Shown here one piece after another: positions 1 to 64,000 of a stretch of DNA of 64,000 nt (within the stretch, counting starts at the first letter, position 1; every line of letters begins with the position of its first letter). This DNA comes from Burkholderia sp. BCC0322 (GTDB lineage Bacteria > Pseudomonadota > Gammaproteobacteria > Burkholderiales > Burkholderiaceae), in assembly GCF_902833045.1 (NCBI RefSeq), contig NZ_CADFDU010000022.1, forward strand, positions 1-64,000, given 5' to 3'. Both the position numbers and the translations under genes were made by a program. Below the pieces are notes generated by a model. The model was not told the origin of the DNA. It ran no database searches and saw only the letters and a program-made list of their open reading frames with translations.

Positions 1-90
1 GCCAAAAACCTACCAATTTGCCCAATGAATTGCCCAACTGCCCAAAATTAACCGTAAGTTGTTGATTTATAAGGCGATACAGCTACCTTA
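1..90. mobile_element. Terminal end of an inserted element in nif3
   Basis: This AT-richer stretch abuts the broken nif3 reading frame at about base 91. It contains three copies of TGCCCAA (19-25, 31-37, 39-45), which could be recombinase or transposase binding repeats at an element end. No gene of the element lies in the window, so its type (integrative element, transposon or island) cannot be named. The boundary is an estimate from where NIF3 homology stops. Confidence 0.45.
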
Positions 91-296
91 CGCCAGAAAT
101 AGCCGTGATGGACGAGCACGGCATCGGCCCCCCATTCGAGCGCGGCTTCGAGGAACGCGAGCGACGCCGTTACGCCGGTGGCGATCTTCTCGATCTTGCG
201 GCGCCCCTCGACCTGGAGGCCATTCGGGCAATAGTCCTTGAAGCGCGCGGTTTCAAGGGTATTGTTCAAGTACAATTCAAGTTCGATCCGATCCAT
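48..296 (-). pseudogene. NIF3-family protein, truncated by an insertion
   Basis: The first ~70 codons read as a NIF3/YbgI-type dinuclear-metal-centre protein: the N-terminal [10 protein letters not shown] start, the CPNGLQVEG motif, then the metal-binding histidines in VLVHHGYFW. Family members are about 250 residues, but here the family sequence stops at the Trp-Arg after HHGYF (near base 91). The frame runs about 14 unrelated codons in AT-richer DNA to a TAA. The remaining two thirds of the protein is not in the window on the left. It is divergent from the downstream protease, 21 bases away. The truncation is seen directly; the cause, insertion of a mobile element, is inferred from the abrupt change in composition and loss of homology. 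Confidence 0.75.
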
Positions 297-317
297 ATAA
301 ACCTCTAATCCATTCAG

Positions 318-1523
318 ATGCTTAGACGCTTCTGGCTGTTCTTCGCGCAGGCGGTTACCGTGCTGCTCGCGCTGATGTTCATCGTCGTGACGCTCAAGCC
401 GCAATGGCTGCAACGGCAAGGACAGCTCGGCAAGCAGCTCGCCACGCCGATCGTTGCGCTGCGGGAAGTCGCGCCGGGCATCGGCGGCGCGCCGGCGACC
501 ACGTCGTACGCCGAAGCCGCGCAGAAGGCGATGCCGGCCGTCGTCAACGTCTTCTCCAGCAAGGACGGCTCGCTGCCCCCCGACCCACGCGCGAAAGATC
601 CGCTGTTCCGCTACTTCTTCGGCGACCGCAACGCACGCAAGCAGCAGGACGAACCGGCCGCCAACCTTGGCTCGGGCGTTATCGTGAGCCCTGAAGGTTA
701 CATTCTAACGAACCAGCACGTCGTGGACGGCGCCGACCAGATCGAAGTCGCGCTCGCCGACGGCCGCACGGCCACCGCGAAGGTGATCGGCAGCGATCCC
801 GAAACCGATCTCGCCGTGCTGAAAATCAACATGACGAACCTGCCGACGATCACGCTCGGCCGCTCCGACCAATCGCGGGTCGGCGACGTCGTGCTCGCGA
901 TCGGCAACCCGTTCGGCGTCGGCCAGACGGTCACGATGGGGATCATCAGCGCGCTGGGCCGCAACCACCTCGGTATCAACACGTTCGAGAACTTCATCCA
1001 GACCGACGCGCCGATCAACCCCGGCAACTCGGGCGGCGCGCTGGTCGACGTCAACGGCAACCTGCTCGGCATCAACACGGCGATCTACTCGCGTTCGGGC
1101 GGCTCGCTCGGCATCGGCTTCGCGATCCCCGTGTCGACCGCGCGCACGGTGCTGGAAAGCATCATCACGACGGGCTCGGTCACGCGCGGCTGGATCGGCG
1201 TCGAGCCGCAGGACGTCACGCCGGAGATCGCCGAATCGTTCGGTCTCTCGCAGAAATCGGGCGCAATCGTCGCCGGCGTGCTGCAAGGCGGCCCGGCGGA
1301 CAAGGCCGGTATCAAGCCGGGCGACATCCTGGTCTCGGTCAACGGCGACGAGATCACCGACACCACGAAACTGCTGAACACCGTCGCGCAGATCAAGCCG
1401 GGCACGCCGACCAAGGTGCACGTCGTGCGCAAGGGCAAGGAGTTCGACGTGAACGTCGTGATCGGCAAGCGCCCGCCGCCGCCGAAGCAGACGCTCGACG
1501 AGCAGGACAGCGATACCGAGTGA
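318..1523 (+). CDS. DegS/HtrA-type membrane-anchored periplasmic serine protease
   Basis: 401 residues. An N-terminal membrane anchor (about residues 7-26) is followed by a trypsin-like S1C protease domain (about 65-255) and one PDZ domain (about 270-365), the DegS/AlgW architecture rather than the two-PDZ DegP one. The catalytic triad is visible as His134 (TNQHVV), Asp164 (ETDLAVL) and Ser238 (PGNSGGAL). DegS-like proteases cut misfolded envelope proteins or anti-sigma factors. The C-terminal tail is proline-rich and acidic. It stands alone on the plus strand, divergent from nif3, and ends at a bidirectional terminator shared with tatC. Whether it acts on a RseA-like anti-sigma factor cannot be told from this window. 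Confidence 0.9.
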
Positions 1524-1570
1524 CGTCAGGCATGTGGCGCACGGCCGCGTGCCGGACGCCGTCGGAAATG

Positions 1571-1600
1571 AAAAAGGGCAGCCGGCTGGCTGCCCTTTTG
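1571..1600. terminator. Bidirectional terminator between the degS-like gene and tatC
   Basis: A run of A, then the stem AAGGGCAGCC / GGCTGCCCTT around a short GGCT-rich loop, then TTTTGCTTT. The U-run works on both strands, so it can end the degS-like gene and the long leftward block that finishes with tatC. Confidence 0.8.
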
Positions 1601-1733
1601 CTTTGTATCGAAAGACCCTCGTTGCCGGGAAGATGGCCTCGCCATCCGCTTTCCGACCAACTGCGCCCCGGGCTTCGTTCGGGCCTGACGCCGCCGGAAG
1701 CCCGGCCGCCGCACACCGCCCGGCGCGCAGCCT

Positions 1734-2522
1734 TCAACTGGCGGCTTCGCCGTTCCCCGCCTCGCCTTCCTCGGCCGGCTTCTTCGGCACGAAGAACCGC
1801 GCAGCCAGCAGCCCGATCTCGAACAGCACGACCAGCGGCAATGCGAGCATCAGTTGCGAGAACACGTCCGGCGGCGTGACGACCGCTGCGACGACGAACG
1901 CGCCGACGATCACGTACGGCCGCATCTCCTTCAGCTTCTTCAGCGACAGCACGCCCATCCGGACGAGCAGCACGACGACGATCGGCACTTCGAACGTGAC
2001 CCCGAACGCGATGAACATCCCTAGCACGAAGCTCAGGTAGTTATCGATGTCGGTTGTCATTTCCGCTCCGAGCGGCGCGTTGTAGTGCGCCATCACGCGG
2101 AAGATCGTCGGGAACACGAGGAAATACGCGAACGCCATCCCGCACAGGAACAGGAAATAGCTGCTACCGACGAGCGGCGCGACGAGCTTCTTTTCGTGCT
2201 GGTACAGCCCCGGCGCGACGAACGCCCAGATCTGGTAAAGCACGATCGGCAGCGCGATCACGAGCGCGACGAGCATCGTGACCTTCATCGGCACGAAGAA
2301 CGAGCCGGTGACGTCGGTGACGATCATCTTGCCGTCCTTCGGCAGGTTCTGCATCAGCGGCCGCGCGAGCAGCCGGAAGATGTCGGGCGCCCAGTAGACG
2401 AGCCCGAGGAACACGACGATCACGGCCGCCCCCGCGCGAATGATGCGATCGCGAAGCTCGACGAGATGGGAAATGAAGGTTTCTTCCGGGGCGTCGCCCG
2501 GGTTCTGCTGGGGGTCGCTCAC
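1734..2522 (-). CDS. tatC: Sec-independent protein translocase subunit TatC
   Basis: 262 residues with six predicted membrane helices. TatC binds twin-arginine signal peptides together with TatB. The family motif FISHLVELRDR is at residues 16-26, containing the conserved Glu22, and the conserved TFEVP segment lies in the fourth/fifth helix region. The start is taken as the GTG at 2522, which gives SDPQQN as the second residues and has a GAGG 6 bases upstream; the reading frame stays open further upstream but encodes an Arg/Pro-rich shadow. It is the last gene of tatABC and of the whole leftward block. Likely Tat clients in this window are MsrP and possibly the colicin M-like protein. Confidence 0.95.
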   Translation of the reverse strand: MSDPQQNPGDAPEETFISHLVELRDRIIRAGAAVIVVFLGLVYWAPDIFRLLARPLMQNLPKDGKMIVTDVTGSFFVPMKVTMLVALVIALPIVLYQIWAFVAPGLYQHEKKLVAPLVGSSYFLFLCGMAFAYFLVFPTIFRVMAHYNAPLGAEMTTDIDNYLSFVLGMFIAFGVTFEVPIVVVLLVRMGVLSLKKLKEMRPYVIVGAFVVAAVVTPPDVFSQLMLALPLVVLFEIGLLAARFFVPKKPAEEGEAGNGEAAS

Positions 2523-2563
2523 ACCGGCCCTCGGTAGGATTGACGAGCGAGCATGCGCTCGGC

Positions 2564-3094
2564 TCAGAAGAAGCGCGTCGGCCGGCGCAGGCTGGCCGGC
2601 TGGTGGCGCGCGACACGGGCGGCGCCCGACTGCACGTGCGTACGGCGGGTGGTCGCGCGCTTGTACCAGACAGGCGCAGCCGCCTGCTTGACGCGCCAGT
2701 TGCGGCGCTTCGGCGCGAGCGCGGCCGTACTGCCGCGCCACGACGGCGCGGCGGGCGTGTCGGAACCGTACGAACCGGCGCCGCCCGCCGCTTCGTCAAG
2801 ACCGCCGACCGCGGAATGCCACGTGTCGTTCAGTTCCTTCTCGTGCTCACGCAGGTTGTCGTGAATCGTCGTCTCGACATTGCGCGCGGCCGCCTCGAAA
2901 TCGGTCTTCATCGTCCGCAGCGCGTCGAGTTCGATTTCGCGCGAGACCTCGGCCTTCACGTCGTTGATGTACCGCTGCGCACGGCCGAACAGCGCGCCTG
3001 CCGTGCGCGCAACGCGCGGCAAGCGCTCGGGGCCGAGCACCACGAGCGCGACGACGCCGATCAGCGCCATCTTCGAAAGACCGAGATCCAGCAT
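2564..3094 (-). CDS. tatB: Twin-arginine translocase subunit TatB
   Basis: 176 residues: a single N-terminal membrane helix followed by an amphipathic helix (about 22-50) and a long, poorly conserved tail. The diagnostic GPE motif is at residues 21-23 (VVLGPERLP). TatB forms the substrate receptor with TatC. The C-terminal region is rich in Arg, Ala and Thr and carries little recognisable structure. It lies between tatA and tatC with short gaps, as expected for a tatABC transcription unit. Confidence 0.94.
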   Translation of the reverse strand: MLDLGLSKMALIGVVALVVLGPERLPRVARTAGALFGRAQRYINDVKAEVSREIELDALRTMKTDFEAAARNVETTIHDNLREHEKELNDTWHSAVGGLDEAAGGAGSYGSDTPAAPSWRGSTAALAPKRRNWRVKQAAAPVWYKRATTRRTHVQSGAARVARHQPASLRRPTRFF

Positions 3095-3120
3095 CGCGAA
3101 TGCCTGTCAGCGTGCCGGCG

Positions 3121-3351
3121 TTACGCCTTGTTCGAGTCGGAACGCGTCGTTTCCTTCGCGTTGACGTCGACCGAGCCCGAGCGCGGCAGTTGCTGCGCGT
3201 CCGCCGGCGCTTCGCCGTCCTTCATGCCGTCCTTGAAACCCTTCACGGCGCTGCCGAGATCGTTGCCGATGTTGCGCAGCTTCTTCGTACCGAAAACCAG
3301 CGCGACGATCAGCAGCACGATCAGCCAGTGCCAAATGCTCAATCCACCCAT
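3121..3351 (-). CDS. tatA: Twin-arginine translocase pore subunit TatA
   Basis: 76 residues. An N-terminal membrane helix (about 5-20) is followed by the hinge [10 protein letters not shown] (Phe20-Gly21) and an amphipathic helix; the tail is polar and charged. TatA oligomers form the protein-conducting assembly. The ATG at 3351 gives the canonical [14 protein letters not shown] start, so the longer upstream reading frame was not used. It is the first of the three tat genes and follows hinT by about 90 bases. Confidence 0.95.
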
Positions 3352-3444
3352 GATGAAACCTCTCCTCAACCACGCCGCTACGCGGCGCAAATCGCCGGCA
3401 ACGCGCCGGCTTCGACTATCGATGCGGGGCAACGCCCCGCGCCG

Positions 3445-3810
3445 TCAACCCATCCGCTGCCAGGGGCGCGGGCCGGCCAGGATATGTGCGTGCAGGTGGT
3501 AGACCTCCTGCCCGCCGCCCGGGCCCGTGTTGATCACCGTACGGAAACCGGTTTCGCCCCCCGTATACGCGACGCCGAGCTGGTTGGCGAGACGCGACAC
3601 GAGCAGCATCAGCCGGCCGAGCATCGGTGCATCGGCGTCGCTCGCCGCCGACAGCGTCGGCAGATGCTGGCGCGGAATCACGAGCACGTGCGTCTCGGCC
3701 GCCGGGCGGATGTCGCGGAACGCGACGAATTCGTCGTCCTCGTGCACCTTCGTGCTCGGGATCTCGCCTGCCGCGATCTTGCAGAACAGGCAATTCGGAT
3801 CGTGACTCAT
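3445..3810 (-). CDS. hinT: HIT-family purine nucleoside phosphoramidase (HinT-like)
   Basis: 121 residues. The HIT active-site motif HLHAH is at residues 105-109, and the N-terminal CLFCKIAAGEIPS is typical of the HINT branch. These enzymes hydrolyse AMP-lysine or nucleoside phosphoramidates. The ATG at 3810 has AGGAG five bases upstream and is preferred over an ATG five codons earlier. It sits in the conserved hisE - small membrane protein - hinT - tatA order of Burkholderia. Confidence 0.92.
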   Translation of the reverse strand: MSHDPNCLFCKIAAGEIPSTKVHEDDEFVAFRDIRPAAETHVLVIPRQHLPTLSAASDADAPMLGRLMLLVSRLANQLGVAYTGGETGFRTVINTGPGGGQEVYHLHAHILAGPRPWQRMG

Positions 3811-3841
3811 GTTGCTCCTGCACACGCCCGCCCGCGGCCGG

Positions 3842-4234
3842 TCAGAACCAGGCTTGCGGATCGAGCGGCTTGTTGTCGTTCAGGTACAGCCAACCCTTGA
3901 TGATACGGTACAGCGTCCAGATCCATGTGACAAACATCACTGCGAATCCGATCACCACGAACATCAGCGCGAACCCGATCACGTACGCGATCAGCGCGCG
4001 CCAGAACGTGCGGATCTGCCACTCGAAGTGGGCCGCATACGGCGTGCCGGCCACATCGTCGCGCTTCACGTAGTTGATGATGATCGCGATGATGCCCGTG
4101 ACGCCGCCCGTCAGCCAATGAAACGCATAGAGGCCATAGAGCACGTGAGTCAGCGTGCGCAGCCCGTTCAGGCGCTCGGCGTCCGCGGCCCCCGGCACCG
4201 ACGGCGGCGGAAACTGGCTTGGCGTATCGGTCAT
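3842..4234 (-). CDS. DUF4870-like small membrane protein
   Basis: 130 residues: a Pro-rich N-terminus, then a hydrophobic segment around 33-55, a polar loop (YVKRDDVAGTPYAAHFEWQI) and two adjacent hydrophobic helices (about 78-112). The AAHFEWQIRTFW signature resembles the DUF4870 / Tic20-like family, whose function is unknown. It lies in the his-hinT-tat run, so it is probably co-transcribed, but nothing in the sequence ties it to histidine synthesis. The ATG at 4234 is used; an ATG 8 codons earlier is possible. Confidence 0.8.
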   Translation of the reverse strand: MTDTPSQFPPPSVPGAADAERLNGLRTLTHVLYGLYAFHWLTGGVTGIIAIIINYVKRDDVAGTPYAAHFEWQIRTFWRALIAYVIGFALMFVVIGFAVMFVTWIWTLYRIIKGWLYLNDNKPLDPQAWF

Positions 4235-4303
4235 GATGCTACCCCCGTTAGATGACAATTCTTACAGCTTACCGCACTGTGGCCATCCCGCGACAACGGC
4301 CTG

Positions 4304-4669
4304 TCACCCGCCGTTTTCCTCGCGCTCGCGACGCTTGCGCAGGGCCTTCTCTTCGATGCCCGACAGCCCTTCGCGGCGCTCGAGCTCGGCGATCACGTCG
4401 GCCGGGCTCAAGTCGAAATGCGACAGCATCACGAGGCAATGGAACCACAGATCGGCCACCTCGCCGACGAGCGCGGTCGGCGCGCCGCCCTGGCGCACGT
4501 CCTTCGCGGCCAGCACGACTTCCGTCGCCTCTTCGCCGATCTTCTTCAGCACCGCGTCGTCGCCCTTGTGGAACAGGCGCGATACGTACGATTGATCGGG
4601 ATCGCCGCCCTTGCGGCTGTCGATCACGGCCGCGAGGCGCAGCAGCGTGTCTTCGGTCGATTGCGTCAT
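4304..4669 (-). CDS. hisE: Phosphoribosyl-ATP pyrophosphatase HisE
   Basis: 121 residues, the usual size of a stand-alone HisE. It catalyses the second step of histidine synthesis, PR-ATP to PR-AMP plus PPi, with an all-alpha MazG-like fold. The acidic metal-binding helix [14 protein letters not shown] (about residues 44-57) and EVADLWFH (about 70-77) are conserved. Its ATG overlaps the hisI stop as ATGA, so the two are translationally coupled. In many bacteria hisI and hisE are fused; here they are separate. Confidence 0.95.
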
Positions 4670-5082
4670 TTGTAGATGTGTTCGGGATCTTTCAGCACCG
4701 GTTCGACCGCGACCCAGTCGCCGTTGTCGACGGTGCCCTCGAATTTCTGGAAGAAGCACGAATGCCGGCCGGTGTGGCACGCGATGCCCGACACCTGCTC
4801 GACCTTCAGCAGCACGACATCCTCGTCGCAGTCGAGCCGCACCTCGTGCACGTGCTGCACGTGGCCCGACTCCTCGCCCTTGAACCACAGGCGCTTGCGC
4901 GAGCGCGAATAGTAGACCGCGCGCTGCGTCTCGATCGTCTTCGCCAGTGCCTCGCGGTTCATCCACGCGAACATCAGCACGTCGTTCGTCGACGCTTCCT
5001 GCGCGATCACCGGCACGAGGCCGTTGTCGTCCCAGCGGACCTTGTCGAGCCACGCGGGCAATGCATTCGTTTCCGTATTCAT
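4666..5082 (-). CDS. hisI: Phosphoribosyl-AMP cyclohydrolase HisI
   Basis: 138 residues. It opens the adenine ring of PR-AMP, the third step of the pathway. The metal-binding region is visible as [12 protein letters not shown] and the zinc cysteines of [13 protein letters not shown] (about residues 99-111). The start at 5082 ([13 protein letters not shown]) overlaps the hisF stop by one base (TGATG). Frames extending further upstream are antisense-type shadow sequence of hisF. Confidence 0.95.
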
Positions 5083-5855
5083 CACAGCCTCACCGGGATG
5101 CCCTGGTCGGCCATGAAGCGCTTCGCCTCGCCAACCGTGTGCTCGCCGTAGTGGAAGATACTCGCGGCCAGCACCGCATCGGCGCGGCCGTCCTTGATGC
5201 CGTCGGCCAGGTGCTGCAGCGAGCCGACCCCGCCCGATGCGATCACCGGCACCGGCACCGCGTCCGACACGCCGCGCGTGAGCGCGAGGTCGAAGCCCGA
5301 CTTGGTGCCGTCGCGATCCATGCTTGTGAGCAGGATCTCGCCCGCGCCGAGCTCGGCCATCTTGCGCGCCCATTCGATCGCGTCGAGGCCCGTGTTCTTG
5401 CGGCCGCCGTGCGTGAAGACCTCCCAGCGCGGCGTCTCGCCGTCGGCCGACACGCGCTTCGCGTCGATCGCGACGACGATGCACTGCGAGCCGTACTTGT
5501 CGGCCGCGTCGCGCACGAGCTGCGGGTTCGCGACCGCCGACGAATTCATGCTGACTTTGTCCGCGCCCGCGTTCAGCAGGCGCCGCACGTCCTCGACGGC
5601 ACGCACGCCGCCGCCGACGGTCAGCGGAATGAACACCTGCGACGCCACCGCTTCGATGATCGGCAGGATCAGGTCGCGCTGGTCGGACGTCGCGGTGATG
5701 TCGAGGAACGTCAGTTCGTCGGCGCCCTGGTCGTCGTAACGGCGGGCGATCTCGACGGGGTCGCCCGCATCGCGCAGCTCGACGAAATTGACGCCCTTGA
5801 CGACACGCCCGGCGGTCACGTCCAGGCAGGGGATGATGCGTTTAGCTAGAGCCAT
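5082..5855 (-). CDS. hisF: Imidazole glycerol phosphate synthase, cyclase subunit HisF
   Basis: 257 residues with a (beta/alpha)8 barrel. HisF uses ammonia channelled from HisH to turn PRFAR into IGP and AICAR. The catalytic aspartates correspond to Asp12 ([10 protein letters not shown]) and Asp131 (VVAIDAKRV); phosphate-binding glycines are in TVGGGVR and ASGGVGS. It is separated from hisA by 106 bases that contain two strong palindromes. Confidence 0.96.
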
Positions 5856-5892
5856 GATGTTGCGCCAAATGCCGCGCTGGGACGGCCGGTTG

Positions 5893-5941
5893 CGGAAGCC
5901 TCGCGCGAGGCTTCCGGTCGGGGCCGCCTGCAGGCAGCCCC
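5893..5941. repeat. Two tandem palindromes between hisA and hisF
   Basis: Bases 5893-5916 are a perfect 24-base palindrome whose half is CGGAAGCCTCGC. It is followed at 5920-5941 by a near-perfect one built on GGGGC.GCCTGCAGGC.GCCCC. In the transcript both fold as hairpins without a U-run, so they look like mRNA-processing or stabilising structures rather than terminators. Confidence 0.7.
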
Positions 5942-5961
5942 GGCGAACGGGACAACCGCGC

Positions 5962-6717
5962 TTACGCGTTGTCGAGTTCGCCGTTCAGTTCGTCCGCGCG
6001 TTTTTGCGCGGCCGCGAAATCGAGATCGCCGGAGTAGATCGCACGGCCGCAGATCACGCCCTCGACGCCGTGCTCTTCCACTTCGCACAGATTCTCGATG
6101 TCCGTGAGGTTCGACAGGCCGCCGCTCGCGATCACCGGGATCCCGACCGCCTGCGCGAGCTTCACGGTCGCCTCGATGTTGATGCCCTGCAGCATCCCGT
6201 CGCGGCCGATGTCCGTGTAGACGATCGACTCGACGCCGTAGTCCTCGAACTTGCGCGCGAGATCGATCACTTCGTGGCCGGTCAGCTTGCTCCAGCCGTC
6301 GGTCGCGACCTTGCCGTCCTTCGCGTCCAGCCCGACGATGATGTTGCCGGAGAACGCGGTGCACGCGTCCTGCAGGAAGCCCGGGTTCTTCACGGCCGCC
6401 GTGCCGATGATCACGTAGGACAGGCCCGCGTCGAGATACTTCTCGATCGTCTCGAGGCTGCGGATGCCGCCGCCGAGCTGGACGGGGATTTCATCGCCGA
6501 CTTCGTCGAGGATCGCTTCGATCGCCTCGAGATTCTTCGGCTTGCCGGCGAACGCGCCGTTCAGGTCGACCAGATGGAGCCGCCGGGCGCCGAGATCGAC
6601 CCACTTGCGAGCCATCGCCGCGGGGTCCTCGGAGAAAATCGTGGCCTGGTCCATGTCGCCCTGTTTGAGGCGCACACACTGACCGTCTTTGAGATCGATG
6701 GCCGGAATCAGCAACAT
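5962..6717 (-). CDS. hisA: ProFAR isomerase HisA
   Basis: 251 residues, a (beta/alpha)8 barrel homologous to HisF. It performs the Amadori rearrangement of ProFAR to PRFAR. The catalytic pair is Asp8 ([10 protein letters not shown]) and Asp131 (IVGLDAKDG), and the phosphate-binding glycines are in QLGGGIRS and IASGGLSN. It lies between hisH and hisF. The 163 bases upstream toward hisH hold no gene that I can support. Confidence 0.96.
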
Positions 6718-6880
6718 AGCAATCGGGTATCGTCGTGGAAGAAGAAAAGAATCCGGCGCGTACCGGCTAACCCGGTACCGCGCCGTCTCGCTAGTTTAGT
6801 ACAACTCTTTCGGCGCCTAGGCGCGCCAGCCGCGCAAGACGGGCCTCTGCGGCCCGCCGACTGTGGCATGCACGCGACGT

Positions 6881-7522
6881 TCACGGCTTCCAGTGTACGA
6901 AGTTGCGATACAGACGCAACCCGACCTCCGCGCTTTTCTCGGGGTGGAACTGGGTCGCGAAGAGGTTGTCCCGCGCGACCGCGGACGTAAACGGCGCACC
7001 GTAGACCGTTTCGCCAACCGTATGGGCCGGGTTGTCCGGCGTCACGTAATAGCTGTGAACGAAGTAGAAATACGCGTCGTCGGGCACGCCGTCCCACAGC
7101 GGGTGCGGCTGCGACTGGCGCACGCGGTTCCAGCCCATCTGCGGCACCTTGAAGCGCGAGCCGTCGTCCTGCAGGCGGCCGTCGAGCTCGAAACGCACGA
7201 CCTTGCCGGGCAACAGGCCGAGGCCTTTCGTGTCGCCTTCCGCGCTCCAGTCGAACAGCATCTGCTCGCCGACGCACACGCCGAGCAGCGGCTTCGTGCG
7301 CGAGGCCTCGATCACGGCCTCCTGCAGGCCCGATTCGCCGAGGCTGCGCATGCAGTCGGGCATCGCGCCCTGGCCGGGCAGCACGACCCGATCGGCCGCG
7401 CGGATCGCGGCCGGCGTATCGACGATCGCCACGTCGGCGGCCGGCTCGGCCTTCTTGAGCGCCTGCGCGACCGAGCGCAGGTTGCCCATCCCATAATCCA
7501 CAATCGCAATCGAAGTTTTCAT
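6881..7522 (-). CDS. hisH: Imidazole glycerol phosphate synthase, glutaminase subunit HisH
   Basis: 213 residues, class I glutamine amidotransferase. The catalytic triad is Cys83 ([11 protein letters not shown]), His193 and Glu195 (FHPEKS). It supplies ammonia to HisF. The start [14 protein letters not shown] at 7522 overlaps the marC stop as ATGA. The longer frame upstream is a shadow of marC. Confidence 0.96.
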
Positions 7523-8139
7523 CTCAGTGCAGGCAGTAGCGCCCTCAGTCCATTGACGATGAATTCCACCGCCAGCGCCGACAGCATCAGACCCATCAGC
7601 CGCGTGGCGATGTTGATGCCCGTGCGGCCAATCCAGGCCGCGATCGGCTCGGCGAGCCGCATCGCGACGAAACACAGAAAAGCCAGGGCCGCGCCGATCG
7701 CGACCAGCCCGGCCCGCTCATACCAGTGATGCGAGTTCGCCGCATAGATGATCACCGTGCTGATCGAGCCAGGGCCCGTGAGCAGCGGAATCGCCAGCGG
7801 CACGACCGCGATGTTGTCCTTCAGCTCGGCCTCGTGGCGCTCCTCCGGCGTCGATCGCGTGTTGCCGATCTGCGCGTTCAGCATGTTGATCGCCATCAGC
7901 AGCATGATGATCCCGCCGCCCACTTCGAGCGACCCGACCGAAATGCCGAAGAAGCCGATGATCTGCTGCCCGAGCAGCGTCGTCACCGTGATCACGCAGA
8001 ACACCGACACCGACGCGATCCGGATCGTACGCCGCCGCTCGACATCCGTCTGCTGCGCCGTCAGGCTCAGGAAGAACGGCACGGCACCGACCGGATTGAT
8101 CAGCGCGAGCAGCGAAATGAACGATTTGAGCAGATCCAT
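7519..8139 (-). CDS. MarC-family integral membrane protein
   Basis: 206 residues with about six membrane helices; the opening [18 protein letters not shown] and the internal [17 protein letters not shown] loop are typical of the MarC/UPF0056 family. Its function is not established; despite the name, a role in multidrug resistance has not held up in E. coli. It is embedded inside the his operon between hisB and hisH, with an ATGA overlap to hisH, a position it keeps in Burkholderia. The ATG at 8139 is preferred to one six codons upstream. Confidence 0.88.
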
Positions 8140-8205
8140 CGCAAGCCGGCGCGGCACGCCGAAGCCGTGAGGTTGTCCTTGACGCTCCGTCCGGTCAGTT
8201 CAGGT

Positions 8206-8793
8206 TCAGAGACTGCCCTTCGTCGACGGGATCTGCCCCGCCGCACGCTCGTCCAGTTCCACCGCCGCGCGCAGCGCACGGCCGAAGGCCTTGAACACCG
8301 TTTCAAGCTGATGGTGCGCGTTGATCCCGCGCAGGTTGTCGATGTGCAGCGTGACGCCCGCGTGGTTCACGAAACCGCGGAAGAATTCGATCGACAGGTC
8401 GACGTCGAACGTGCCGATCCGCGCCCGCGTGAACGGCACGTGGAATTCGAGGCCCGGCCGGCCCGAGAAGTCGATCACGACGCGCGACAGCGCCTCGTCG
8501 AGCGGCACGTACGAATGGCCGTAGCGGCGGATGCCCTTGCGGTCGCCGATCGCCTTCGCGACGGCCTGCCCGAGCGTGATGCCGACATCCTCGACCGTGT
8601 GGTGGTCGTCGATATGCGTATCGCCATGCGCTTCAACCTCGAGATCGACCAGACCGTGTCGAGCGATCTGGTCGAGCATATGGTCGAGGAACGGCACGCC
8701 GGTGGCCAGCTTCTGCTGGCCCGTGCCGTCGAGATTGAGCTTCACACGGATCTGCGTTTCGCTGGTATTGCGAACGACTTCCGCCACACGCAT
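8206..8793 (-). CDS. hisB: Imidazoleglycerol-phosphate dehydratase HisB
   Basis: 195 residues, the monofunctional dehydratase without the N-terminal phosphatase found in enteric HisB. Manganese-binding histidine clusters are visible as [23 protein letters not shown] and, near the C-terminus, INAHHQLE. It catalyses the seventh step (IGP to imidazole acetol phosphate). The [10 protein letters not shown] start at 8793 gives the usual length. Confidence 0.96.
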
Positions 8794-8858
8794 GGCAATT
8801 CCTTGACTGAGTCGATGTAAATGGGGATTGATCGTTTCGCGCTGCGGCCCCCAGAGGC

Positions 8859-9932
8859 TCAACCTGGCAGCGCGAGTTTCAAAGCGGCCAGCAGGCGCGC
8901 GTTTTCGTCGGGAGAACCGACGGTCAGCCGCACGCATTCAGCGAGCAACGGATGCATTTTACTCACGTTTTTGATCAAAACCCGCTCGGTGAGCAGCGCG
9001 TCGAACACGGCAGCCGCGTCCGGCACGCGCACCAGCAGGAAATTGCCCGCGCTCGGGAACACCGTCGCGCCCGGCAGCGCGGCCACTTCCTGTGCGAGAC
9101 GCGTGCGCTCCGCACGCAGATCGGCCGCCTGCGCGTCGAGCACGTCGAGGTGGTCGAGCAGGAAATCGGCGGTCGCCTGGGTCAGCACGTTGATGTTGTA
9201 CGGCGGGCGCACCTTGTCGAATTCGGTCAGCCACGCGGGCGAACCGACCAGGTAGCCGAGACGGATGCCAGCGAGGCCGAGCTTCGACACCGTGCGCATC
9301 ACGACGACATTGTCGAATTCGGCGGCACGTGGCAGCCACGAGCGAACGGCGAACGGCTGGTACGCCTCGTCGATCACGATCAGGCTGTGCCGCGCGGCCG
9401 CGACGATCCGTTCGATGTCGGCATCGTCGTATAGCGTGCCGGTCGGATTGTTCGGGTAGGCGAGATAGACGATCGCCGGACGATGCTCGGCGATCGCCGT
9501 GAGCATCGCGTCGACGTCGAGCGTCAGGTCGGCCTTCAGCGGCACGCCGACGAATTCGAGCTGCGCGAGCTTCGCGGACAGCTCGTACATCACGAAGCCA
9601 GGCACCGGCGCGAGCACCTTCGCGCCCGGCTTCGCACAGGCCACCGACATCATGCTGATGATTTCGTCCGAGCCGTTGCCGAGCAGCACGTCGCAGCCGG
9701 CCGGCACGCCCATCGCGTGACGCAGCTTGTCGAGCAGCGCGGCCGGGCGCGGCGCCGGGTAGCGGTTCAGCGCGACCTGCGCGAGACGCTCGCCGAGCGC
9801 CGCGGCGAGCGGTTCGGGCAGCGGGTACGGGTTCTCCATCGCGTCGAGTTTCACGAACCCGCTCGCGTCCGGCACCGGATAGCTCGTCATCGCGAGTACG
9901 TCGCGGCGGATGATGTCTTGTGGCGTCGTCAT
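8859..9932 (-). CDS. hisC: Histidinol-phosphate aminotransferase HisC
   Basis: 357 residues, a fold-type I PLP enzyme. The PLP lysine is Lys217 in [13 protein letters not shown]; the YPNNPTG substrate motif (residues 159-165) and the DEAY aspartate (about 188) are present. Burkholderia usually has further hisC paralogues; this is the operon copy. It is separated from hisD by 145 bases containing small hairpins. Confidence 0.95.
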
Positions 9933-9950
9933 GGTCTCAAGCCGGCGTGC

Positions 9951-10036
9951 GTCGCGCCGGCGTCAATGGGTCGGCAGAGCGGCGGCTGCCGCCCTGCACC
10001 GGTGTCTCCAGCCCCGGCCTTCAGGGGCAGGCCGGG
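9951..10036. repeat. Hairpin-rich hisD-hisC intercistronic spacer
   Basis: Within the 145-base gap are GCCGGCG/CGCCGGC (9951-9971), GGCGG-CTG-CCGCC, and CCGGCCT/AGGCCGG (10014-10036). None has a U-run, so premature termination is unlikely. They may set relative hisD and hisC levels; that is inference. Confidence 0.5.
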
Positions 10037-10077
10037 CGGCGCATCGGCGCCAGCCGGCGGCCCCGCACAACGTGTGG

Positions 10078-11394
10078 TCAGTTCTTCATCCGGAACTCGG
10101 CGCTCCTCGCGTGCGCCTGCAGCCCTTCGCCGTACGCGAGCTCGGATGCGATCTCGCCGAGCGTCTGCGCGCCTTCCGCGCTGACCTCGATCAGGCTCGA
10201 GCGCTTGATGAAGTCGTACACGCCGAGCGGCGACGAGAAACGCGCGGTGCGCGACGTCGGCAGCACGTGGTTCGGGCCCGCGCAGTAGTCACCCAGGCTC
10301 TCGCTCGTGTAGCGGCCGAGGAAGATCGCGCCCGCATGGCGGATCTGCTGGCCCCATTGCTGCGGCTCCAGCGCGGAAATTTCCAGGTGCTCGGGCGCGA
10401 TGTCGTTCGCGATCCGGCAGGCTTCGGCCATGTCGCGCACCTTGATCAGCGCGCCGCGGCCTTCGAGCGACGCGCGGATCACGTCCTGGCGCGGCATCGA
10501 CGGCAGCAGCTCATGGATCGCCTTTTCGACCCGCTCGAGGAACGCACCGTCCGGGCACAGCAGGATCGATTGCGCGAGTTCGTCGTGCTCGGCCTGCGAG
10601 AACAGGTCCATCGCGACCCAGTTCGGATCGGTCGTGCCATCGCACAGCACGAGGATTTCCGACGGCCCGGCGATCATGTCGATGCCGACCGTGCCGAACA
10701 CGCGGCGCTTCGCCGATGCGACGTAAGCGTTGCCGGGGCCGCAGATCTTGTCGACCGCCGGCACCGTCGCCGTGCCGTATGCGAGCGCGCCGACCGCCTG
10801 CGCACCGCCGATCGTGAACACGCGATCGACGCCGCCGAGCAGCGCCGCGGCGAGCACGAGGTCGTTCTTCACGCCATCCGGCGTCGGCACGACCATCACG
10901 ATCTCGCCGACGCCCGCGACGCGCGCGGGAATCGCGTTCATCAGCACCGACGACGGGTACGCGGCCTTGCCGCCCGGCACGTACAGGCCCACGCGGTCGA
11001 GCGGCGTGACCTTCTGGCCGAGCACCGTGCCGTCGCTTTCCGTGTACTGCCAGCTATGCGTGCCGCACTCGATCTTCTGCTTCTCGTGGTACGCGCGCAC
11101 GCGCGCTGCAGCCGCTTCCAGCGCCGCGCGCGCCTTCGGCGCGAGGCCGTCGAGCGCCGTCTGCAGCGCGTCCTGCGGCAGCTCCAGCGCGGCGACGCTG
11201 TTCGCGCTCAGCCGGTCGAAGCGGTTCGTGTACTCGAGCACCGCGGCGTCGCCGCGCGATTTCACGTCGGCGAGGATCTGCGCGACCGATTGCTCGATCG
11301 CCGCGTCTTCGCTCGCCTCGAATGCGAGCAGCGCGCGCAGCTCGGCGCCGAAGCCTTCGCTCGTCGAATCAAGCTTGCGGATGGTGATGGACAT
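10078..11394 (-). CDS. hisD: Histidinol dehydrogenase HisD
   Basis: 438 residues, the normal length. It oxidises histidinol to histidine in two NAD-dependent steps. Family motifs are seen across the protein: [56 protein letters not shown] with the neighbouring QAEHDELAQ metal/substrate residues, and the C-terminal APEHLEI. It follows hisG by 24 bases and precedes hisC. Confidence 0.96.
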
Positions 11395-11418
11395 GGGAGT
11401 TCCGTTACGGTGATGCGC

Positions 11419-12072
11419 TCAACCGCCATTCTGCGACGCGCGTTCGAACGCGTCGAGGATCGGCTTGAGTGCCGTGCGCTTCAATTTCAGCGCAGCCTGG
11501 TTCACGACAAGGCGCGACGAGATCGCCATGATCTCCTCGACCTCGACCAGATTGTTCGCCTTCAGCGTGCCGCCCGAGCTGACGAGGTCGACGATCGCGT
11601 CGGCCAGCCCGACCAGCGGCGCAAGTTCCATCGAGCCGTACAGCTTGATCAGGTCGACGTGCACGCCCTTCGCGGCAAAGTGTTCGCGCGCCGTTTCGAC
11701 GTACTTCGTCGCGACGCGCAGCCGCGCGCCCTGGCGCACGGCGCTCGCATAGTCGAAACCGGCCGACACGGCCACCGACATCCGGCAGCGCGCAATGTTC
11801 AGATCGATCGGCTGGTACAGGCCCGAACCGCCGTGCTCGACCAGCACGTCCTTGCCGGCCACGCCGAAATCGGCCGCGCCGTACTCGACATAGGTCGGCA
11901 CGTCGCTTGCGCGCACGATGATCACGCGCAGGTCGGGGTTCGTCGTCGGCAGGATCAGCTTGCGCGACGTTTCCGGATCCTCGGTGACCTGCACGCCCGC
12001 CGCGGCCAGCAGCGGCAGGGTTTCCTCGAAAATCCGGCCCTTCGACAGGGCAAGGGTCAGCGGCGCGCTCAT
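11419..12072 (-). CDS. hisG: ATP phosphoribosyltransferase HisG, short form
   Basis: 217 residues, starting [17 protein letters not shown]. This is the short HisG that lacks the C-terminal regulatory domain and needs the HisRS-like partner HisZ for activity and feedback by histidine. No hisZ is in this window, so it must lie elsewhere. The PRPP-binding segment [14 protein letters not shown] is present. The start codon overlaps the murA stop as ATGA. Confidence 0.96.
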
Positions 12073-13418
12073 GCTTGGCTCCCGGAGAGGCGGCGCACGT
12101 TCGCGCCGACGGCGGTCAGTTTGGCTTCCATGCGGTCGTAGCCGCGGTCCAGATGATAGATGCGGTCGACGAGCGTTTCGCCATCGGCACGCAGCCCGGC
12201 GATCACGAGGCTCGCCGACGCACGCAGGTCGGTCGCCATCACGTTCGCGCCCGACAGCTTCTCGACGCCCGTCACGAGCGCGGTGTTGCCGTCGATCGTG
12301 ATGTTCGCGCCAAGCCGGTTCAGCTCCTGCACGTGCATGAAACGGTTCTCGAAAATGGTTTCGACGACCTGCGCGGTGCCCGTCGCGACCGTATTGAGGG
12401 CCATGAACTGCGCCTGCATGTCGGTCGGGAACGCCGGGTATTCGGACGTGCGGATCGTCACGGCCGACGGCCGGCGGTCCATCTTCACGCGCAGCCAGCT
12501 GTCGCCTTCCTCGATCGACACGCCGGCTTCGCGCAGCTTGTCGATCACCGCGTCGAGGATGTGCGGGCGCACGCCCGTCAGCATCACGTCGCCGCCGGCC
12601 GCCGCGACCGCGCACAGGAACGTGCCGGCCTCGATGCGGTCGGGGATCACCGAATGGCGCGCGCCATGCAGCCGCTCGACGCCCTGGATCACGAGGCGGT
12701 CGGTGCCGATGCCGTCGATTTTCGCGCCCATCGCGACCAGCAGGTGTGCGAGATCGCTCACTTCCGGCTCGCGCGCGGCGTTCTCGATCACCGTCTCGCC
12801 GTCGGCGAGCGTCGCGGCCATCAACAGGTTTTCCGTGCCGGTCACCGTGATCATGTCGGTCACGATGCGCGCGCCCTTCAGGCGCTTCGCGCGGGCTTCG
12901 ATGAAGCCGTGCTCGATGCTGATCTCGGCGCCCATCGCCTGCAGGCCCTTGATGTGCTGGTCGACCGGACGCGCACCGATCGCGCAGCCGCCCGGCAGCG
13001 ACACCTTCGCCTCGCCGAAACGCGCGAGCAGCGGCCCGAGCACGAGGATCGACGCGCGCATCGTCTTCACGAGCTCGTACGGCGCGACGAGGTTGTCGAC
13101 GCGCGACGCGTCGAGCTGCACGCGGCAGCCGTCGGTCTCGCTCTTCACGCCCATCTGGTTCAGCACCTTCAGCGTCGTGCGCACGTCCTTGAGATTCGGC
13201 ACGTTGTCGAGCTCGACCGGATCACCGGTGAGCAGCCCCGCGCACAGGATCGGCAGCGCGGCGTTCTTCGCGCCCGACACGACGATCTCGCCCGACAGCC
13301 GGTGGCCGCCTTCGATCACGAGCTTGTCCATCCCATGGCCATGCGATTCCCCGTTGGCGGCCGGGTGTGCCGTGGCGACGCTCTGGACGGCGTCGCGCTC
13401 GTTGACGGTGACTTGCAC
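12069..13418 (-). CDS. murA: UDP-GlcNAc 1-carboxyvinyltransferase MurA
   Basis: 449 residues, about 30 longer than E. coli MurA because of an N-terminal extension before DKLVIEGG. It commits UDP-GlcNAc to peptidoglycan by adding enolpyruvate. The catalytic and fosfomycin-reactive cysteine is Cys145 in [11 protein letters not shown]; the [10 protein letters not shown] motif is at residues 48-57. The position ibaG-murA-hisG is conserved in beta-proteobacteria. The extension is in frame and typical of Burkholderia, but a start at the internal ATG before DKLV cannot be excluded. Confidence 0.95.
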
Positions 13419-13432
13419 TCAGTGATTTCCGT

Positions 13433-13672
13433 TTATGCGTTCTGCCATTCGGCGGGCGTCAGCGTCTTCATGCTGAGCGCGTGAATTTCCTGCTTCATGC
13501 GATCGCCGAGCGCCGCGTAGACGAGCTGGTGCCGCTGGATCGGCCGCTTGCCCTCGAAGGCCGCCGACACGATCGTCGCGAAGAAATGCTGGCCGTCGCC
13601 TTCGACTTCCAGATGCGTGCAGGCGAGGCCGCCGGCGATGTATTGCTTGACCTGTTCGGGAGTCGGCAACAT
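13433..13672 (-). CDS. ibaG: BolA-family protein (IbaG/YrbA-like)
   Basis: 79 residues, a small BolA-type KH-like fold with the conserved RHQLVYAALGDRM helix and the cysteine/histidine pair (ACTHLEVEG, then RHQ) used by BolA-glutaredoxin [2Fe-2S] complexes. It lies directly upstream of murA and downstream of the mla genes, the same place as ibaG in E. coli, which supports this subfamily. It is linked to acid stress and iron-sulphur handling in the family. Confidence 0.9.
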   Translation of the reverse strand: MLPTPEQVKQYIAGGLACTHLEVEGDGQHFFATIVSAAFEGKRPIQRHQLVYAALGDRMKQEIHALSMKTLTPAEWQNA

Positions 13673-13728
13673 GGTGTAAGGCTCCTGTCGGCGCGCGCCG
13701 CCCGGAAGGCGGCCGCTGCCTGTCGATA

Positions 13729-14484
13729 TCAATGACGCAGTTTGTAGCCGGTCGCGAGCAGCCGCATCGCGATCAGCGCGAGCAGCACGAAGAAACCGGT
13801 GACGATCGCGAGGCTCGCGAACGGGTTGATGTCGGACGCGCCGAAGAACCCGAAACGGAAGCCGTCGATCATGTAGAAAAACGGATTGAGACGCGAGATC
13901 TCGCGCCACACGGGCGGCAGCGAGTGCGTCGAATAGAACACGCCGGACAGGAACGTCAGCGGCATGATCAGGAAGTTCTGGAACGCGGCGAGCTGGTCGA
14001 ACTTCTCGGCCCAGATCCCGGCGATCAGGCCGAGCGTGCCGAGGATCGCCGAGCCGAGCAGCGCGAACGCCATGATGAACAGCGGCGCCGCGAAATGCAT
14101 CGGGACAAACCAGATCGTCACGACGAACACACCCGCACCGACCGCGAGGCCGCGCACCACGGACGCGAGCACGTACGCGCCGAACATGTCGCGGTACGAC
14201 AGCGGCGGCAGCAGCACGAATACGAGGTTGCCGGTGATCTTCGACTGGATCAGCGACGACGAGCTGTTCGCGAACGCGTTCTGCAGCACGCTCATCATCA
14301 CGAGGCCCGGTACGAGAAAGCTCACGTACTCGACACCCGGATAGACCTCGACGCGGCCCGACAGCGCGTGGCCGAAGATCGTCAAGTACAGCAGCGCCGT
14401 CACGATGGGCGCGAGCACCGTCTGGAACGACACCTTCCAGAAACGCAGCAATTCCTTGTAGAACAGCGTTTGAAACCCGCTCAT
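13729..14484 (-). CDS. ABC-2 type exporter permease (YadH-like)
   Basis: 251 residues with six hydrophobic segments and the ABC-2 membrane fold. The start is MSGFQTLFYKELLRFWK, and the LPPLSYRDMFGAYVLAS and FLSGVFYSTHSLPPVW segments are family-typical. Its start overlaps the ATPase stop as ATGA. With the ATPase it forms a YadGH-type exporter of unknown substrate. The location between mlaB and ibaG/murA suggests an envelope role, which is inference. Confidence 0.9.
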   Translation of the reverse strand: MSGFQTLFYKELLRFWKVSFQTVLAPIVTALLYLTIFGHALSGRVEVYPGVEYVSFLVPGLVMMSVLQNAFANSSSSLIQSKITGNLVFVLLPPLSYRDMFGAYVLASVVRGLAVGAGVFVVTIWFVPMHFAAPLFIMAFALLGSAILGTLGLIAGIWAEKFDQLAAFQNFLIMPLTFLSGVFYSTHSLPPVWREISRLNPFFYMIDGFRFGFFGASDINPFASLAIVTGFFVLLALIAMRLLATGYKLRH

Positions 14485-15407
14485 GCCAGACCCTCGATCA
14501 CCTCGGCCCCGTTCATCACCTGGACGAACACATCCTCGAGGTCGGCCTTGCGGACCTCGATCTCGTCGAACGTACAGCCCGCCGCGCGGCATTGCGCGAG
14601 GATCCGCTCGACATCGTCATAGCTCGTGAGGCGCAGCAGGTGCTCGCCCGGCACGCGGGCGGCCGGGTCGGACTCCAGCCCGCGCAACTCGGACGGCAGG
14701 GCGCCGGCCGCGAGGCGCAGGTAGAGCTGCAGCCCGGCGAAGCGGCGCAGCAGCGCGTCGGTGCGGTCGAGCGCGACCACTTCGCCACGACGCAGCATCG
14801 CGATGCGGTCGCACAGCGACTCGGCTTCCTCGAGGTAGTGCGTGGTCAGCACGATCGTGTGGCCTTCGCGGTTCAGGCGCGAGATGAATTTCCACAGCGT
14901 CTGGCGCAATTCGACGTCGACGCCGGCGGTCGGTTCGTCGAGCACGATCACGGGCGGCCGGTGCACGAGTGCCTGCGCGACCAGCACGCGGCGCTTCATC
15001 CCGCCCGACAGCGCGCGCATGTTAGCGTCGGCCTTCTCGGTGAGGTCAAGATTGGCCATCACTTCGTCGATCCAGTCGTCGTTGCGGCGCAGCCCGAAAT
15101 AGCCGGACTGGATCCGCAGCGTCTCGCGGACGGTGAAGAACGGATCGAAGACGAGCTCCTGCGGTACGACGCCGAGTGCGCGGCGCGCGCCGCGGAAGTC
15201 CTTGACGACGTCGTGGCCGCGCACCGAGATGCTGCCTTCATCGGCCCGGGCCAGCCCGGCGAGGATACTGATGAGCGTGGTCTTGCCTGCGCCGTTGGGG
15301 CCGAGCAGACCGAAAAACTCGCCTTCCTCGACCGACAGGCTGACGCCCTTGAGCGCCTGAAGCGACTTGTAGCGCTTCTTGACGTGACGGATTTCTATGG
15401 CTGACAT
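14481..15407 (-). CDS. ABC exporter ATP-binding protein (YadG-like)
   Basis: 308 residues. Walker A GPNGAGKTT at 36-44, signature LSGGMKRRVLVAQAL, Walker B VIVLDEPTAGVD, and the H-loop in LTTHYLEEAE. The C-terminal ~80 residues are the extra regulatory region common to DrrA/YadG-type ATPases. The start MSAIEIRHVKKRY at 15407 is used; the longer frame runs into the promoter region. It is coupled to the permease. Confidence 0.92.
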   Translation of the reverse strand: MSAIEIRHVKKRYKSLQALKGVSLSVEEGEFFGLLGPNGAGKTTLISILAGLARADEGSISVRGHDVVKDFRGARRALGVVPQELVFDPFFTVRETLRIQSGYFGLRRNDDWIDEVMANLDLTEKADANMRALSGGMKRRVLVAQALVHRPPVIVLDEPTAGVDVELRQTLWKFISRLNREGHTIVLTTHYLEEAESLCDRIAMLRRGEVVALDRTDALLRRFAGLQLYLRLAAGALPSELRGLESDPAARVPGEHLLRLTSYDDVERILAQCRAAGCTFDEIEVRKADLEDVFVQVMNGAEVIEGLA

Positions 15408-15503
15408 GACTGTGCGCGACGCCAGGGCCGCGACGCCTATTCTGTGCTTGCTGCGAAAGAAAATGGGGGCCGGACGCCGATTGGCTGCCCCGAAAAACGC
15501 TTG

Positions 15504-15509
15504 ATTATA
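15504..15509 (-). promoter_or_regulatory. Candidate -10 box for the YadGH exporter / ibaG / murA / his block
   Basis: A perfect TATAAT on the minus strand lies about 95 bases before the ATPase start, in the 192-base gap after mlaB. No strong -35 is visible at the proper spacing. Because the gaps further down the block are short, this could be the main promoter for murA and the his genes. Confidence 0.4.
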
Positions 15510-15599
15510 GGGCAAACCGGCTGGTAGAGCCGGTGCCGGAGGCACGCGGCCTGGAGCGTGCGCGCGCCGGGCGGCGCGGCAGGCTCCGGTCGGACAGGG

Positions 15600-15875
15600 T
15601 CAATGTCGCCCGGTGCCCTCGATGAGCGCGTCGACGCCGTAGGCGCGCGCGAGGCTGGCGAGCTTCGGGGGGAGATTGAGGATGTCGAGGGCCGCGCCGC
15701 GCGCTTTGGCGGCACGTTGCCATGCGAGCAGCACGGCGAGCGCGGACGAGTCGAACTGCGTCAGCGCCGCGCAATCAACGGCGGTCGCGCCCGCGCCGAT
15801 GCGCGCAAGACCGTCCGCGAGCGCGGACTTCGCGCTCGCAACGGTCAGCGAGGAGCCGGCTTCGAAGCCGCTCAC
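15600..15875 (-). CDS. mlaB: STAS-domain protein MlaB
   Basis: 91 residues, a single STAS domain with the conserved loop TQFDSSALAVLLAW (normally phosphorylatable Ser in anti-sigma antagonists). MlaB binds the MlaF ATPase and is needed for assembly of the MlaFEDB lipid transporter. The start is a GTG at 15875 that overlaps the mlaC stop (GTGA), which gives the proper MlaB length; no ATG is available at that point. Confidence 0.88.
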   Translation of the reverse strand: MSGFEAGSSLTVASAKSALADGLARIGAGATAVDCAALTQFDSSALAVLLAWQRAAKARGAALDILNLPPKLASLARAYGVDALIEGTGRH

Positions 15876-16504
15876 GACGCTTGCTTGCCGGCGGCAAGTT
15901 GCTGGTTGCGCTGCGTGAGGAACTGGATCAGGCCGTCCACGCCGCTCTGCTGGATCTTCTCGTTGAACTGCTGCTGGTAAGTCTGGATCAGCCACGCGCC
16001 GAGCACGTTCAGGTCATACACCTTCCAGCCGTTCGCCGTCTTGTACAGGCGGTAATCGATCTGGACCGGCTGGCCGTTGTTCATCGCGACCGTCTTGACC
16101 ACGACATCGGTATCGGCCGGATCGGCACGGAACGGCGGGTACTGGATCTGCTGGTCCGGCTTCAGCTGCGCCAGCGCGCCCGAATACGTGCGGATCAGCA
16201 GCAGCTTGAACTGCTCCTGGACCTGCTGCTGCTGGTCGGCCGTGGCCGTGCGCCAGTTGCGCCCCATCGCGAGCTGCGTGGTGCGGCGGAAATCGGTGTA
16301 CGGCAGGATGTCCTTGTTGACGATCGTAATGATGCGGTTGGTGTCGCCCTGCTTGATCGTCTGCTGCTTGACTTCGTCGAGCACCTGCTGCGTCGCCGTC
16401 TTGATCAGCGCTTGCGGGTTCGACTGGTCGACTTGCGCGTGGGCTGCGCTGCCGAACGAGAACAGCGCCGCGAAAACGGGGATCAGGAACAGTTTTTTCA
16501 TCAT
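15872..16504 (-). CDS. mlaC: Periplasmic phospholipid-binding protein MlaC
   Basis: 210 residues. The signal peptide MMKKLFLIPVFAALF...AHA is likely cleaved after residue 23. The Tol_Tol_Ttg2 fold follows, with YTDFRRTTQLAMGRNW and DYRLYKTANGWKVYDL as family blocks. MlaC shuttles phospholipids between MlaA in the outer membrane and MlaFEDB in the inner membrane. The start at 16504 has AGGT upstream; 16501 is an equally plausible second ATG. Confidence 0.94.
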   Translation of the reverse strand: MMKKLFLIPVFAALFSFGSAAHAQVDQSNPQALIKTATQQVLDEVKQQTIKQGDTNRIITIVNKDILPYTDFRRTTQLAMGRNWRTATADQQQQVQEQFKLLLIRTYSGALAQLKPDQQIQYPPFRADPADTDVVVKTVAMNNGQPVQIDYRLYKTANGWKVYDLNVLGAWLIQTYQQQFNEKIQQSGVDGLIQFLTQRNQQLAAGKQAS

Positions 16505-16612
16505 AGTGACCTGCATGAATGAGTCGATGCGGAGGTTGGAGCAGGTAGCTTACGCGCAAGTTCGCGCACGCTACCGACTGAATCGTTTCCGGCTGTAACG
16601 AATGTAAATGCG

Positions 16613-17560
16613 TCAGTGCAGCCGGATGCTCGGGAAGCGGAAGCCGCCCGGCGACGGCGGCGCCACCTGCATCGCCGGCACGTTCGTTTCGCTGGCCGGG
16701 TTCGGCGATTCGGCCGTGCCCGAAGCCGGCGCGGCCACCGCCGCGCCCGAAGCGCCTGCCGGCGCCGTTGCACCGCCCGCCGTACCGGCTGCCGCCGGTG
16801 CCGCGCCGTCTTCCGGCAGGTCGTACTTCGGCAGCGCGTCGTTGCTCGACGTCGCGGCCGCCTCGCCGCGGGCGTTGCTGATCAGCATCTGGCGACGCTG
16901 CAGGTACGCGTTACGCACGAACGAATACTTGTCGAGGGCCGCGGCATCCAGCACGTCGCCTGCGCCGAGCAGGTTCGAACGCGTGTTGACGAGGTTGACG
17001 CCGAACAGGCCCCAGCTCACGCCATCCGGCTTCACGTAGGTGAGCGGGTTACCGACGTAGTCGACGCCCAGGCCGGCCGTGTCGCGCAGCGTGCTCGGGC
17101 CGAGCAGCGGCAGCACGAGATACGGGCCCGACGGCATGCCGTAGCGGCCCATCGTGATCCCGAAGTCGGCCGTGTGCTTCGGCAGCTTCGCGATCGTCGC
17201 GACGTCGAACAGGCCGCCGACGCCGAACACCGTGTTGATCACGACCCGCATGATGTCGCCGACGCCGTCCGCGATCCGCAGCTGCACGATGTTGTTCGCC
17301 GCGATGTAGACGTCGCCGATGTTCGAGAAGAAGTTCGTCACGCTGTCGCGCACCGGCTGCGGCACCACGTACTGGTAGCCCTTCGCGACCGGCTTCAGCG
17401 CATACGTGTCGACCGTGTCGTTGAACTTGTACATCGTCCGGTTGAAGCCTTCGAGCGGATCGCCCTTGGTCGGCGTCTGCACGGTCGCGCAGCCGCTCAA
17501 CGCGGCGACTGCCGCCACCGCCAGCGCGGCCTGCCTGATGCGGATCGTCTGCATGGTCAT
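16613..17560 (-). CDS. mlaA: Outer-membrane lipoprotein MlaA (VacJ)
   Basis: 315 residues. Type II signal peptide with lipobox LSGC, lipidated Cys24. The VacJ domain spans about 38-235 (DPLEGFNRTMYKFND, YVVPQPVRDSVTNFF, GPYLVLPLLGPSTLRD). A long Ala/Pro-rich tail of about 75 residues follows, which E. coli MlaA lacks. MlaA removes phospholipids from the outer leaflet. Here it sits inside the mla operon, between mlaD and mlaC, whereas in E. coli it is unlinked. Confidence 0.95.
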   Translation of the reverse strand: MTMQTIRIRQAALAVAAVAALSGCATVQTPTKGDPLEGFNRTMYKFNDTVDTYALKPVAKGYQYVVPQPVRDSVTNFFSNIGDVYIAANNIVQLRIADGVGDIMRVVINTVFGVGGLFDVATIAKLPKHTADFGITMGRYGMPSGPYLVLPLLGPSTLRDTAGLGVDYVGNPLTYVKPDGVSWGLFGVNLVNTRSNLLGAGDVLDAAALDKYSFVRNAYLQRRQMLISNARGEAAATSSNDALPKYDLPEDGAAPAAAGTAGGATAPAGASGAAVAAPASGTAESPNPASETNVPAMQVAPPSPGGFRFPSIRLH

Positions 17561-17585
17561 TACCCTCTTGTTTTCTCTCGCGTGG

Positions 17586-18146
17586 TTATTGGGCCGCCGA
17601 ACCGGACGCGGCGGACACCGCCGACGCCGGCACCGCCACCGGCGCAGGTGCGGCCGGTGCGCCGGCTGCAGGTTTCGCCCCGCCCGCATCGGCGGCCTTG
17701 CTGTACAGGAACTGGCCGATCAGGTTCTCGAGCACGATCGCCGATTGCGTCATCGTGATCGTATCGCCCGACTTCAGCATTTCGGTGTCGCCGCCCGGAT
17801 CGAGGCCGATATATTGCTCGCCGAGCAGGCCCGACGTCAGGATCTTCGCCGACGAATCCTTCGGGAACGGGTACTGGCCATCGACATCGATCGTTACAAG
17901 TGCCTGATACGTGTTCGTGTCGAAGCCGATCGACTTCACGCGGCCGACCACGACGCCGGCGCTCTTCACGGCCGCGCGCGGCTTCAGCCCACCGATATTG
18001 TCGAATTTCATCTTCACCGAATAGGTCGGCTGAAACGACAGCGAGCTCATGTTGCCGACCTTCAGCGCCAGGAACAGCACCGCAAGGAAGCCCACCACCA
18101 CGAACAGGCCGACCCAGAAGTCGAGAGCAGTCTTTTTCATCGTCAT
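17586..18146 (-). CDS. mlaD: MCE-domain lipid-binding protein MlaD
   Basis: 186 residues: an N-terminal membrane anchor (about 10-29), an MCE domain (about 40-120, with VKMKFDNIGGLKPRAAVKSAG and LLGEQYIGLDPGG) and an Ala/Pro-rich tail. MlaD hexamers form the periplasmic lipid pore on MlaE. The start can be 18146 or the ATG two codons later; the first is used. Confidence 0.94.
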   Translation of the reverse strand: MTMKKTALDFWVGLFVVVGFLAVLFLALKVGNMSSLSFQPTYSVKMKFDNIGGLKPRAAVKSAGVVVGRVKSIGFDTNTYQALVTIDVDGQYPFPKDSSAKILTSGLLGEQYIGLDPGGDTEMLKSGDTITMTQSAIVLENLIGQFLYSKAADAGGAKPAAGAPAAPAPVAVPASAVSAASGSAAQ

Positions 18147-18170
18147 CCCAAAATTTGGCTTGGCTGAGGC

Positions 18171-18938
18171 TTAGCTGAACATCAGCGCGGTCAGCAGGAA
18201 ATCGAGGCCGAGTACGGCGAGCGACGCGAACACGACCGTCTTGGTGGTCGCGCGCGACACGCCTTCGGGCGTGGGCTTCGCTTCATACCCTTGATACAGC
18301 GCAATGAAGGTCACGGCGAACCCGAACACGATGCTCTTCAGCACGCCGTTGCCGACGTCGGCCCAGACCTGCACGCCGCCCTGCATCTGCGACCAGAACG
18401 CGCCCGGATCGACGCCGATCAGCACGACGCCGACGAAGTAGCCGCCGAGCACGCCGACCGCGTTGAAGATCGCGGCGAGGAGCGGCATCGCGATGATGCC
18501 CGCCCACATGCGCGGCGCGATCACGTTCTTGATCGGATCCACCGCCATCATCTCGAGCGCGGTGAGCTGTTCGCCGGCTTTCATCAGACCGATCTCGGCC
18601 GTGAGCGACGTGCCCGCACGGCCCGCGAACAGCAGCGCGGTGACGACCGGCCCGAGCTCACGCACGAGCGACAGCGCGACCAGCAGGCCGAGCGCCTGCT
18701 CGGAACCGTAGCGGTTCAGCGTGTAATACCCCTGCAGGCCGAGCACGAAGCCGACGAACAGACCCGACACGGCGATGATCACGAACGAATAGTTGCCGAG
18801 AAAGTGGATCTGCTTCGTGACGAGCCGCGGCCGGCGCAGCAGCGGGAAGAATTCCAGCACGAGGCGCACGAACAGGCGCGTGCCGTAGCCCGTGCGCTCG
18901 AGGCTGCCGATGACGTAACGTCCGATCGCGCTGATCAT
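18171..18938 (-). CDS. mlaE: Phospholipid ABC transporter permease MlaE
   Basis: 255 residues, MlaE/YrbE permease family. Conserved blocks are VRELGPVVTALLFAGRAGTS, MKAGEQLTALEMMAVDPI and the central QMQGGVQVWADVGNG segment. Its ATG at 18938 overlaps the mlaF stop (ATGA). A long open frame extends upstream through mlaF but is a shadow. Confidence 0.95.
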   Translation of the reverse strand: MISAIGRYVIGSLERTGYGTRLFVRLVLEFFPLLRRPRLVTKQIHFLGNYSFVIIAVSGLFVGFVLGLQGYYTLNRYGSEQALGLLVALSLVRELGPVVTALLFAGRAGTSLTAEIGLMKAGEQLTALEMMAVDPIKNVIAPRMWAGIIAMPLLAAIFNAVGVLGGYFVGVVLIGVDPGAFWSQMQGGVQVWADVGNGVLKSIVFGFAVTFIALYQGYEAKPTPEGVSRATTKTVVFASLAVLGLDFLLTALMFS

Positions 18939-19756
18939 GCGCGCCCTCCGCCGAGCCCGAAATCCGCGGCAAGCGGCGGGCTCGTGTAATGAAATTTGAA
19001 CGGGCCGTCCGGCGCGCCGTCGATGAACTGCCGCACGCTCGGATCGGTCGATGCGCGCAGCTCGTCGGGCGTACCCTGCGCGAGCACGCCGCCGTTGGCC
19101 AGGAAATACACGTAATCGGCGATCGCGAACGATTCCGGCACGTCGTGCGTGACGAGGATCGACGTGGCGCCCAGCGCCTGGTTCAGCGTGCGGATCAGGT
19201 TCGCGGTGATGCCGAGCGAGATCGGATCGAGGCCCGCGAACGGCTCGTCGTACATGATGAGCTGCGGATCGAGCGCGATCGCGCGTGCCAGCGCGATGCG
19301 GCGCGCCATCCCGCCCGACACCTCGGACGGCATCAGGTCGCGCGCACCGCGCAGCCCGACCGCGTTGAGCTTCATCAGCACGAGGTCGCGGATCAGGTCG
19401 TCGGGCAAGTCGGTGTGCTCGCGCAGCGCGAACGCGACGTTCTCGAACACCGACATGTCGGTGAACAACGCGCCGAACTGGAACAGCATGCCCATCTTGC
19501 GGCGCAGCGCGTACAGGCCGTCGCGCGATTGCGTGCCGACATCGGCGCCGTCGAACAGCACCTGGCCGCGGCGCGCGCGCACGAGGCCGCCGATCAGGCG
19601 CAGCACGGTCGTCTTGCCGCAACCCGACCCGCCCATGACCGCAACGACCTGCCCACGCCCGAAGCGCAGGTTCAGGTTGGACAGGACGAGGCGGTCGCCG
19701 TAGCCAAAGTCGACGTCGCGAAGTTCCAGCAATGTCTCGGGAGGAGTGGGGCTCAC
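18935..19756 (-). CDS. mlaF: Phospholipid ABC transporter ATPase MlaF
   Basis: 273 residues. Walker A GGSGCGKTT at 42-50, signature VSGGMARRIALARAI (VSGGM rather than LSGGQ, typical of MlaF), Walker B LIMYDEPFAGLD, H-loop LVTHDVPE. It is the first gene of the leftward block, with a TATAAT box about 35 bases upstream. Confidence 0.95.
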   Translation of the reverse strand: MSPTPPETLLELRDVDFGYGDRLVLSNLNLRFGRGQVVAVMGGSGCGKTTVLRLIGGLVRARRGQVLFDGADVGTQSRDGLYALRRKMGMLFQFGALFTDMSVFENVAFALREHTDLPDDLIRDLVLMKLNAVGLRGARDLMPSEVSGGMARRIALARAIALDPQLIMYDEPFAGLDPISLGITANLIRTLNQALGATSILVTHDVPESFAIADYVYFLANGGVLAQGTPDELRASTDPSVRQFIDGAPDGPFKFHYTSPPLAADFGLGGGRA

Positions 19757-19788
19757 GGAGCGGACAGTCCTTTTACGCAGAACGCCGA

Positions 19789-19794
19789 ATTATA
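19789..19794 (-). promoter_or_regulatory. Candidate -10 box of the mla operon
   Basis: TATAAT on the minus strand, in the context GCAGGCCCTATAATTCGG, about 35 bases before the mlaF start. The -35 region is weak. A similar CCCTATAAT context occurs before the YadG-like gene. Confidence 0.45.
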
Positions 19795-19840
19795 GGGCCT
19801 GCATTGGAATGATGTCGTGACGCCGTTCCGGGCCCTGCGG

Positions 19841-20965
19841 TCAATGATTGTCAAATTGTCCGGGAAAACATTGCTGCAACGCAACAACGGCAGCCCGATA
19901 GTCGGCCGCGCCCGTCACCGCACTGACCACCGCGACACTGCCGACGCCGGTTGCCAGCACGGCCGGCAGCGTATCGAGGCCCACCCCGCCGATCGCGACG
20001 AGCGGCGCCTGCGTGCCCGCGAAGCGCGCATAGCGGGTGATCCGCGCGAGGCCCTGCGGCGGCGCCGCAACAGCCTTGGTCGCGGTCGCGTACACGGGGC
20101 CGAGCGCGAGGTAGCTCGGGCGCTCGTGCAGCGCCCGCAACATTTCGTAATAACCATGGCTCGACAGTCCGAGCCGCAGCCCCGCGCGCGCGATTGCCGC
20201 CAGGTCGGCCGTCTCGAGGTCTTCCTGACCGAGATGAACGCCGTACGCGCCTTCATCTGCCGCGATCTGCCAGTGATCGTTGACGAACACGCGTGCATCG
20301 GGATGGCGTCGCCCCGCCGCGACCGCACGCGCGATTTCCCGGCGCAACGCGTCCGGCGTCGCGCCTTTCACGCGCAACTGCACGGTCCGCACGCCGCAAT
20401 CGAGCACGCGCTCGACCCATTCGGCGTCCGGCACGACCGGATAGAGGCCGAGCTGCGCGGGGCATGGCGCGAACGCGGGCTCGGGCGCGGCCGGCAGCCC
20501 GGCGACGCGCGGGAACCGTGCGGCGTCGACCGGCCACGCGTCTGCCGCGCGCGTCTCGTCGCCGTCACGCCAGGCCAGCGCGAGCACCAGCGCGTCGACC
20601 GGTGCAAAGCCGCAATCGAGGAACGCGGCGAGCGCGGCGATCCAGTCGTCCCCGAGCGGATGCGCGGCGTCGAGCGCGTAGCGTGCACCCGCCGCGTGCA
20701 GCACCGCGCCCTGCTCGTCGAATTCGATCGCGACCGCGCCCGGCGCCGCGGGCCGCGACGCAGCCGACGCGCGCGCCTGCGCGGCGCGGTCGCCAGCCGA
20801 GACGATCAGCACGTCGCCGTCGGCCGGCACATCGGGCACCGCAACGCAGAGCCGCCACGGCGCCGCACCGCCCGGCCAGTCGCCGAGCCGCGCGCGAATC
20901 CGTTCGGCCGCTTCGGCCAGTTCGTCGGCCGGCGGCCAGAATGCATCGGCGAAACGCGCGCTCAT
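19841..20965 (-). CDS. thiE: Thiamine-phosphate synthase ThiE with a ThiD-like N-terminal region
   Basis: 374 residues, well beyond the usual ~210 for ThiE. Residues from about 172 (LGLYPVVPDAEWVERVL) form the TMP synthase barrel, with VFVNDHWQIA, GVHLGQEDL, LGLSSHGYYE and VAIGGVGLDT blocks that bind HMP-PP and thiazole phosphate. Residues about 1-165 have no ThiE counterpart; LGDDWIAALAAFLDCGF and the following helix resemble the C-terminal part of a ribokinase-fold HMP-P kinase but without a clear catalytic GTGD motif. The start overlaps the thiG stop as ATGA. Confidence 0.9.
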   Translation of the reverse strand: MSARFADAFWPPADELAEAAERIRARLGDWPGGAAPWRLCVAVPDVPADGDVLIVSAGDRAAQARASAASRPAAPGAVAIEFDEQGAVLHAAGARYALDAAHPLGDDWIAALAAFLDCGFAPVDALVLALAWRDGDETRAADAWPVDAARFPRVAGLPAAPEPAFAPCPAQLGLYPVVPDAEWVERVLDCGVRTVQLRVKGATPDALRREIARAVAAGRRHPDARVFVNDHWQIAADEGAYGVHLGQEDLETADLAAIARAGLRLGLSSHGYYEMLRALHERPSYLALGPVYATATKAVAAPPQGLARITRYARFAGTQAPLVAIGGVGLDTLPAVLATGVGSVAVVSAVTGAADYRAAVVALQQCFPGQFDNH

Positions 20966-21777
20966 GCGCCGCCTCCGTCCTGGTGCCAGAACGGCATCCC
21001 GACGACCGGCGTGCTCGCATGCGCGGTCTCGCGCGCATCCATCGGCCCGGCGAGATATGCGGCGCGGCCGGCCTCGACGCCCTGCGCAAACGCGCGCGCC
21101 ATGATCTCCGGGTGCGTGGCCTGCGACACGGCGGTGTTCAGCAACACGCCGTCGAAACCCCACTCCATCACCTGGCACGCGTGCGACGGCACGCCGAGCC
21201 CCGCGTCGACGATCAGCGGCACGTCGGGCAGCCGCTCGCGCAGCACGCGCAAGCCGTACGGGTTCACGACGCCCTTGCCCGTGCCGATCGGCGCGCCCCA
21301 CGGCATCAGCGCCTCGCAGCCGACATCGAGCAGGCGCCGGCCGATCACCAGATCCTCGGTGCAGTACGGCAGCACCTTGAAACCGTCCTTCACCAGTTGC
21401 GCGGCGGCCTCGATCAGCCCGACCGGATCCGGCTGCAGCGTGTAGTCGTCGCCGATCAGTTCGAGCTTGATCCAGTCGGTGCCGAAGACCTCGCGCGCCA
21501 TATGTGCGGTCGTCACGGCTTCGGCGACGGTCTGGCAGCCGGCCGTGTTCGGCAGCAGCGGCACCGCGTGGCGCTTGAGCAGCTCGAAGAAGCCGGCTTC
21601 GGCCGTGCCGCCCGCCATCTGGCGGCGCAGCGCGACCGTCACCATCCCGGGGCGCGACGCGGCGATCGAATCGGACAGCGACTGCAGCGACGGGTAGCGC
21701 GACGTGCCGAGCAGCACGCGGCTTGCGAAGGTTTCGCCGTACAGCGTCAGCGCGTCGGCGGAGGTGAGGGACGTCAT
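20962..21777 (-). CDS. thiG: Thiazole synthase ThiG
   Basis: 271 residues. It builds the thiazole ring from DXP, dehydroglycine (supplied here by ThiO) and sulphur carried on ThiS. The Schiff-base lysine is Lys104 in DWIKLELIGDD; other blocks are LPNTAGC, VLPYCTED and ALMPWGAPIGTGKG. The ATG at 21777 has AGGA upstream. It is translationally coupled to thiE. Confidence 0.96.
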   Translation of the reverse strand: MTSLTSADALTLYGETFASRVLLGTSRYPSLQSLSDSIAASRPGMVTVALRRQMAGGTAEAGFFELLKRHAVPLLPNTAGCQTVAEAVTTAHMAREVFGTDWIKLELIGDDYTLQPDPVGLIEAAAQLVKDGFKVLPYCTEDLVIGRRLLDVGCEALMPWGAPIGTGKGVVNPYGLRVLRERLPDVPLIVDAGLGVPSHACQVMEWGFDGVLLNTAVSQATHPEIMARAFAQGVEAGRAAYLAGPMDARETAHASTPVVGMPFWHQDGGGA

Positions 21778-21815
21778 GTCGTTTTCCTGGAAGAGCGGGG
21801 ACGAACCGGCGGCGC

Positions 21816-22013
21816 TCAGCCGCCCGCGACCGGGTGCACGACGTCGAGCTTGTCGCCCGCCGCGAGTGCGCGCGCCGCGTGCTGCGTGCGCGCGACGAAG
21901 TTGCCGTTCAGCGCGACCGCATACGGCGGACGCGCGCCGTATGCGGCGAGCGCGTCGGCCACCGTTGCGCCGTCGGGCAACGTCAGGTTCTGTTGGTTGA
22001 TCTGGATATCCAT
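21816..22013 (-). CDS. thiS: Sulfur carrier protein ThiS
   Basis: 65 residues, a beta-grasp ubiquitin-like protein ending in the required Gly-Gly (residues 64-65), which is thiocarboxylated and gives sulphur to ThiG. It lies between thiO and thiG, in the standard order. Confidence 0.95.
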   Translation of the reverse strand: MDIQINQQNLTLPDGATVADALAAYGARPPYAVALNGNFVARTQHAARALAAGDKLDVVHPVAGG

Positions 22014-22045
22014 GAGGCTTCGTCGAATTCGGTCGGCAGCGCGCG

Positions 22046-23182
22046 TCAGGCCGGCTGGCGCGCGTCGTTGCGATGATGAAGGAGCGCCGGCCAGCGCTCG
22101 GCGTCGCGCCACGCGGCAAACGCATCGGCATCGCCGAACGCGCCGCCGAGCGCGGCTTCGGCGACCGCGACCGCCGCGTGCGCGACTTCCGGCGCGATCA
22201 TGAAGCCGTGCCGGTACAGGCCGTTGACGGCGAGCGTCGATGCGCCGTCCCAGATCACCGCCGGGCGATGATCGGGCAGCGTCGGCCGGCACTGCGCGTT
22301 GAGTTCGAGGATGCGCGCCTCGCCGAACGCCGGATGCACGGAGAACGCCGCGCTCAGCAGTTCGAGCGCGGAGCGCACGCTGACGGGCGACATGTCCTCG
22401 CCCTCCACCTCGGTCGCGCCGATCACATAGAGATCGTCCTGTTTCGGCGCGATGTACAGCGGGTAGCGCGGATGCAGCAGCCGCACGGGCCGGGTCAGCC
22501 CGATGCCGGGCGCGCGCACGCGCGCGACTTCGCCGCGGATGCCGCGCAACGCCGGCAGCGCGGATTTCGCGCCGAGCCCGCGGCAATCGATCGTGAAATG
22601 CGCGGCGGGCAGGTTCGCATCGTCGATCGTGACGTGCCAGTGCAGGTCGACGCCGCGCTCGACGAGGCCCGCCGCGAGCGCGCGCAGCGCCTGGCGGTTG
22701 TCGAGCTGCCCTTCGTTCGGCAGCAGCAGGCCGCGCGCGAAGCGGCCCGCGAGCACCGGCTCGGCCGCATCGACCTGCGCACCGGCGAGCGCCACGAAAC
22801 CGCCGTCGAACAGGTCGGCCGGCGCGTTCGCGCGCACGCGCCGCTCGAACAGCGGCGCCTCCGCACGGTCCGCGTGATGCCAGACGACGAGCGTGCCGTG
22901 ATGCTGGAAGAACACGGGTTCGGGCAACTCGGCGAGCCACTGCGGCCAGCGCGCGAGGGAAGCTGCGCCGAGCTCGGTGATCAACAGTTCCGCGCTCGCC
23001 GCTTCCGCGAGCGGCGCGAGCATCGCGGCCGCGACCCACGCGGCCGACTGCTCGCCGTCCGGGCCGCCGCGCTCGTAGAGCGCGACGCGATGCCCGTCGC
23101 CCGCGAGCCGCCATGCGATCAGGCGGCCGACTAGGCCGCCACCGAGCACCGCGAAATCGGGCCGGGAATCCTGGACGTTCAT
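22046..23182 (-). CDS. thiO: Glycine oxidase ThiO
   Basis: 378 residues, DAO-family flavoprotein. The N-terminal dinucleotide-binding loop is FAVLGGGLVGRLIAWRL, and the C-terminal FAD contact NGLYRHGFMIAPE. It oxidises glycine to the imine used by ThiG, which implies an oxygen-dependent thiazole route instead of ThiH. The start at 23182 has GGAG 8 bases upstream. It is the first gene after the TPP riboswitch. Confidence 0.93.
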   Translation of the reverse strand: MNVQDSRPDFAVLGGGLVGRLIAWRLAGDGHRVALYERGGPDGEQSAAWVAAAMLAPLAEAASAELLITELGAASLARWPQWLAELPEPVFFQHHGTLVVWHHADRAEAPLFERRVRANAPADLFDGGFVALAGAQVDAAEPVLAGRFARGLLLPNEGQLDNRQALRALAAGLVERGVDLHWHVTIDDANLPAAHFTIDCRGLGAKSALPALRGIRGEVARVRAPGIGLTRPVRLLHPRYPLYIAPKQDDLYVIGATEVEGEDMSPVSVRSALELLSAAFSVHPAFGEARILELNAQCRPTLPDHRPAVIWDGASTLAVNGLYRHGFMIAPEVAHAAVAVAEAALGGAFGDADAFAAWRDAERWPALLHHRNDARQPA

Positions 23183-23427
23183 CGCACACGCTCCTCGCGA
23201 ACCGCGCGAGCACGCGCGACGAGCGTCGACGTGCACGCGCCGCCGCATGCGAACGCACGCGACATCGGGCCGGGAACCATGCAAAAGACTGAAGATTGTG
23301 CGGTCATCATTCCTTCCGTAACGCGCAAAGCGCGTACCCAAAAGGACGAAACCGGCAGCAAAGGCCGGCCGGGCGGGACAAGGGCGCTGACCATGTGGGA
23401 TGGCAGCCAGCGCGACCCGGCGGGATC
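23183..23427 (-). other. thiO leader (riboswitch expression platform region)
   Basis: 245 bases between the aptamer and thiO with no supportable gene. It contains a perfect hairpin ACGCGC-AAA-GCGCGT (23321-23335) and a GC-rich CCGGCCGGCC segment, but no U-tract terminator is obvious. The switch may therefore act through Rho, an antiterminator or masking of the thiO ribosome site; the sequence does not decide. Confidence 0.4.
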
Positions 23428-23537
23428 AGAAACTTCCCTCGCCGGTATTACCCGGATCGGGTGCGAAGGGTCTTTCTCAGCCTCATCGCGCCGCCCGGAA
23501 CATCTGCCGGCCGCGCCACGAAGCACCCCTGTTTCGT
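23428..23537 (-). ncRNA. TPP (THI-box) riboswitch controlling thiOSGE
   Basis: On the minus strand the conserved core is visible: GGGGTGC near the 5' end, then GGCTGAGA, ACCCTTCGCACC, and GATCCGGGTAATACCGGCG ending in AGGGAAG. The closing stem P1 is GAAAC (23531-23535) with GTTTC (23429-23433). It lies about 245 bases upstream of thiO. Confidence 0.92.
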
Positions 23538-23545
23538 CGTCGGCC

Positions 23546-23575
23546 ATTAGACCATAAAAGCGGAAAGCGCCGCAA
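23546..23575 (-). promoter_or_regulatory. Promoter of the thiOSGE operon
   Basis: TTGCGG and TCTAAT separated by 18 bases on the minus strand, ending about 10 bases before the riboswitch aptamer starts, the spacing expected for a transcript that begins with the aptamer. Confidence 0.5.
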
Positions 23576-23809
23576 ACTGTCCCCCTTGCGGCAAATTCGC
23601 CGTCGTGCCGCGCCGCTCTGGCACAATGCCCGCAGGCCGGCCGCGCGAGCGGCCGGTTGCCGCGTCACCGCCGGCCTTAAGTGCCGTTTAAGACACGCGG
23701 GCGACCATCCGGACGCCCGCCGTCAGTCGGCGCCGCGTCCCGGCATGCCGTATCGCGGCGCGCGCCCGGCTTCGCCCGGCCCGCGCGCCGGCTACTCATC
23801 AGGAAGCAC

Positions 23810-25582
23810 ATGACCCAATCGATCGATCCCGTCCGCTCCGCCGCCTCAGACGCGCCGCAGGACGAGCGCCCGGTATCCGCATGGAGCCTCATCAAGCCCT
23901 ACTGGGTATCGTCCGAATGGAAAATCGCGTGGGGCCTGCTGGTCTCGATCATCGCGATCAACCTCTGCGTGGTCTGGATCAACGTCCGGCTGAACAAGTG
24001 GAACGCGGAGTTCTACAACGCGCTGCAGTCGAAGAACGTCCACGACTTCCCGAACCTGCTGATGCAGTTCTCCGCGCTCGCGTTCGCCTTCATCATCCTC
24101 GCCGTGTACGGCCGCTACCTGCGGCAGATGCTCGGCTTCCGCTGGCGCCAGTGGCTCACCGACCGTTTTCTCGGCCAGTGGCTCGGCGATCGCGCGTTCT
24201 ACCGGATCGAGCGTGACCGCCTCGCCGACAACCCCGACCAGCGGATTACCGACGATCTCCAGTCGTTCGCGACGACCACGCTCGCGCTGTCGCTCGACCT
24301 GCTGTCGACGGTCGTCACGCTCGTGTCGTTCATCACGATCCTGTGGTCGCTCGCCGGCGCGCTGACGATTTCGCTCGGCGCGACGCCGATCGCCATCCCC
24401 GGCTACATGGTGTGGGCGGCCGCGCTGTACGCGGTGGTCGGCTCGCTGATCATCCAGAAGGTCGGCCATCCGCTCGTGTCGATCAACTACCAGCAGCAGC
24501 GTGTCGAGGCCGACTTCCGTTTCGGGCTGATCCGCGTGCGCGAGAACGCCGAGCAGATTGCGTTCTACGACGGCGAGAAGACCGAGACCGGCAACGCGCA
24601 GAACCTCTTCATGCGCATCCGCGACAACTGGTGGCGCGTGATGAAGTACACGAAGCGGCTCACGTTCGTGCTGAGCTTCTACGGGCAGATCGCGATCATC
24701 TTCCCGCTGGTCGTCGCCGCGCCGCGCTATTTCGCGGGCGCGTTCTCGTTCGGCGTGCTGATGCAGATTTCGTCCGCGTTCGGCACCGTCAGCGATTCGT
24801 TTTCGTGGTTCATCAACAGTTACTCGACCCTCGTCGAATGGCGCGCCACCGTCAACCGTCTGCGCGAATTCAAGCGCGTGATGGGTACGTCGCACCTGAA
24901 GGAAAGCCTGTCGCCCGCGACCGAGCACGGCGGCATCAACCTGCACTATGTCGATGCGGCGAAGCTGTCGACGTCGTCGCTCAAGCTCGCGCTGCCGAAC
25001 GGCGATGCGCTCGCGAACATCGGCAGCGTCACGATCGAGCCCGGCTCGCGCTGGCTCGTGATCGGCAAGTCGGGTTCCGGCAAGAGCACGTTCATGCGCG
25101 CGCTCGCGGGCCTGTGGCCGTTCGGCGACGGCGCGATCGATGCGCCGGTCGGCGCGCGGATGATGTTCGTGCCGCAGACGAGCTACTTGCCGATCGGCAC
25201 GCTGAAGGCAGCACTCACCTATCCGGCGACACCCGACGCGTTCAGCGACGAAGCCTGCCGCGACGCGCTGCGCGCATGCCGCCTCGAGGATTACGTCGAC
25301 CGCCTCGACGAGAACGCGCACTGGACCCGCGTGCTGTCGCCGGGCGAACAGCAGCGCCTGGCCGGCGCGCGCGTGCTGCTGCACAAGCCCGACTTCCTGT
25401 TCCTCGACGAAGCGACCAGCGCGCTCGACGCCGACAACGAAGCGCGCCTGTACCACCTGTTCGCCGAACGGCTGCCGAAGGCCGCGATCGTCAGCATCGC
25501 GCACCGCGAGTCGCTGGCCGCGTTCCACGTCGGCACGATCAACGTCGAGCGCGTGAACGACAGCGACAAGGTCGCGGCGTGA
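23810..25582 (+). CDS. ABC transporter, fused permease/ATPase of the YddA/SbmA-BacA type
   Basis: 590 residues. An N-terminal transmembrane domain of the SbmA/BacA fold (about 30-370; WNAEFYNALQ and the QQQRVEADFRF EAA-like segment) is joined to an ATPase domain. Walker A GKSGSGKST is near residue 418, the signature is LSPGEQQRLAGAR (LSPGE is usual in this ABCD-type group) and Walker B FLFLDEATSALD. Relatives move peptides, cobalamin or fatty-acyl groups; the substrate here is unknown. The ATG at 23810 has AGGA at good spacing. The stop overlaps the next gene's GTG. Confidence 0.9.
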   Translation: MTQSIDPVRSAASDAPQDERPVSAWSLIKPYWVSSEWKIAWGLLVSIIAINLCVVWINVRLNKWNAEFYNALQSKNVHDFPNLLMQFSALAFAFIILAVYGRYLRQMLGFRWRQWLTDRFLGQWLGDRAFYRIERDRLADNPDQRITDDLQSFATTTLALSLDLLSTVVTLVSFITILWSLAGALTISLGATPIAIPGYMVWAAALYAVVGSLIIQKVGHPLVSINYQQQRVEADFRFGLIRVRENAEQIAFYDGEKTETGNAQNLFMRIRDNWWRVMKYTKRLTFVLSFYGQIAIIFPLVVAAPRYFAGAFSFGVLMQISSAFGTVSDSFSWFINSYSTLVEWRATVNRLREFKRVMGTSHLKESLSPATEHGGINLHYVDAAKLSTSSLKLALPNGDALANIGSVTIEPGSRWLVIGKSGSGKSTFMRALAGLWPFGDGAIDAPVGARMMFVPQTSYLPIGTLKAALTYPATPDAFSDEACRDALRACRLEDYVDRLDENAHWTRVLSPGEQQRLAGARVLLHKPDFLFLDEATSALDADNEARLYHLFAERLPKAAIVSIAHRESLAAFHVGTINVERVNDSDKVAA

Positions 25583-26355
25583 ACGAACGCGCCGCGCACA
25601 TCGTCCGGATCGCGCTGATCACCGGCGCCGGTTCGGGGATCGGCGCGGCACTCGCGCAACGGCTCGCGGCACCCGGCATCGCACTGGCGCTGCATGCGCG
25701 CGGCGCGGACGGCGCAGCGCGCGCCCGGCTCGCCGAAGTCGCGCATGCGTGCACGGAGGCCGGCGCGGCGTGCATCACGCTCACCGGCGATCTCGGTGAA
25801 CCGGGCGTCGCCGCTTCGCTCGTCGATGCAGCCGCCACGCGCTTCGGCGGGCTCGATCAGCTCGTCGCCAACGCGGGCTTCGCCGCCCGGCAATCCTTCT
25901 CCGATCTTTCCGCGGACGCGCTCGCGTCCACCTTCGCGGCGATGCCCGGCGCGTTCTCCTCGCTCGCGGGCCGCGCGCGGCCGCTGCTCGAAGCGTCGGC
26001 CGCGCCACGGATCGTCGCGGTCAGCTCGTTCGTCGCGCACCGCTACCGCGCCGACGCACCGTTCGCGGCCACCGCCGCCGCGAAGGCCGCGCTCGAATCG
26101 CTCGTGCGCACCGCCGCCGCCGAATTCGCCGCGCGCGGCATCACCGTCAATGCCGTCGCGCCGGGCTTCACGCGCAAGGACCACGGGCCGAGCGCCGGCA
26201 ATGCGGCTGCGTGGGCGCACGCCGAACAGGCGACACCCCTCGGCCGGATCGCCGAACCCGACGATGTGGCCGCACTGATCGCGTTCCTGTTGTCGGACGC
26301 CGCGCGGCAAATTACCGGTCAGGTCATTCACGTCGACGGCGGCCTGACGCTCTGA
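25579..26355 (+). CDS. SDR-family protein lacking the catalytic tyrosine
   Basis: 258 residues with a Rossmann NAD(P) fold: TGAGSGIG at 15-22, NAG at 98-100, catalytic-type serines at 149-150 and the C-terminal VIHVDGGLTL. In the YxxxK position the sequence reads TAAAK (Thr165 to Lys169), so the catalytic Tyr is missing. The start is a GTG that overlaps the ABC protein stop (GTGA), so the two are coupled. The substrate is unknown; it may be a binding or regulatory SDR rather than an enzyme. Confidence 0.85.
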   Translation: MNERAAHIVRIALITGAGSGIGAALAQRLAAPGIALALHARGADGAARARLAEVAHACTEAGAACITLTGDLGEPGVAASLVDAAATRFGGLDQLVANAGFAARQSFSDLSADALASTFAAMPGAFSSLAGRARPLLEASAAPRIVAVSSFVAHRYRADAPFAATAAAKAALESLVRTAAAEFAARGITVNAVAPGFTRKDHGPSAGNAAAWAHAEQATPLGRIAEPDDVAALIAFLLSDAARQITGQVIHVDGGLTL

Positions 26356-26536
26356 AGCAAGTGCCGGCATGGCGCCCGAGCGCGATCGGCCGTCACGCCT
26401 TCCCCGAACGAACGCCGCCCTCACCGTTCGCCGCACCGCCACGCACCTGCACGCACCTTTTTGGCACCCCGCATCCCGCCCGTAAAATAGCCGCCGTACG
26501 GCAGCGCGAGACGAGACAAACGAGGGGGCGGCAAGC

Positions 26537-27799
26537 ATGCAGGCATTCCAGTGGTTCAACGAACTGTCGACGCGCGAGCGCAGGACGCTGTACGCCGGTT
26601 TCGGCGGCTACGCGGTCGACGCGTTCGACTTCATGATCTATTCGTTCCTGATTCCGACGCTGATCGCCACCTGGGGCATGACGAAGAGCGAGGCCGGGAT
26701 GATCGCGACGAGTTCGCTGATCTCGTCGGCGCTCGGCGGCTGGGTCGCCGGCATCCTTGCCGATCGCTACGGCCGCGTGCGCGTGCTGCAGTGGACGATC
26801 GCGACGTTCGCGCTGTTCACGTGCCTGTCCGGCTTCACCCACTCGTTCTGGCAACTGCTCGCGACGCGCACGCTGCAGGGCTTCGGCTTCGGCGGCGAAT
26901 GGTCGGTCGTGACGATCATGATGGCCGAGACGATCCGCTCGCCCGAGCATCGCGGAAAAGCGGTCGGCACCGTGCAGAGCAGCTGGTCCTTCGGCTGGGG
27001 CGCGGCCGCGATCCTCTACTGGGCGTTCTTCGCGCTGCTGCCCGAGCAGGTCGCGTGGCGCGCGTGCTTCTGGATCGGCATCTTGCCCGCGCTGTGGATC
27101 CTGTACATCCGCCGCAACGTCAGCGATCCCGACATCTACACGGCCACCCGCCGCGCGCGCGACGAAGGCCGCGTGTCGGGCCACTTCCTCGAGATCTTCT
27201 CGCCAGCGCACCTGCGCGCGACGCTGTTCGGCAGCGCGCTGTGCACCGGGATGCTCGGCGGCTACTACGCGATCACGACGTGGCTGCCCACCTACCTGAA
27301 AACCGTCCGCCACCTGTCGGTGTTCAACACGAGCAGCTATCTCGTCGTGCTGATCGTCGGCTCGTTCGTCGGCTACGTGGTCGGCGCGATCCTGTCCGAC
27401 CGGCTCGGCCGCCGCGCGTCGTTCATCCTGTTCGCGATCGGCTCGTTCTCGCTCGGCATGGCGTACACGATGCTGCCGATCACCGACACCGCGATGCTGC
27501 TGCTCGGCTTCCCGCTCGGCATCGTCGTGCAGGGGATCTTCGCCGGCATCGGCGCGTACCTGTCGGAGCTGTATCCGGGTGCGATCCGCGGTTCCGGCCA
27601 GGGCTTCTGCTACAACCTCGGGCGCGGACTCGGCTCGTTTTTCCCGATCCTCGTCGGCTCGCTGTCGCAGTCGATGTCGCTCGTGAAGGCGATCGGCCTC
27701 GTCGCGGGCGGCGGCTACCTGCTCGTGATCGTCGCCGCGCTCGTGCTGCCGGAAACGCGCGGCAGGTCGCTCGTCGACGATCCGGCCATCGCGTCGTGA
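26537..27799 (+). CDS. MFS transporter (sugar/aromatic-acid porter type)
   Basis: 420 residues, 12 predicted membrane helices. The start FQWFNELSTRERRTLYAGF and GYAVDAFDFMIYSF resemble the sialate/aromatic-acid MFS group. Motif A GWVAGILADRYGRVRVL follows helix 2, with a second copy SDRLGRRASFILF between helices 8 and 9. The ribosome site GAGGGGG precedes the ATG. It is 25 bases upstream of the DadA-like gene, so uptake and oxidation of one amino- or hydroxy-acid substrate is plausible. Confidence 0.88.
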   Translation: MQAFQWFNELSTRERRTLYAGFGGYAVDAFDFMIYSFLIPTLIATWGMTKSEAGMIATSSLISSALGGWVAGILADRYGRVRVLQWTIATFALFTCLSGFTHSFWQLLATRTLQGFGFGGEWSVVTIMMAETIRSPEHRGKAVGTVQSSWSFGWGAAAILYWAFFALLPEQVAWRACFWIGILPALWILYIRRNVSDPDIYTATRRARDEGRVSGHFLEIFSPAHLRATLFGSALCTGMLGGYYAITTWLPTYLKTVRHLSVFNTSSYLVVLIVGSFVGYVVGAILSDRLGRRASFILFAIGSFSLGMAYTMLPITDTAMLLLGFPLGIVVQGIFAGIGAYLSELYPGAIRGSGQGFCYNLGRGLGSFFPILVGSLSQSMSLVKAIGLVAGGGYLLVIVAALVLPETRGRSLVDDPAIAS

Positions 27800-27824
27800 G
27801 CGCCTTCTTCGTTCCGGAAACCGC

Positions 27825-29138
27825 ATGCATGTAATCGTTCTCGGCGCCGGCGTGATCGGCGTCGCCACCGCGTGGCACCTGCGCGAAGCAGGCTGCGACG
27901 TCACCGTGATCGAGCGCGAGGCCGACGTCGCCCAGGCGACGAGCCTCGGCAACGCGGGCGTGATCGCCCCCGGCTACGTGACGCCGTGGGCCGCGCCCGG
28001 CATGCCCGGCAAGATCCTCAAGTACCTGTTCAAGCCCGCGTCGCCGCTGATCTTCAGGCCCACGCTCGACGCCGCGCAGTGGCGCTGGATCGCACGCTGG
28101 CTGCGCGAATGCGAATTCGAGCGGTTCCGCGTGAACAAGCAGCGGATGCAGCGCATCGCGTACTACAGCCGCGCATGCCTGCACGCGTTTCGCGACAGCC
28201 ATCCGTTCGACTACGGCGCGAGCCGCGGCTACCTGCAACTGCTGCGCGGCGCATTCGACGTCGAGATGGTGCAGCCCGCGCTGAAGGTACTGCGCGACGC
28301 GGGCATCGCGTTTCGCGAACTCGACGCGGCCGGCTGCACGGCGATCGAACCGGGCCTGCGCTGGGCGCGGCAGGCGCCCGTCGGCGGCATCTACCTGCCC
28401 GACGACGAAGCCGGCGACTGCGCGCGCTTCACGCGCGAGCTGCGGGCGCTGTGCGAAGCGAACGGCGTGACGTTCAGCTTTCGCACGCAGGTGCAGGCGC
28501 TCGACGTTGAAGCCGGCCGGGTGCGCGGCGTGCGGATCGTTGGTAATGGCGACGAGGATGACGGGCCGAATCCGCCCGCATCGAACCGCGGCGGCAAGCA
28601 CCGCGACGCGCGGCTCGCCGCCGATGCGATCGTCGTCGCGCTCGGCGTCGACAGCGCCGGCCTGCTGCGGCCGCTCGGCATCGATGTGCCGCTGTATCCG
28701 GTGAAGGGCTACTCGGCGACGCTCACCGTCGTCGACGACGAGAAAGCACCGCGCGCCGCGCTGATGGACGAATCGCTGAAGACGGCGATCACGCGTTTCG
28801 GCCCGACGTTGCGCGTCGCGGGTACCGCGGAACTCGGCAACCGGCGCGCAGCGCTGCGACGGCAGGCGCTCGATACGCTGATGAAGGTGCTCGACGACTG
28901 GTTCCCCCACGCGGCCGACCGCACGTCGGCGCGCTTCTGGGTCGGCCGCCGGCCGATGACGCCTGACGGGCCGCCGCTGCTCGGCGCGAGCGGGATCGAC
29001 GGGCTCTGGCTCAACGTCGGCCACGGCTCGACCGGCTGGGCGATGTCGATGGGATCGGGGAAGGTGTTGGCGGATCTCGTTACAGGACGAGATCCGGAAA
29101 TCGATCTGTCGGGATTGACGCTCGCGCGCTACGGATAG
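27825..29138 (+). CDS. DadA-like FAD-dependent D-amino acid dehydrogenase
   Basis: 437 residues, DAO family. The FAD loop is MHVIVLGAGVIGVATAWHLR, then NAGVIAPGYVTPWAAPGMP, GRRPMTPDGPPLLG and the C-terminal NVGHGSTGWAMSMGSG. These match DadA, which oxidises D-amino acids to 2-oxo acids and passes electrons to the quinone pool. The internal region about 235-255 has an extra Gly/Asn/Asp-rich insertion. The sequence differs clearly from the main Burkholderia DadA I recall, so this is probably a paralogue; no alanine racemase is nearby. Confidence 0.85.
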   Translation: MHVIVLGAGVIGVATAWHLREAGCDVTVIEREADVAQATSLGNAGVIAPGYVTPWAAPGMPGKILKYLFKPASPLIFRPTLDAAQWRWIARWLRECEFERFRVNKQRMQRIAYYSRACLHAFRDSHPFDYGASRGYLQLLRGAFDVEMVQPALKVLRDAGIAFRELDAAGCTAIEPGLRWARQAPVGGIYLPDDEAGDCARFTRELRALCEANGVTFSFRTQVQALDVEAGRVRGVRIVGNGDEDDGPNPPASNRGGKHRDARLAADAIVVALGVDSAGLLRPLGIDVPLYPVKGYSATLTVVDDEKAPRAALMDESLKTAITRFGPTLRVAGTAELGNRRAALRRQALDTLMKVLDDWFPHAADRTSARFWVGRRPMTPDGPPLLGASGIDGLWLNVGHGSTGWAMSMGSGKVLADLVTGRDPEIDLSGLTLARYG

Positions 29139-29239
29139 CAGGCTGGAGGTTGCGCGATGTCGCCGCAGCAATGCAGCGGCAGCCCGCACGCGGCATGGCA
29201 ACGACGGCGGCCCGCCTGTGCAGGCCTCCCCGGGACGGC

Positions 29240-29806
29240 TCAATCCGCCGCCTCTCCGCCCGCCCGCGCAATCGGCGCCGACACGATCGGCCGATGCGAC
29301 ACGCCTTCGTGCGACAACCGGCTTTCAAACAGCGTAAGCGCATCGAACCGCAGCGCGACCGTCCGCTTCACCGCACCGCCGTGCGCCGGCTGTCCGACCG
29401 CATCGTGCGGCAGCCGTGCGAGTGTCACGTGCGGGCGGAACGGCCGCCGGTCAGCCGGCACGCCGAGCTCGCGCAGCTTCGCCGACAGCGCGACATTCAA
29501 CGCGGCACACGCGGGCTCGGCGGCCAGTTCCGCGACGATCAGCCGCGCGCGCGGCAGGCTCGGCCACCACGCGATCCGTTCGACCGGCATCAACGGCAGC
29601 GCATGCGCGGCCGCGAGCGCCGGCAGGCATGCGGCCAGCTCGTCGCAGCGCACCCGCTCGATCGCGCCAACGAACGCGAGCGTCACATGCAGTTGCGCGG
29701 GCAGCGAACGCCGTGCGCCCCGGGTAACCGGCAACGCGTGCAGCGCGTCGCGCGATGCCGCATCGGGCATCAGCGCGACGAACACGCGCAGCCGGTCGCC
29801 GTTCAT
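29240..29806 (-). CDS. thpR: RNA 2',3'-cyclic phosphodiesterase ThpR (LigT)
   Basis: 188 residues of the 2H phosphoesterase superfamily. The two HxTx motifs are HVTLAFVG (His40) and HVTLARL (His126). Family members hydrolyse 2',3'-cyclic phosphates to 2'-phosphates or ligate tRNA half-molecules in vitro. The start overlaps the AGCS stop as ATGA, an odd partner for an RNA enzyme. Confidence 0.9.
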   Translation of the reverse strand: MNGDRLRVFVALMPDAASRDALHALPVTRGARRSLPAQLHVTLAFVGAIERVRCDELAACLPALAAAHALPLMPVERIAWWPSLPRARLIVAELAAEPACAALNVALSAKLRELGVPADRRPFRPHVTLARLPHDAVGQPAHGGAVKRTVALRFDALTLFESRLSHEGVSHRPIVSAPIARAGGEAAD

Positions 29807-31293
29807 GACTCGCGCACCACCGCGCGAGGCACGCTCTCGGCATCGGCCGCGGCCGGACGCTGCGGCAGCGGACCATGCTCGCCCCACACGTCGGCCGGCA
29901 GCACGTTCGCGAGTTCCGGAATCGTGTTGCGCGTGAACACCGGATCGGCAACGCCTGCCGCGCGCTGACGGCGATAGTCGCGCCATGCCGCGTGCGCGTA
30001 CTTGCCGAGCGCGAGGATCGCGATCAGGTTGATGATCGCCATCAGCCCCATGCTCGTATCGGCCATCGCCCACACGAGCGGCAATTGCCCGACGCTGCCG
30101 AACATCACCATCGCGAGCACCGCGACGCGGAACAGCAGCAGCACGCCGCGCCGCTTCGTGATGAACTCGACGTTGCCTTCCGCATACGCGTAGTTGCCGA
30201 TCACCGACGAGTACGCGAAGAAGAAGATCGCGAAGGCCATGTAGATGCCGCCCCAGTCGCCGACGTGGCTCGCGATCGAGCGCTGGGTGAGCGCCGCGCC
30301 TTCCATGCCGGTGCCCAGTTCGTACTGGCCCGACAGCAGGATCACGAAGGCGGTGGCGCTGCAGATCACGATCGTGTCGACGAACACGCCGAGCATCTGG
30401 ATCAGCCCCTGCACGACCGGATGCCGCGTGCTGGCGGTTGCCGCCGCATTCGGCGCGCTGCCCATGCCGGCCTCGTTCGAGAACAGCCCGCGCTTCACGC
30501 CCATCGCGACTGCCTGGCTGACCGCATAGCCCGTCAGGCCACCCGCCGCCTGCTCGAGACCAAACGCGCTCTTCACGATCAACGCGATCACGCCCGGCAC
30601 CATCGCGATGTGCGTCGCGACCGCGTAGACCGCGAGCGCGAGATAGCCGATCGCCATCAGCGGCACGATCACCTGCGCAACTGCCGCGATCCGGCGAATC
30701 CCTCCGAAGATGATCGGCGCGGTCAGCAGCACGAGCCCGAGACCTACCGTCGCGCGGCTCCAGCCGAACGACGTGTCGAACGCATCGGCGATCGCGTTGG
30801 CCTGCACCGCGTTGAACACGAAGCCGAACGCGAGGATCAGCGACAGCGAGAACAGCACGCCGAAGCCGCGCGAGCGCAGGCCCGTCTGGATGTAGTACGC
30901 GGGGCCGCCGCGATAGCTGCCGTCCTGATGCGACACCTTGAAGATCTGCGCGAGCGTCGCCTCGACGAACGCGGACGACATCCCGACGAGCGCCGTCATC
31001 CACATCCAGAAGATCGCGCCCGGGCCGCCGACGGTCAGCGCGACCGCGACGCCGGCGATGTTGCCGGTGCCGACGCGGCTCGCGAGCCCGGTCGCGAACG
31101 CCTGGAACGACGAGATGCTGCCCGGCTCGCCCTTGCTGCCGACCAGCTTGATGCTGAGCAACAGCGCCTTCAGCTGGATCATCCGGAACCGCACCGTGAA
31201 CCACGCGCCCACGCCGAGCAGCAGCGCGATCAGCACGTAGTTCCACAGCACGCCGTTGACGGCGTCGATCAGCCCTTGCACGAATGCTTCCAT
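29803..31293 (-). CDS. AGCS-family sodium:alanine/glycine symporter
   Basis: 496 residues, about 11 membrane helices. The family blocks QAFATGLASRVGTGNIAGVAVAL, GGPGAIFWMW and FSNEAGMGSAPNAAA are all present. It imports alanine or glycine with sodium. The ribosome site AAGGA precedes the ATG at 31293. It is convergent with the DadA-like gene, with thpR between them. Confidence 0.92.
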   Translation of the reverse strand: MEAFVQGLIDAVNGVLWNYVLIALLLGVGAWFTVRFRMIQLKALLLSIKLVGSKGEPGSISSFQAFATGLASRVGTGNIAGVAVALTVGGPGAIFWMWMTALVGMSSAFVEATLAQIFKVSHQDGSYRGGPAYYIQTGLRSRGFGVLFSLSLILAFGFVFNAVQANAIADAFDTSFGWSRATVGLGLVLLTAPIIFGGIRRIAAVAQVIVPLMAIGYLALAVYAVATHIAMVPGVIALIVKSAFGLEQAAGGLTGYAVSQAVAMGVKRGLFSNEAGMGSAPNAAATASTRHPVVQGLIQMLGVFVDTIVICSATAFVILLSGQYELGTGMEGAALTQRSIASHVGDWGGIYMAFAIFFFAYSSVIGNYAYAEGNVEFITKRRGVLLLFRVAVLAMVMFGSVGQLPLVWAMADTSMGLMAIINLIAILALGKYAHAAWRDYRRQRAAGVADPVFTRNTIPELANVLPADVWGEHGPLPQRPAAADAESVPRAVVRES

Positions 31294-31831
31294 CCAGAGT
31301 CCTTGTAAATAGGGTCGGTCATGTGCGGCCGCCGCGGACGCGGCCTGAAAGGCGACATGATATGACAGTTCTCAAGGATCATTACAAAATGAAAGGATTC
31401 GGTGTCATGACAAATCACGGGGCCGATCTCTCCTGATCAGATGCGTCAACACGCCCCCGTCACCTTGGGCAATCTCCCGTGACTGTTTGACACATTGCTC
31501 AGTCAACAGGACACGCAGAGAAAAGTGTTTCCGTATTTCGACTTTTCTCGGCGCTTACCCGAACGATATACATCGGTCGCCGATCGGTCGACCGACCACG
31601 CGTCCTCCGCATCCCCACGTCCCGCGCCGGCGCCCGGCTAATTTCGAGACAAGGGAGCGCGGTCGCATGCTCTCGGGAATCTGTTTTGACTTCGCTTCCT
31701 AGAAGCGTTCCGGATGATTCCCCATGAATACGTGCCGAACGAACTCCTTGCAGATAGCATAAAAAAACATAACCGTCTCATTCTCAGGCATGCGAATCAA
31801 TCATCGAAATCACCACTGCACGGGATATGAA
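31294..31831. other. Lower-GC gene-free region upstream of the colicin M-like gene
   Basis: 538 bases without a gene I can support. The first ~80 bases are the AGCS leader. Further on are an imperfect inverted repeat CTGTTTGAC (31483-31491) / GTCAACAG (31502-31509), a perfect 9-base inverted repeat GAGAAAAGT (31518-31526) / ACTTTTCTC (31541-31549), and a run of seven A before the next gene. Base composition falls here and stays low to about 33430, consistent with acquired DNA. Confidence 0.55.
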
Positions 31832-32050
31832 ATGACGAAGCATAACCATTTGAAACAGACAAGCCACGCCTCTGAAGAAAAACAACAGCCTTTGATGCGA
31901 CGACGTCTTCTGGTCGCGTCAACCATGCTTCCGTTTGGCACGTTGCTGAAGCACGCGACGGCCATGGCTCAGAACAACGTCCTCCCACCCATCGAGATCA
32001 CGGCACCGAGGTGCCCGACTTTAATTTTGGTGATTTCGGCATCAAGGTAA
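31832..32050 (+). pseudogene. Signal-peptide fragment of a frameshifted colicin M-like protein
   Basis: From the ATG at 31832 (MTKHNHLKQ) the frame encodes a polar N-region, then LMRRRLLVASTMLPF...ATAMAQ, a twin-arginine-like or Sec signal ending in AMAQ, and then NNVLPPIEITAPR. After that it reads 12 unrelated codons to a TAA at 32050. The true continuation, PDFNFGDFGIKV, is in the -1 frame. One missing G in an AGGG run at about 32009-32012 would restore a single protein reading ...TAPRVPDFNF.... A start at 31790 is also possible. Confidence 0.65.
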
Positions 32051-32964
32051 ACGAAATTCCTGGCGCCAACCCCGGCACCGGAATGCCGGCACCTTCAATT
32101 TGCTTCAATCAGTATTGCACATCGAATTTCATGTTGCTGTTTGCAAACACGGGCAACATGATCCGTGCCACCGAGATGTTTCTCAAACATCTCCAAGTCT
32201 TCGGGGGCAACGACACAAAATTCTGGCGTAATCAATTAATACGGGTGGGAGGCTTCACTCCTTGGTTGGCCATCGGTGGCTACAAACATTTTCCCGGTGC
32301 CAATCAGTACGGATTCAATTTCGAACCAGGAACATATGCAAACATCACTGCGCTATTTGGTAGCTATATCGGACAATCAAGCAGCATCCCGCCAACAAGC
32401 ACATTCGCGTCGTACGGCAATCCGCTGATGTTCGTCGAAGCACTCAATCATTGGATACACGGAGACGGAACTCAACGAACCGTTCATATTGAATCACTCA
32501 ACTTGAAGATGAGCATCAGCAATTTCTCGGAAATATCGAGAGCCATTGAAAATCCCGGATACGGCCCCGGCATCTACTCGTTCGACACCGGTTTCAGCAC
32601 CAACATCTTCAATCACGGGAGAAAGGATCTCTGGAGCGCCGCAGTCTTTGGGCGAGTATCCGGCAGGGTACGTGGCACGCTTGAAATGCTGGAGGACGAT
32701 ACATATCGATTCGTCGGTTACTACTCACTCAATCCCGACAAGTTCGATGCAGATCCTTCAAACCGACCGTTTCTGCAGGAGGCTGCGACGACGTTCCTGT
32801 CCAAGCTCGGCGCCACCTTGGGACATAAGGACTATCAAATCAACTTTTTCGGTGAAAAAAGTCTCACGTTCTCTGGCCAACGACCTGTCAAGAATGCCGG
32901 TACACGCCCCCCGCAGGCGGTCCATAGGCCGTCGTTCGGTGGACTGATGCGACCGACTCGCTAG
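32011..32964 (+). CDS. Colicin M-like lipid II-degrading bacteriocin domain (frameshifted gene)
   Basis: 317 codons from the GTG at 32011; more likely the main part of the gene starting at 31832. Residues ~144-292 align by eye with colicin M: ALNHWIHGDGTQRTVHI against ALAHYLWGNGAERSVNI, GRVSGRVRGTLEM against GNITLKTEGTLTI, and GATLGHKDYQINFFGEKSL against GAMFSGKEYQILLPGEIHI. Colicin M cleaves undecaprenyl-PP-sugar bonds in the periplasm. In the catalytic loop the colicin M pattern D-K-Y-D...H-R becomes Asp243-Lys-Phe245-Asp246...Asn251-Arg252, one residue shorter. The N-terminal half shows no homology I can name. Codon use and GC differ from the core genes. The next gene looks like its immunity protein. 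Confidence 0.78.
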   Translation: MPDFNFGDFGIKVNEIPGANPGTGMPAPSICFNQYCTSNFMLLFANTGNMIRATEMFLKHLQVFGGNDTKFWRNQLIRVGGFTPWLAIGGYKHFPGANQYGFNFEPGTYANITALFGSYIGQSSSIPPTSTFASYGNPLMFVEALNHWIHGDGTQRTVHIESLNLKMSISNFSEISRAIENPGYGPGIYSFDTGFSTNIFNHGRKDLWSAAVFGRVSGRVRGTLEMLEDDTYRFVGYYSLNPDKFDADPSNRPFLQEAATTFLSKLGATLGHKDYQINFFGEKSLTFSGQRPVKNAGTRPPQAVHRPSFGGLMRPTR

Positions 32965-33040
32965 CAGGCCCCGGGCGGCTCCGGAAATTCGACTGCCCGG
33001 GTCAACCCCGCATTTTATTCATACCCACAGTGAGCGCCTC

Positions 33041-33424
33041 ATGATTTCCAGAGTCATACGCGGAATCCTCCGGCTAGTTCTCTGGCTAGTTATCGCAGCG
33101 ATTGGCACCTATGCGCTACTGTTCGTCGTCGTTGCGACTTCCCGATATGAGCGGACCGAAGGCACTTGCCCTGACATGTCTCTCGATACGCTACGAAACA
33201 AGGTCCTGCTACGTCTCGAGGAACAAGGAATACCGATGGACAGCATCCGGTTCGACGGTGCGCCGCAGTATCACGCATGGAAACTGGGCATGTGGGAATT
33301 CCCGCTGCTCATTGAGGAAACTAGATACATCGCGATGATCGACTGCAACGAACAGCTTTCAAGCTATTGGCAAGTCAAAGATCAGCCAGTCGACAAAACC
33401 GGACAAGCTCACGATCGCCGATAA
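33041..33424 (+). CDS. Putative Cmi-like immunity protein, membrane-anchored
   Basis: 127 residues: one N-terminal membrane helix (about 9-33) followed by a ~90-residue domain predicted to be periplasmic, with just two cysteines, Cys43 and Cys102. The colicin M immunity protein Cmi has the same plan: about 117 residues, an N-terminal anchor, and a periplasmic domain closed by one disulfide near its two ends. The gene lies 76 bases after the colicin M-like gene on the same strand. Sequence identity to Cmi is low, so the call rests on architecture and position. It overlaps nothing and ends just before the gltD terminator. Confidence 0.55.
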   Translation: MISRVIRGILRLVLWLVIAAIGTYALLFVVVATSRYERTEGTCPDMSLDTLRNKVLLRLEEQGIPMDSIRFDGAPQYHAWKLGMWEFPLLIEETRYIAMIDCNEQLSSYWQVKDQPVDKTGQAHDRR

Positions 33425-33428
33425 CTTC

Positions 33429-33461
33429 AAAAAAAAACCGGGCGCCCTTTCGGACGCCCGG
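33429..33461 (-). terminator. Terminator of gltBD
   Basis: Stem CCGGGCG/CGCCCGG (33438-33444 with 33455-33461) followed on the minus strand by nine U. It ends the gltB-gltD transcript and also marks the edge of the accessory island. Confidence 0.85.
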
Positions 33462-33492
33462 TTCTCATCGAAACCCGCTCGCGCTATTCAGC

Positions 33493-34959
33493 TCAGCGCG
33501 GCAGTTCCGAATGCCCCATCAGGTACGCATCGACCGAGCGCGCGCACTGGCGGCCTTCGCGGATCGCCCACACCACGAGCGACTGGCCGCGGCGCATGTC
33601 GCCCGCCGCGAACACCTTGTCGACCGACGTGTAGTACGAACGATCGCCTTCGGTCGCCGCACGCGCATTGCCGCGCGCATCCTTCGCGACACCGAATGCC
33701 TCAAGCACGGGTGCCGCCGGCTGCGTGAAGCCCATCGCGAGCAGGACGAGGTCGGCCTTCATTTCGAATTCGGAGCCCGGCACCTCCTGCATCTTGCCGT
33801 CCTTCCACTCGACGCGCACCGCGATCAGCTTCTCGACCTTGCCGTTCTTGCCTTCGAGACGCTTCGTCGCGACTGCCCAGTCGCGCTCGCAACCTTCCTC
33901 GTGCGACGACGACGTGCGCAGCTTGATCGGCCAGTACGGCCACACGAGCGGCTTGTTTTCCTCTTCCGGCGGCTGCGGCAACAGCTCGAACTGCGTGACC
34001 TGCTTCGCGCCGTGACGGTTCGACGTGCCGACGCAGTCCGAACCCGTATCGCCGCCGCCGATCACGATCACGTGCTTGCCCTTCGCGAGCAACTGGTCGA
34101 CGAGCTTGTCGCCCGCGTTCACGCGGTTCTGCTGCGGCAGGAAGTCCATCGCGAAATGGACGCCCGCGAGCTCGCGGCCCGGCACCGGCAGGTCGCGCGG
34201 CGTTTCCGAACCGCCGGCGATCACGACCGCATCGAATTCTTCCTTCAGCGTGTCCGGCGAGATGGTTTCCTTCGCGAGACTGCCGATCGACTCCGGCAGC
34301 GGATCCTTGCCGATGAACACGCTGGTGCGGAACGTCACGCCTTCCGCTTCCATCTGGCGCATGCGGCGGTCGATCAGCCACTTCTCGAGCTTGAAGTCGG
34401 GAATGCCGTAGCGCAGCAGGCCGCCGACACGATCGTTCTTCTCGAACACCGTCACGTCGTGGCCCGCACGCGCGAGCTGCTGCGCCGCGGCGAGGCCCGC
34501 GGGGCCGGAGCCGACGACGGCAACCTTCTTGCCCGTCTTGTGTGCGGCCGGCTCAGGCTTCACCCAGCCTTCCGCCCATGCCTTGTCGATGATCGCGTGC
34601 TCGATCGACTTGATGCCGACCGGGTCGTCGTTGATCCCGAGCGTGCACGCCGCTTCGCACGGCGCCGGGCAGATGCGGCCCGTGAATTCCGGGAAGTTGT
34701 TGGTCGAGTGCAGGACTTCGATCGCCTGCTGCCAGTCCTGGCGGTAAACGAGATCGTTGAAGTCCGGAATGATGTTGTTGACCGGGCAGCCGTTGTTGCA
34801 GAACGGGATGCCGCAATCCATGCAGCGCGCGCCCTGGACCTTCGCGTCCGCGTCGGTCAGTGCCGCGACGAATTCCTTGTAGTGCTTCACGCGCGTGAGC
34901 GGTACTTCGTACGCCTCGTGGCGGCGTTCGAACTCCAGAAAACCGGTTGCCTTGCCCAT
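33493..34959 (-). CDS. gltD: Glutamate synthase small subunit GltD
   Basis: 488 residues. N-terminal cysteine clusters for [4Fe-4S] centres ([19 protein letters not shown] and [16 protein letters not shown]), FAD loop [21 protein letters not shown] and NADPH loop [17 protein letters not shown]. It passes electrons from NADPH to GltB. The start [12 protein letters not shown] at 34959 is used because the upstream frame encodes non-homologous sequence. It follows gltB by 85 bases. Confidence 0.96.
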
Positions 34960-35044
34960 AAGGTGCTCTTCTGTTCGGTATGTCGGGTGGGGGAGCCGCG
35001 CGCGGCAATCATGCGCGCGCGGCATTCGCTATGTCGTTCGTCGC

Positions 35045-39748
<4,704 letters not shown>

Positions 39749-39878
39749 GGGGACACCGTCGTAAAGGGGGCCTGGAGGCCGTTGAACCATTTTCTTGTTG
39801 CCGTCGATCCCGCTCCCGACGGGAGACGGCGCGGCCGACGGTGGATGGGCATGCTTCGCCCGGGCCACCGGAATTCGG

Positions 39879-39908
39879 AATATACGCGACGAATCAAAGG
39901 AATAGCAA
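39879..39908 (-). promoter_or_regulatory. Candidate gltB promoter
   Basis: TTGCTA and TATATT with an 18-base spacer on the minus strand, about 130 bases before gltB, in an AT-rich stretch that stands out from its surroundings. Confidence 0.45.
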
Positions 39909-39920
39909 CAAAAACCGCTT

Positions 39921-39971
39921 GATCGAACCCCAATTAAATGGATGCTTCGATCTGGTGCCGTTTTATTGGGG
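39921..39971. repeat. Nested inverted repeats between gltB and the transposase-like gene
   Basis: GATCGAA (39921-39927) pairs with TTCGATC (39946-39952), and CCCCAAT (39928-39934) pairs with ATTGGGG (39965-39971). The two pairs interlock rather than nest cleanly. They may be regulator sites for gltB or remnants of REP-like sequence linked to the adjacent RayT-type gene. Confidence 0.5.
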
Positions 39972-39988
39972 TCGTATCGTTTTGGTGC

Positions 39989-40016
39989 AAAAAAGAAGCG
40001 GCGCCCGCAGCGCCGC
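39989..40016 (-). terminator. Terminator after the transposase-like gene
   Basis: GCGGCGC/GCGCCGC stem (39998-40004 with 40010-40016) followed on the minus strand by TTCTTTTTT. It separates this gene from gltB. Confidence 0.75.
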
Positions 40017-40037
40017 CTCTCGGCTGCCGCTCCCGCG

Positions 40038-40751
40038 TTACTGCTGGATCGGCGGCGTGTTTTCACGCACCTTTCTGGGGCGTCCGCGCGGCAGCGGCGA
40101 TACGCGCCGGTTCGCGGTGCGCGCCGCCCACTCGCGGTAATTCTCGCCGCCGAGTACCCAGCCCTTGAGCGTCGCCTGCTGCAACTGGTCGGCCTGCCGC
40201 TCGTCGAGCGGCTGCTCGCACAGCTCCTTGTACGCACGCTGGCGGTCGAACGGCGTGTTGCCGAGCGCCCAGTAGAGCGGATGGTCGGTGATCAGGCTGT
40301 CGACGGTGAGCCCGACGTGATGCCGGTAGCTCGACCAGCGATAGGCCTCGGGCGTCGCGACGAGCTGCGAGCGCACCGGGCTCATCTCGACCACGCGACT
40401 CGCGAGCAGGAAATAGCGCTCGCCTTCGATCACGGTCGCGCGATAGCGGCCTTCCCACAGGGTGCCGCGCCGCGAATAGCGCCGGTTGAAATGCGCAACG
40501 TAGCGGCGACCGACGGCCTGCATCGCCTTCGGCAGGCTCGCCTCGTCGCTCGGGGTCACGAGAAGTTGCACCTGGCGCGGCAGCAGCACATAGGCATGCA
40601 CCGACAGGTGGTGATCGCGCGCGGCGGCCTTCAGGCAGTCGATGAAGAGTTCGTAGTCCTGGTCGTCGACGAACGCGGGTTGCTGATCCAGGCCGCGCAG
40701 TATCACGTGCTGCGGCTGGTCGGGAACGTAGAGTCGTGCTAACCGTGCCAT
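40038..40751 (-). CDS. REP-associated tyrosine transposase-like protein, active site lost
   Basis: 237 residues, Y1/IS200-like fold of the RayT group. The backbone is well kept: [27 protein letters not shown] and [10 protein letters not shown]. The metal-binding HUH motif (normally NHVHLL) reads RQVQLL (Gln60-Val-Gln62), and the catalytic Tyr of the RYIELNPVR helix is Val120 (RVVEMSPVR). The frame is otherwise intact, with a C-terminal extension ending in a basic RGRPRKV segment that resembles an AT-hook. This points to a domesticated DNA/RNA-binding protein rather than a decaying transposase. Confidence 0.88.
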
Positions 40752-40886
40752 GCTGAATGTCCGTTTGAACGCGTTAGGAAATACCCGGAGGTCCGAAAGT
40801 GCGCACCTACGTAGAATGCCCGTCCTATCGGTGCGCGAATGCGTACGGTCGTACTAATCCTAGGGTGAAAACTCTAACTTACGAGC

Positions 40887-40916
40887 TTGTTTGGTTTTAA
40901 ACGCAGTCGTCATAAT
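40887..40916 (+). promoter_or_regulatory. Candidate ompW promoter
   Basis: TTGTTT and CATAAT separated by 18 bases, ending about 28 bases before the ompW start codon. Confidence 0.4.
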
Positions 40917-40944
40917 GAGCACGCCTTAGATCGGAGGAGACACA

Positions 40945-41676
40945 ATGAAACGAAAACTGGCCATTACGGGGGCCGCAGCGCTCGCATTCACGTTTGCGGG
41001 CGGTACGGCACATGCACAATCCGCAGGTGATTTCTACGTCAGCACCGGCTGGCTGCACCTGTCACCGCAGGACAGCAGCGATCCGCTGTTCCTGTATGGC
41101 GTCGGCGGCACGCCCATCAACCAATCGATTCCCAACACGGGCGCCGGCATCAACGACGCCGATACGCTCGGGCTCGCCGCTGGCTACTTCGTCACCGACC
41201 ACATCTCCACCGAGCTCGTGATGGGGATACCGCCGAAGTTCGACATTACCGGCAAGGGTCAGTTCGACAAGTTCGGCGTACTCGGCCGTGCGTACCAGTG
41301 GAGCCCCGCCGTATTGCTTCGCTACCACTTCAACGACGCCAACGCGAAGTTCCGTCCGTATGTCGGCGTCGGCGCGACGTACGTCTGGTTCACCGGCGCA
41401 AAGATCACGAACAGCAGCTTCGAGAACGGCGTGCTCGGCGGTCCGACCAGCGCTACGACCAGCAACCAGTGGGCGCCCGTGTTCAACGCCGGCTTCACGT
41501 ACAACTTCACGAAACACTGGTTCGCGGGCCTGTCGCTCTCGTACATCCCGGTCAGCGTGACCGCCACCTTCACGACGGCCCGCCGGACGCCGGTCGGCAC
41601 CCTGACCGAAACGTCGAAAGCGAAGATCTCCCTCAACCCGATCGTCACCTACCTGAACGTCGGTTACCGCTTCTAA
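40945..41676 (+). CDS. ompW: OmpW-family outer membrane protein
   Basis: 243 residues. Signal peptide MKRKLAITGAAALAFTFAGG...AHA cleaved about residue 24, then an 8-stranded barrel with alternating hydrophobic strands and a C-terminal aromatic residue (VGYRF), the outer-membrane insertion signal. The family blocks are AGYFVTDHISTELVMGIP and FRPYVGVGATYVWF. OmpW forms narrow hydrophobic channels. A strong GGAGGAG ribosome site precedes it. It is a single-gene unit with its own terminator. Confidence 0.92.
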   Translation: MKRKLAITGAAALAFTFAGGTAHAQSAGDFYVSTGWLHLSPQDSSDPLFLYGVGGTPINQSIPNTGAGINDADTLGLAAGYFVTDHISTELVMGIPPKFDITGKGQFDKFGVLGRAYQWSPAVLLRYHFNDANAKFRPYVGVGATYVWFTGAKITNSSFENGVLGGPTSATTSNQWAPVFNAGFTYNFTKHWFAGLSLSYIPVSVTATFTTARRTPVGTLTETSKAKISLNPIVTYLNVGYRF

Positions 41677-41757
41677 GCGTAGTCGAATATTTGGGGAATG
41701 GTTAATCCTGCTGCAATTTGTAGCGGAATTTTCGTGACGTAACGTCTCCACGATGCA

Positions 41758-41797
41758 AAACGCCCCGGCGGATTCCCGTCGGGGCGTCGTTTTTTTG
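41758..41797 (+). terminator. ompW terminator
   Basis: GC-rich stem ACGCCCCG/CGGGGCGT around GGCGGATTCCCGT, followed by TTTTTTT. It lies between ompW and convergent ugpQ. Confidence 0.85.
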
Positions 41798-41839
41798 TCT
41801 CAGGGTCTTCCCGCATCCACCATCGCGCGGGACCAGCCG

Positions 41840-42607
41840 CTACGCGATGTCGTCCAGCGCATCGGGGGGGATGAGGTCGATCCGGTCCGTGCAGACCGCG
41901 TCGACGCCCCAGCGCGCGAGTTCTCGCGCCCGTTCGAGGTCGTTCACCGTGTACACCAGGATGCGCAGCCCGGCTGCCTTGATCGCCCGCACGAGCGTTT
42001 CGTCGAGCTGTTTGTGGTCTGCATGCAACGAAACGCAGCCGAGCGCCCCGACGACTTGCGCATGCCAGTCGTCCGGCACCGCCTCGTAGAGCATCCCGCG
42101 CGGCAGCGCAGGCGCCGTCGCGCGCGCCTGTTGCAGCGCATCGAACGAGAACGACGACAGGAGCGGCGGGACCGCGGCATCACGCCAGTACACTGCCGCG
42201 TCGGCCGCCACGCGCTGCCCCGTCTCGCGCTCGCGCCCTGGGCACGGCTTGATCTCGACATTCGCGGCCAGCCCGTGCGCGATGCAGCGCGCCGCCGCCG
42301 CCTCGAGCGTCGGCATCCGCTCGCCCGCGAAACGCGTGTCGAGCCACGCACCCGCGTCGAGCGCGGCCAGCGCCGCATAACGCATGCCCGCCGCCGCGCC
42401 GTGACCGTTCGACGTGCGGTCGACCGTGTCGTCGTGCAGCAGGAACGTCACGTCGTCGGCCGACAGCTTCGCGTCGAACTCGACCATCCGGTGGCCGCGG
42501 CGCGCGCCCTCGTCGAGCGCGGCGAGCGTGTTCTCCGGTGCGAGCGTGCCGCCGCCGCGATGGGCGACGACGCGCGGATAGGGCCACCAGTCGGTACGGG
42601 TCGTCAT
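41840..42607 (-). CDS. ugpQ: Glycerophosphodiester phosphodiesterase UgpQ
   Basis: 255 residues, GDPD TIM barrel. The catalytic region is VVAHRGGGTLAPENTLAA, then VEFDAKLSADDVTFLLHDDTVDRTSNG, and NVEIKPCPG. It hydrolyses deacylated phospholipids to G3P plus alcohol. It has no signal peptide, so it acts in the cytosol on imported diesters. The start at 42607 is preferred over an ATG 13 codons upstream. It is last in ugpBAECQ. Confidence 0.93.
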   Translation of the reverse strand: MTTRTDWWPYPRVVAHRGGGTLAPENTLAALDEGARRGHRMVEFDAKLSADDVTFLLHDDTVDRTSNGHGAAAGMRYAALAALDAGAWLDTRFAGERMPTLEAAAARCIAHGLAANVEIKPCPGRERETGQRVAADAAVYWRDAAVPPLLSSFSFDALQQARATAPALPRGMLYEAVPDDWHAQVVGALGCVSLHADHKQLDETLVRAIKAAGLRILVYTVNDLERARELARWGVDAVCTDRIDLIPPDALDDIA

Positions 42608-42635
42608 CGTCGGTCTCTCGCCAAGGTCAGCAGGT

Positions 42636-43721
42636 TCAACCGGCACGCTTGCCGGTCTCGGGATCGAAGAAATGCAGCCGGTGCGCGGGCAGCGCCGCCG
42701 CCAGCGCCGCGCCGCGCGCGGGACGGTCCGCGTGCGGCAGGCGCACCGCGACGTCGTGATTGCCCCAGCGGCCGTGCGCGAGATTGTCCGCGCCGAGCAG
42801 CTCGCACGAATCGACCGGCAGCGTCGCCTGCGCGACGCCCGGCTGCGGCGTCATGTGCTCGGGACGCACGCCGAGCACCCAGTCGCGCCCGGTGGCGATC
42901 GTCGTGCCGATGCCGGGGGCGCCGGCGACCGGCAGCGCGGGGCCGCCACCCGCGACCGTAAACGTCGCGCCGTCGTCCGACAGCCGGCCGTGCATCAGGT
43001 TCATCGCGGGCGAGCCGATGAAGCCCGCGACGAACACCGTCGCCGGCTTCTCGTACACGTCGACCGGCGCACCGATCTGTTCCGCGTAGCCGCGATTCAT
43101 CACGATCACGCGCTGCGCGAGCGTCATCGCCTCGATCTGGTCGTGCGTCACGTAGACGCTCGTCGTCGCGAGCCGGGCATGCAACCGCTGGATCTCGAGC
43201 CGCATTTGTACGCGCAACTTCGCGTCGAGGTTCGACAACGGCTCGTCGAACAGGAACACCGACGGCTCGCGCACGATCGCGCGCCCCATCGCGACGCGCT
43301 GCCGCTGGCCGCCCGACAACTCGCGCGGCCGCCGCGCGAGCAGCGGCTCGAGTTCGAGGATCTTCGCGGCCGCCGCCACCCGCGAATCGATCGTCGTGCG
43401 CTCGATTCCGCGGATCTTCAGCCCGTAGCCCATGTTCTGCGCGACCGTCATGTGCGGGTACAACGCATAGTTCTGGAACACCATCGCGATGTCGCGATCC
43501 TTCGGCTCCAGTGCGTTGACGACGCGATCGCCGATCGCGATCTCGCCGTCCGTCACGCTCTCGAGCCCCGCGATCATCCGCAGCAACGTCGACTTGCCGC
43601 AGCCCGACGGGCCGACCAGCACGATGAATTCGCCGTCGGCGATCTCCACGTCGATGCCATGCAGCACGTGCTGCTTGCCGTCGTAGGATTTCCTGACGCC
43701 CTTCAAGCTCAGCGCAGCCAT
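42636..43721 (-). CDS. ugpC: sn-Glycerol-3-phosphate ABC transporter ATPase UgpC
   Basis: 361 residues of the MalK-type group. Walker [10 protein letters not shown] at 37-45, Q-loop [13 protein letters not shown], signature [15 protein letters not shown], Walker [13 protein letters not shown], followed by a C-terminal OB-type regulatory domain (about 240-361). The start [15 protein letters not shown] at 43721 gives the usual length. Confidence 0.95.
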
Positions 43722-43753
43722 TCTTGGTCTTTCTCCCGGTTGCCGTCCGTCAT

Positions 43754-44599
43754 TTATTTCTCGGAATCGACGAGGCCGCGCACGAACCAGCGCTGCATCG
43801 CCAGCACGACGACGAGCGGCGGGATCATCCCGAGCAGCGTCGCCGCCATCACGTATTGCCATTCGGTCGCGGCGTCGCCGCTCGCGATCATCGTCTTGAT
43901 GCCCACCACCGCCGTCGACAGCGACGCCTCCGTCGTGATCAGGATCGGCCACAGATACTGGTTCCAGCCGTAGATGAACGTGATCACGAACAGTGCCGCG
44001 ATGCTCGTCTTCGACAGCGGCAGCACGACGTCCCAGAAGAACCGCAGCGCCCCCGCACCGTCGATGCGCGCGGCGTCCATCAGCTCGTCGGGCAGCGTCA
44101 TGAAGAACTGGCGGAACAGGAACGTCGCGGTCGCCGAAGCGATCAGCGGCAGCGTGAGCCCTGCGTAGGTGTTCGTCAGGTGCAGCGTCGACACGACCTG
44201 CACGGTCGGGAAGATCCGCACTTCCACCGGCAGCATCAGCGTGACGAAGATCAGCCAGAACGCCGTGTTGCGGAACGGGAAGCGGAAATAGACGATCGCG
44301 TACGCGGACAGGATCGACACCGCGATCTTGCCCACCGCGATGCCGAGTGCCATCGCGAAGCTGTTCACGAGCAGGCGGCCGAACGGCGCCGTCGTGCCGC
44401 CGCTGCCGTGCCCCCAGATGTACGCGACGTTCTCGAACAGGTGCGTGCTCGGGACGAGCGACAGCGGCACCGTGAACACTTCCTGCGCGTTCATCGTCGC
44501 CGCGCAGAATGCGACGTACACGGGAAACACGATCAGCACGACGCCCGCGATCAGCACCGCGTGGCAGAACAGGTCGAAGCCCTTGCGATTTTCGATCAT
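43754..44599 (-). CDS. ugpE: sn-Glycerol-3-phosphate ABC transporter permease UgpE
   Basis: 281 residues, six membrane helices, with the EAA loop [20 protein letters not shown] that docks on UgpC. The start [16 protein letters not shown] at 44599 overlaps the ugpA stop as ATGA. Confidence 0.95.
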
Positions 44600-45480
44600 G
44601 CGTATTGCACCCTGCGTTCGACGAAGCGGAACTGGATCACCGTGAGCCCGACGACGATGATCATCAGCACGACCGACTGCGCGCCCGAGCTGCCGATATC
44701 GAGCCCCTGGAAGCCCTCCGCGAAGATCTTGTAGATCAGCGTCTTCGTGCTCTGCGCCGGGCCGCCGCCGGTGGCTGCGTCGATCACCGGGAAGGTGTCG
44801 AAGAACGCGTAGACGAGGTTCACGACCAGCAGGAAGAAGCTGGTGGGCGACAGCAGCGGCAGCACGATGTTGAAGAAGCGCCGCACCGGCCCGGCGCCGT
44901 CGATCGCCGCCGCCTCGATCAGCGAGCGCGGGATCGCCTGCAGACCCGCGTAGAAGAACAGGAAGTTGTAGCTCACCTGTTTCCACACCGACGCGAGCAC
45001 GACCAGGAACATCGCCTGGCCGCCGTTCAGCGCGTGGTTCCACACGATGCCGCTCTTCGCGAGCGCATAGGTGATCAGGCCGATGCTCGGGTTGAACAGG
45101 AACGCCCACAGCACGGCGGCGATCGTCGGGGCGACCGCGTACGGCCAGATCAGCAGCGTGCGATACACGCGCGCGCCGCGGATCACGCGATCGGCGCACG
45201 CGGCGAGGATCAGCGACACGACGAGCCCGCTCACCGTGACGAGCGAACTGAACACGAGCGTCGTGCGGAACGAATCGAGATACAGCGGATCGGCGAACAG
45301 GTGCGTGAAGTTCGCGAGGCCGACGAATTCGCTCGACGTGCCGAACGCATCCTGCATCTGCGTCGACTGCCACAGCGCAACGCCAGCCGGCCACAGGAAG
45401 AACACGGCGGTGATCGCGAGCTGCGGCGCGATCAGCAGGTACGGCAACAGGCTCGTACCGAAACGGGAACGGGATTGCAT
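44596..45480 (-). CDS. ugpA: sn-Glycerol-3-phosphate ABC transporter permease UgpA
   Basis: 294 residues, six membrane helices, EAA loop [19 protein letters not shown]. It pairs with UgpE. It is 102 bases downstream of ugpB, and that gap holds a long hairpin. Confidence 0.95.
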
Positions 45481-45515
45481 CGCGGATATCCGGTCAGGCG
45501 CAACGGAAAGGGGCT

Positions 45516-45568
45516 GTGCCGCCGGCCGGCGCGCGCATCCGTACAGGATGCGACGCGGCCGGCGGCAC
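45516..45568 (-). repeat. Long hairpin between ugpB and ugpA
   Basis: The arms GTGCCGCCGGCC (45516-45527) and GGCCGGCGGCAC (45557-45568) are perfectly complementary, and an inner stem CGCATCC/GGATGCG continues it around a 5-base loop. There is no U-run. Such hairpins after a binding-protein gene commonly protect its mRNA, giving more binding protein than permease. Confidence 0.75.
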
Positions 45569-45582
45569 GGTGCGATGCGGGC

Positions 45583-46917
45583 TCAGCCGCCCGACTTCTC
45601 GAAGCGGCGCAGCAGTTCGTCGCCGCGCGACGCGGCCGAATCGAGCGCGTCCTTCGGCGACTTCTTCTGCGCCCAGACCTGTTCGAACTCCTCGTCGACC
45701 ACCGTGCGGATCTGCGGCATGTTGCCCAGGCGCAGCCCCTTCGTGTACGGCAGCGGCGGCTTGTTCAGCATCTGCTTGATCGCGGTTTCGGCGCTCGGAT
45801 TCTTCGCGTAGAAGCCCTGCTGGCGCGTGAGGTCGTACGCGGCGGTCGTCACCGGCAGGTAGCCCGTGTCCTGGTGCCACTTCGCGGCGACCGCCGGCGA
45901 GGCCAGGTACGCGAGGAATTTCGCGACGCCCTTGTAGGTCGCCGGATCCTTGCCGGCCAGCACCCACAGGCTCGCGCCGCCGATGATCGCATTCTGCGGC
46001 GCGCCCTTCACGTTCGCGTCGTACGGCATCATGCCCGTGCCGTAGCTGAACTTCGCGAACTTCTGCACGTTCGCGAGCGCGCCCGACGACGTCGTCATGA
46101 TCCCGCAGTCGCCACTGTAGAACTTCGCCGACGCTTCATCCTTGCGGCCCGCGTAAGTGAACGTGCCGTCCTTCGCCATCTGCTGCAGGAACGAGATGTG
46201 CGCGATCTGCTGCGGCTTGTTGAATTCGAGCACCGCGTCGGTGCCGTCGAAGCCGTTGTTGCGGCTCGCGAACGGCAGCCCGTGCCAGGCACTGTAGTTC
46301 TCGAGCTGAATCCAGCCCTGCCAGCCGGTCGTGAAGCCGCATGCCATTCCCGACTTGCGCAGTTTTTCTGCATCGGCCTGCACGTCGGCCCACGTCTTCG
46401 GCGGCTGGTTCGGATCGAGGCCGGCCTTCTTGAACGCGTCCTTGTTGTAGTACAGCACCGGCGTCGAGCTGTTGAACGGCATCGATACGAGATGGCCCGT
46501 CTTCGCGTCGCTGTAGTAACTCGCGATGGTCGGCACGAACGCCTTTTCGTCGAGCGGCACGCCGGCCTGCTTGAACACGTCGTAGACAGGCACGACGGCC
46601 TTCTTCGCCTGCATCATCGTGGCCGTGCCGACTTCATAGACCTGGAGGATCGCCGGCGCGTTGCCGCTGCGATAGGCGGCGATGCCGGCCGCGAGCGCCT
46701 GATCGTAGGTGCCCTTGAAGACCGGCACGATCTTGTAGTCGCTCTGCGACGCATTGAACTGGTCGGCAATCGCGTTGACCCGCTCGCCGAGCGCGGCTTC
46801 CATCGCATGCCAGAACTGGATTTCCGTCGCGGCTAGCGCCACGTGCTGCACCCCGAACATCAGCGCGCCGCCGAGCGCGATAGAACGAACCAGTGTCCCC
46901 GCAGGCTTCTTCTTCAT
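45583..46917 (-). CDS. ugpB: sn-Glycerol-3-phosphate-binding protein UgpB
   Basis: 444 residues. Signal peptide of about 29 residues ([20 protein letters not shown]...ALAA). The mature protein is a family 1 solute-binding fold, with [20 protein letters not shown] at its start and [13 protein letters not shown]-like ligand loop ([21 protein letters not shown]). It captures G3P and glycerophosphodiesters in the periplasm. The ribosome site GGAGAGAGG precedes the ATG, and it is first in the operon. Confidence 0.95.
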
Positions 46918-46990
46918 CGACCTCTCTCCTATGAAAACGTTACCAACAGCGTGTGCAACATTCTCGTCGCCATTGAACCGGCGAAGTCTA

Positions 46991-47007
46991 GTGATCGTTT
47001 GTGACAG
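46991..47007 (-). promoter_or_regulatory. Possible Pho box upstream of ugpB
   Basis: On the minus strand CTGTCACAAACGATCAC resembles two imperfect CTGTCAC-type half-sites, 74 bases before ugpB and directly after the dgt stop. ugp operons are classically PhoB-activated, but the second half-site is weak and its spacing is 10 rather than 11 bases. Confidence 0.35.
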
Positions 47008-48216
47008 TCAGTTGTCGCTCATGACGAACAGGCGCTGATACTCCTTCAGCGCGAAGCGGTCGGTCATGCCGGCGATGTAGTGCGCGACGAGGCGCGGCTG
47101 CTGCGCGGTGTCGTCGGACTGGTACGGCGGCGGCAGCAGGCGCGGATCGTCGATGAATGCATCGAACAGCCCGGTGACGACACGCTGCGCCTTGCTCGCC
47201 ATGCGCATGACCTTGTAGTGGCGATAGAGGTTCTTGAAGAGGAAACGCTTGAGGGCGGCTGCCTGCGCAGCAACCGTTTCGCTGTGCGACACGAGCGGCG
47301 GCGCGGCGCGCACGTCATCAAGCGACGCGGGCGCGACGCGCGCGAGATTGCGCGTCGTCTCGTCGATCAGGTCGACGATCAGCGTGTTGATGATGCGGCG
47401 CACCGTCTCGTGCACGAGACGGCGGCCTTCGAGGTGCGGGAATTCGGCGAGCGCGGCCTCGAAGTGGCGCTGCCACAGCTCGACTTCCGCGAGTTGCTCG
47501 ATCGTGATCAGGCCGGAACGCAGGCCGTCGTCGACATCGTGGTTGTTGTACGCGATCTCGTCCGCGATGTTGGCGAGCTGCGCTTCGAGCGACGGCTGGC
47601 GGCCCTGCAGGAAGCGCTCGCCGAGCGCGCCGAGCTTGCGCGCATTCTCGCGCGAGCAGTGCTTCAGGATGCCTTCGCGCGTTTCGAAGCACAGGTTCAG
47701 CCCGTTGAACGCGCCGTAGTGCTCCTCGAGCTCGTCGACGACTGCCAGGCTCTGCAGGTTGTGCTCGAAGCCGCCATGCTCGCGCATGCAGGCATTCAGC
47801 GCGTCCTGCCCGGCATGGCCGAACGGCGTATGGCCGAGATCGTGCGCGAGCGAGATCGCCTCGACGAGATCCTCGTTCAGGCGCAGGTTGCGCGCGACCG
47901 AGCGCGCGATCTGCGCGACTTCGAGGCTGTGCGTGAGGCGGGTGCGGAACAGGTCGCCTTCGTGATTGACGAAGACCTGCGTCTTGTATTCGAGACGGCG
48001 AAACGCGGTCGAATGAACGATGCGGTCGCGGTCGCGCTGGAATTCGGTGCGCGCCGCCGGCGGTGTTTCCGGATGGCGGCGGCCGCGCGACTGCGATGCG
48101 TGTGCGGCATACGGGGCGAGATGGGCTTCCAGCGCCGCCAGCGTCGGCGGCTCGGCCACCGGCGCAACGGATGCGCGGCCGGCTTCGGGCAATGTGCTGC
48201 TGGATGTCTCGCTCAC
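47008..48216 (-). CDS. dgt: dGTPase-like deoxyguanosinetriphosphate triphosphohydrolase
   Basis: 402 residues of the HD superfamily. The metal ligands are His96 ([11 protein letters not shown]) and His125-Asp126 ([11 protein letters not shown]), with a later Asp in [16 protein letters not shown]. These enzymes cut dNTPs to nucleoside and triphosphate. The N-terminal ~50 residues are low-complexity. It follows aroB at short distance in the conserved aroK-aroB-dgt order. Confidence 0.93.
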
Positions 48217-48257
48217 GTGTCCTCCAGGTCAGGGGCGCCGGGGCATCCGGGCGGCCG

Positions 48258-49337
48258 TTAGCAGGTCGTCTGTGCCAGTGTAGCGGACACGGCTTCGTCG
48301 GGCGCCTGCGTGATCAACGTATCGCCGAATCGCTTCAGCAGGATGAACTTGATCGCACCGGCCTCGGCCTTCTTGTCGACGCGCATCAGGTCCATGTAGC
48401 GCGTGTCGCCGAGCGCGGGCCCGCGGGTCGGCAGGTGCGCGGCCGCGATCACCGCATCGAGGCGCTGCCGCGACGCTTCGTCGAGCAGGCCGAGCCGCAC
48501 CGACAGGTCACCCGCCATCACCATCCCGCAGCCGACCGCCTCGCCGTGCAGCCACTCGCCGTAGCCGAGCCCGGCCTCGATCGCGTGGCCGAACGTGTGG
48601 CCGAAGTTCAGGATCGCGCGCAGGCCGCCTTCGCGTTCGTCGGCCGCCACCACGCTCGCCTTGATCTCGCACGAGCGCTTCACCGCGTGTGCGAGCGCAG
48701 CCGGGTCGCGACGGTTGAGCGCGTCGACGTTCGCCTCGATCCAGTCGAAGAATTCAGCATCGGCAATCGCGCCGGTCTTGATGATCTCGGCGACGCCGGC
48801 CGCCAGTTCGCGGTCGGGCAGGGTCGTCAGCGCGCCAATGTCGGCGATCACGGCCTGCGGCTGGTAGAACGCGCCGATCATGTTCTTGCCGAGCGGGTGG
48901 TTGATGCCCGTCTTGCCGCCGACCGACGAGTCGACCTGCGACAGCAGCGTCGTCGGCACCTGGATGAACGGCACGCCGCGCATGTAGCACGCGGCCGCAA
49001 AGCCCGTCATGTCGCCGATCACGCCGCCGCCGAGCGCGACGAGCGTCGTCTTGCGGTCCGCGCGGTCGGTCAGCAGGCCGTCGAAGATCAGGTTCAGCGT
49101 TTCCCAGTTCTTGTACGCCTCGCCGTCCGGCAGCACGACCGTCGACACACGCTTGCCGAGCGGCGCGAGCGCCGCGCGCAGCGCGTCGCCGTAGAGCGGA
49201 TCGACCGTCGTGTTCGTGACGATCGTGACGGACGAGCCCTTGATATGAGGCGCGAACAGTTCGGCGCGGCCGAACAGGCCGGCGCCAATGTGAATCGGAT
49301 AGGCGCGGTCGCCCAGATCGACGTTGACAGTAATCAT
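48258..49337 (-). CDS. aroB: 3-Dehydroquinate synthase AroB
   Basis: 359 residues. It closes DAHP to 3-dehydroquinate using NAD and zinc. NAD loop [15 protein letters not shown], substrate lysines in [21 protein letters not shown], and the zinc histidines in [13 protein letters not shown] and [13 protein letters not shown]. The start [15 protein letters not shown] at 49337 overlaps the aroK stop as ATGA. Confidence 0.96.
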
Positions 49338-49888
49338 GCTTGTAGCGGCTTGGCAATGACGCCCGCCAGTTCGAGTTGCATCAACACCATGTTGACGAGA
49401 CCGTTGACCGACGGACGGCCGGTCTCGATGACGAAATCCGCGCATTCGCGGTACAGCGGATCGCGCACCTCGTAGAGCGCTTCGAGACGCCCTTTCGGAT
49501 CTTCGGTCTGCAGCAACGGGCGGTTCTTGTCCTTGCGCGTGCGCAGCCACAGATCGTGCGGATTGGCGCGCAGGTAGACGACGATGCCGTGGCTTTTCAG
49601 GCAGTCGCGGTTTTCCGGGCGCAGCACCGCGCCGCCGCCCGTCGCGAGCACGATGTTCTCGCGCTGCGTGAGATCGGCGATCACCTGCGTTTCGCGATCG
49701 CGAAACCCGGCCTCGCCCTCCAGCTCGAAGATCACCGGAATGCGTGCGCCCGTGCGGGCCTCGATTTCGTGGTCGGAGTCGAAGAACGTCCTGTCGAGAC
49801 GACGCGCGACCGCACGGCCCACGGTGGTCTTACCCGCTCCCATAAGGCCGACGAAAAATACGTTTGCATGTGGGTCCCGCGCTTGCAA
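49334..49888 (-). CDS. aroK: Shikimate kinase AroK
   Basis: 184 residues from a TTG start at 49888. That codon has AGAGGAAG six bases upstream and gives (M)[16 protein letters not shown], the length and N-terminus expected for Burkholderia AroK. Starting at an upstream ATG would add basic low-complexity residues and overlap pilQ. Walker A is GLMGAGKTT at 14-22; shikimate contacts are in [12 protein letters not shown] and ATGGGAVLR. It is coupled to aroB. Confidence 0.92.
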
Positions 49889-49928
49889 CGGCTTCCTCTG
49901 CTTCAATCTTGCTGGTGTGTGGCGCAGC

Positions 49929-51560
49929 TTACTGGCAAAGCGGCTGCCTTGTCGAGCCTGCGCCGGCGGCTTCCGGCCCCGTTTTTTCGACATTCGCGCT
50001 GCCCGCGCCGCGCGCATCGCAGCGCGCATCGACGACGGTCGGCGTGATGAAGACGACCAGTTCGCTGCGCTGGTCGCGCTGCGCGCGATGCCGGAAAAGC
50101 GCGCCCAAAAACGGTATTTTGCCCAAGAGCGGGACGCGCGTCACATCGTTCCGGTTCAGCTGCTCATAGATCCCGCCGATCGCGACCGTCCCACCGTTCT
50201 CGACCTCGACGCGCGTCTGGACGTGCTTTGTATGGATCGCCGGGCCGGCCGCCGTCGGCTCGCCGATGCTGTCCTTCGTCACGTCCAGGTCGAGCACCAC
50301 GCGCCCGTCCGGCGTGATCTGCGGCTCGACCTCAAGCTTGAGCGTCGCCCGGCGGAACTGCACGCCGCTCACGCCGTTGCCGACCTTCGCCTGGTACGGC
50401 AGCTCCGAACCCTGTTCCACGATGGCCTTGACGCGATCGGCGGTCACCACGCGCGGGCTCGAAACGATCTGGCCCCGCCCCTGCGCCTCGAGCGCGCTCA
50501 GTTCGACATCGAGCACACGGCTGAGCGGCGCGGCGAACAGCGTGAAGCCGGCGGTTGCCGCTTCGAAGCCGCCGAGCGGCCGCGCAGCAAGGTCGAGCGC
50601 GTTGCGCGCGCCGGTCGTGAATGTGCCGCTCTCGCCCGACGGCGGCCGCTCCTGCGCCCGCAGCGCGACGCGTGCGCCGAGATTGCGCGAAAAACCCTGC
50701 TCGCCCTCGACGATGCGGGCCTCGATCCGGACCTGCCGCGACGGCCGGTCGATCGCATCGATCAGGCTCGCGATCTGGCCGAGACGCGGCGCGAGATCGG
50801 TGACGAACAGCAGGTTCGTACGCGGATCGGCCGCCGCGGCCCCACGCTTCGACAGCAGGCGCTGGCCGGTCGCGCCGGCCAGCAGCCGTTGCACGTCCTG
50901 CGCGCGCGGGTAGTGCAGCGCGAACGTACGGCTCGCAAGCGGCTCCAGATCGGCAGCCCGCGCGTGCATTTCGAAGCGCTCGCGTTCGCGCGCGGCCAGC
51001 TCGGCCGCCGGCGTGACCCATATCACGTTGCCCCGCCGGGACATCGCGAGCCCGTGCGTATCGAGCAGCGTGTCAAAGGCATCGCGCCAAGGCACATTGT
51101 TCAGACGTAACGTGACGGTGCCACGCACCTGCTCGCCGACGACGATATTGAGTCCGGTGAAGCGGGCGAACGCGTCGAATGCGGCCGCGAGCCCCGCCCC
51201 CTGCAGATTCAGCGAGATCCGCCGTGCGTCGTCCGCATCGCCCGGGTGTCGGGCAGCAGCGTCGGCCATCCGGGCCGGCGGCGCCAACGGGATCGGCGGC
51301 CCCTCCAGCCCGGGTGCCGGGGTGGCGGCCTCCGCCTGAAGCGCCGCGCGAGCCGCCTGGTCGAACGGAGGCTGGCCGGCCGCCGTCGATACGGCGTTGT
51401 CCGCACCGTCCACCGCACCGTGCGGCAGCGGCAGGCTCGGAACCGGCATATCCATCGCCGCTGCAGGCCAGACGGCCGGCAGCGGCGGCAACGCGGCGCT
51501 TGCACCGGCCGCGCTCAATCCGGCCCAGACAGCAAGTGCCCGACATCCGGGTTTCATCAT
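49929..51560 (-). CDS. pilQ: PilQ/HofQ-type secretin
   Basis: 543 residues. A signal-like N-terminus is followed by a Pro/Ala-rich segment, an STN-type domain (about 110-180, [21 protein letters not shown]), an N1-type domain (about 210-275) and the secretin barrel (about 280-510), with [16 protein letters not shown] and [11 protein letters not shown] as family blocks. It lacks the AMIN domains that make typical PilQ 650-750 residues, so it is closer in size to HofQ/ComE-type secretins. It is coupled to the PilO-PilP gene by ATGA. Confidence 0.88.
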
Positions 51561-52426
51561 GGCCGCCTCCCTTCGTTCAGGGTGACTCGGTATGCGCCGT
51601 CCGCCGTCGCGAGCGTCACGGCGACGGGATCGACTCGCACCACTCGCGCTGCCCCGAGGGTTTCGCCGGGCACCACGGCCGTGAACGCGCCGTCACCGTC
51701 GTCGAACAACGCGAGACCGGTGCGCCCATCGCGGATCGTGCCCGCCAGGCGAGCAGCCGCCCCCGCCGCTTCAGACGAATCAGCCTCGCCGAACGGATCG
51801 GCATCAGGCGCATCGGCCAGATCCGGCGTCTCCCCGCCCGTGGACATTACCGCCGGCAACTCCGGAAACACGTCGACAGACATTTCCACGCGCGCAGCCT
51901 CCTTTCCCCGTTCGACACGCAGCGCGGTCGGCACCGCCAGCACCGGGAAACGCGCCAGCCCGCCGACCATCTGCAGCAACGCGCGAAAGCCGCCATCCGC
52001 GACGATGCGCACCGTGCGCCGGCCGTCCGAACCCGCACCATCGGTGCGCAACGGCTCGATCGATACGCCGAGCAGCCCGCTCGACGCGGCGCGATCCGCC
52101 AGTTCCAGCATCAACGCGGCCCATTCCGGCGCATGCGACGAGCGATCGCCGTATGCCGCCGCCGGATGCCCGTCGCGTTGCCGGGCAGCGGCCGTCAAAA
52201 CACGCTGCGCGTCGGCCTCGCGCATCTGCGCCGCCGCCAGCAACGCGCGGCTGTGCGCAAGCCCGCTCCAGTCGGCGGCATTCGCCAGATGAATGCCACC
52301 CGCCAGCACGGCCGCGAACGCGAGCATGCAGCCTGCGATGTGTGCGGCCGCCGGCGGCACGCGCCGCATGCCCCCCAGCCACTCATCGCCACGCCGTGCG
52401 GGCCGATGCGCGAGCGCCGCCGTCAT
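51557..52426 (-). CDS. Fused PilO-PilP type IV pilus alignment protein
   Basis: 289 residues. A membrane helix (about 27-48) and a PilO-like coiled region and ferredoxin-like domain (about 52-190) are followed by a PilP-like beta domain (about 208-289) that starts DPFGEAD and continues RLAGTIRDGRTGLALFDDGDG, as in the PilP core. In most systems pilO and pilP are separate genes and PilP is a lipoprotein; here there is no lipobox and no stop between them. The gene sits exactly where pilO and pilP should be, coupled by ATGA to pilN upstream and to pilQ downstream. Confidence 0.72.
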   Translation of the reverse strand: MTAALAHRPARRGDEWLGGMRRVPPAAAHIAGCMLAFAAVLAGGIHLANAADWSGLAHSRALLAAAQMREADAQRVLTAAARQRDGHPAAAYGDRSSHAPEWAALMLELADRAASSGLLGVSIEPLRTDGAGSDGRRTVRIVADGGFRALLQMVGGLARFPVLAVPTALRVERGKEAARVEMSVDVFPELPAVMSTGGETPDLADAPDADPFGEADSSEAAGAAARLAGTIRDGRTGLALFDDGDGAFTAVVPGETLGAARVVRVDPVAVTLATADGAYRVTLNEGRRP

Positions 52427-53031
52427 GCGCCGCCTCCCGGGGCTTTTCGAGGCAACATCGCGTCGTGCCAGCGCAGTTGAACCGAGAACCGGAAAGGCAT
52501 CCCGCCCGTCGCGACAGGCGCATCCGAGGCAGGCTTCAACGCATCGATGTCGATCCGCCAACCACGCTGCTCGCGCGCCATCCCGGCGAGCCATCGCGCG
52601 GCCGCCCGGTAGCTCGCGGCGCGTGCATCGAGCACGGCACCGGCCGACGTCGTGCGCAGCGCGTCGAGCCGCACGGTGCCGTCGCGCACCTCCGCCAACA
52701 TGGCCAGCAGCCCCGCGACGTGCCGGTAGGGCGCGGCAAGCGCGTCCGCCTGCGCGTCACGCTGCGAGGCAACGGCCGCTGCATTTGCAGCGCGCGTCGC
52801 GGCGCCCACCTGCGGCTGCAACTGCCGCAGCCGCGCCTCCACGCTTGCGCGCTCGGTATCCACACGCCACCGCGCCCCGGCGGCGGCGCCTGTCCACAGG
52901 CCGGCGCCGAGCACGCCGAACAGAATCGCCGCACCGCACTGCATGGCGCGACGACGTCGCAACGCCCGCGCCAGCCGCTCGCGGTAGGGCAGCAGGTTGA
53001 AGCCCCACGGCCCCGCATGACGGACCGTCAT
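52423..53031 (-). CDS. pilN: PilN-like type IV pilus assembly protein
   Basis: 202 residues. The cytoplasmic tail carries the PilN motif FNLLPYRERLARALRRRR (about residues 10-27), which binds PilM, followed by one membrane helix (about 32-52) and a coiled-coil/ferredoxin-like periplasmic region. ATGA overlaps with pilM and with the PilO-PilP gene. Confidence 0.85.
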   Translation of the reverse strand: MTVRHAGPWGFNLLPYRERLARALRRRRAMQCGAAILFGVLGAGLWTGAAAGARWRVDTERASVEARLRQLQPQVGAATRAANAAAVASQRDAQADALAAPYRHVAGLLAMLAEVRDGTVRLDALRTTSAGAVLDARAASYRAAARWLAGMAREQRGWRIDIDALKPASDAPVATGGMPFRFSVQLRWHDAMLPRKAPGGGA

Positions 53032-53954
53032 TCCCACACCCCGCGCAATGCCAGCCCGAACGCGACAGCCCATGCCGGGCCGCCCGGCGTGCCGGCGGGC
53101 GGGCACGCTTGCCCGTTCCAGCCCGTGCAGTCAAACGGCACCACAACCGCGCCGAGCACGTCGCCGATTTCGGCAATGGACGTATCGAAACGGGCGAGAC
53201 ACCGCTCGTCCCCGGCCACGAGTACGCAACACAAGGCCCCGAGCGAGCGCCTGCGCAATGCATCGGAAATCGGCCCCGGCACGGCGCCGGACAGCGTCAG
53301 CACCGGCACGGCCAACGGGCCGTCGATGCGCCAGCCGTGCACGCCCGAGTCATGAAACCAGAGCGCCGCGCAGGGCCCCGCCTGCGCGTCGGGTTCGAAT
53401 TGCGCGGCATAGCGCAACGCACGCAGCGCCGCGGCCGACTCCCCGTCGACCACCGTCAGGTCGACACCGGCCTGCGCGGCTACGTCGATCCGCCGTTCGA
53501 GCAGCGCCAGCGGAGCCACGGCAATCTCGATCGCGCCCGACCCCGCTCCGCCATCCTGCCGCCAGTCGAACGCGAGACCGTCCGGCGCCAGCCCCGAGAT
53601 GCGTTCGGCCGCCTGCCGCGCGGCGTCCTCGATATCGTCCCGCCCGGCCAGATCCAGCGTCGCGGTGCGTATCTCGTCATCGTGCAACGCCATCACGCCA
53701 CGCGCATCGCACCGCACGCCGGCCGCCGACAGTCTCGACACGGCTGCGGCCAGCGCTCGCGCGACCGCCGCCCAGCGCGCATCCTCCGGCCCGCCCGCCA
53801 ACCCGACCGGCTCCCGTTCGAGCCCCTCAACGTACACCTGAGCGCCCCGGCCGCGCCGGCTCAGCACGACCACCCTCACCTCGTCCGCACCGACGTCGAT
53901 TCCCGTCGACCGGTGCCCGCCCCGCGCAAACCGCGCTCCCCATCGTCCCGCCAT
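53028..53954 (-). CDS. pilM: PilM-like actin-fold protein
   Basis: 308 residues, weakly conserved. The phosphate-1 loop TGIDVGADEVRVVVLSRRG and the VDGESAAALRALRYA segment fit the PilM/FtsA-like fold, but the protein is shorter and more divergent than typical PilM (about 350). It is expected to be a cytoplasmic ring bound to PilN. A GGGAGG ribosome site precedes the ATG at 53954. It is divergent from ponA, the classical arrangement. Confidence 0.75.
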   Translation of the reverse strand: MAGRWGARFARGGHRSTGIDVGADEVRVVVLSRRGRGAQVYVEGLEREPVGLAGGPEDARWAAVARALAAAVSRLSAAGVRCDARGVMALHDDEIRTATLDLAGRDDIEDAARQAAERISGLAPDGLAFDWRQDGGAGSGAIEIAVAPLALLERRIDVAAQAGVDLTVVDGESAAALRALRYAAQFEPDAQAGPCAALWFHDSGVHGWRIDGPLAVPVLTLSGAVPGPISDALRRRSLGALCCVLVAGDERCLARFDTSIAEIGDVLGAVVVPFDCTGWNGQACPPAGTPGGPAWAVAFGLALRGVWE

Positions 53955-54125
53955 CCCAGCCTCCCGAAATCGTCGCGGCCCGTGCCGCGTTTCCAAGACC
54001 TGATTCTGCAAAGCGGCGGGGGCGCCCGACAGTCGGCCTAACGGCCAGCATCCGCTCGCGACGGCCTCGCGCGGGCTATGCTGGAAGTACGCCAAGCCGC
54101 GTCTTCGCGGCGGGCGGCCCCCGCG

Positions 54126-54155
54126 TCAAGGCCGGTCTTACCGGGCGGCTATAAT
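54126..54155 (+). promoter_or_regulatory. ponA promoter
   Basis: A perfect TATAAT at 54150-54155 with TCAAGG 18 bases upstream, 20 bases before the ponA start codon. Confidence 0.55.
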
Positions 54156-54174
54156 CGCGGGACTGTTTTCCGGT

Positions 54175-56565
54175 ATGCCTATGCAATCCACGACTCCTAC
54201 GTCCCCGCCTCCTGCCCCGGAGCCGAAGAAGCGTCCCTGGTGGCAAAAAGTCCTGCTCGGATTCGCCACGATGTGCGTGGCGCTCGTCGTGGCCGGCGGC
54301 CTCGTGCTCGGCTACGCGCTCGTCGTTGCGTGGCCGAACATGCCGTCGCTCGACGCGCTGACCGACTATCGGCCGAAGGTGCCGCTGCGCATCTATACGT
54401 CCGATCACGTCCTGATCGGCGAATTCGGTGAAGAACGCCGCGACGTCGTCCATTTCAAGGACGTGCCCGACTCGCTGAAGAAAGCGATCCTGGCGATCGA
54501 AGACGCGCGCTTCTACGATCACGGCGGTGTGGATCTCACCGGCATCGTCCGCGCCGGCTTCGTCGCGCTGACGAACGGCCATGCATCACAGGGGGCGAGC
54601 ACGATCACGATGCAGGTCGCGCGCAACTTCTTCCTGTCGAGCGAGAAGACCTACACGCGCAAGATCTACGAGATGCTGCTCGCGTACCGGATCGAGCGTG
54701 CGCTGACGAAGGATCAGATTCTCGAGGTCTACATGAATCAGATCTATCTCGGCCAGCGCGCGTACGGCTTCGCGAGCGCCGCGCGGGTCTACTTCGGCAA
54801 GGACCTGAAGGACATCACGCTAGCCGAAGCGGCGATGCTCGCGGGGCTGCCGAAGGCGCCGTCCGCGTACAACCCGGTCGTGAACCCGAAGCGCGCGAAG
54901 GTGCGCCAGGAATACATCCTGCAACGGATGCTCGAGCTGAACTTCATCTCGCGCGAGCAGTACGACGAGGCCGTCGCGCAGCCGCTCGTCGTCAAGGGAC
55001 CGGGCCGCGATTTCAGCGTGCACGCAGAGTACGTCGCGGAAATGGTCCGGCAAATGATGTACGCGCAGTACCGTGAGGAAACCTACACACGCGGCTTCAA
55101 CGTCGTCACGACGATCGACTCCGCGGACCAGCAGGTCGCGTACACCGCGCTGCGCAAGGGCATCATGGATTACGAACGCCGGCACGGCTATCGCGGTCCG
55201 GAAGGCTTCATCGAGCTGCCGGCCGGCGCCGACGACCGCGAACAGGCGATCGACGATGCGCTGCTGGAACACCCCGACAACGGTGAGCTGATTGCCGCGG
55301 TCGTCACGGCCGCCAGTCCGCGCCAGATCACGGTTGCGTTCATCGACGGCAGCAATGCGACGATCGAAGGCGACAACCTGCGCTTCGCGTCGGGCGCGCT
55401 GTCGGCCAACGCGCAGCCGAATCGCCGCATCCGGCCGGGTGCGATCGTCCGCGTCGTGAAGAACGACACCGGCAAATGGTCGATCACGCAGTTGCCGCAG
55501 GTCGAGGGGGCGTTCCTGTCGATCGTCCCGCAGGACGGCGCGATCCGCTCGCTTGTCGGCGGCTTCGACTACAACAAGAACAAGTTCAACCACGTCACGC
55601 AGGCATGGCGGCAGCCGGGTTCGTCGTTCAAGCCGTTCATCTATTCGGCGTCGCTCGACAAGGGCCTCGGGCCGGCAACCGTGATCAACGACGGCCCGCT
55701 GTATTTCAGCGCGGCCGAAACGGGCGGCCAGCCGTGGGAACCGAAGAACTACGGTGGCGGCTTCGAAGGCCCGATGTCGATGCGTACCGCGCTGCAGCGC
55801 TCGCGCAACCTCGTGTCGATCCGGATCCTGAACCACATCGGCACGAAGTACGCGCAGCAGTACATCACGCGCTTCGGCTTCGACGCCGAACGTCATCCGG
55901 CCTACCTGCCGATGGCACTCGGCGCGGGCCAGGTCACGCCGCTGCAGATGGCGGGAGCGTACTCGGTCTTCGCGAACGGCGGCTACCGCGTCAATCCGTA
56001 CCTGATCGCCGAAGTCACCGATCCGAACGGCGCGATCGTCGTGCGCGCGCAGCCGCTCGTCGCCGAGCAGAATGCGCCGCGCGCGATCGACGCGCGCAAC
56101 GCGTACGTGATGAACAGCCTGTTGCAGAGCGTCGCGCAGCGCGGCACGGGCGCCCGGACCAACGTGCTGAAGCGCACCGACCTCGCGGGCAAGACCGGCA
56201 CGACGAACGACTCGCACGACGCGTGGTTCGCCGGCTATCAGCACACGCTCGCCGCGATCGCGTGGATCGGCTACGACAATCCGCGCAGCCTCGGCGATCG
56301 CGAAACGGGTGGCGGCCTGTCGCTGCCGGTCTGGATCGACTACATGGGCGCCGCGCTGAAGGGCGTGCCAGAGTACAAGCCGGCGGTGCCTGACGGCGTC
56401 GAGTCGCTTGGCGGCGAGTTGTACTTCACCGAGTTCACGCCCGGCCACGGCTTCGTGTCGACGGTTGGCGTGCCGCAGGCGCCGGCCGCGCAGAACGTCG
56501 ACGCCACCGTGCCGCACGTCGACGAGCAGGAAAAGCAGGACATCATGAACCTGTTCGCGCACTGA
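54175..56565 (+). CDS. mrcA: Bifunctional penicillin-binding protein 1A
   Basis: 796 residues. Membrane anchor (about 26-50), GT51 glycosyltransferase domain (about 70-245, catalytic Glu in AILAIEDARFYDHGG, and ASTITMQVARN), then an OB-like insertion and the transpeptidase domain, with nucleophile Ser483 in SSFK, SRN as the second motif and KTGT in LAGKTGTTNDSHDAWF. It polymerises and crosslinks peptidoglycan. The start could be 54175 or the ATG two codons later. It is also called ponA, and is divergent from the pil genes as in many proteobacteria. Confidence 0.95.
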   Translation: MPMQSTTPTSPPPAPEPKKRPWWQKVLLGFATMCVALVVAGGLVLGYALVVAWPNMPSLDALTDYRPKVPLRIYTSDHVLIGEFGEERRDVVHFKDVPDSLKKAILAIEDARFYDHGGVDLTGIVRAGFVALTNGHASQGASTITMQVARNFFLSSEKTYTRKIYEMLLAYRIERALTKDQILEVYMNQIYLGQRAYGFASAARVYFGKDLKDITLAEAAMLAGLPKAPSAYNPVVNPKRAKVRQEYILQRMLELNFISREQYDEAVAQPLVVKGPGRDFSVHAEYVAEMVRQMMYAQYREETYTRGFNVVTTIDSADQQVAYTALRKGIMDYERRHGYRGPEGFIELPAGADDREQAIDDALLEHPDNGELIAAVVTAASPRQITVAFIDGSNATIEGDNLRFASGALSANAQPNRRIRPGAIVRVVKNDTGKWSITQLPQVEGAFLSIVPQDGAIRSLVGGFDYNKNKFNHVTQAWRQPGSSFKPFIYSASLDKGLGPATVINDGPLYFSAAETGGQPWEPKNYGGGFEGPMSMRTALQRSRNLVSIRILNHIGTKYAQQYITRFGFDAERHPAYLPMALGAGQVTPLQMAGAYSVFANGGYRVNPYLIAEVTDPNGAIVVRAQPLVAEQNAPRAIDARNAYVMNSLLQSVAQRGTGARTNVLKRTDLAGKTGTTNDSHDAWFAGYQHTLAAIAWIGYDNPRSLGDRETGGGLSLPVWIDYMGAALKGVPEYKPAVPDGVESLGGELYFTEFTPGHGFVSTVGVPQAPAAQNVDATVPHVDEQEKQDIMNLFAH

Positions 56566-56582
56566 CCACCGGCCCGGACATG

Positions 56583-56610
56583 AAAAAAGCGCCCTGCGGG
56601 GCGCTTTTTC
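56583..56610. terminator. Bidirectional terminator between ponA and cyaY
   Basis: AAAAAAGCGCCC-TGCG-GGGCGCTTTTT: a 6-base perfect stem with A and U runs on both sides, serving the convergent mrcA and cyaY. Confidence 0.9.
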
Positions 56611-56656
56611 TTTGGCACGACGCATCGGGGCACGGCCCCGGCTCCGGGCTGGGCTG

Positions 56657-57010
<354 letters not shown>

Positions 57011-57022
57011 TCAGGGACGATC

Positions 57023-57301
57023 ATGCGAGTCGTTTTCCGGATGAGCGCGATTGTAGCGGCTTTGGCGATTCTTGCCGGCTGCGGTCAAAGCGGCGCGCTC
57101 TATCTGCCCACCGTGCCTCCGATGCCCAAGCCACTCCAGCAGCAGGACACGCCGCCGTCGGACGTGAAGCCGACCGATGAAAACGCGTCGTCCGACAGTG
57201 TGCCCGATTCGTCCGGCACGCCGCTCACGCTGTCACCCGAATTGTCGAGCGGTGCATCGACCATGCCCGCACCGGCGTCGAGCCCGGCCGTCGCGAAGTA
57301 A
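57023..57301 (+). CDS. lptM: LptM/YifL-like small lipoprotein
   Basis: 92 residues. Type II signal peptide with lipobox LAGC (Cys20) followed by GQSGALYLP, the signature of LptM/YifL (GxxGxLYxP), then a Pro/Ser-rich tail of low complexity. LptM assists LptD oxidative maturation in E. coli. The cyaY/lptM divergent pair is conserved, but the lysA or dapF gene that often follows is absent. Confidence 0.82.
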   Translation: MRVVFRMSAIVAALAILAGCGQSGALYLPTVPPMPKPLQQQDTPPSDVKPTDENASSDSVPDSSGTPLTLSPELSSGASTMPAPASSPAVAK

Positions 57302-57332
57302 CGACGCGCCGCCTGCACGGCCCACGAAACGA

Positions 57333-57367
57333 GGCGATGACTTCCCGGTCATCGCCTTTTGTTCTTT
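57333..57367 (+). terminator. Terminator after lptM
   Basis: Perfect 9-base stem GGCGATGAC/GTCATCGCC with a TTCCCG loop, followed by TTTTGTTCTTT. It makes lptM a single-gene unit. Confidence 0.88.
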
Positions 57368-57379
57368 CAGGCTGCGCCG

Positions 57380-58081
57380 TCACGCGCGCGCGCGCCGCCA
57401 TCCCCATGCAACGAGCCGCCAGCCGAGCAGCGCGGCCACGATTGCCGCATAAAGCCTCGGCTGCGCGAGATTGTGCTTGCCGGCCCTCATCCACCAGAAG
57501 TGCAGCACGCCGAACAGCACGATCGCATAGATCGCGCTGTGCAACGTCGCCCAGTGGCGGCCGAGCCGGCGCGCCATGGCACGCGGCGAGGTTGCCGCGA
57601 GCGGAATCAGCAGCACGAACGCGGCGAACCCGACCGTGATGAACGGGCGCTTGCCGACGTCCTTCAGGATCGCGACGACGTCGAACCACTTGTCGAACCA
57701 CAGGTAGGTCGTGAAATGCAGCGTCGCGTAAAAGAACGCGAACAACCCGATCATCCGGCGAAAGCGCAGCAGCGCGGTGAACCCGGTCATGCGCCGAAGC
57801 GGCGTGACGGCGAGCGTGACGCAAAGCATCACGAGCGTCCAGAGGCCCGTCGAGCGCGTGATGAACTCGATCGGATTCGCGCCGAGCCGGTCGGTCAGCC
57901 CGAACAGCACGAGACGCGCGAGCGGATAAAGGCCGGCCGCGAAAACCAGCACCTTGGCCGGTGCGAGCCAGCGCGGCGCGGTGGCGAGACGGACCGCGCT
58001 GCGCCGTGCGGCACGTGCTGCCGGGCCCGCGCCAGCGGTGGGCACCTGGGTCAGCGTCGAAGGGGGCATGTCGTTTCTCAT
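57380..58081 (-). CDS. msrQ: Haem-binding subunit MsrQ of the periplasmic methionine sulfoxide reductase
   Basis: 233 residues, six membrane helices of the ferric-reductase-like/YedZ type. The histidines in FYATLHFTTYLWFDKW and RLGRHWATLHSAIY are haem ligands. It carries quinol electrons to MsrP. The start at 58081 has GAGG six bases upstream and lies 8 bases after msrP; an ATG 4 codons later is an alternative. Confidence 0.92.
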   Translation of the reverse strand: MRNDMPPSTLTQVPTAGAGPAARAARRSAVRLATAPRWLAPAKVLVFAAGLYPLARLVLFGLTDRLGANPIEFITRSTGLWTLVMLCVTLAVTPLRRMTGFTALLRFRRMIGLFAFFYATLHFTTYLWFDKWFDVVAILKDVGKRPFITVGFAAFVLLIPLAATSPRAMARRLGRHWATLHSAIYAIVLFGVLHFWWMRAGKHNLAQPRLYAAIVAALLGWRLVAWGWRRARA

Positions 58082-58089
58082 CGCCGCCC

Positions 58090-59085
58090 TCAAAAATTCT
58101 TCTTCAGGTCCATGCCCTGATACATCGACGCGACCAGGTCGCCGTAGCCATTGAACATCAGCGTCTTGCGCTTCGGCGTGAAAAAGCCGTCCTCGCCGAT
58201 GCGCCGCTCGGTTGCCTGGCTCCAGCGCGGATGATCGACGTTCGGGTTCACGTTCGAATAAAAGCCGTATTCGTTCGACGCATACGTGTTCCAGCTTGTC
58301 TTCGGCTGCTTGTCGACGAAGCGGATCTTCACGAGCGACTTCGCGCTCTTGAAACCGTACTTCCACGGCACGACGATTCGTACCGGCGCGCCGTTCTGGT
58401 TCGGCAGCACCTGCCCGTAGACGCCCATCGTCAGCAGCGTCAGCGGATTCATCGCCTCGTCCATCCGCAGCCCTTCGGAGTACGGCCAGTCGAGCACCGG
58501 CGTCGAGAGGCCGGGCATCTGCGACGGATCGGCCAGCGTGATGAACTGCACGTACTTCGCGTTACCGGTCGGCTGTACGCGCTTGATCAGTTCGGACAGC
58601 GGCACGCCGATCCACGGGATCACCATCGACCATCCTTCGACGCAGCGCAGCCGGTACACGCGCTCCTCGAGCGGCGCGAGCTTCAGCAGTTCGTCGAGAT
58701 CGAACACCTTCGGATGCAGTACCTCGCCCTCGACGCTCACGCGCCACGGGCGAGGCCTCAGCGTGCCGGCGTTCTGCGCGGGGTCACGCTTGTCGGTGCC
58801 GAATTCGTAGAAGTTGTTGTAGGAGGTAATGTCCTTGAACGGTGTCACCGTGTCGGTCGCGACGAACTTCGGATTCGTCTTCGCCGCGAGCTTCGCGGCC
58901 CGCGCGTCGGGCGACGCATAGGCGGCAAGTGCCGCGCCGCTGCTGCCGAGCAGCCCGCCGGCCGCCGCGAGGCCGGCCGCCTGCAATACGCGCCGCCGGT
59001 TCTCGAACACCGCACGCGGCGTGATTTCTCCGGGCGCGATATCGCCGCCGGTCAGTACGTTCCGCAAAGGGCGTTTGATCCACAT
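58090..59085 (-). CDS. msrP: Molybdopterin-dependent methionine sulfoxide reductase MsrP
   Basis: 331 residues. Tat signal with [10 protein letters not shown] (arginines 30-32) and an Ala-rich H-region. The Mo-ligating cysteine is Cys148 in [15 protein letters not shown]; other family blocks are [14 protein letters not shown] and the C-terminal [15 protein letters not shown]. It repairs oxidised methionines in the periplasm and is exported by the Tat system encoded at the other end of the window. Confidence 0.95.
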
Positions 59086-59180
59086 CGTGCTGCTCCTCCT
59101 GCATGCGCCGCGCGCAGCTTCATGAGCGTTCGACCGGCCCCGTCTTGCGCCGTTCGACGCCCGGATCGCCCGCCCGTTAC

Positions 59181-59217
59181 AAAAGAAAACCGCCGGGCAC
59201 GCAGTGCGCCGGCGGTC
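59181..59217 (-). terminator. Terminator of the resB-ccsB unit
   Basis: CCGCCGG/CCGGCGG stem (59190-59196 with 59209-59215) around a GCACGCAGTGCG loop that can itself pair, followed on the minus strand by TTTTCTTTT. Confidence 0.8.
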
Positions 59218-59243
59218 TCATAGTCGGACGAACAGCGGAAATC

Positions 59244-60434
59244 TTACAGCTTGCCGTAGCTGTGCAGCCCGGACAGGAACATGTTGACGCCGAGGAACGC
59301 GAAGGTCGTCACGAGCAGGCCCGTGAGCGCCCACCATGCGGCCACCGTGCCGCGCAGGCCCTTCATCAGGCGCATGTGCAGCCACGCCGCGTAATTGAGC
59401 CACACGATCAGCGCCCAGGTTTCCTTCGGGTCCCAGCTCCAGTAGCCGCCCCATGCTTCGGCGGCCCACAGCGCGCCGAGGATCGTCGCGATCGTGAAGA
59501 ACGCGAAACCGACCGCGATCGACTTGTACATCACGTCGTCGAGCACTTCGAGCGTCGGCAGGCGATCGGCGAGCACGCCGCGTTCCTTCATCAGGTACGC
59601 GACCGACACCATCGCCGACAGCGCGAAGCTGCCGTAGCCGATGAAGTTCGCCGGCACGTGGATCTTCATCCACCAGCTTTGCAGCGCCGGCACGAGCGGC
59701 TGGATCTGCTGCGCATCGCGCGCGACCGAGTACCACATCAGGAAGCCGACGGCCGCACTGATCACCAGCAGCACGAACGCGCCGAGCGCGCGCGTGCCGT
59801 AGTGGCCTTCGTAATAGAGATAGAGCAGCGCGGTGATCAGGCTGAACAGCACGAACACTTCATACAGGTTCGACACCGGTATGTGCCCGACGTCCGCCCC
59901 GATCAGGTAGGACTCGTACCAGCGCACCATCAGGCCGGTGAAGCCCATCAGCACGGCGACCCACGTGAGCTTCTGGCCGATCGCGGCGCCCGACTCCGAG
60001 CGCGCGAGCAAGCCGATCCAGTAGAAGATCGTCGCGAGCACGAACAGCGCGCTCATCCACAGGATCGCGGACTGGCTCGACAGGAAGTACTTGAGGAAGA
60101 ACGCCGAATCGGCGCGCGCCAGATCGTCCTGGTAGATCTGGATCGACAGCAGCGCCAGCACGGCGATCGACGCCATCATCAGCCGCGCGGGCTTCCAGCG
60201 CCAGCCAAGTGTGATGAGCGCCGGCACGGTGCCGATCATCACCGCCTTGTCGTAGTAATCCATGTGCGCGTTGTAGTGCACGAGCGCATAGCCCGCGCCC
60301 ACCACGAGCGCCAGTGCGAACAGCCAGTCGAGCAACGACAGGCGCGCGAGGAACGGACGGTCGTCGAACAGCGGCGCCGTTACCGGAGCCTGGGCCGACG
60401 CCCGATGGGAAGAGGAAACTTGCGTGAGATCCAT
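59244..60434 (-). CDS. ccsB: System II cytochrome c biogenesis protein CcsB (CcsA-type)
   Basis: 396 residues, about 8 membrane helices. The haem-binding WWD domain is present as WGGYWSWDPKETWALIVWL, with flanking histidines in KIHVPANFIGYG and WLHMRL. It forms the haem exporter/ligase with ResB and attaches haem to apocytochromes such as the c4 encoded upstream. It starts 4 bases after resB. Confidence 0.94.
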   Translation of the reverse strand: MDLTQVSSSHRASAQAPVTAPLFDDRPFLARLSLLDWLFALALVVGAGYALVHYNAHMDYYDKAVMIGTVPALITLGWRWKPARLMMASIAVLALLSIQIYQDDLARADSAFFLKYFLSSQSAILWMSALFVLATIFYWIGLLARSESGAAIGQKLTWVAVLMGFTGLMVRWYESYLIGADVGHIPVSNLYEVFVLFSLITALLYLYYEGHYGTRALGAFVLLVISAAVGFLMWYSVARDAQQIQPLVPALQSWWMKIHVPANFIGYGSFALSAMVSVAYLMKERGVLADRLPTLEVLDDVMYKSIAVGFAFFTIATILGALWAAEAWGGYWSWDPKETWALIVWLNYAAWLHMRLMKGLRGTVAAWWALTGLLVTTFAFLGVNMFLSGLHSYGKL

Positions 60435-60438
60435 GATG

Positions 60439-62661
60439 TTACCGGGTGGAATTCTCGGAATCGGAACCGGAACCGCCGCCGGCAGGCGGGCGGGCCGTCG
60501 ATGCCGCACCGGCCGGCGCGGCGTCGCGAGGTGCGGCGTGCAAGGCGGCACCGGCCGCGTCGCGCGTCTGCACGAATTCTTTCTCGAAATCGAAGGTCTT
60601 GCGGGCCGTGGACATTGCCATCACCACATCGACGCCCGAGCCGGCGTCCTTCAGCCAGAACCAGAGGCGCCGCTCGCGCACGTAGAACATCGAGAAGATG
60701 CCGGCGACCAGCAGCAGGCTGCCAAGATACACCAGATTCTTGCCGGGTGCGCGCGTCAACTGAAATACCGAAGCTTGCACCTGCTTGAATGAGTCAAGCT
60801 GCAAATAGACCGGCGATCCATACAAAAAGCTGTCGGATAGCGCATTGATCGCGTTCTGCACGAAGCGGATCGTGTCGGCGCCCTGCTGCGCGGCCGGCTC
60901 GCCCGTACGCTCGCGCGCGATCTGCCAGACCTCCCACATCGAGCCTTCGAGCATGCGCAGCAGCAGGCTCGCCGCCTTCTCCTGCTCTGCCTTGGGCACC
61001 GAGCGGTCGATGAACGTCGCCACGGCCTGGAAGCCGCCGATCGGTTGGCCGTCGGCGCCACGGCCGACGCTGTCGTCGCTCGCAGCAAAAAGGGTCAGCA
61101 CCTTCAGTGCGCTGTCCTGCAGGCGGCTGCGCAGCGATGCGTCCGTGCCCGGCAGCGAACGCTGCGCGAAGCGCGCGGCGGCTTCGGCGCGCACGGACGG
61201 ATCCTCGAGCGCGGCGCGCAGGCGCATCCATTCGCCGATCGAATCCTGGCTGTCGGCCGGAATCCGCATGTAGCGGAACGGGTCGTTCGGGCTCGCACGC
61301 ACGCCGGCGAGGAACACGCGCTCGCCGTTCATGTCGACGGGCAGCATGTAGTTGTTGAATTCGCGCGCCTGGCCGTCCTTGCCGCGGATCTTGTATTGCA
61401 CGGACGGGCCGATGTTGTGGAGCTGCGTCGGCTTCGACGTCTTCGCGCCGGAGCCGAGGCGTTCGTCGAACACTTCCTTCAGCGAGCTCGTCGTCGCGAC
61501 ACCGCGCACGTCCGGCTTGCCGTTCGCGTCAGCCATGTTCTCGACGTTGATCGCCCGGAAATCGGAGAACTCGATCGTGTCGCCGTCGTTGCCCGGCATC
61601 TGCAGCGGCGCCGAACTGCCAATCGTCCCCTTTACGGGGAAGGTCTTCGCGTTGCCTCCCGTCATCGGGTAGGCCGTCATCTGCATCTGCGAGCCGCCGT
61701 CCTGGAAGCTCGACTGGTAGATCGACACGCCCTTGTACGTGAACGGCTTGTTGACCTCGACGCGCGCCGGGATCTTCTGGCCGGTCTCGCGATCGATCAC
61801 GACGATGTCGCTCGCGAACAGCTTCGGCATGCCCGTCGTGTAGTAGTCGACGATGAACTTGTTGAGCTGGATCGAGAACGGCAGATCCTGGATCAGCGAG
61901 CCGCTCGGCTGGTTCAGGATCGCGGTCGACACGAACTGGCCCTCGGGCACCCACGCGTAGCCGCGGAACGTCGGGTTCGACGCGGACAGGCGATGGTCGG
62001 GCGAGATCTCGCTAATCGTCGCGCTCGTGTTGACCGGGCTCTTGCCGAACATCCACATCTGGAATTTGATCGGCAGGTTGCTGTCGAGGAGGCCGCCGAT
62101 ACAGATCACGACGATCGCCAGGTGCGCGGAGATGTAGCCCCACTTGGTCATCGCACCGCGCTTCGCGGAGATCAGCGTCGCGCCGTCGTTCTCACGCACG
62201 ATGTGCTTGTAGCCGGCCTTGGTGACGAACGTGGCGAGCGTCGCCGCGACGCTCGCGCGGGTGCCGGAAGCGGTGTATTCGGCCTTGTGGTGGAACGCGC
62301 GCAGGCTGCCTTCGCGAACCTTGTCCTTCCAGCTCTTCGCATCGGCGAGCATCTTCGGCGCGTTGCGGATCACGCACAGCGAGATCGACACGACGAGGAA
62401 GATCAGGATCAGCATGAACCACCACGCGCTGTACACGTTGTACAGGCCGAGCGAGCGGAAGATGTCCGCCCAGAACGGCCCGAACTGGTTCACGTAGTTT
62501 GGATACGGATCATCCTGGGTCAGGACCGTGCCGATGATGCTCGCAATCGACAGCACCACCAGCAGTGCAATCGCGAAGCGCATCGAGCTCAGCAACTCGA
62601 CCACTCGCTTCGACACACCCTGACCCGACTTCGACTGCAACCCCGACGTGGTAACGCTCAT
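60439..62661 (-). CDS. resB: System II cytochrome c biogenesis protein ResB
   Basis: 740 residues: three N-terminal membrane helices, a large periplasmic domain (about 190-620) and a fourth helix near the end. The family signature MRFAIALLVVLSIASIIGTVL is at the start (split here as two motifs). The C-terminal tail is Ala/Ser/Pro-rich. It forms the CcsBA-like complex with the downstream gene. Confidence 0.94.
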   Translation of the reverse strand: MSVTTSGLQSKSGQGVSKRVVELLSSMRFAIALLVVLSIASIIGTVLTQDDPYPNYVNQFGPFWADIFRSLGLYNVYSAWWFMLILIFLVVSISLCVIRNAPKMLADAKSWKDKVREGSLRAFHHKAEYTASGTRASVAATLATFVTKAGYKHIVRENDGATLISAKRGAMTKWGYISAHLAIVVICIGGLLDSNLPIKFQMWMFGKSPVNTSATISEISPDHRLSASNPTFRGYAWVPEGQFVSTAILNQPSGSLIQDLPFSIQLNKFIVDYYTTGMPKLFASDIVVIDRETGQKIPARVEVNKPFTYKGVSIYQSSFQDGGSQMQMTAYPMTGGNAKTFPVKGTIGSSAPLQMPGNDGDTIEFSDFRAINVENMADANGKPDVRGVATTSSLKEVFDERLGSGAKTSKPTQLHNIGPSVQYKIRGKDGQAREFNNYMLPVDMNGERVFLAGVRASPNDPFRYMRIPADSQDSIGEWMRLRAALEDPSVRAEAAARFAQRSLPGTDASLRSRLQDSALKVLTLFAASDDSVGRGADGQPIGGFQAVATFIDRSVPKAEQEKAASLLLRMLEGSMWEVWQIARERTGEPAAQQGADTIRFVQNAINALSDSFLYGSPVYLQLDSFKQVQASVFQLTRAPGKNLVYLGSLLLVAGIFSMFYVRERRLWFWLKDAGSGVDVVMAMSTARKTFDFEKEFVQTRDAAGAALHAAPRDAAPAGAASTARPPAGGGSGSDSENSTR

Positions 62662-62777
62662 TCAAACTCCGACTAAGGGGAAACTGCCCCCAACGCTCTC
62701 TATGTTTGCTTTGGGGGCGCAGCCCCCATTTCCGGCATGCCTCGTCGTCCTGGCTCGGCCCGGCGAGTGCTGACAAC

Positions 62778-62823
62778 AAAAAAGGGCAAGGCGACCGCAA
62801 CAGTGCGGCGCCCCACCCTTTTC
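62778..62823 (-). terminator. Terminator of the cytochrome c4 gene
   Basis: On the minus strand, a long imperfect stem begins AAGGGTGGGGCG and returns CGCCTTGCCCTT, ending in six T. Confidence 0.7.
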
Positions 62824-62880
62824 TTGTTCTGACTCCGGCCGCCCTTCGGGCGCCCGGTCATTCCATTCGCGGCTGACCGC

Positions 62881-63534
62881 TCAACGCAGGCCCGCGATGT
62901 AATCCGCGACGGCCTTGATCTCGTTGTCCGACAGCCGCGATGCGATCTGATGCATCGCCTCGTTGTTGTTGCGCGCGCCGGCACCCTGCTGGAACGCGGT
63001 CAACTGCGCGACCGTGTAATCGGCCCATTGCCCCGACAGCCGCGGGTACTGGACCGGAATCCCCTGCCCTGTCGGCCCGTGGCAGCTCGCGCAGGCGGGT
63101 ACGCCCTTCTCCGCGATGCCACCGCGATAGATCTTCTGGCCGATCGGCACGGTGGCCGCATCGCGTGCGGTGCCGAGCTTTGTCGTCTGCGACCCGTAGT
63201 ACGCAGCGACGTTACGCATGTCGTCCGCGCTCAGCGCGCTCGCGAATCCGACCATGACCGCGTTGGAGCGCGCCGGCCCCTTCGCGCCCGGCTGCGTCTT
63301 GAAGTCGTTCAACTGCTTGACCAGATATTCGGGATGCTGGCCGGCAAGCTTCGGGAAACTGCCCGACGCGCTATTGCCGTCGGTGCCGTGACACGACGCA
63401 CAAACCTGCCCGGCAATTGCCTTGCCACGGTCGAGATCCGGCTTTGCCGCATCCGCCGCGTTTGCCTCCGCCACGAAACCTACGAACCCTGCTGCAACCT
63501 GAAGCACCATCAGAGACTTGCACAGTCGATTCAT
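62881..63534 (-). CDS. Di-haem cytochrome c4
   Basis: 217 residues. Signal peptide ending ...AEANA, then two cytochrome c domains with haem sites CASCH at 45-49 and 148-152. The axial methionines are probably in NAVMVGFAS and NEAMHQIAS. c4 cytochromes pass electrons to terminal oxidases. The ATG at 63534 with AGGG upstream is preferred to a GTG two codons earlier. It sits just before resB-ccsB, which mature it. Confidence 0.93.
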   Translation of the reverse strand: MNRLCKSLMVLQVAAGFVGFVAEANAADAAKPDLDRGKAIAGQVCASCHGTDGNSASGSFPKLAGQHPEYLVKQLNDFKTQPGAKGPARSNAVMVGFASALSADDMRNVAAYYGSQTTKLGTARDAATVPIGQKIYRGGIAEKGVPACASCHGPTGQGIPVQYPRLSGQWADYTVAQLTAFQQGAGARNNNEAMHQIASRLSDNEIKAVADYIAGLR

Positions 63535-63657
63535 TCGCACACCCTGTTTCGTCTTGTGGGAATTTGAGGTTCTGCAAAAAACGACGGCGTTCAGTCTACC
63601 GCAGAAGCTACATAAAAGTGCGAGGCAGGCGCCCGGTAGCCTTCGGTAAAACCGCCG

Positions 63658-63669
63658 TATTGTACAATA
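63658..63669. promoter_or_regulatory. Overlapping divergent -10 palindrome for cytochrome c4 and engB
   Basis: TATTGTACAATA is a perfect 12-base palindrome containing TACAAT on both strands, so the same bases can act as the -10 of the leftward cytochrome c4 gene and the rightward engB. It may equally be an operator. Confidence 0.4.
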
Positions 63670-63748
63670 TCGTGTTGAAAGCTCCCGCGCCTATCGGGGC
63701 TACCCCGCCTCCACCAAGCGGCTCGCGCCGCCCGTCCTTCCGGTTCCC

Positions 63749-64000
63749 ATGGCCTTTCTGCTCCATCAAGCCCGCTTTTACACGACCGTCAACCATCTGC
63801 GCGACCTGCCGCCGACGGTCCAGCCGGAAATCGCGTTCGCGGGCCGCTCGAATGCCGGCAAGTCGACGGCGATCAACGTGCTGTGCAACCAGAAGCGGCT
63901 CGCCTTCGCGTCGAAGACGCCCGGCCGCACGCAGCATATCAACTACTTCTCCGTCGGCCCGGCCGCCGAGCCCGTCGCGAATCTCGTCGACCTGCCCGGC
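63749..64000 (+). CDS. engB: Ribosome biogenesis GTPase EngB/YihA (5' part; runs off the window)
   Basis: 84 codons visible of about 210. The start [20 protein letters not shown] leads into the G1 P-loop GRSNAGKST (about residues 36-44), the G2 region [12 protein letters not shown] and the start of the G3 motif DLPG at the window edge. EngB helps late 50S assembly. The partial state is due only to the window end. Confidence 0.92.

What the first reader, a model, noticed from the sequence alone, without database searches (positions are those of the whole stretch)
31832..33424. Colicin M-type lipid II hydrolase and Cmi-like immunity gene in an accessory island
Seen: the frame 32011-32964 shares ordered blocks with colicin M (ALNHW..HGDGTQRTVHI, RGTLEM, GHKDYQINFFGEK), and a 127-residue membrane-anchored protein follows on the same strand. 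Known: colicin M-type bacteriocins (colicin M, PaeM, Burkholderia relatives) cleave lipid II and come with immunity genes. Inference: this is a toxin/immunity module inserted between the AGCS gene and gltBD. Unlike known colicins it has an export signal, so it could be a self-exported or contact-delivered effector.
Basis: partly seen in the sequence, partly recalled or inferred. Interest (0 to 1): 0.9.

Follow-up and report, generated by a model that had tools for sequence, protein, structure and literature searches.

The report
Broken colicin M-like toxin with immunity
A Burkholderia-type chromosome carries a small gene cassette for a published kind of bacteria-killing protein (burkhocin M) and its immunity protein; here the toxin gene is split between two reading frames while the immunity gene is whole, so the find is mostly ordinary.

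Summary
Frame 32011-32964 matches Colicin_M (PF14859, E 4e-15); the next gene (33041-33424) is its membrane-anchored immunity partner. The kind is published: burkhocin M with BmiA/BmiB immunity (Ghequire and De Mot 2015, PMC4661593), including a clade at this same site, with export signal, missing active-site His and C-terminal tail. Added here: (1) the window toxin is split: signal and TonB-box-like motif in one frame, body in another; close relatives are intact; 4 of 19 burM loci are split. (2) The gltD-symporter gap is a cassette site: of 53 genomes with both flanks together, 27 look empty, 9 hold toxin plus immunity, 12 immunity only, 5 neither. (3) The motif resembles that of the genus's own TonB-dependent receptors (13 of 30; shuffle mean 0.01). 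(4) 0 of 19 loci have the catalytic His. (5) BmiB is Cmi-like in topology only; no YebF match, no significant fold match. Contact delivery is unsupported; receptor/TonB import fits better. The window copy is probably a recent toxin-lost, immunity-kept allele, or an assembly error.

The parts
31410..33430 (.). Low-GC cassette between AGCS and gltD; homology to empty sites stops near these coordinates (approximate)
   Evidence: Alignment of the window flanks with three empty sites; GC profile
31832..32050 (+). 5' piece of the burkhocin M gene: start as in relatives (MTKHN...), twin-arginine type signal, TonB-box-like motif; then out of frame
   Evidence: ORF list; relatives L013, L018, L039
31895..31969 (+). 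Twin-arginine type signal peptide (MRRRLLVASTMLPFGTLLKHATAMA, then Q)
   Evidence: Read from sequence, no predictor run here; RR in 19 of 19 burM N-termini; Tat or Sec predicted for 14 of 16 relatives in PMC4661593
31982..32002 (+). TonB-box-like motif LPPIEIT
   Evidence: 15 of 19 burM N-termini fit LPx[IV]x[VI][TNS]; 13 of 30 TonB-dependent receptors of two relatives do
32011..32964 (+). Body of the burkhocin M gene in the second frame (317 codons)
32416..32883 (+). Colicin_M domain (residues 136-291 of the body piece)
   Evidence: PF14859 E 4e-15
32737..32766 (+). Active-site stretch DKFDADPSNR: equivalents of colicin M D226, D229 and R236 present, F for Y228, no His235
   Evidence: Alignments; residue roles from PMC4661593
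32884..32961 (+). C-terminal extension typical of burkhocins (ends ...AVHRPSFGGLMRPTR)
   Evidence: Alignment A1; extension described in PMC4661593
33041..33424 (+). bmiB-type immunity gene, 127 aa, intact; N-terminal hydrophobic helix; Cys43 and Cys102 invariant in 10 aligned members
33430..33463 (-). Terminator-like stem-loop after gltD, shared with empty sites; right edge of the cassette
   Evidence: Read from sequence and from the alignment with empty sites; the consensus scan did not list it
29803..31293 (-). Left neighbour: AGCS sodium:alanine symporter gene
   Evidence: PF01235 E 8e-156
33493..35025 (-). Right neighbour: gltD (glutamate synthase small subunit)
   Evidence: Fer4_20 and Pyr_redox_2 matches; next to the long ORF 35045-40237 read as gltB (recalled identity)

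Best explanation
A burkhocin M (BurM2-type, ColM-beta clade) toxin gene with its bmiB immunity gene, in a swappable cassette between the AGCS symporter gene and gltD. In intact relatives the toxin would leave the cytoplasm by its twin-arginine (or Sec) signal, be released, bind an outer-membrane TonB-dependent receptor of a close relative, be pulled in through its own TonB box, and cleave lipid II in the periplasm with its C-terminal ColM domain; BmiB, anchored in the inner membrane and facing the periplasm, protects the producer. Shown in print for relatives: killing of Burkholderia by BurM1 and BurM2, need for the conserved Asp (tested in BurM2), cognate immunity by BmiA or BmiB. Inferred: lipid II cleavage, TonB use, receptor, release route. 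In the window the signal plus TonB box and the body are in different frames, so this copy most likely makes no working toxin while immunity is kept.
For: PF14859 E 4e-15. ColM-family PDB entries by sequence; from a low-confidence model (mean pLDDT 52.7) they are also the 14 of 14 fold matches with E <= 0.001, though with TM-scores of only 0.31-0.41. Body 97, 96, 87, 86 and 85% identical to intact proteins L018, L013, L011, L008, L009. Same site and partner in relatives. Published family with the same location, immunity type, signal, missing His and tail. TonB-box-like motif shared with the genus's receptors, 13 of 30, shuffle mean 0.01. bmiB intact and 98 and 97% identical to those of two intact-toxin loci. 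Codon changes on the window branch of the body: 9 nonsynonymous and 14 synonymous, against 2 and 17 private to two intact sister copies together.
Against: The window's own assembly is not held, so an error at the frame change cannot be excluded. The body still looks selected (9 of 23 changes nonsynonymous; p 1.1e-4 against neutrality) and the excess over its sisters is weak (Fisher p 0.075). Per the 2021 review, no burkhocin has been tested for lipid II cleavage, and the catalytic His is missing.
Confidence: 0.82

Rival explanations
1. The frame change is an assembly or sequencing error, and the strain carries an ordinary working burkhocin M locus.
For: Body under purifying selection (p 1.1e-4); intact sister copies at 96-97% identity; bmiB intact; own assembly not held for a check.
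Against: 3 of the 18 other burM loci are also split, so loss of this gene is plausible biology, although errors cannot be excluded there either; the window branch has proportionally more amino-acid changes than its sisters, weakly (p 0.075).
Confidence: 0.4
2. A contact-delivered or self-exported effector rather than a diffusible bacteriocin.
For: Export signal in the 5' piece and RR-type N-termini in relatives; the route out of the periplasm is unknown.
Against: TonB-box-like motif after the signal: 15 of 19 N-termini on the strict pattern, 19 of 19 on a relaxed one; no other family on the pieces searched apart from one PHROG of unknown function over the ColM part; purified relatives kill when spotted on lawns (PMC4661593).
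Confidence: 0.05
3. The body is made alone from an internal start (GTG 32011) and acts as a cytoplasmic colicin released by lysis, as colicin M is.
For: GTG at 32011 opens a 317-codon frame.
Against: That product lacks the TonB-box-like motif conserved in the family; no clear ribosome-binding site before 32011 (read by eye); intact relatives have one continuous frame.
Confidence: 0.05
4. Programmed frameshifting joins the two frames.
For: The two ORFs overlap by about 40 bases.
Against: No slippery heptamer seen by eye in the overlap; intact relatives use a single frame.
Confidence: 0.02

Closest known systems
Burkhocin M2 (BurM2) with BmiB, B. ambifaria AMMD, and its clade between glutamate synthase and amino acid symporter genes (Ghequire and De Mot 2015, PMC4661593)
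   Same: Location, gene order and strand, low GC, N-terminal export signal, short conserved motif after it, ColM domain with D and R kept and His absent, C-terminal tail, 124-132 aa single-helix immunity protein with two conserved cysteines
   Different: Window toxin gene is split between two frames; AMMD's signal was predicted Sec, the window 5' piece looks twin-arginine
Colicin M / PaeM / pectocin M / syringacin M (PF14859)
   Same: Catalytic domain by sequence
   Different: Export signal, C-terminal tail, no catalytic His, no sequence match in the N-terminal half, different immunity protein
Cmi / YebF (PF13995)
   Same: Topology: one N-terminal helix, periplasmic domain, two cysteines (argument of PMC4661593)
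   Different: No sequence match, no significant fold match
Orphan pmiA 'cheater' loci of Pseudomonas (PMC5277000, passages seen)
   Same: Toxin gene frameshifted or truncated beside a kept immunity gene
   Different: Other immunity type (PmiA) and other genus

Membership tests
Colicin M catalytic family (PF14859) | Profile match over the curated cut-off | tested here: met
   56.1 bits, cut-off 27
Colicin M catalytic family (PF14859) | Full DxYDx5HR motif | tested here: not met
   DKFDADPSNR; His in 0 of 19 loci, D226 and R236 equivalents in 19 of 19; the missing His is already reported in PMC4661593
Colicin M catalytic family (PF14859) | Lipid II cleavage | not testable with these tools
   Biochemical; untested for any burkhocin per a passage of PMC8469651
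Burkhocin M (BurM) | N-terminal Tat/Sec signal followed by a short conserved motif | tested here: met
   Present in the 5' piece (read from sequence and by motif; no signal predictor run), but in another frame than the body
Burkhocin M (BurM) | C-terminal extension of 26-36 aa beyond the ColM domain | tested here: met
   26 residues after the domain match; tail aligned
Burkhocin M (BurM) | Adjacent bmiA or bmiB gene | tested here: met
   127-aa BmiB homologue with two invariant cysteines
Burkhocin M (BurM) | One open reading frame for signal and body | tested here: not met
   Two frames in the window; one frame in 15 of the 18 other loci
Burkhocin M (BurM) | Antibacterial activity | not testable with these tools
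   Bench test; shown in print for BurM1 and BurM2
Cmi/YebF immunity family (PF13995) | YebF sequence signature | tested here: not met
   No Pfam match for the window BmiB; none to YebF for 10 of 10 aligned members
Cmi/YebF immunity family (PF13995) | YebF fold | tested here: inconclusive
   Model pLDDT 75.3; 0 fold matches with E <= 0.001, and no row named colicin M immunity protein or YebF among the 50 shown of 430
TonB-box-bearing colicins | N-terminal motif resembling the TonB box of receptors | tested here: met
   LPx[IV]x[VI][TNS] in 15 of 19 burM N-termini and 13 of 30 receptors, shuffle mean 0.01
TonB-box-bearing colicins | TonB-dependent entry | not testable with these tools
   Needs receptor and TonB mutants

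The most novel reading that the evidence does not exclude
BmiB is not a Cmi-type protein but a separate immunity fold: a membrane-anchored periplasmic domain with two conserved cysteines, one helix packed on five strands, of the cystatin/PepSY-like kind, that would block the ColM domain as a cystatin blocks its target; and the gltD-symporter gap is a site where such immunity genes outlast their toxins, the window being one such case caught soon after toxin loss.
Probability: 0.3. Interest if true: 0.4.

Novelty: already known. Interest (0 to 1): 0.2.

Why it matters
It shows that a reading which looked striking (a self-exported colicin M) is a published bacteriocin type, corrects the 'Cmi-like' and 'contact-delivered' labels, and adds a count of how often, at one chromosomal site, species hold the toxin pair, the immunity gene alone or nothing. 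It also points to a receptor-type TonB box as the likely entry tag and flags a disagreement in print about the active-site histidine.

Tried and rejected
Searching the window's own assembly: not held. NCBIfam and PADLOC gave no match for the body or BmiB; PHROGs gave one family of unknown function, E 5.9e-12, for the body and none for BmiB. The 5' piece alone gave only weak chance hits in Pfam and NCBIfam. The BmiB profile against PDB sequences found one chance hit, E 0.17. Cmi/YebF relatives for a profile-profile comparison: 0 of 369 genomes of the class, with E. coli positive among the controls, so that comparison was not made. Promoter and terminator scan near chance: 3 promoter-like sites against 1.8 expected, 3 terminator-like against 2.8. 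Fold of the toxin body: mean pLDDT 52.7, N-terminal half not interpretable. Fold of BmiB: best row is a human Sac2 domain, E 0.076, TM 0.27, not credible; the cystatin/PepSY-like hits below it are no more significant. Toxin traces in the 12 immunity-only sites: found in 1 (L057). The idea that the window might be B. cepacia GG4, whose burkhocin had no predicted signal, was dropped because its listed length (373 aa) fits neither piece. Integrases and insertion sequences were not searched for.

Full report
What is there. The body matches Pfam Colicin_M over residues 136-291, E 4e-15, 56.1 bits with a cut-off of 27, and solved colicin M (E 1e-9), pectocins, syringacin M and, weakly, PaeM (0.0096); with a 10-sequence profile these reach 5.8e-22 for colicin M and 8.4e-12 for PaeM. 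G+C is 0.49-0.56 across the two genes and mostly 0.63-0.74 in the flanks examined. The left neighbour is an AGCS sodium:alanine symporter gene (PF01235), the right one gltD. This is far above chance.

The gene is split. The start used by relatives (MTKHN...), the twin-arginine type signal (RR at 31898; no predictor was run) and the motif LPPIEIT (31982-32002) lie in the ORF 31790-32050, while the body lies in another frame; the two overlap at 32011-32050. Intact single-frame relatives exist; the body is 97, 96, 87, 86 and 85% identical to L018, L013, L011, L008 and L009. Of 19 burM loci (18 matches in 17 of 65 genomes of the genus, plus the window) 4 are split: the window, Burkholderia sp. SRS-46 (L041), B. 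stagnalis LMG 28156 (L043) and Burkholderia sp. Nafp2/4-1b (L048). In body numbering the window split is at the very start, that of SRS-46 near residue 27, and the other two both lie around residues 214-224, in copies of different subgroups. In SRS-46 the immunity gene is split too. Assembly errors cannot be excluded for any of them.

How old is the split? Over the 316 shared codons, 29 codons differ between the window and two intact sister copies (G035, G023) that agree with each other: 23 changes fall on the window branch by three outgroups (9 nonsynonymous, 14 synonymous), 1 on the sister side, 5 could not be placed. Changes private to one sister and not to the other are 2 and 7 (G035) and 0 and 10 (G023), nonsynonymous and synonymous. 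Compared with a neutral share of 730 of 948 sites, 9 of 23 is low (p 1.1e-4); compared with the sisters (2 of 19) it is higher, but not clearly (two-sided Fisher p 0.075). So the split is recent, or an error.

The site. I paired gltD and AGCS matches in 65 genomes of the genus, one per species. In 53 of 65 both lie together; 12 could not be paired and were left out. By gap length and by the toxin and immunity searches: 27 look empty (gap 215-378 bp; judged by length and absence of matches), 9 hold toxin plus immunity (2 of the 9 with split toxin genes, one of these with a split immunity gene), 12 hold immunity only, 5 hold neither. In 11 of the 12 immunity-only sites at least one ORF aligns over 107 or more of the 127 BmiB residues; G042 has only a fragment. 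In 1 of the 12 (L057, G054) the sequence that leads into the toxin start in relatives remains beside an intact bmiB, without the toxin, which suggests deletion of the toxin. The other 9 of the 18 toxin matches lie elsewhere in their genomes. Alignment with three empty sites puts the edges of the insert near 31410, in the region before AGCS, and near 33430, at the gltD terminator. I did not search for integrases or insertion sequences; exchange by recombination in the flanks is my inference.

Import tag. Relatives carry, just after the signal, a motif that the 2015 paper proposed as a TonB-binding box unlike that of colicin M. I compared it with 30 of the 40 TonB-dependent receptor (Plug) matches in two relatives, those with fetched loci. 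The pattern LPx[IV]x[VI][TNS] occurs in the 60 residues before the plug in 13 of 30, against a mean of 0.01 (maximum 1) in 1000 shuffles; a looser pattern in 21 of 30, against 0.47 (maximum 3). The two genomes share receptors, so the 30 are not independent. The strict pattern fits 15 of 19 burM N-termini and a relaxed one 19 of 19; in 60142 residues from 215 six-frame ORFs of 100 aa or more in the window it does not occur (the 5' piece is shorter and not in that set). The patterns were written after seeing the burkhocins, so the counts are descriptive. The reading is that burkhocins wear the TonB box of their targets' own receptors. This speaks for a diffusible, receptor-imported bacteriocin and against contact delivery.

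Active site. Colicin M uses D226, Y228, D229, H235 and R236 (PMC4661593). In 19 of 19 loci the D226 and R236 equivalents are present, and in 0 of 19 does a His stand before the Arg; the residue there is Asn (with a one-residue shorter loop) or Ser. The 2015 paper reports the missing His; a passage of the 2021 review (PMC8469651) says that all burkhocins carry the DxYD(x5)HR motif. My alignment agrees with the 2015 paper.

Immunity protein. The window BmiB has no match in Pfam, NCBIfam, PADLOC or PHROGs at E up to 1. Two cysteines are invariant in 10 aligned members, down to 19% identity. The model (mean pLDDT 75.3, 10 sequences) shows an N-terminal helix 2-37, a helix 48-61 and five strands. 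No PDB fold matches with E <= 0.001. The best row (a human Sac2 domain, E 0.076, TM 0.27) is not credible; among the weak rows several are, by title or by my recall, of cystatin or PepSY type (YpeB C-terminal domain, a DUF2874 protein, monellin, a cystatin-like protein), and no row named colicin M immunity protein or YebF is among the 50 shown of 430. YebF/Cmi (PF13995) was found in 0 of 369 sampled genomes of the class, with E. coli positive among the controls. 'Cmi-like' therefore holds for topology only, as the authors of the 2015 paper also set out.

What is known. I read the whole main text of PMC4661593 (no supplement) and passages of PMC5821083, PMC8469651 and PMC5277000. [quoted passage not shown] PMC5277000 describes frameshifted or deleted toxin genes beside kept pmiA genes in Pseudomonas and calls such strains possible cheaters. 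A search for 'burkhocin' in the open-access library gave 8 papers, 7 listed; 'colicin M' with 'Burkholderia' and 'lipid II' gave 23, 22 listed. In the text I read I did not see the site count or the receptor-box comparison made here; most subscription journals are not in that library and supplements were not read, so I make no claim of priority.

Verdict. An ordinary, published kind of locus, in a probably inactive form. The added value is the count at the site, the receptor-type TonB box and the correction of the immunity label.

Noticed in passing
L059 154-1233 (G019); also L060, L065, L063, pieces in L064: Other cargo at the same gltD-AGCS site: a 359-aa protein with a PhyH (phytanoyl-CoA dioxygenase) match, E 3.5e-8 (L059 scanned); similar sequence in 5 of the 40 loci compared, L059 included.
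   Followed up: partly
L061 335-862 (G045) and L062 366-872 (G046): Other cargo at the site: a 168-175 aa protein with weak matches to ricin-type beta-trefoil lectin models, below the Pfam cut-offs; parts of these inserts are low in G+C (0.40-0.42).
   Followed up: partly
L075 (G022) 1251-1533; L088 (G020); L089 (G004): Fragments of the AGCS gene at or near the site, in G022 beside a second, full-frame copy: signs of recombination or decay of the symporter gene.
   Followed up: no
L058 (G011), L075 (G022), L056 (G048): Two divergent bmiB-like genes in tandem without a toxin gene at the site (one partial in G048).
   Followed up: partly
window 32884-32961 and C-termini of relatives: The C-terminal tail holds RPSxGG in 13 of 17 aligned burkhocins, with the GG in 17 of 17; function unknown.
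   Followed up: no
L039 and L047 (B. metallica LMG 24068): One genome carries two divergent burM genes, each followed by a BmiB-like ORF, at two loci.
   Followed up: no
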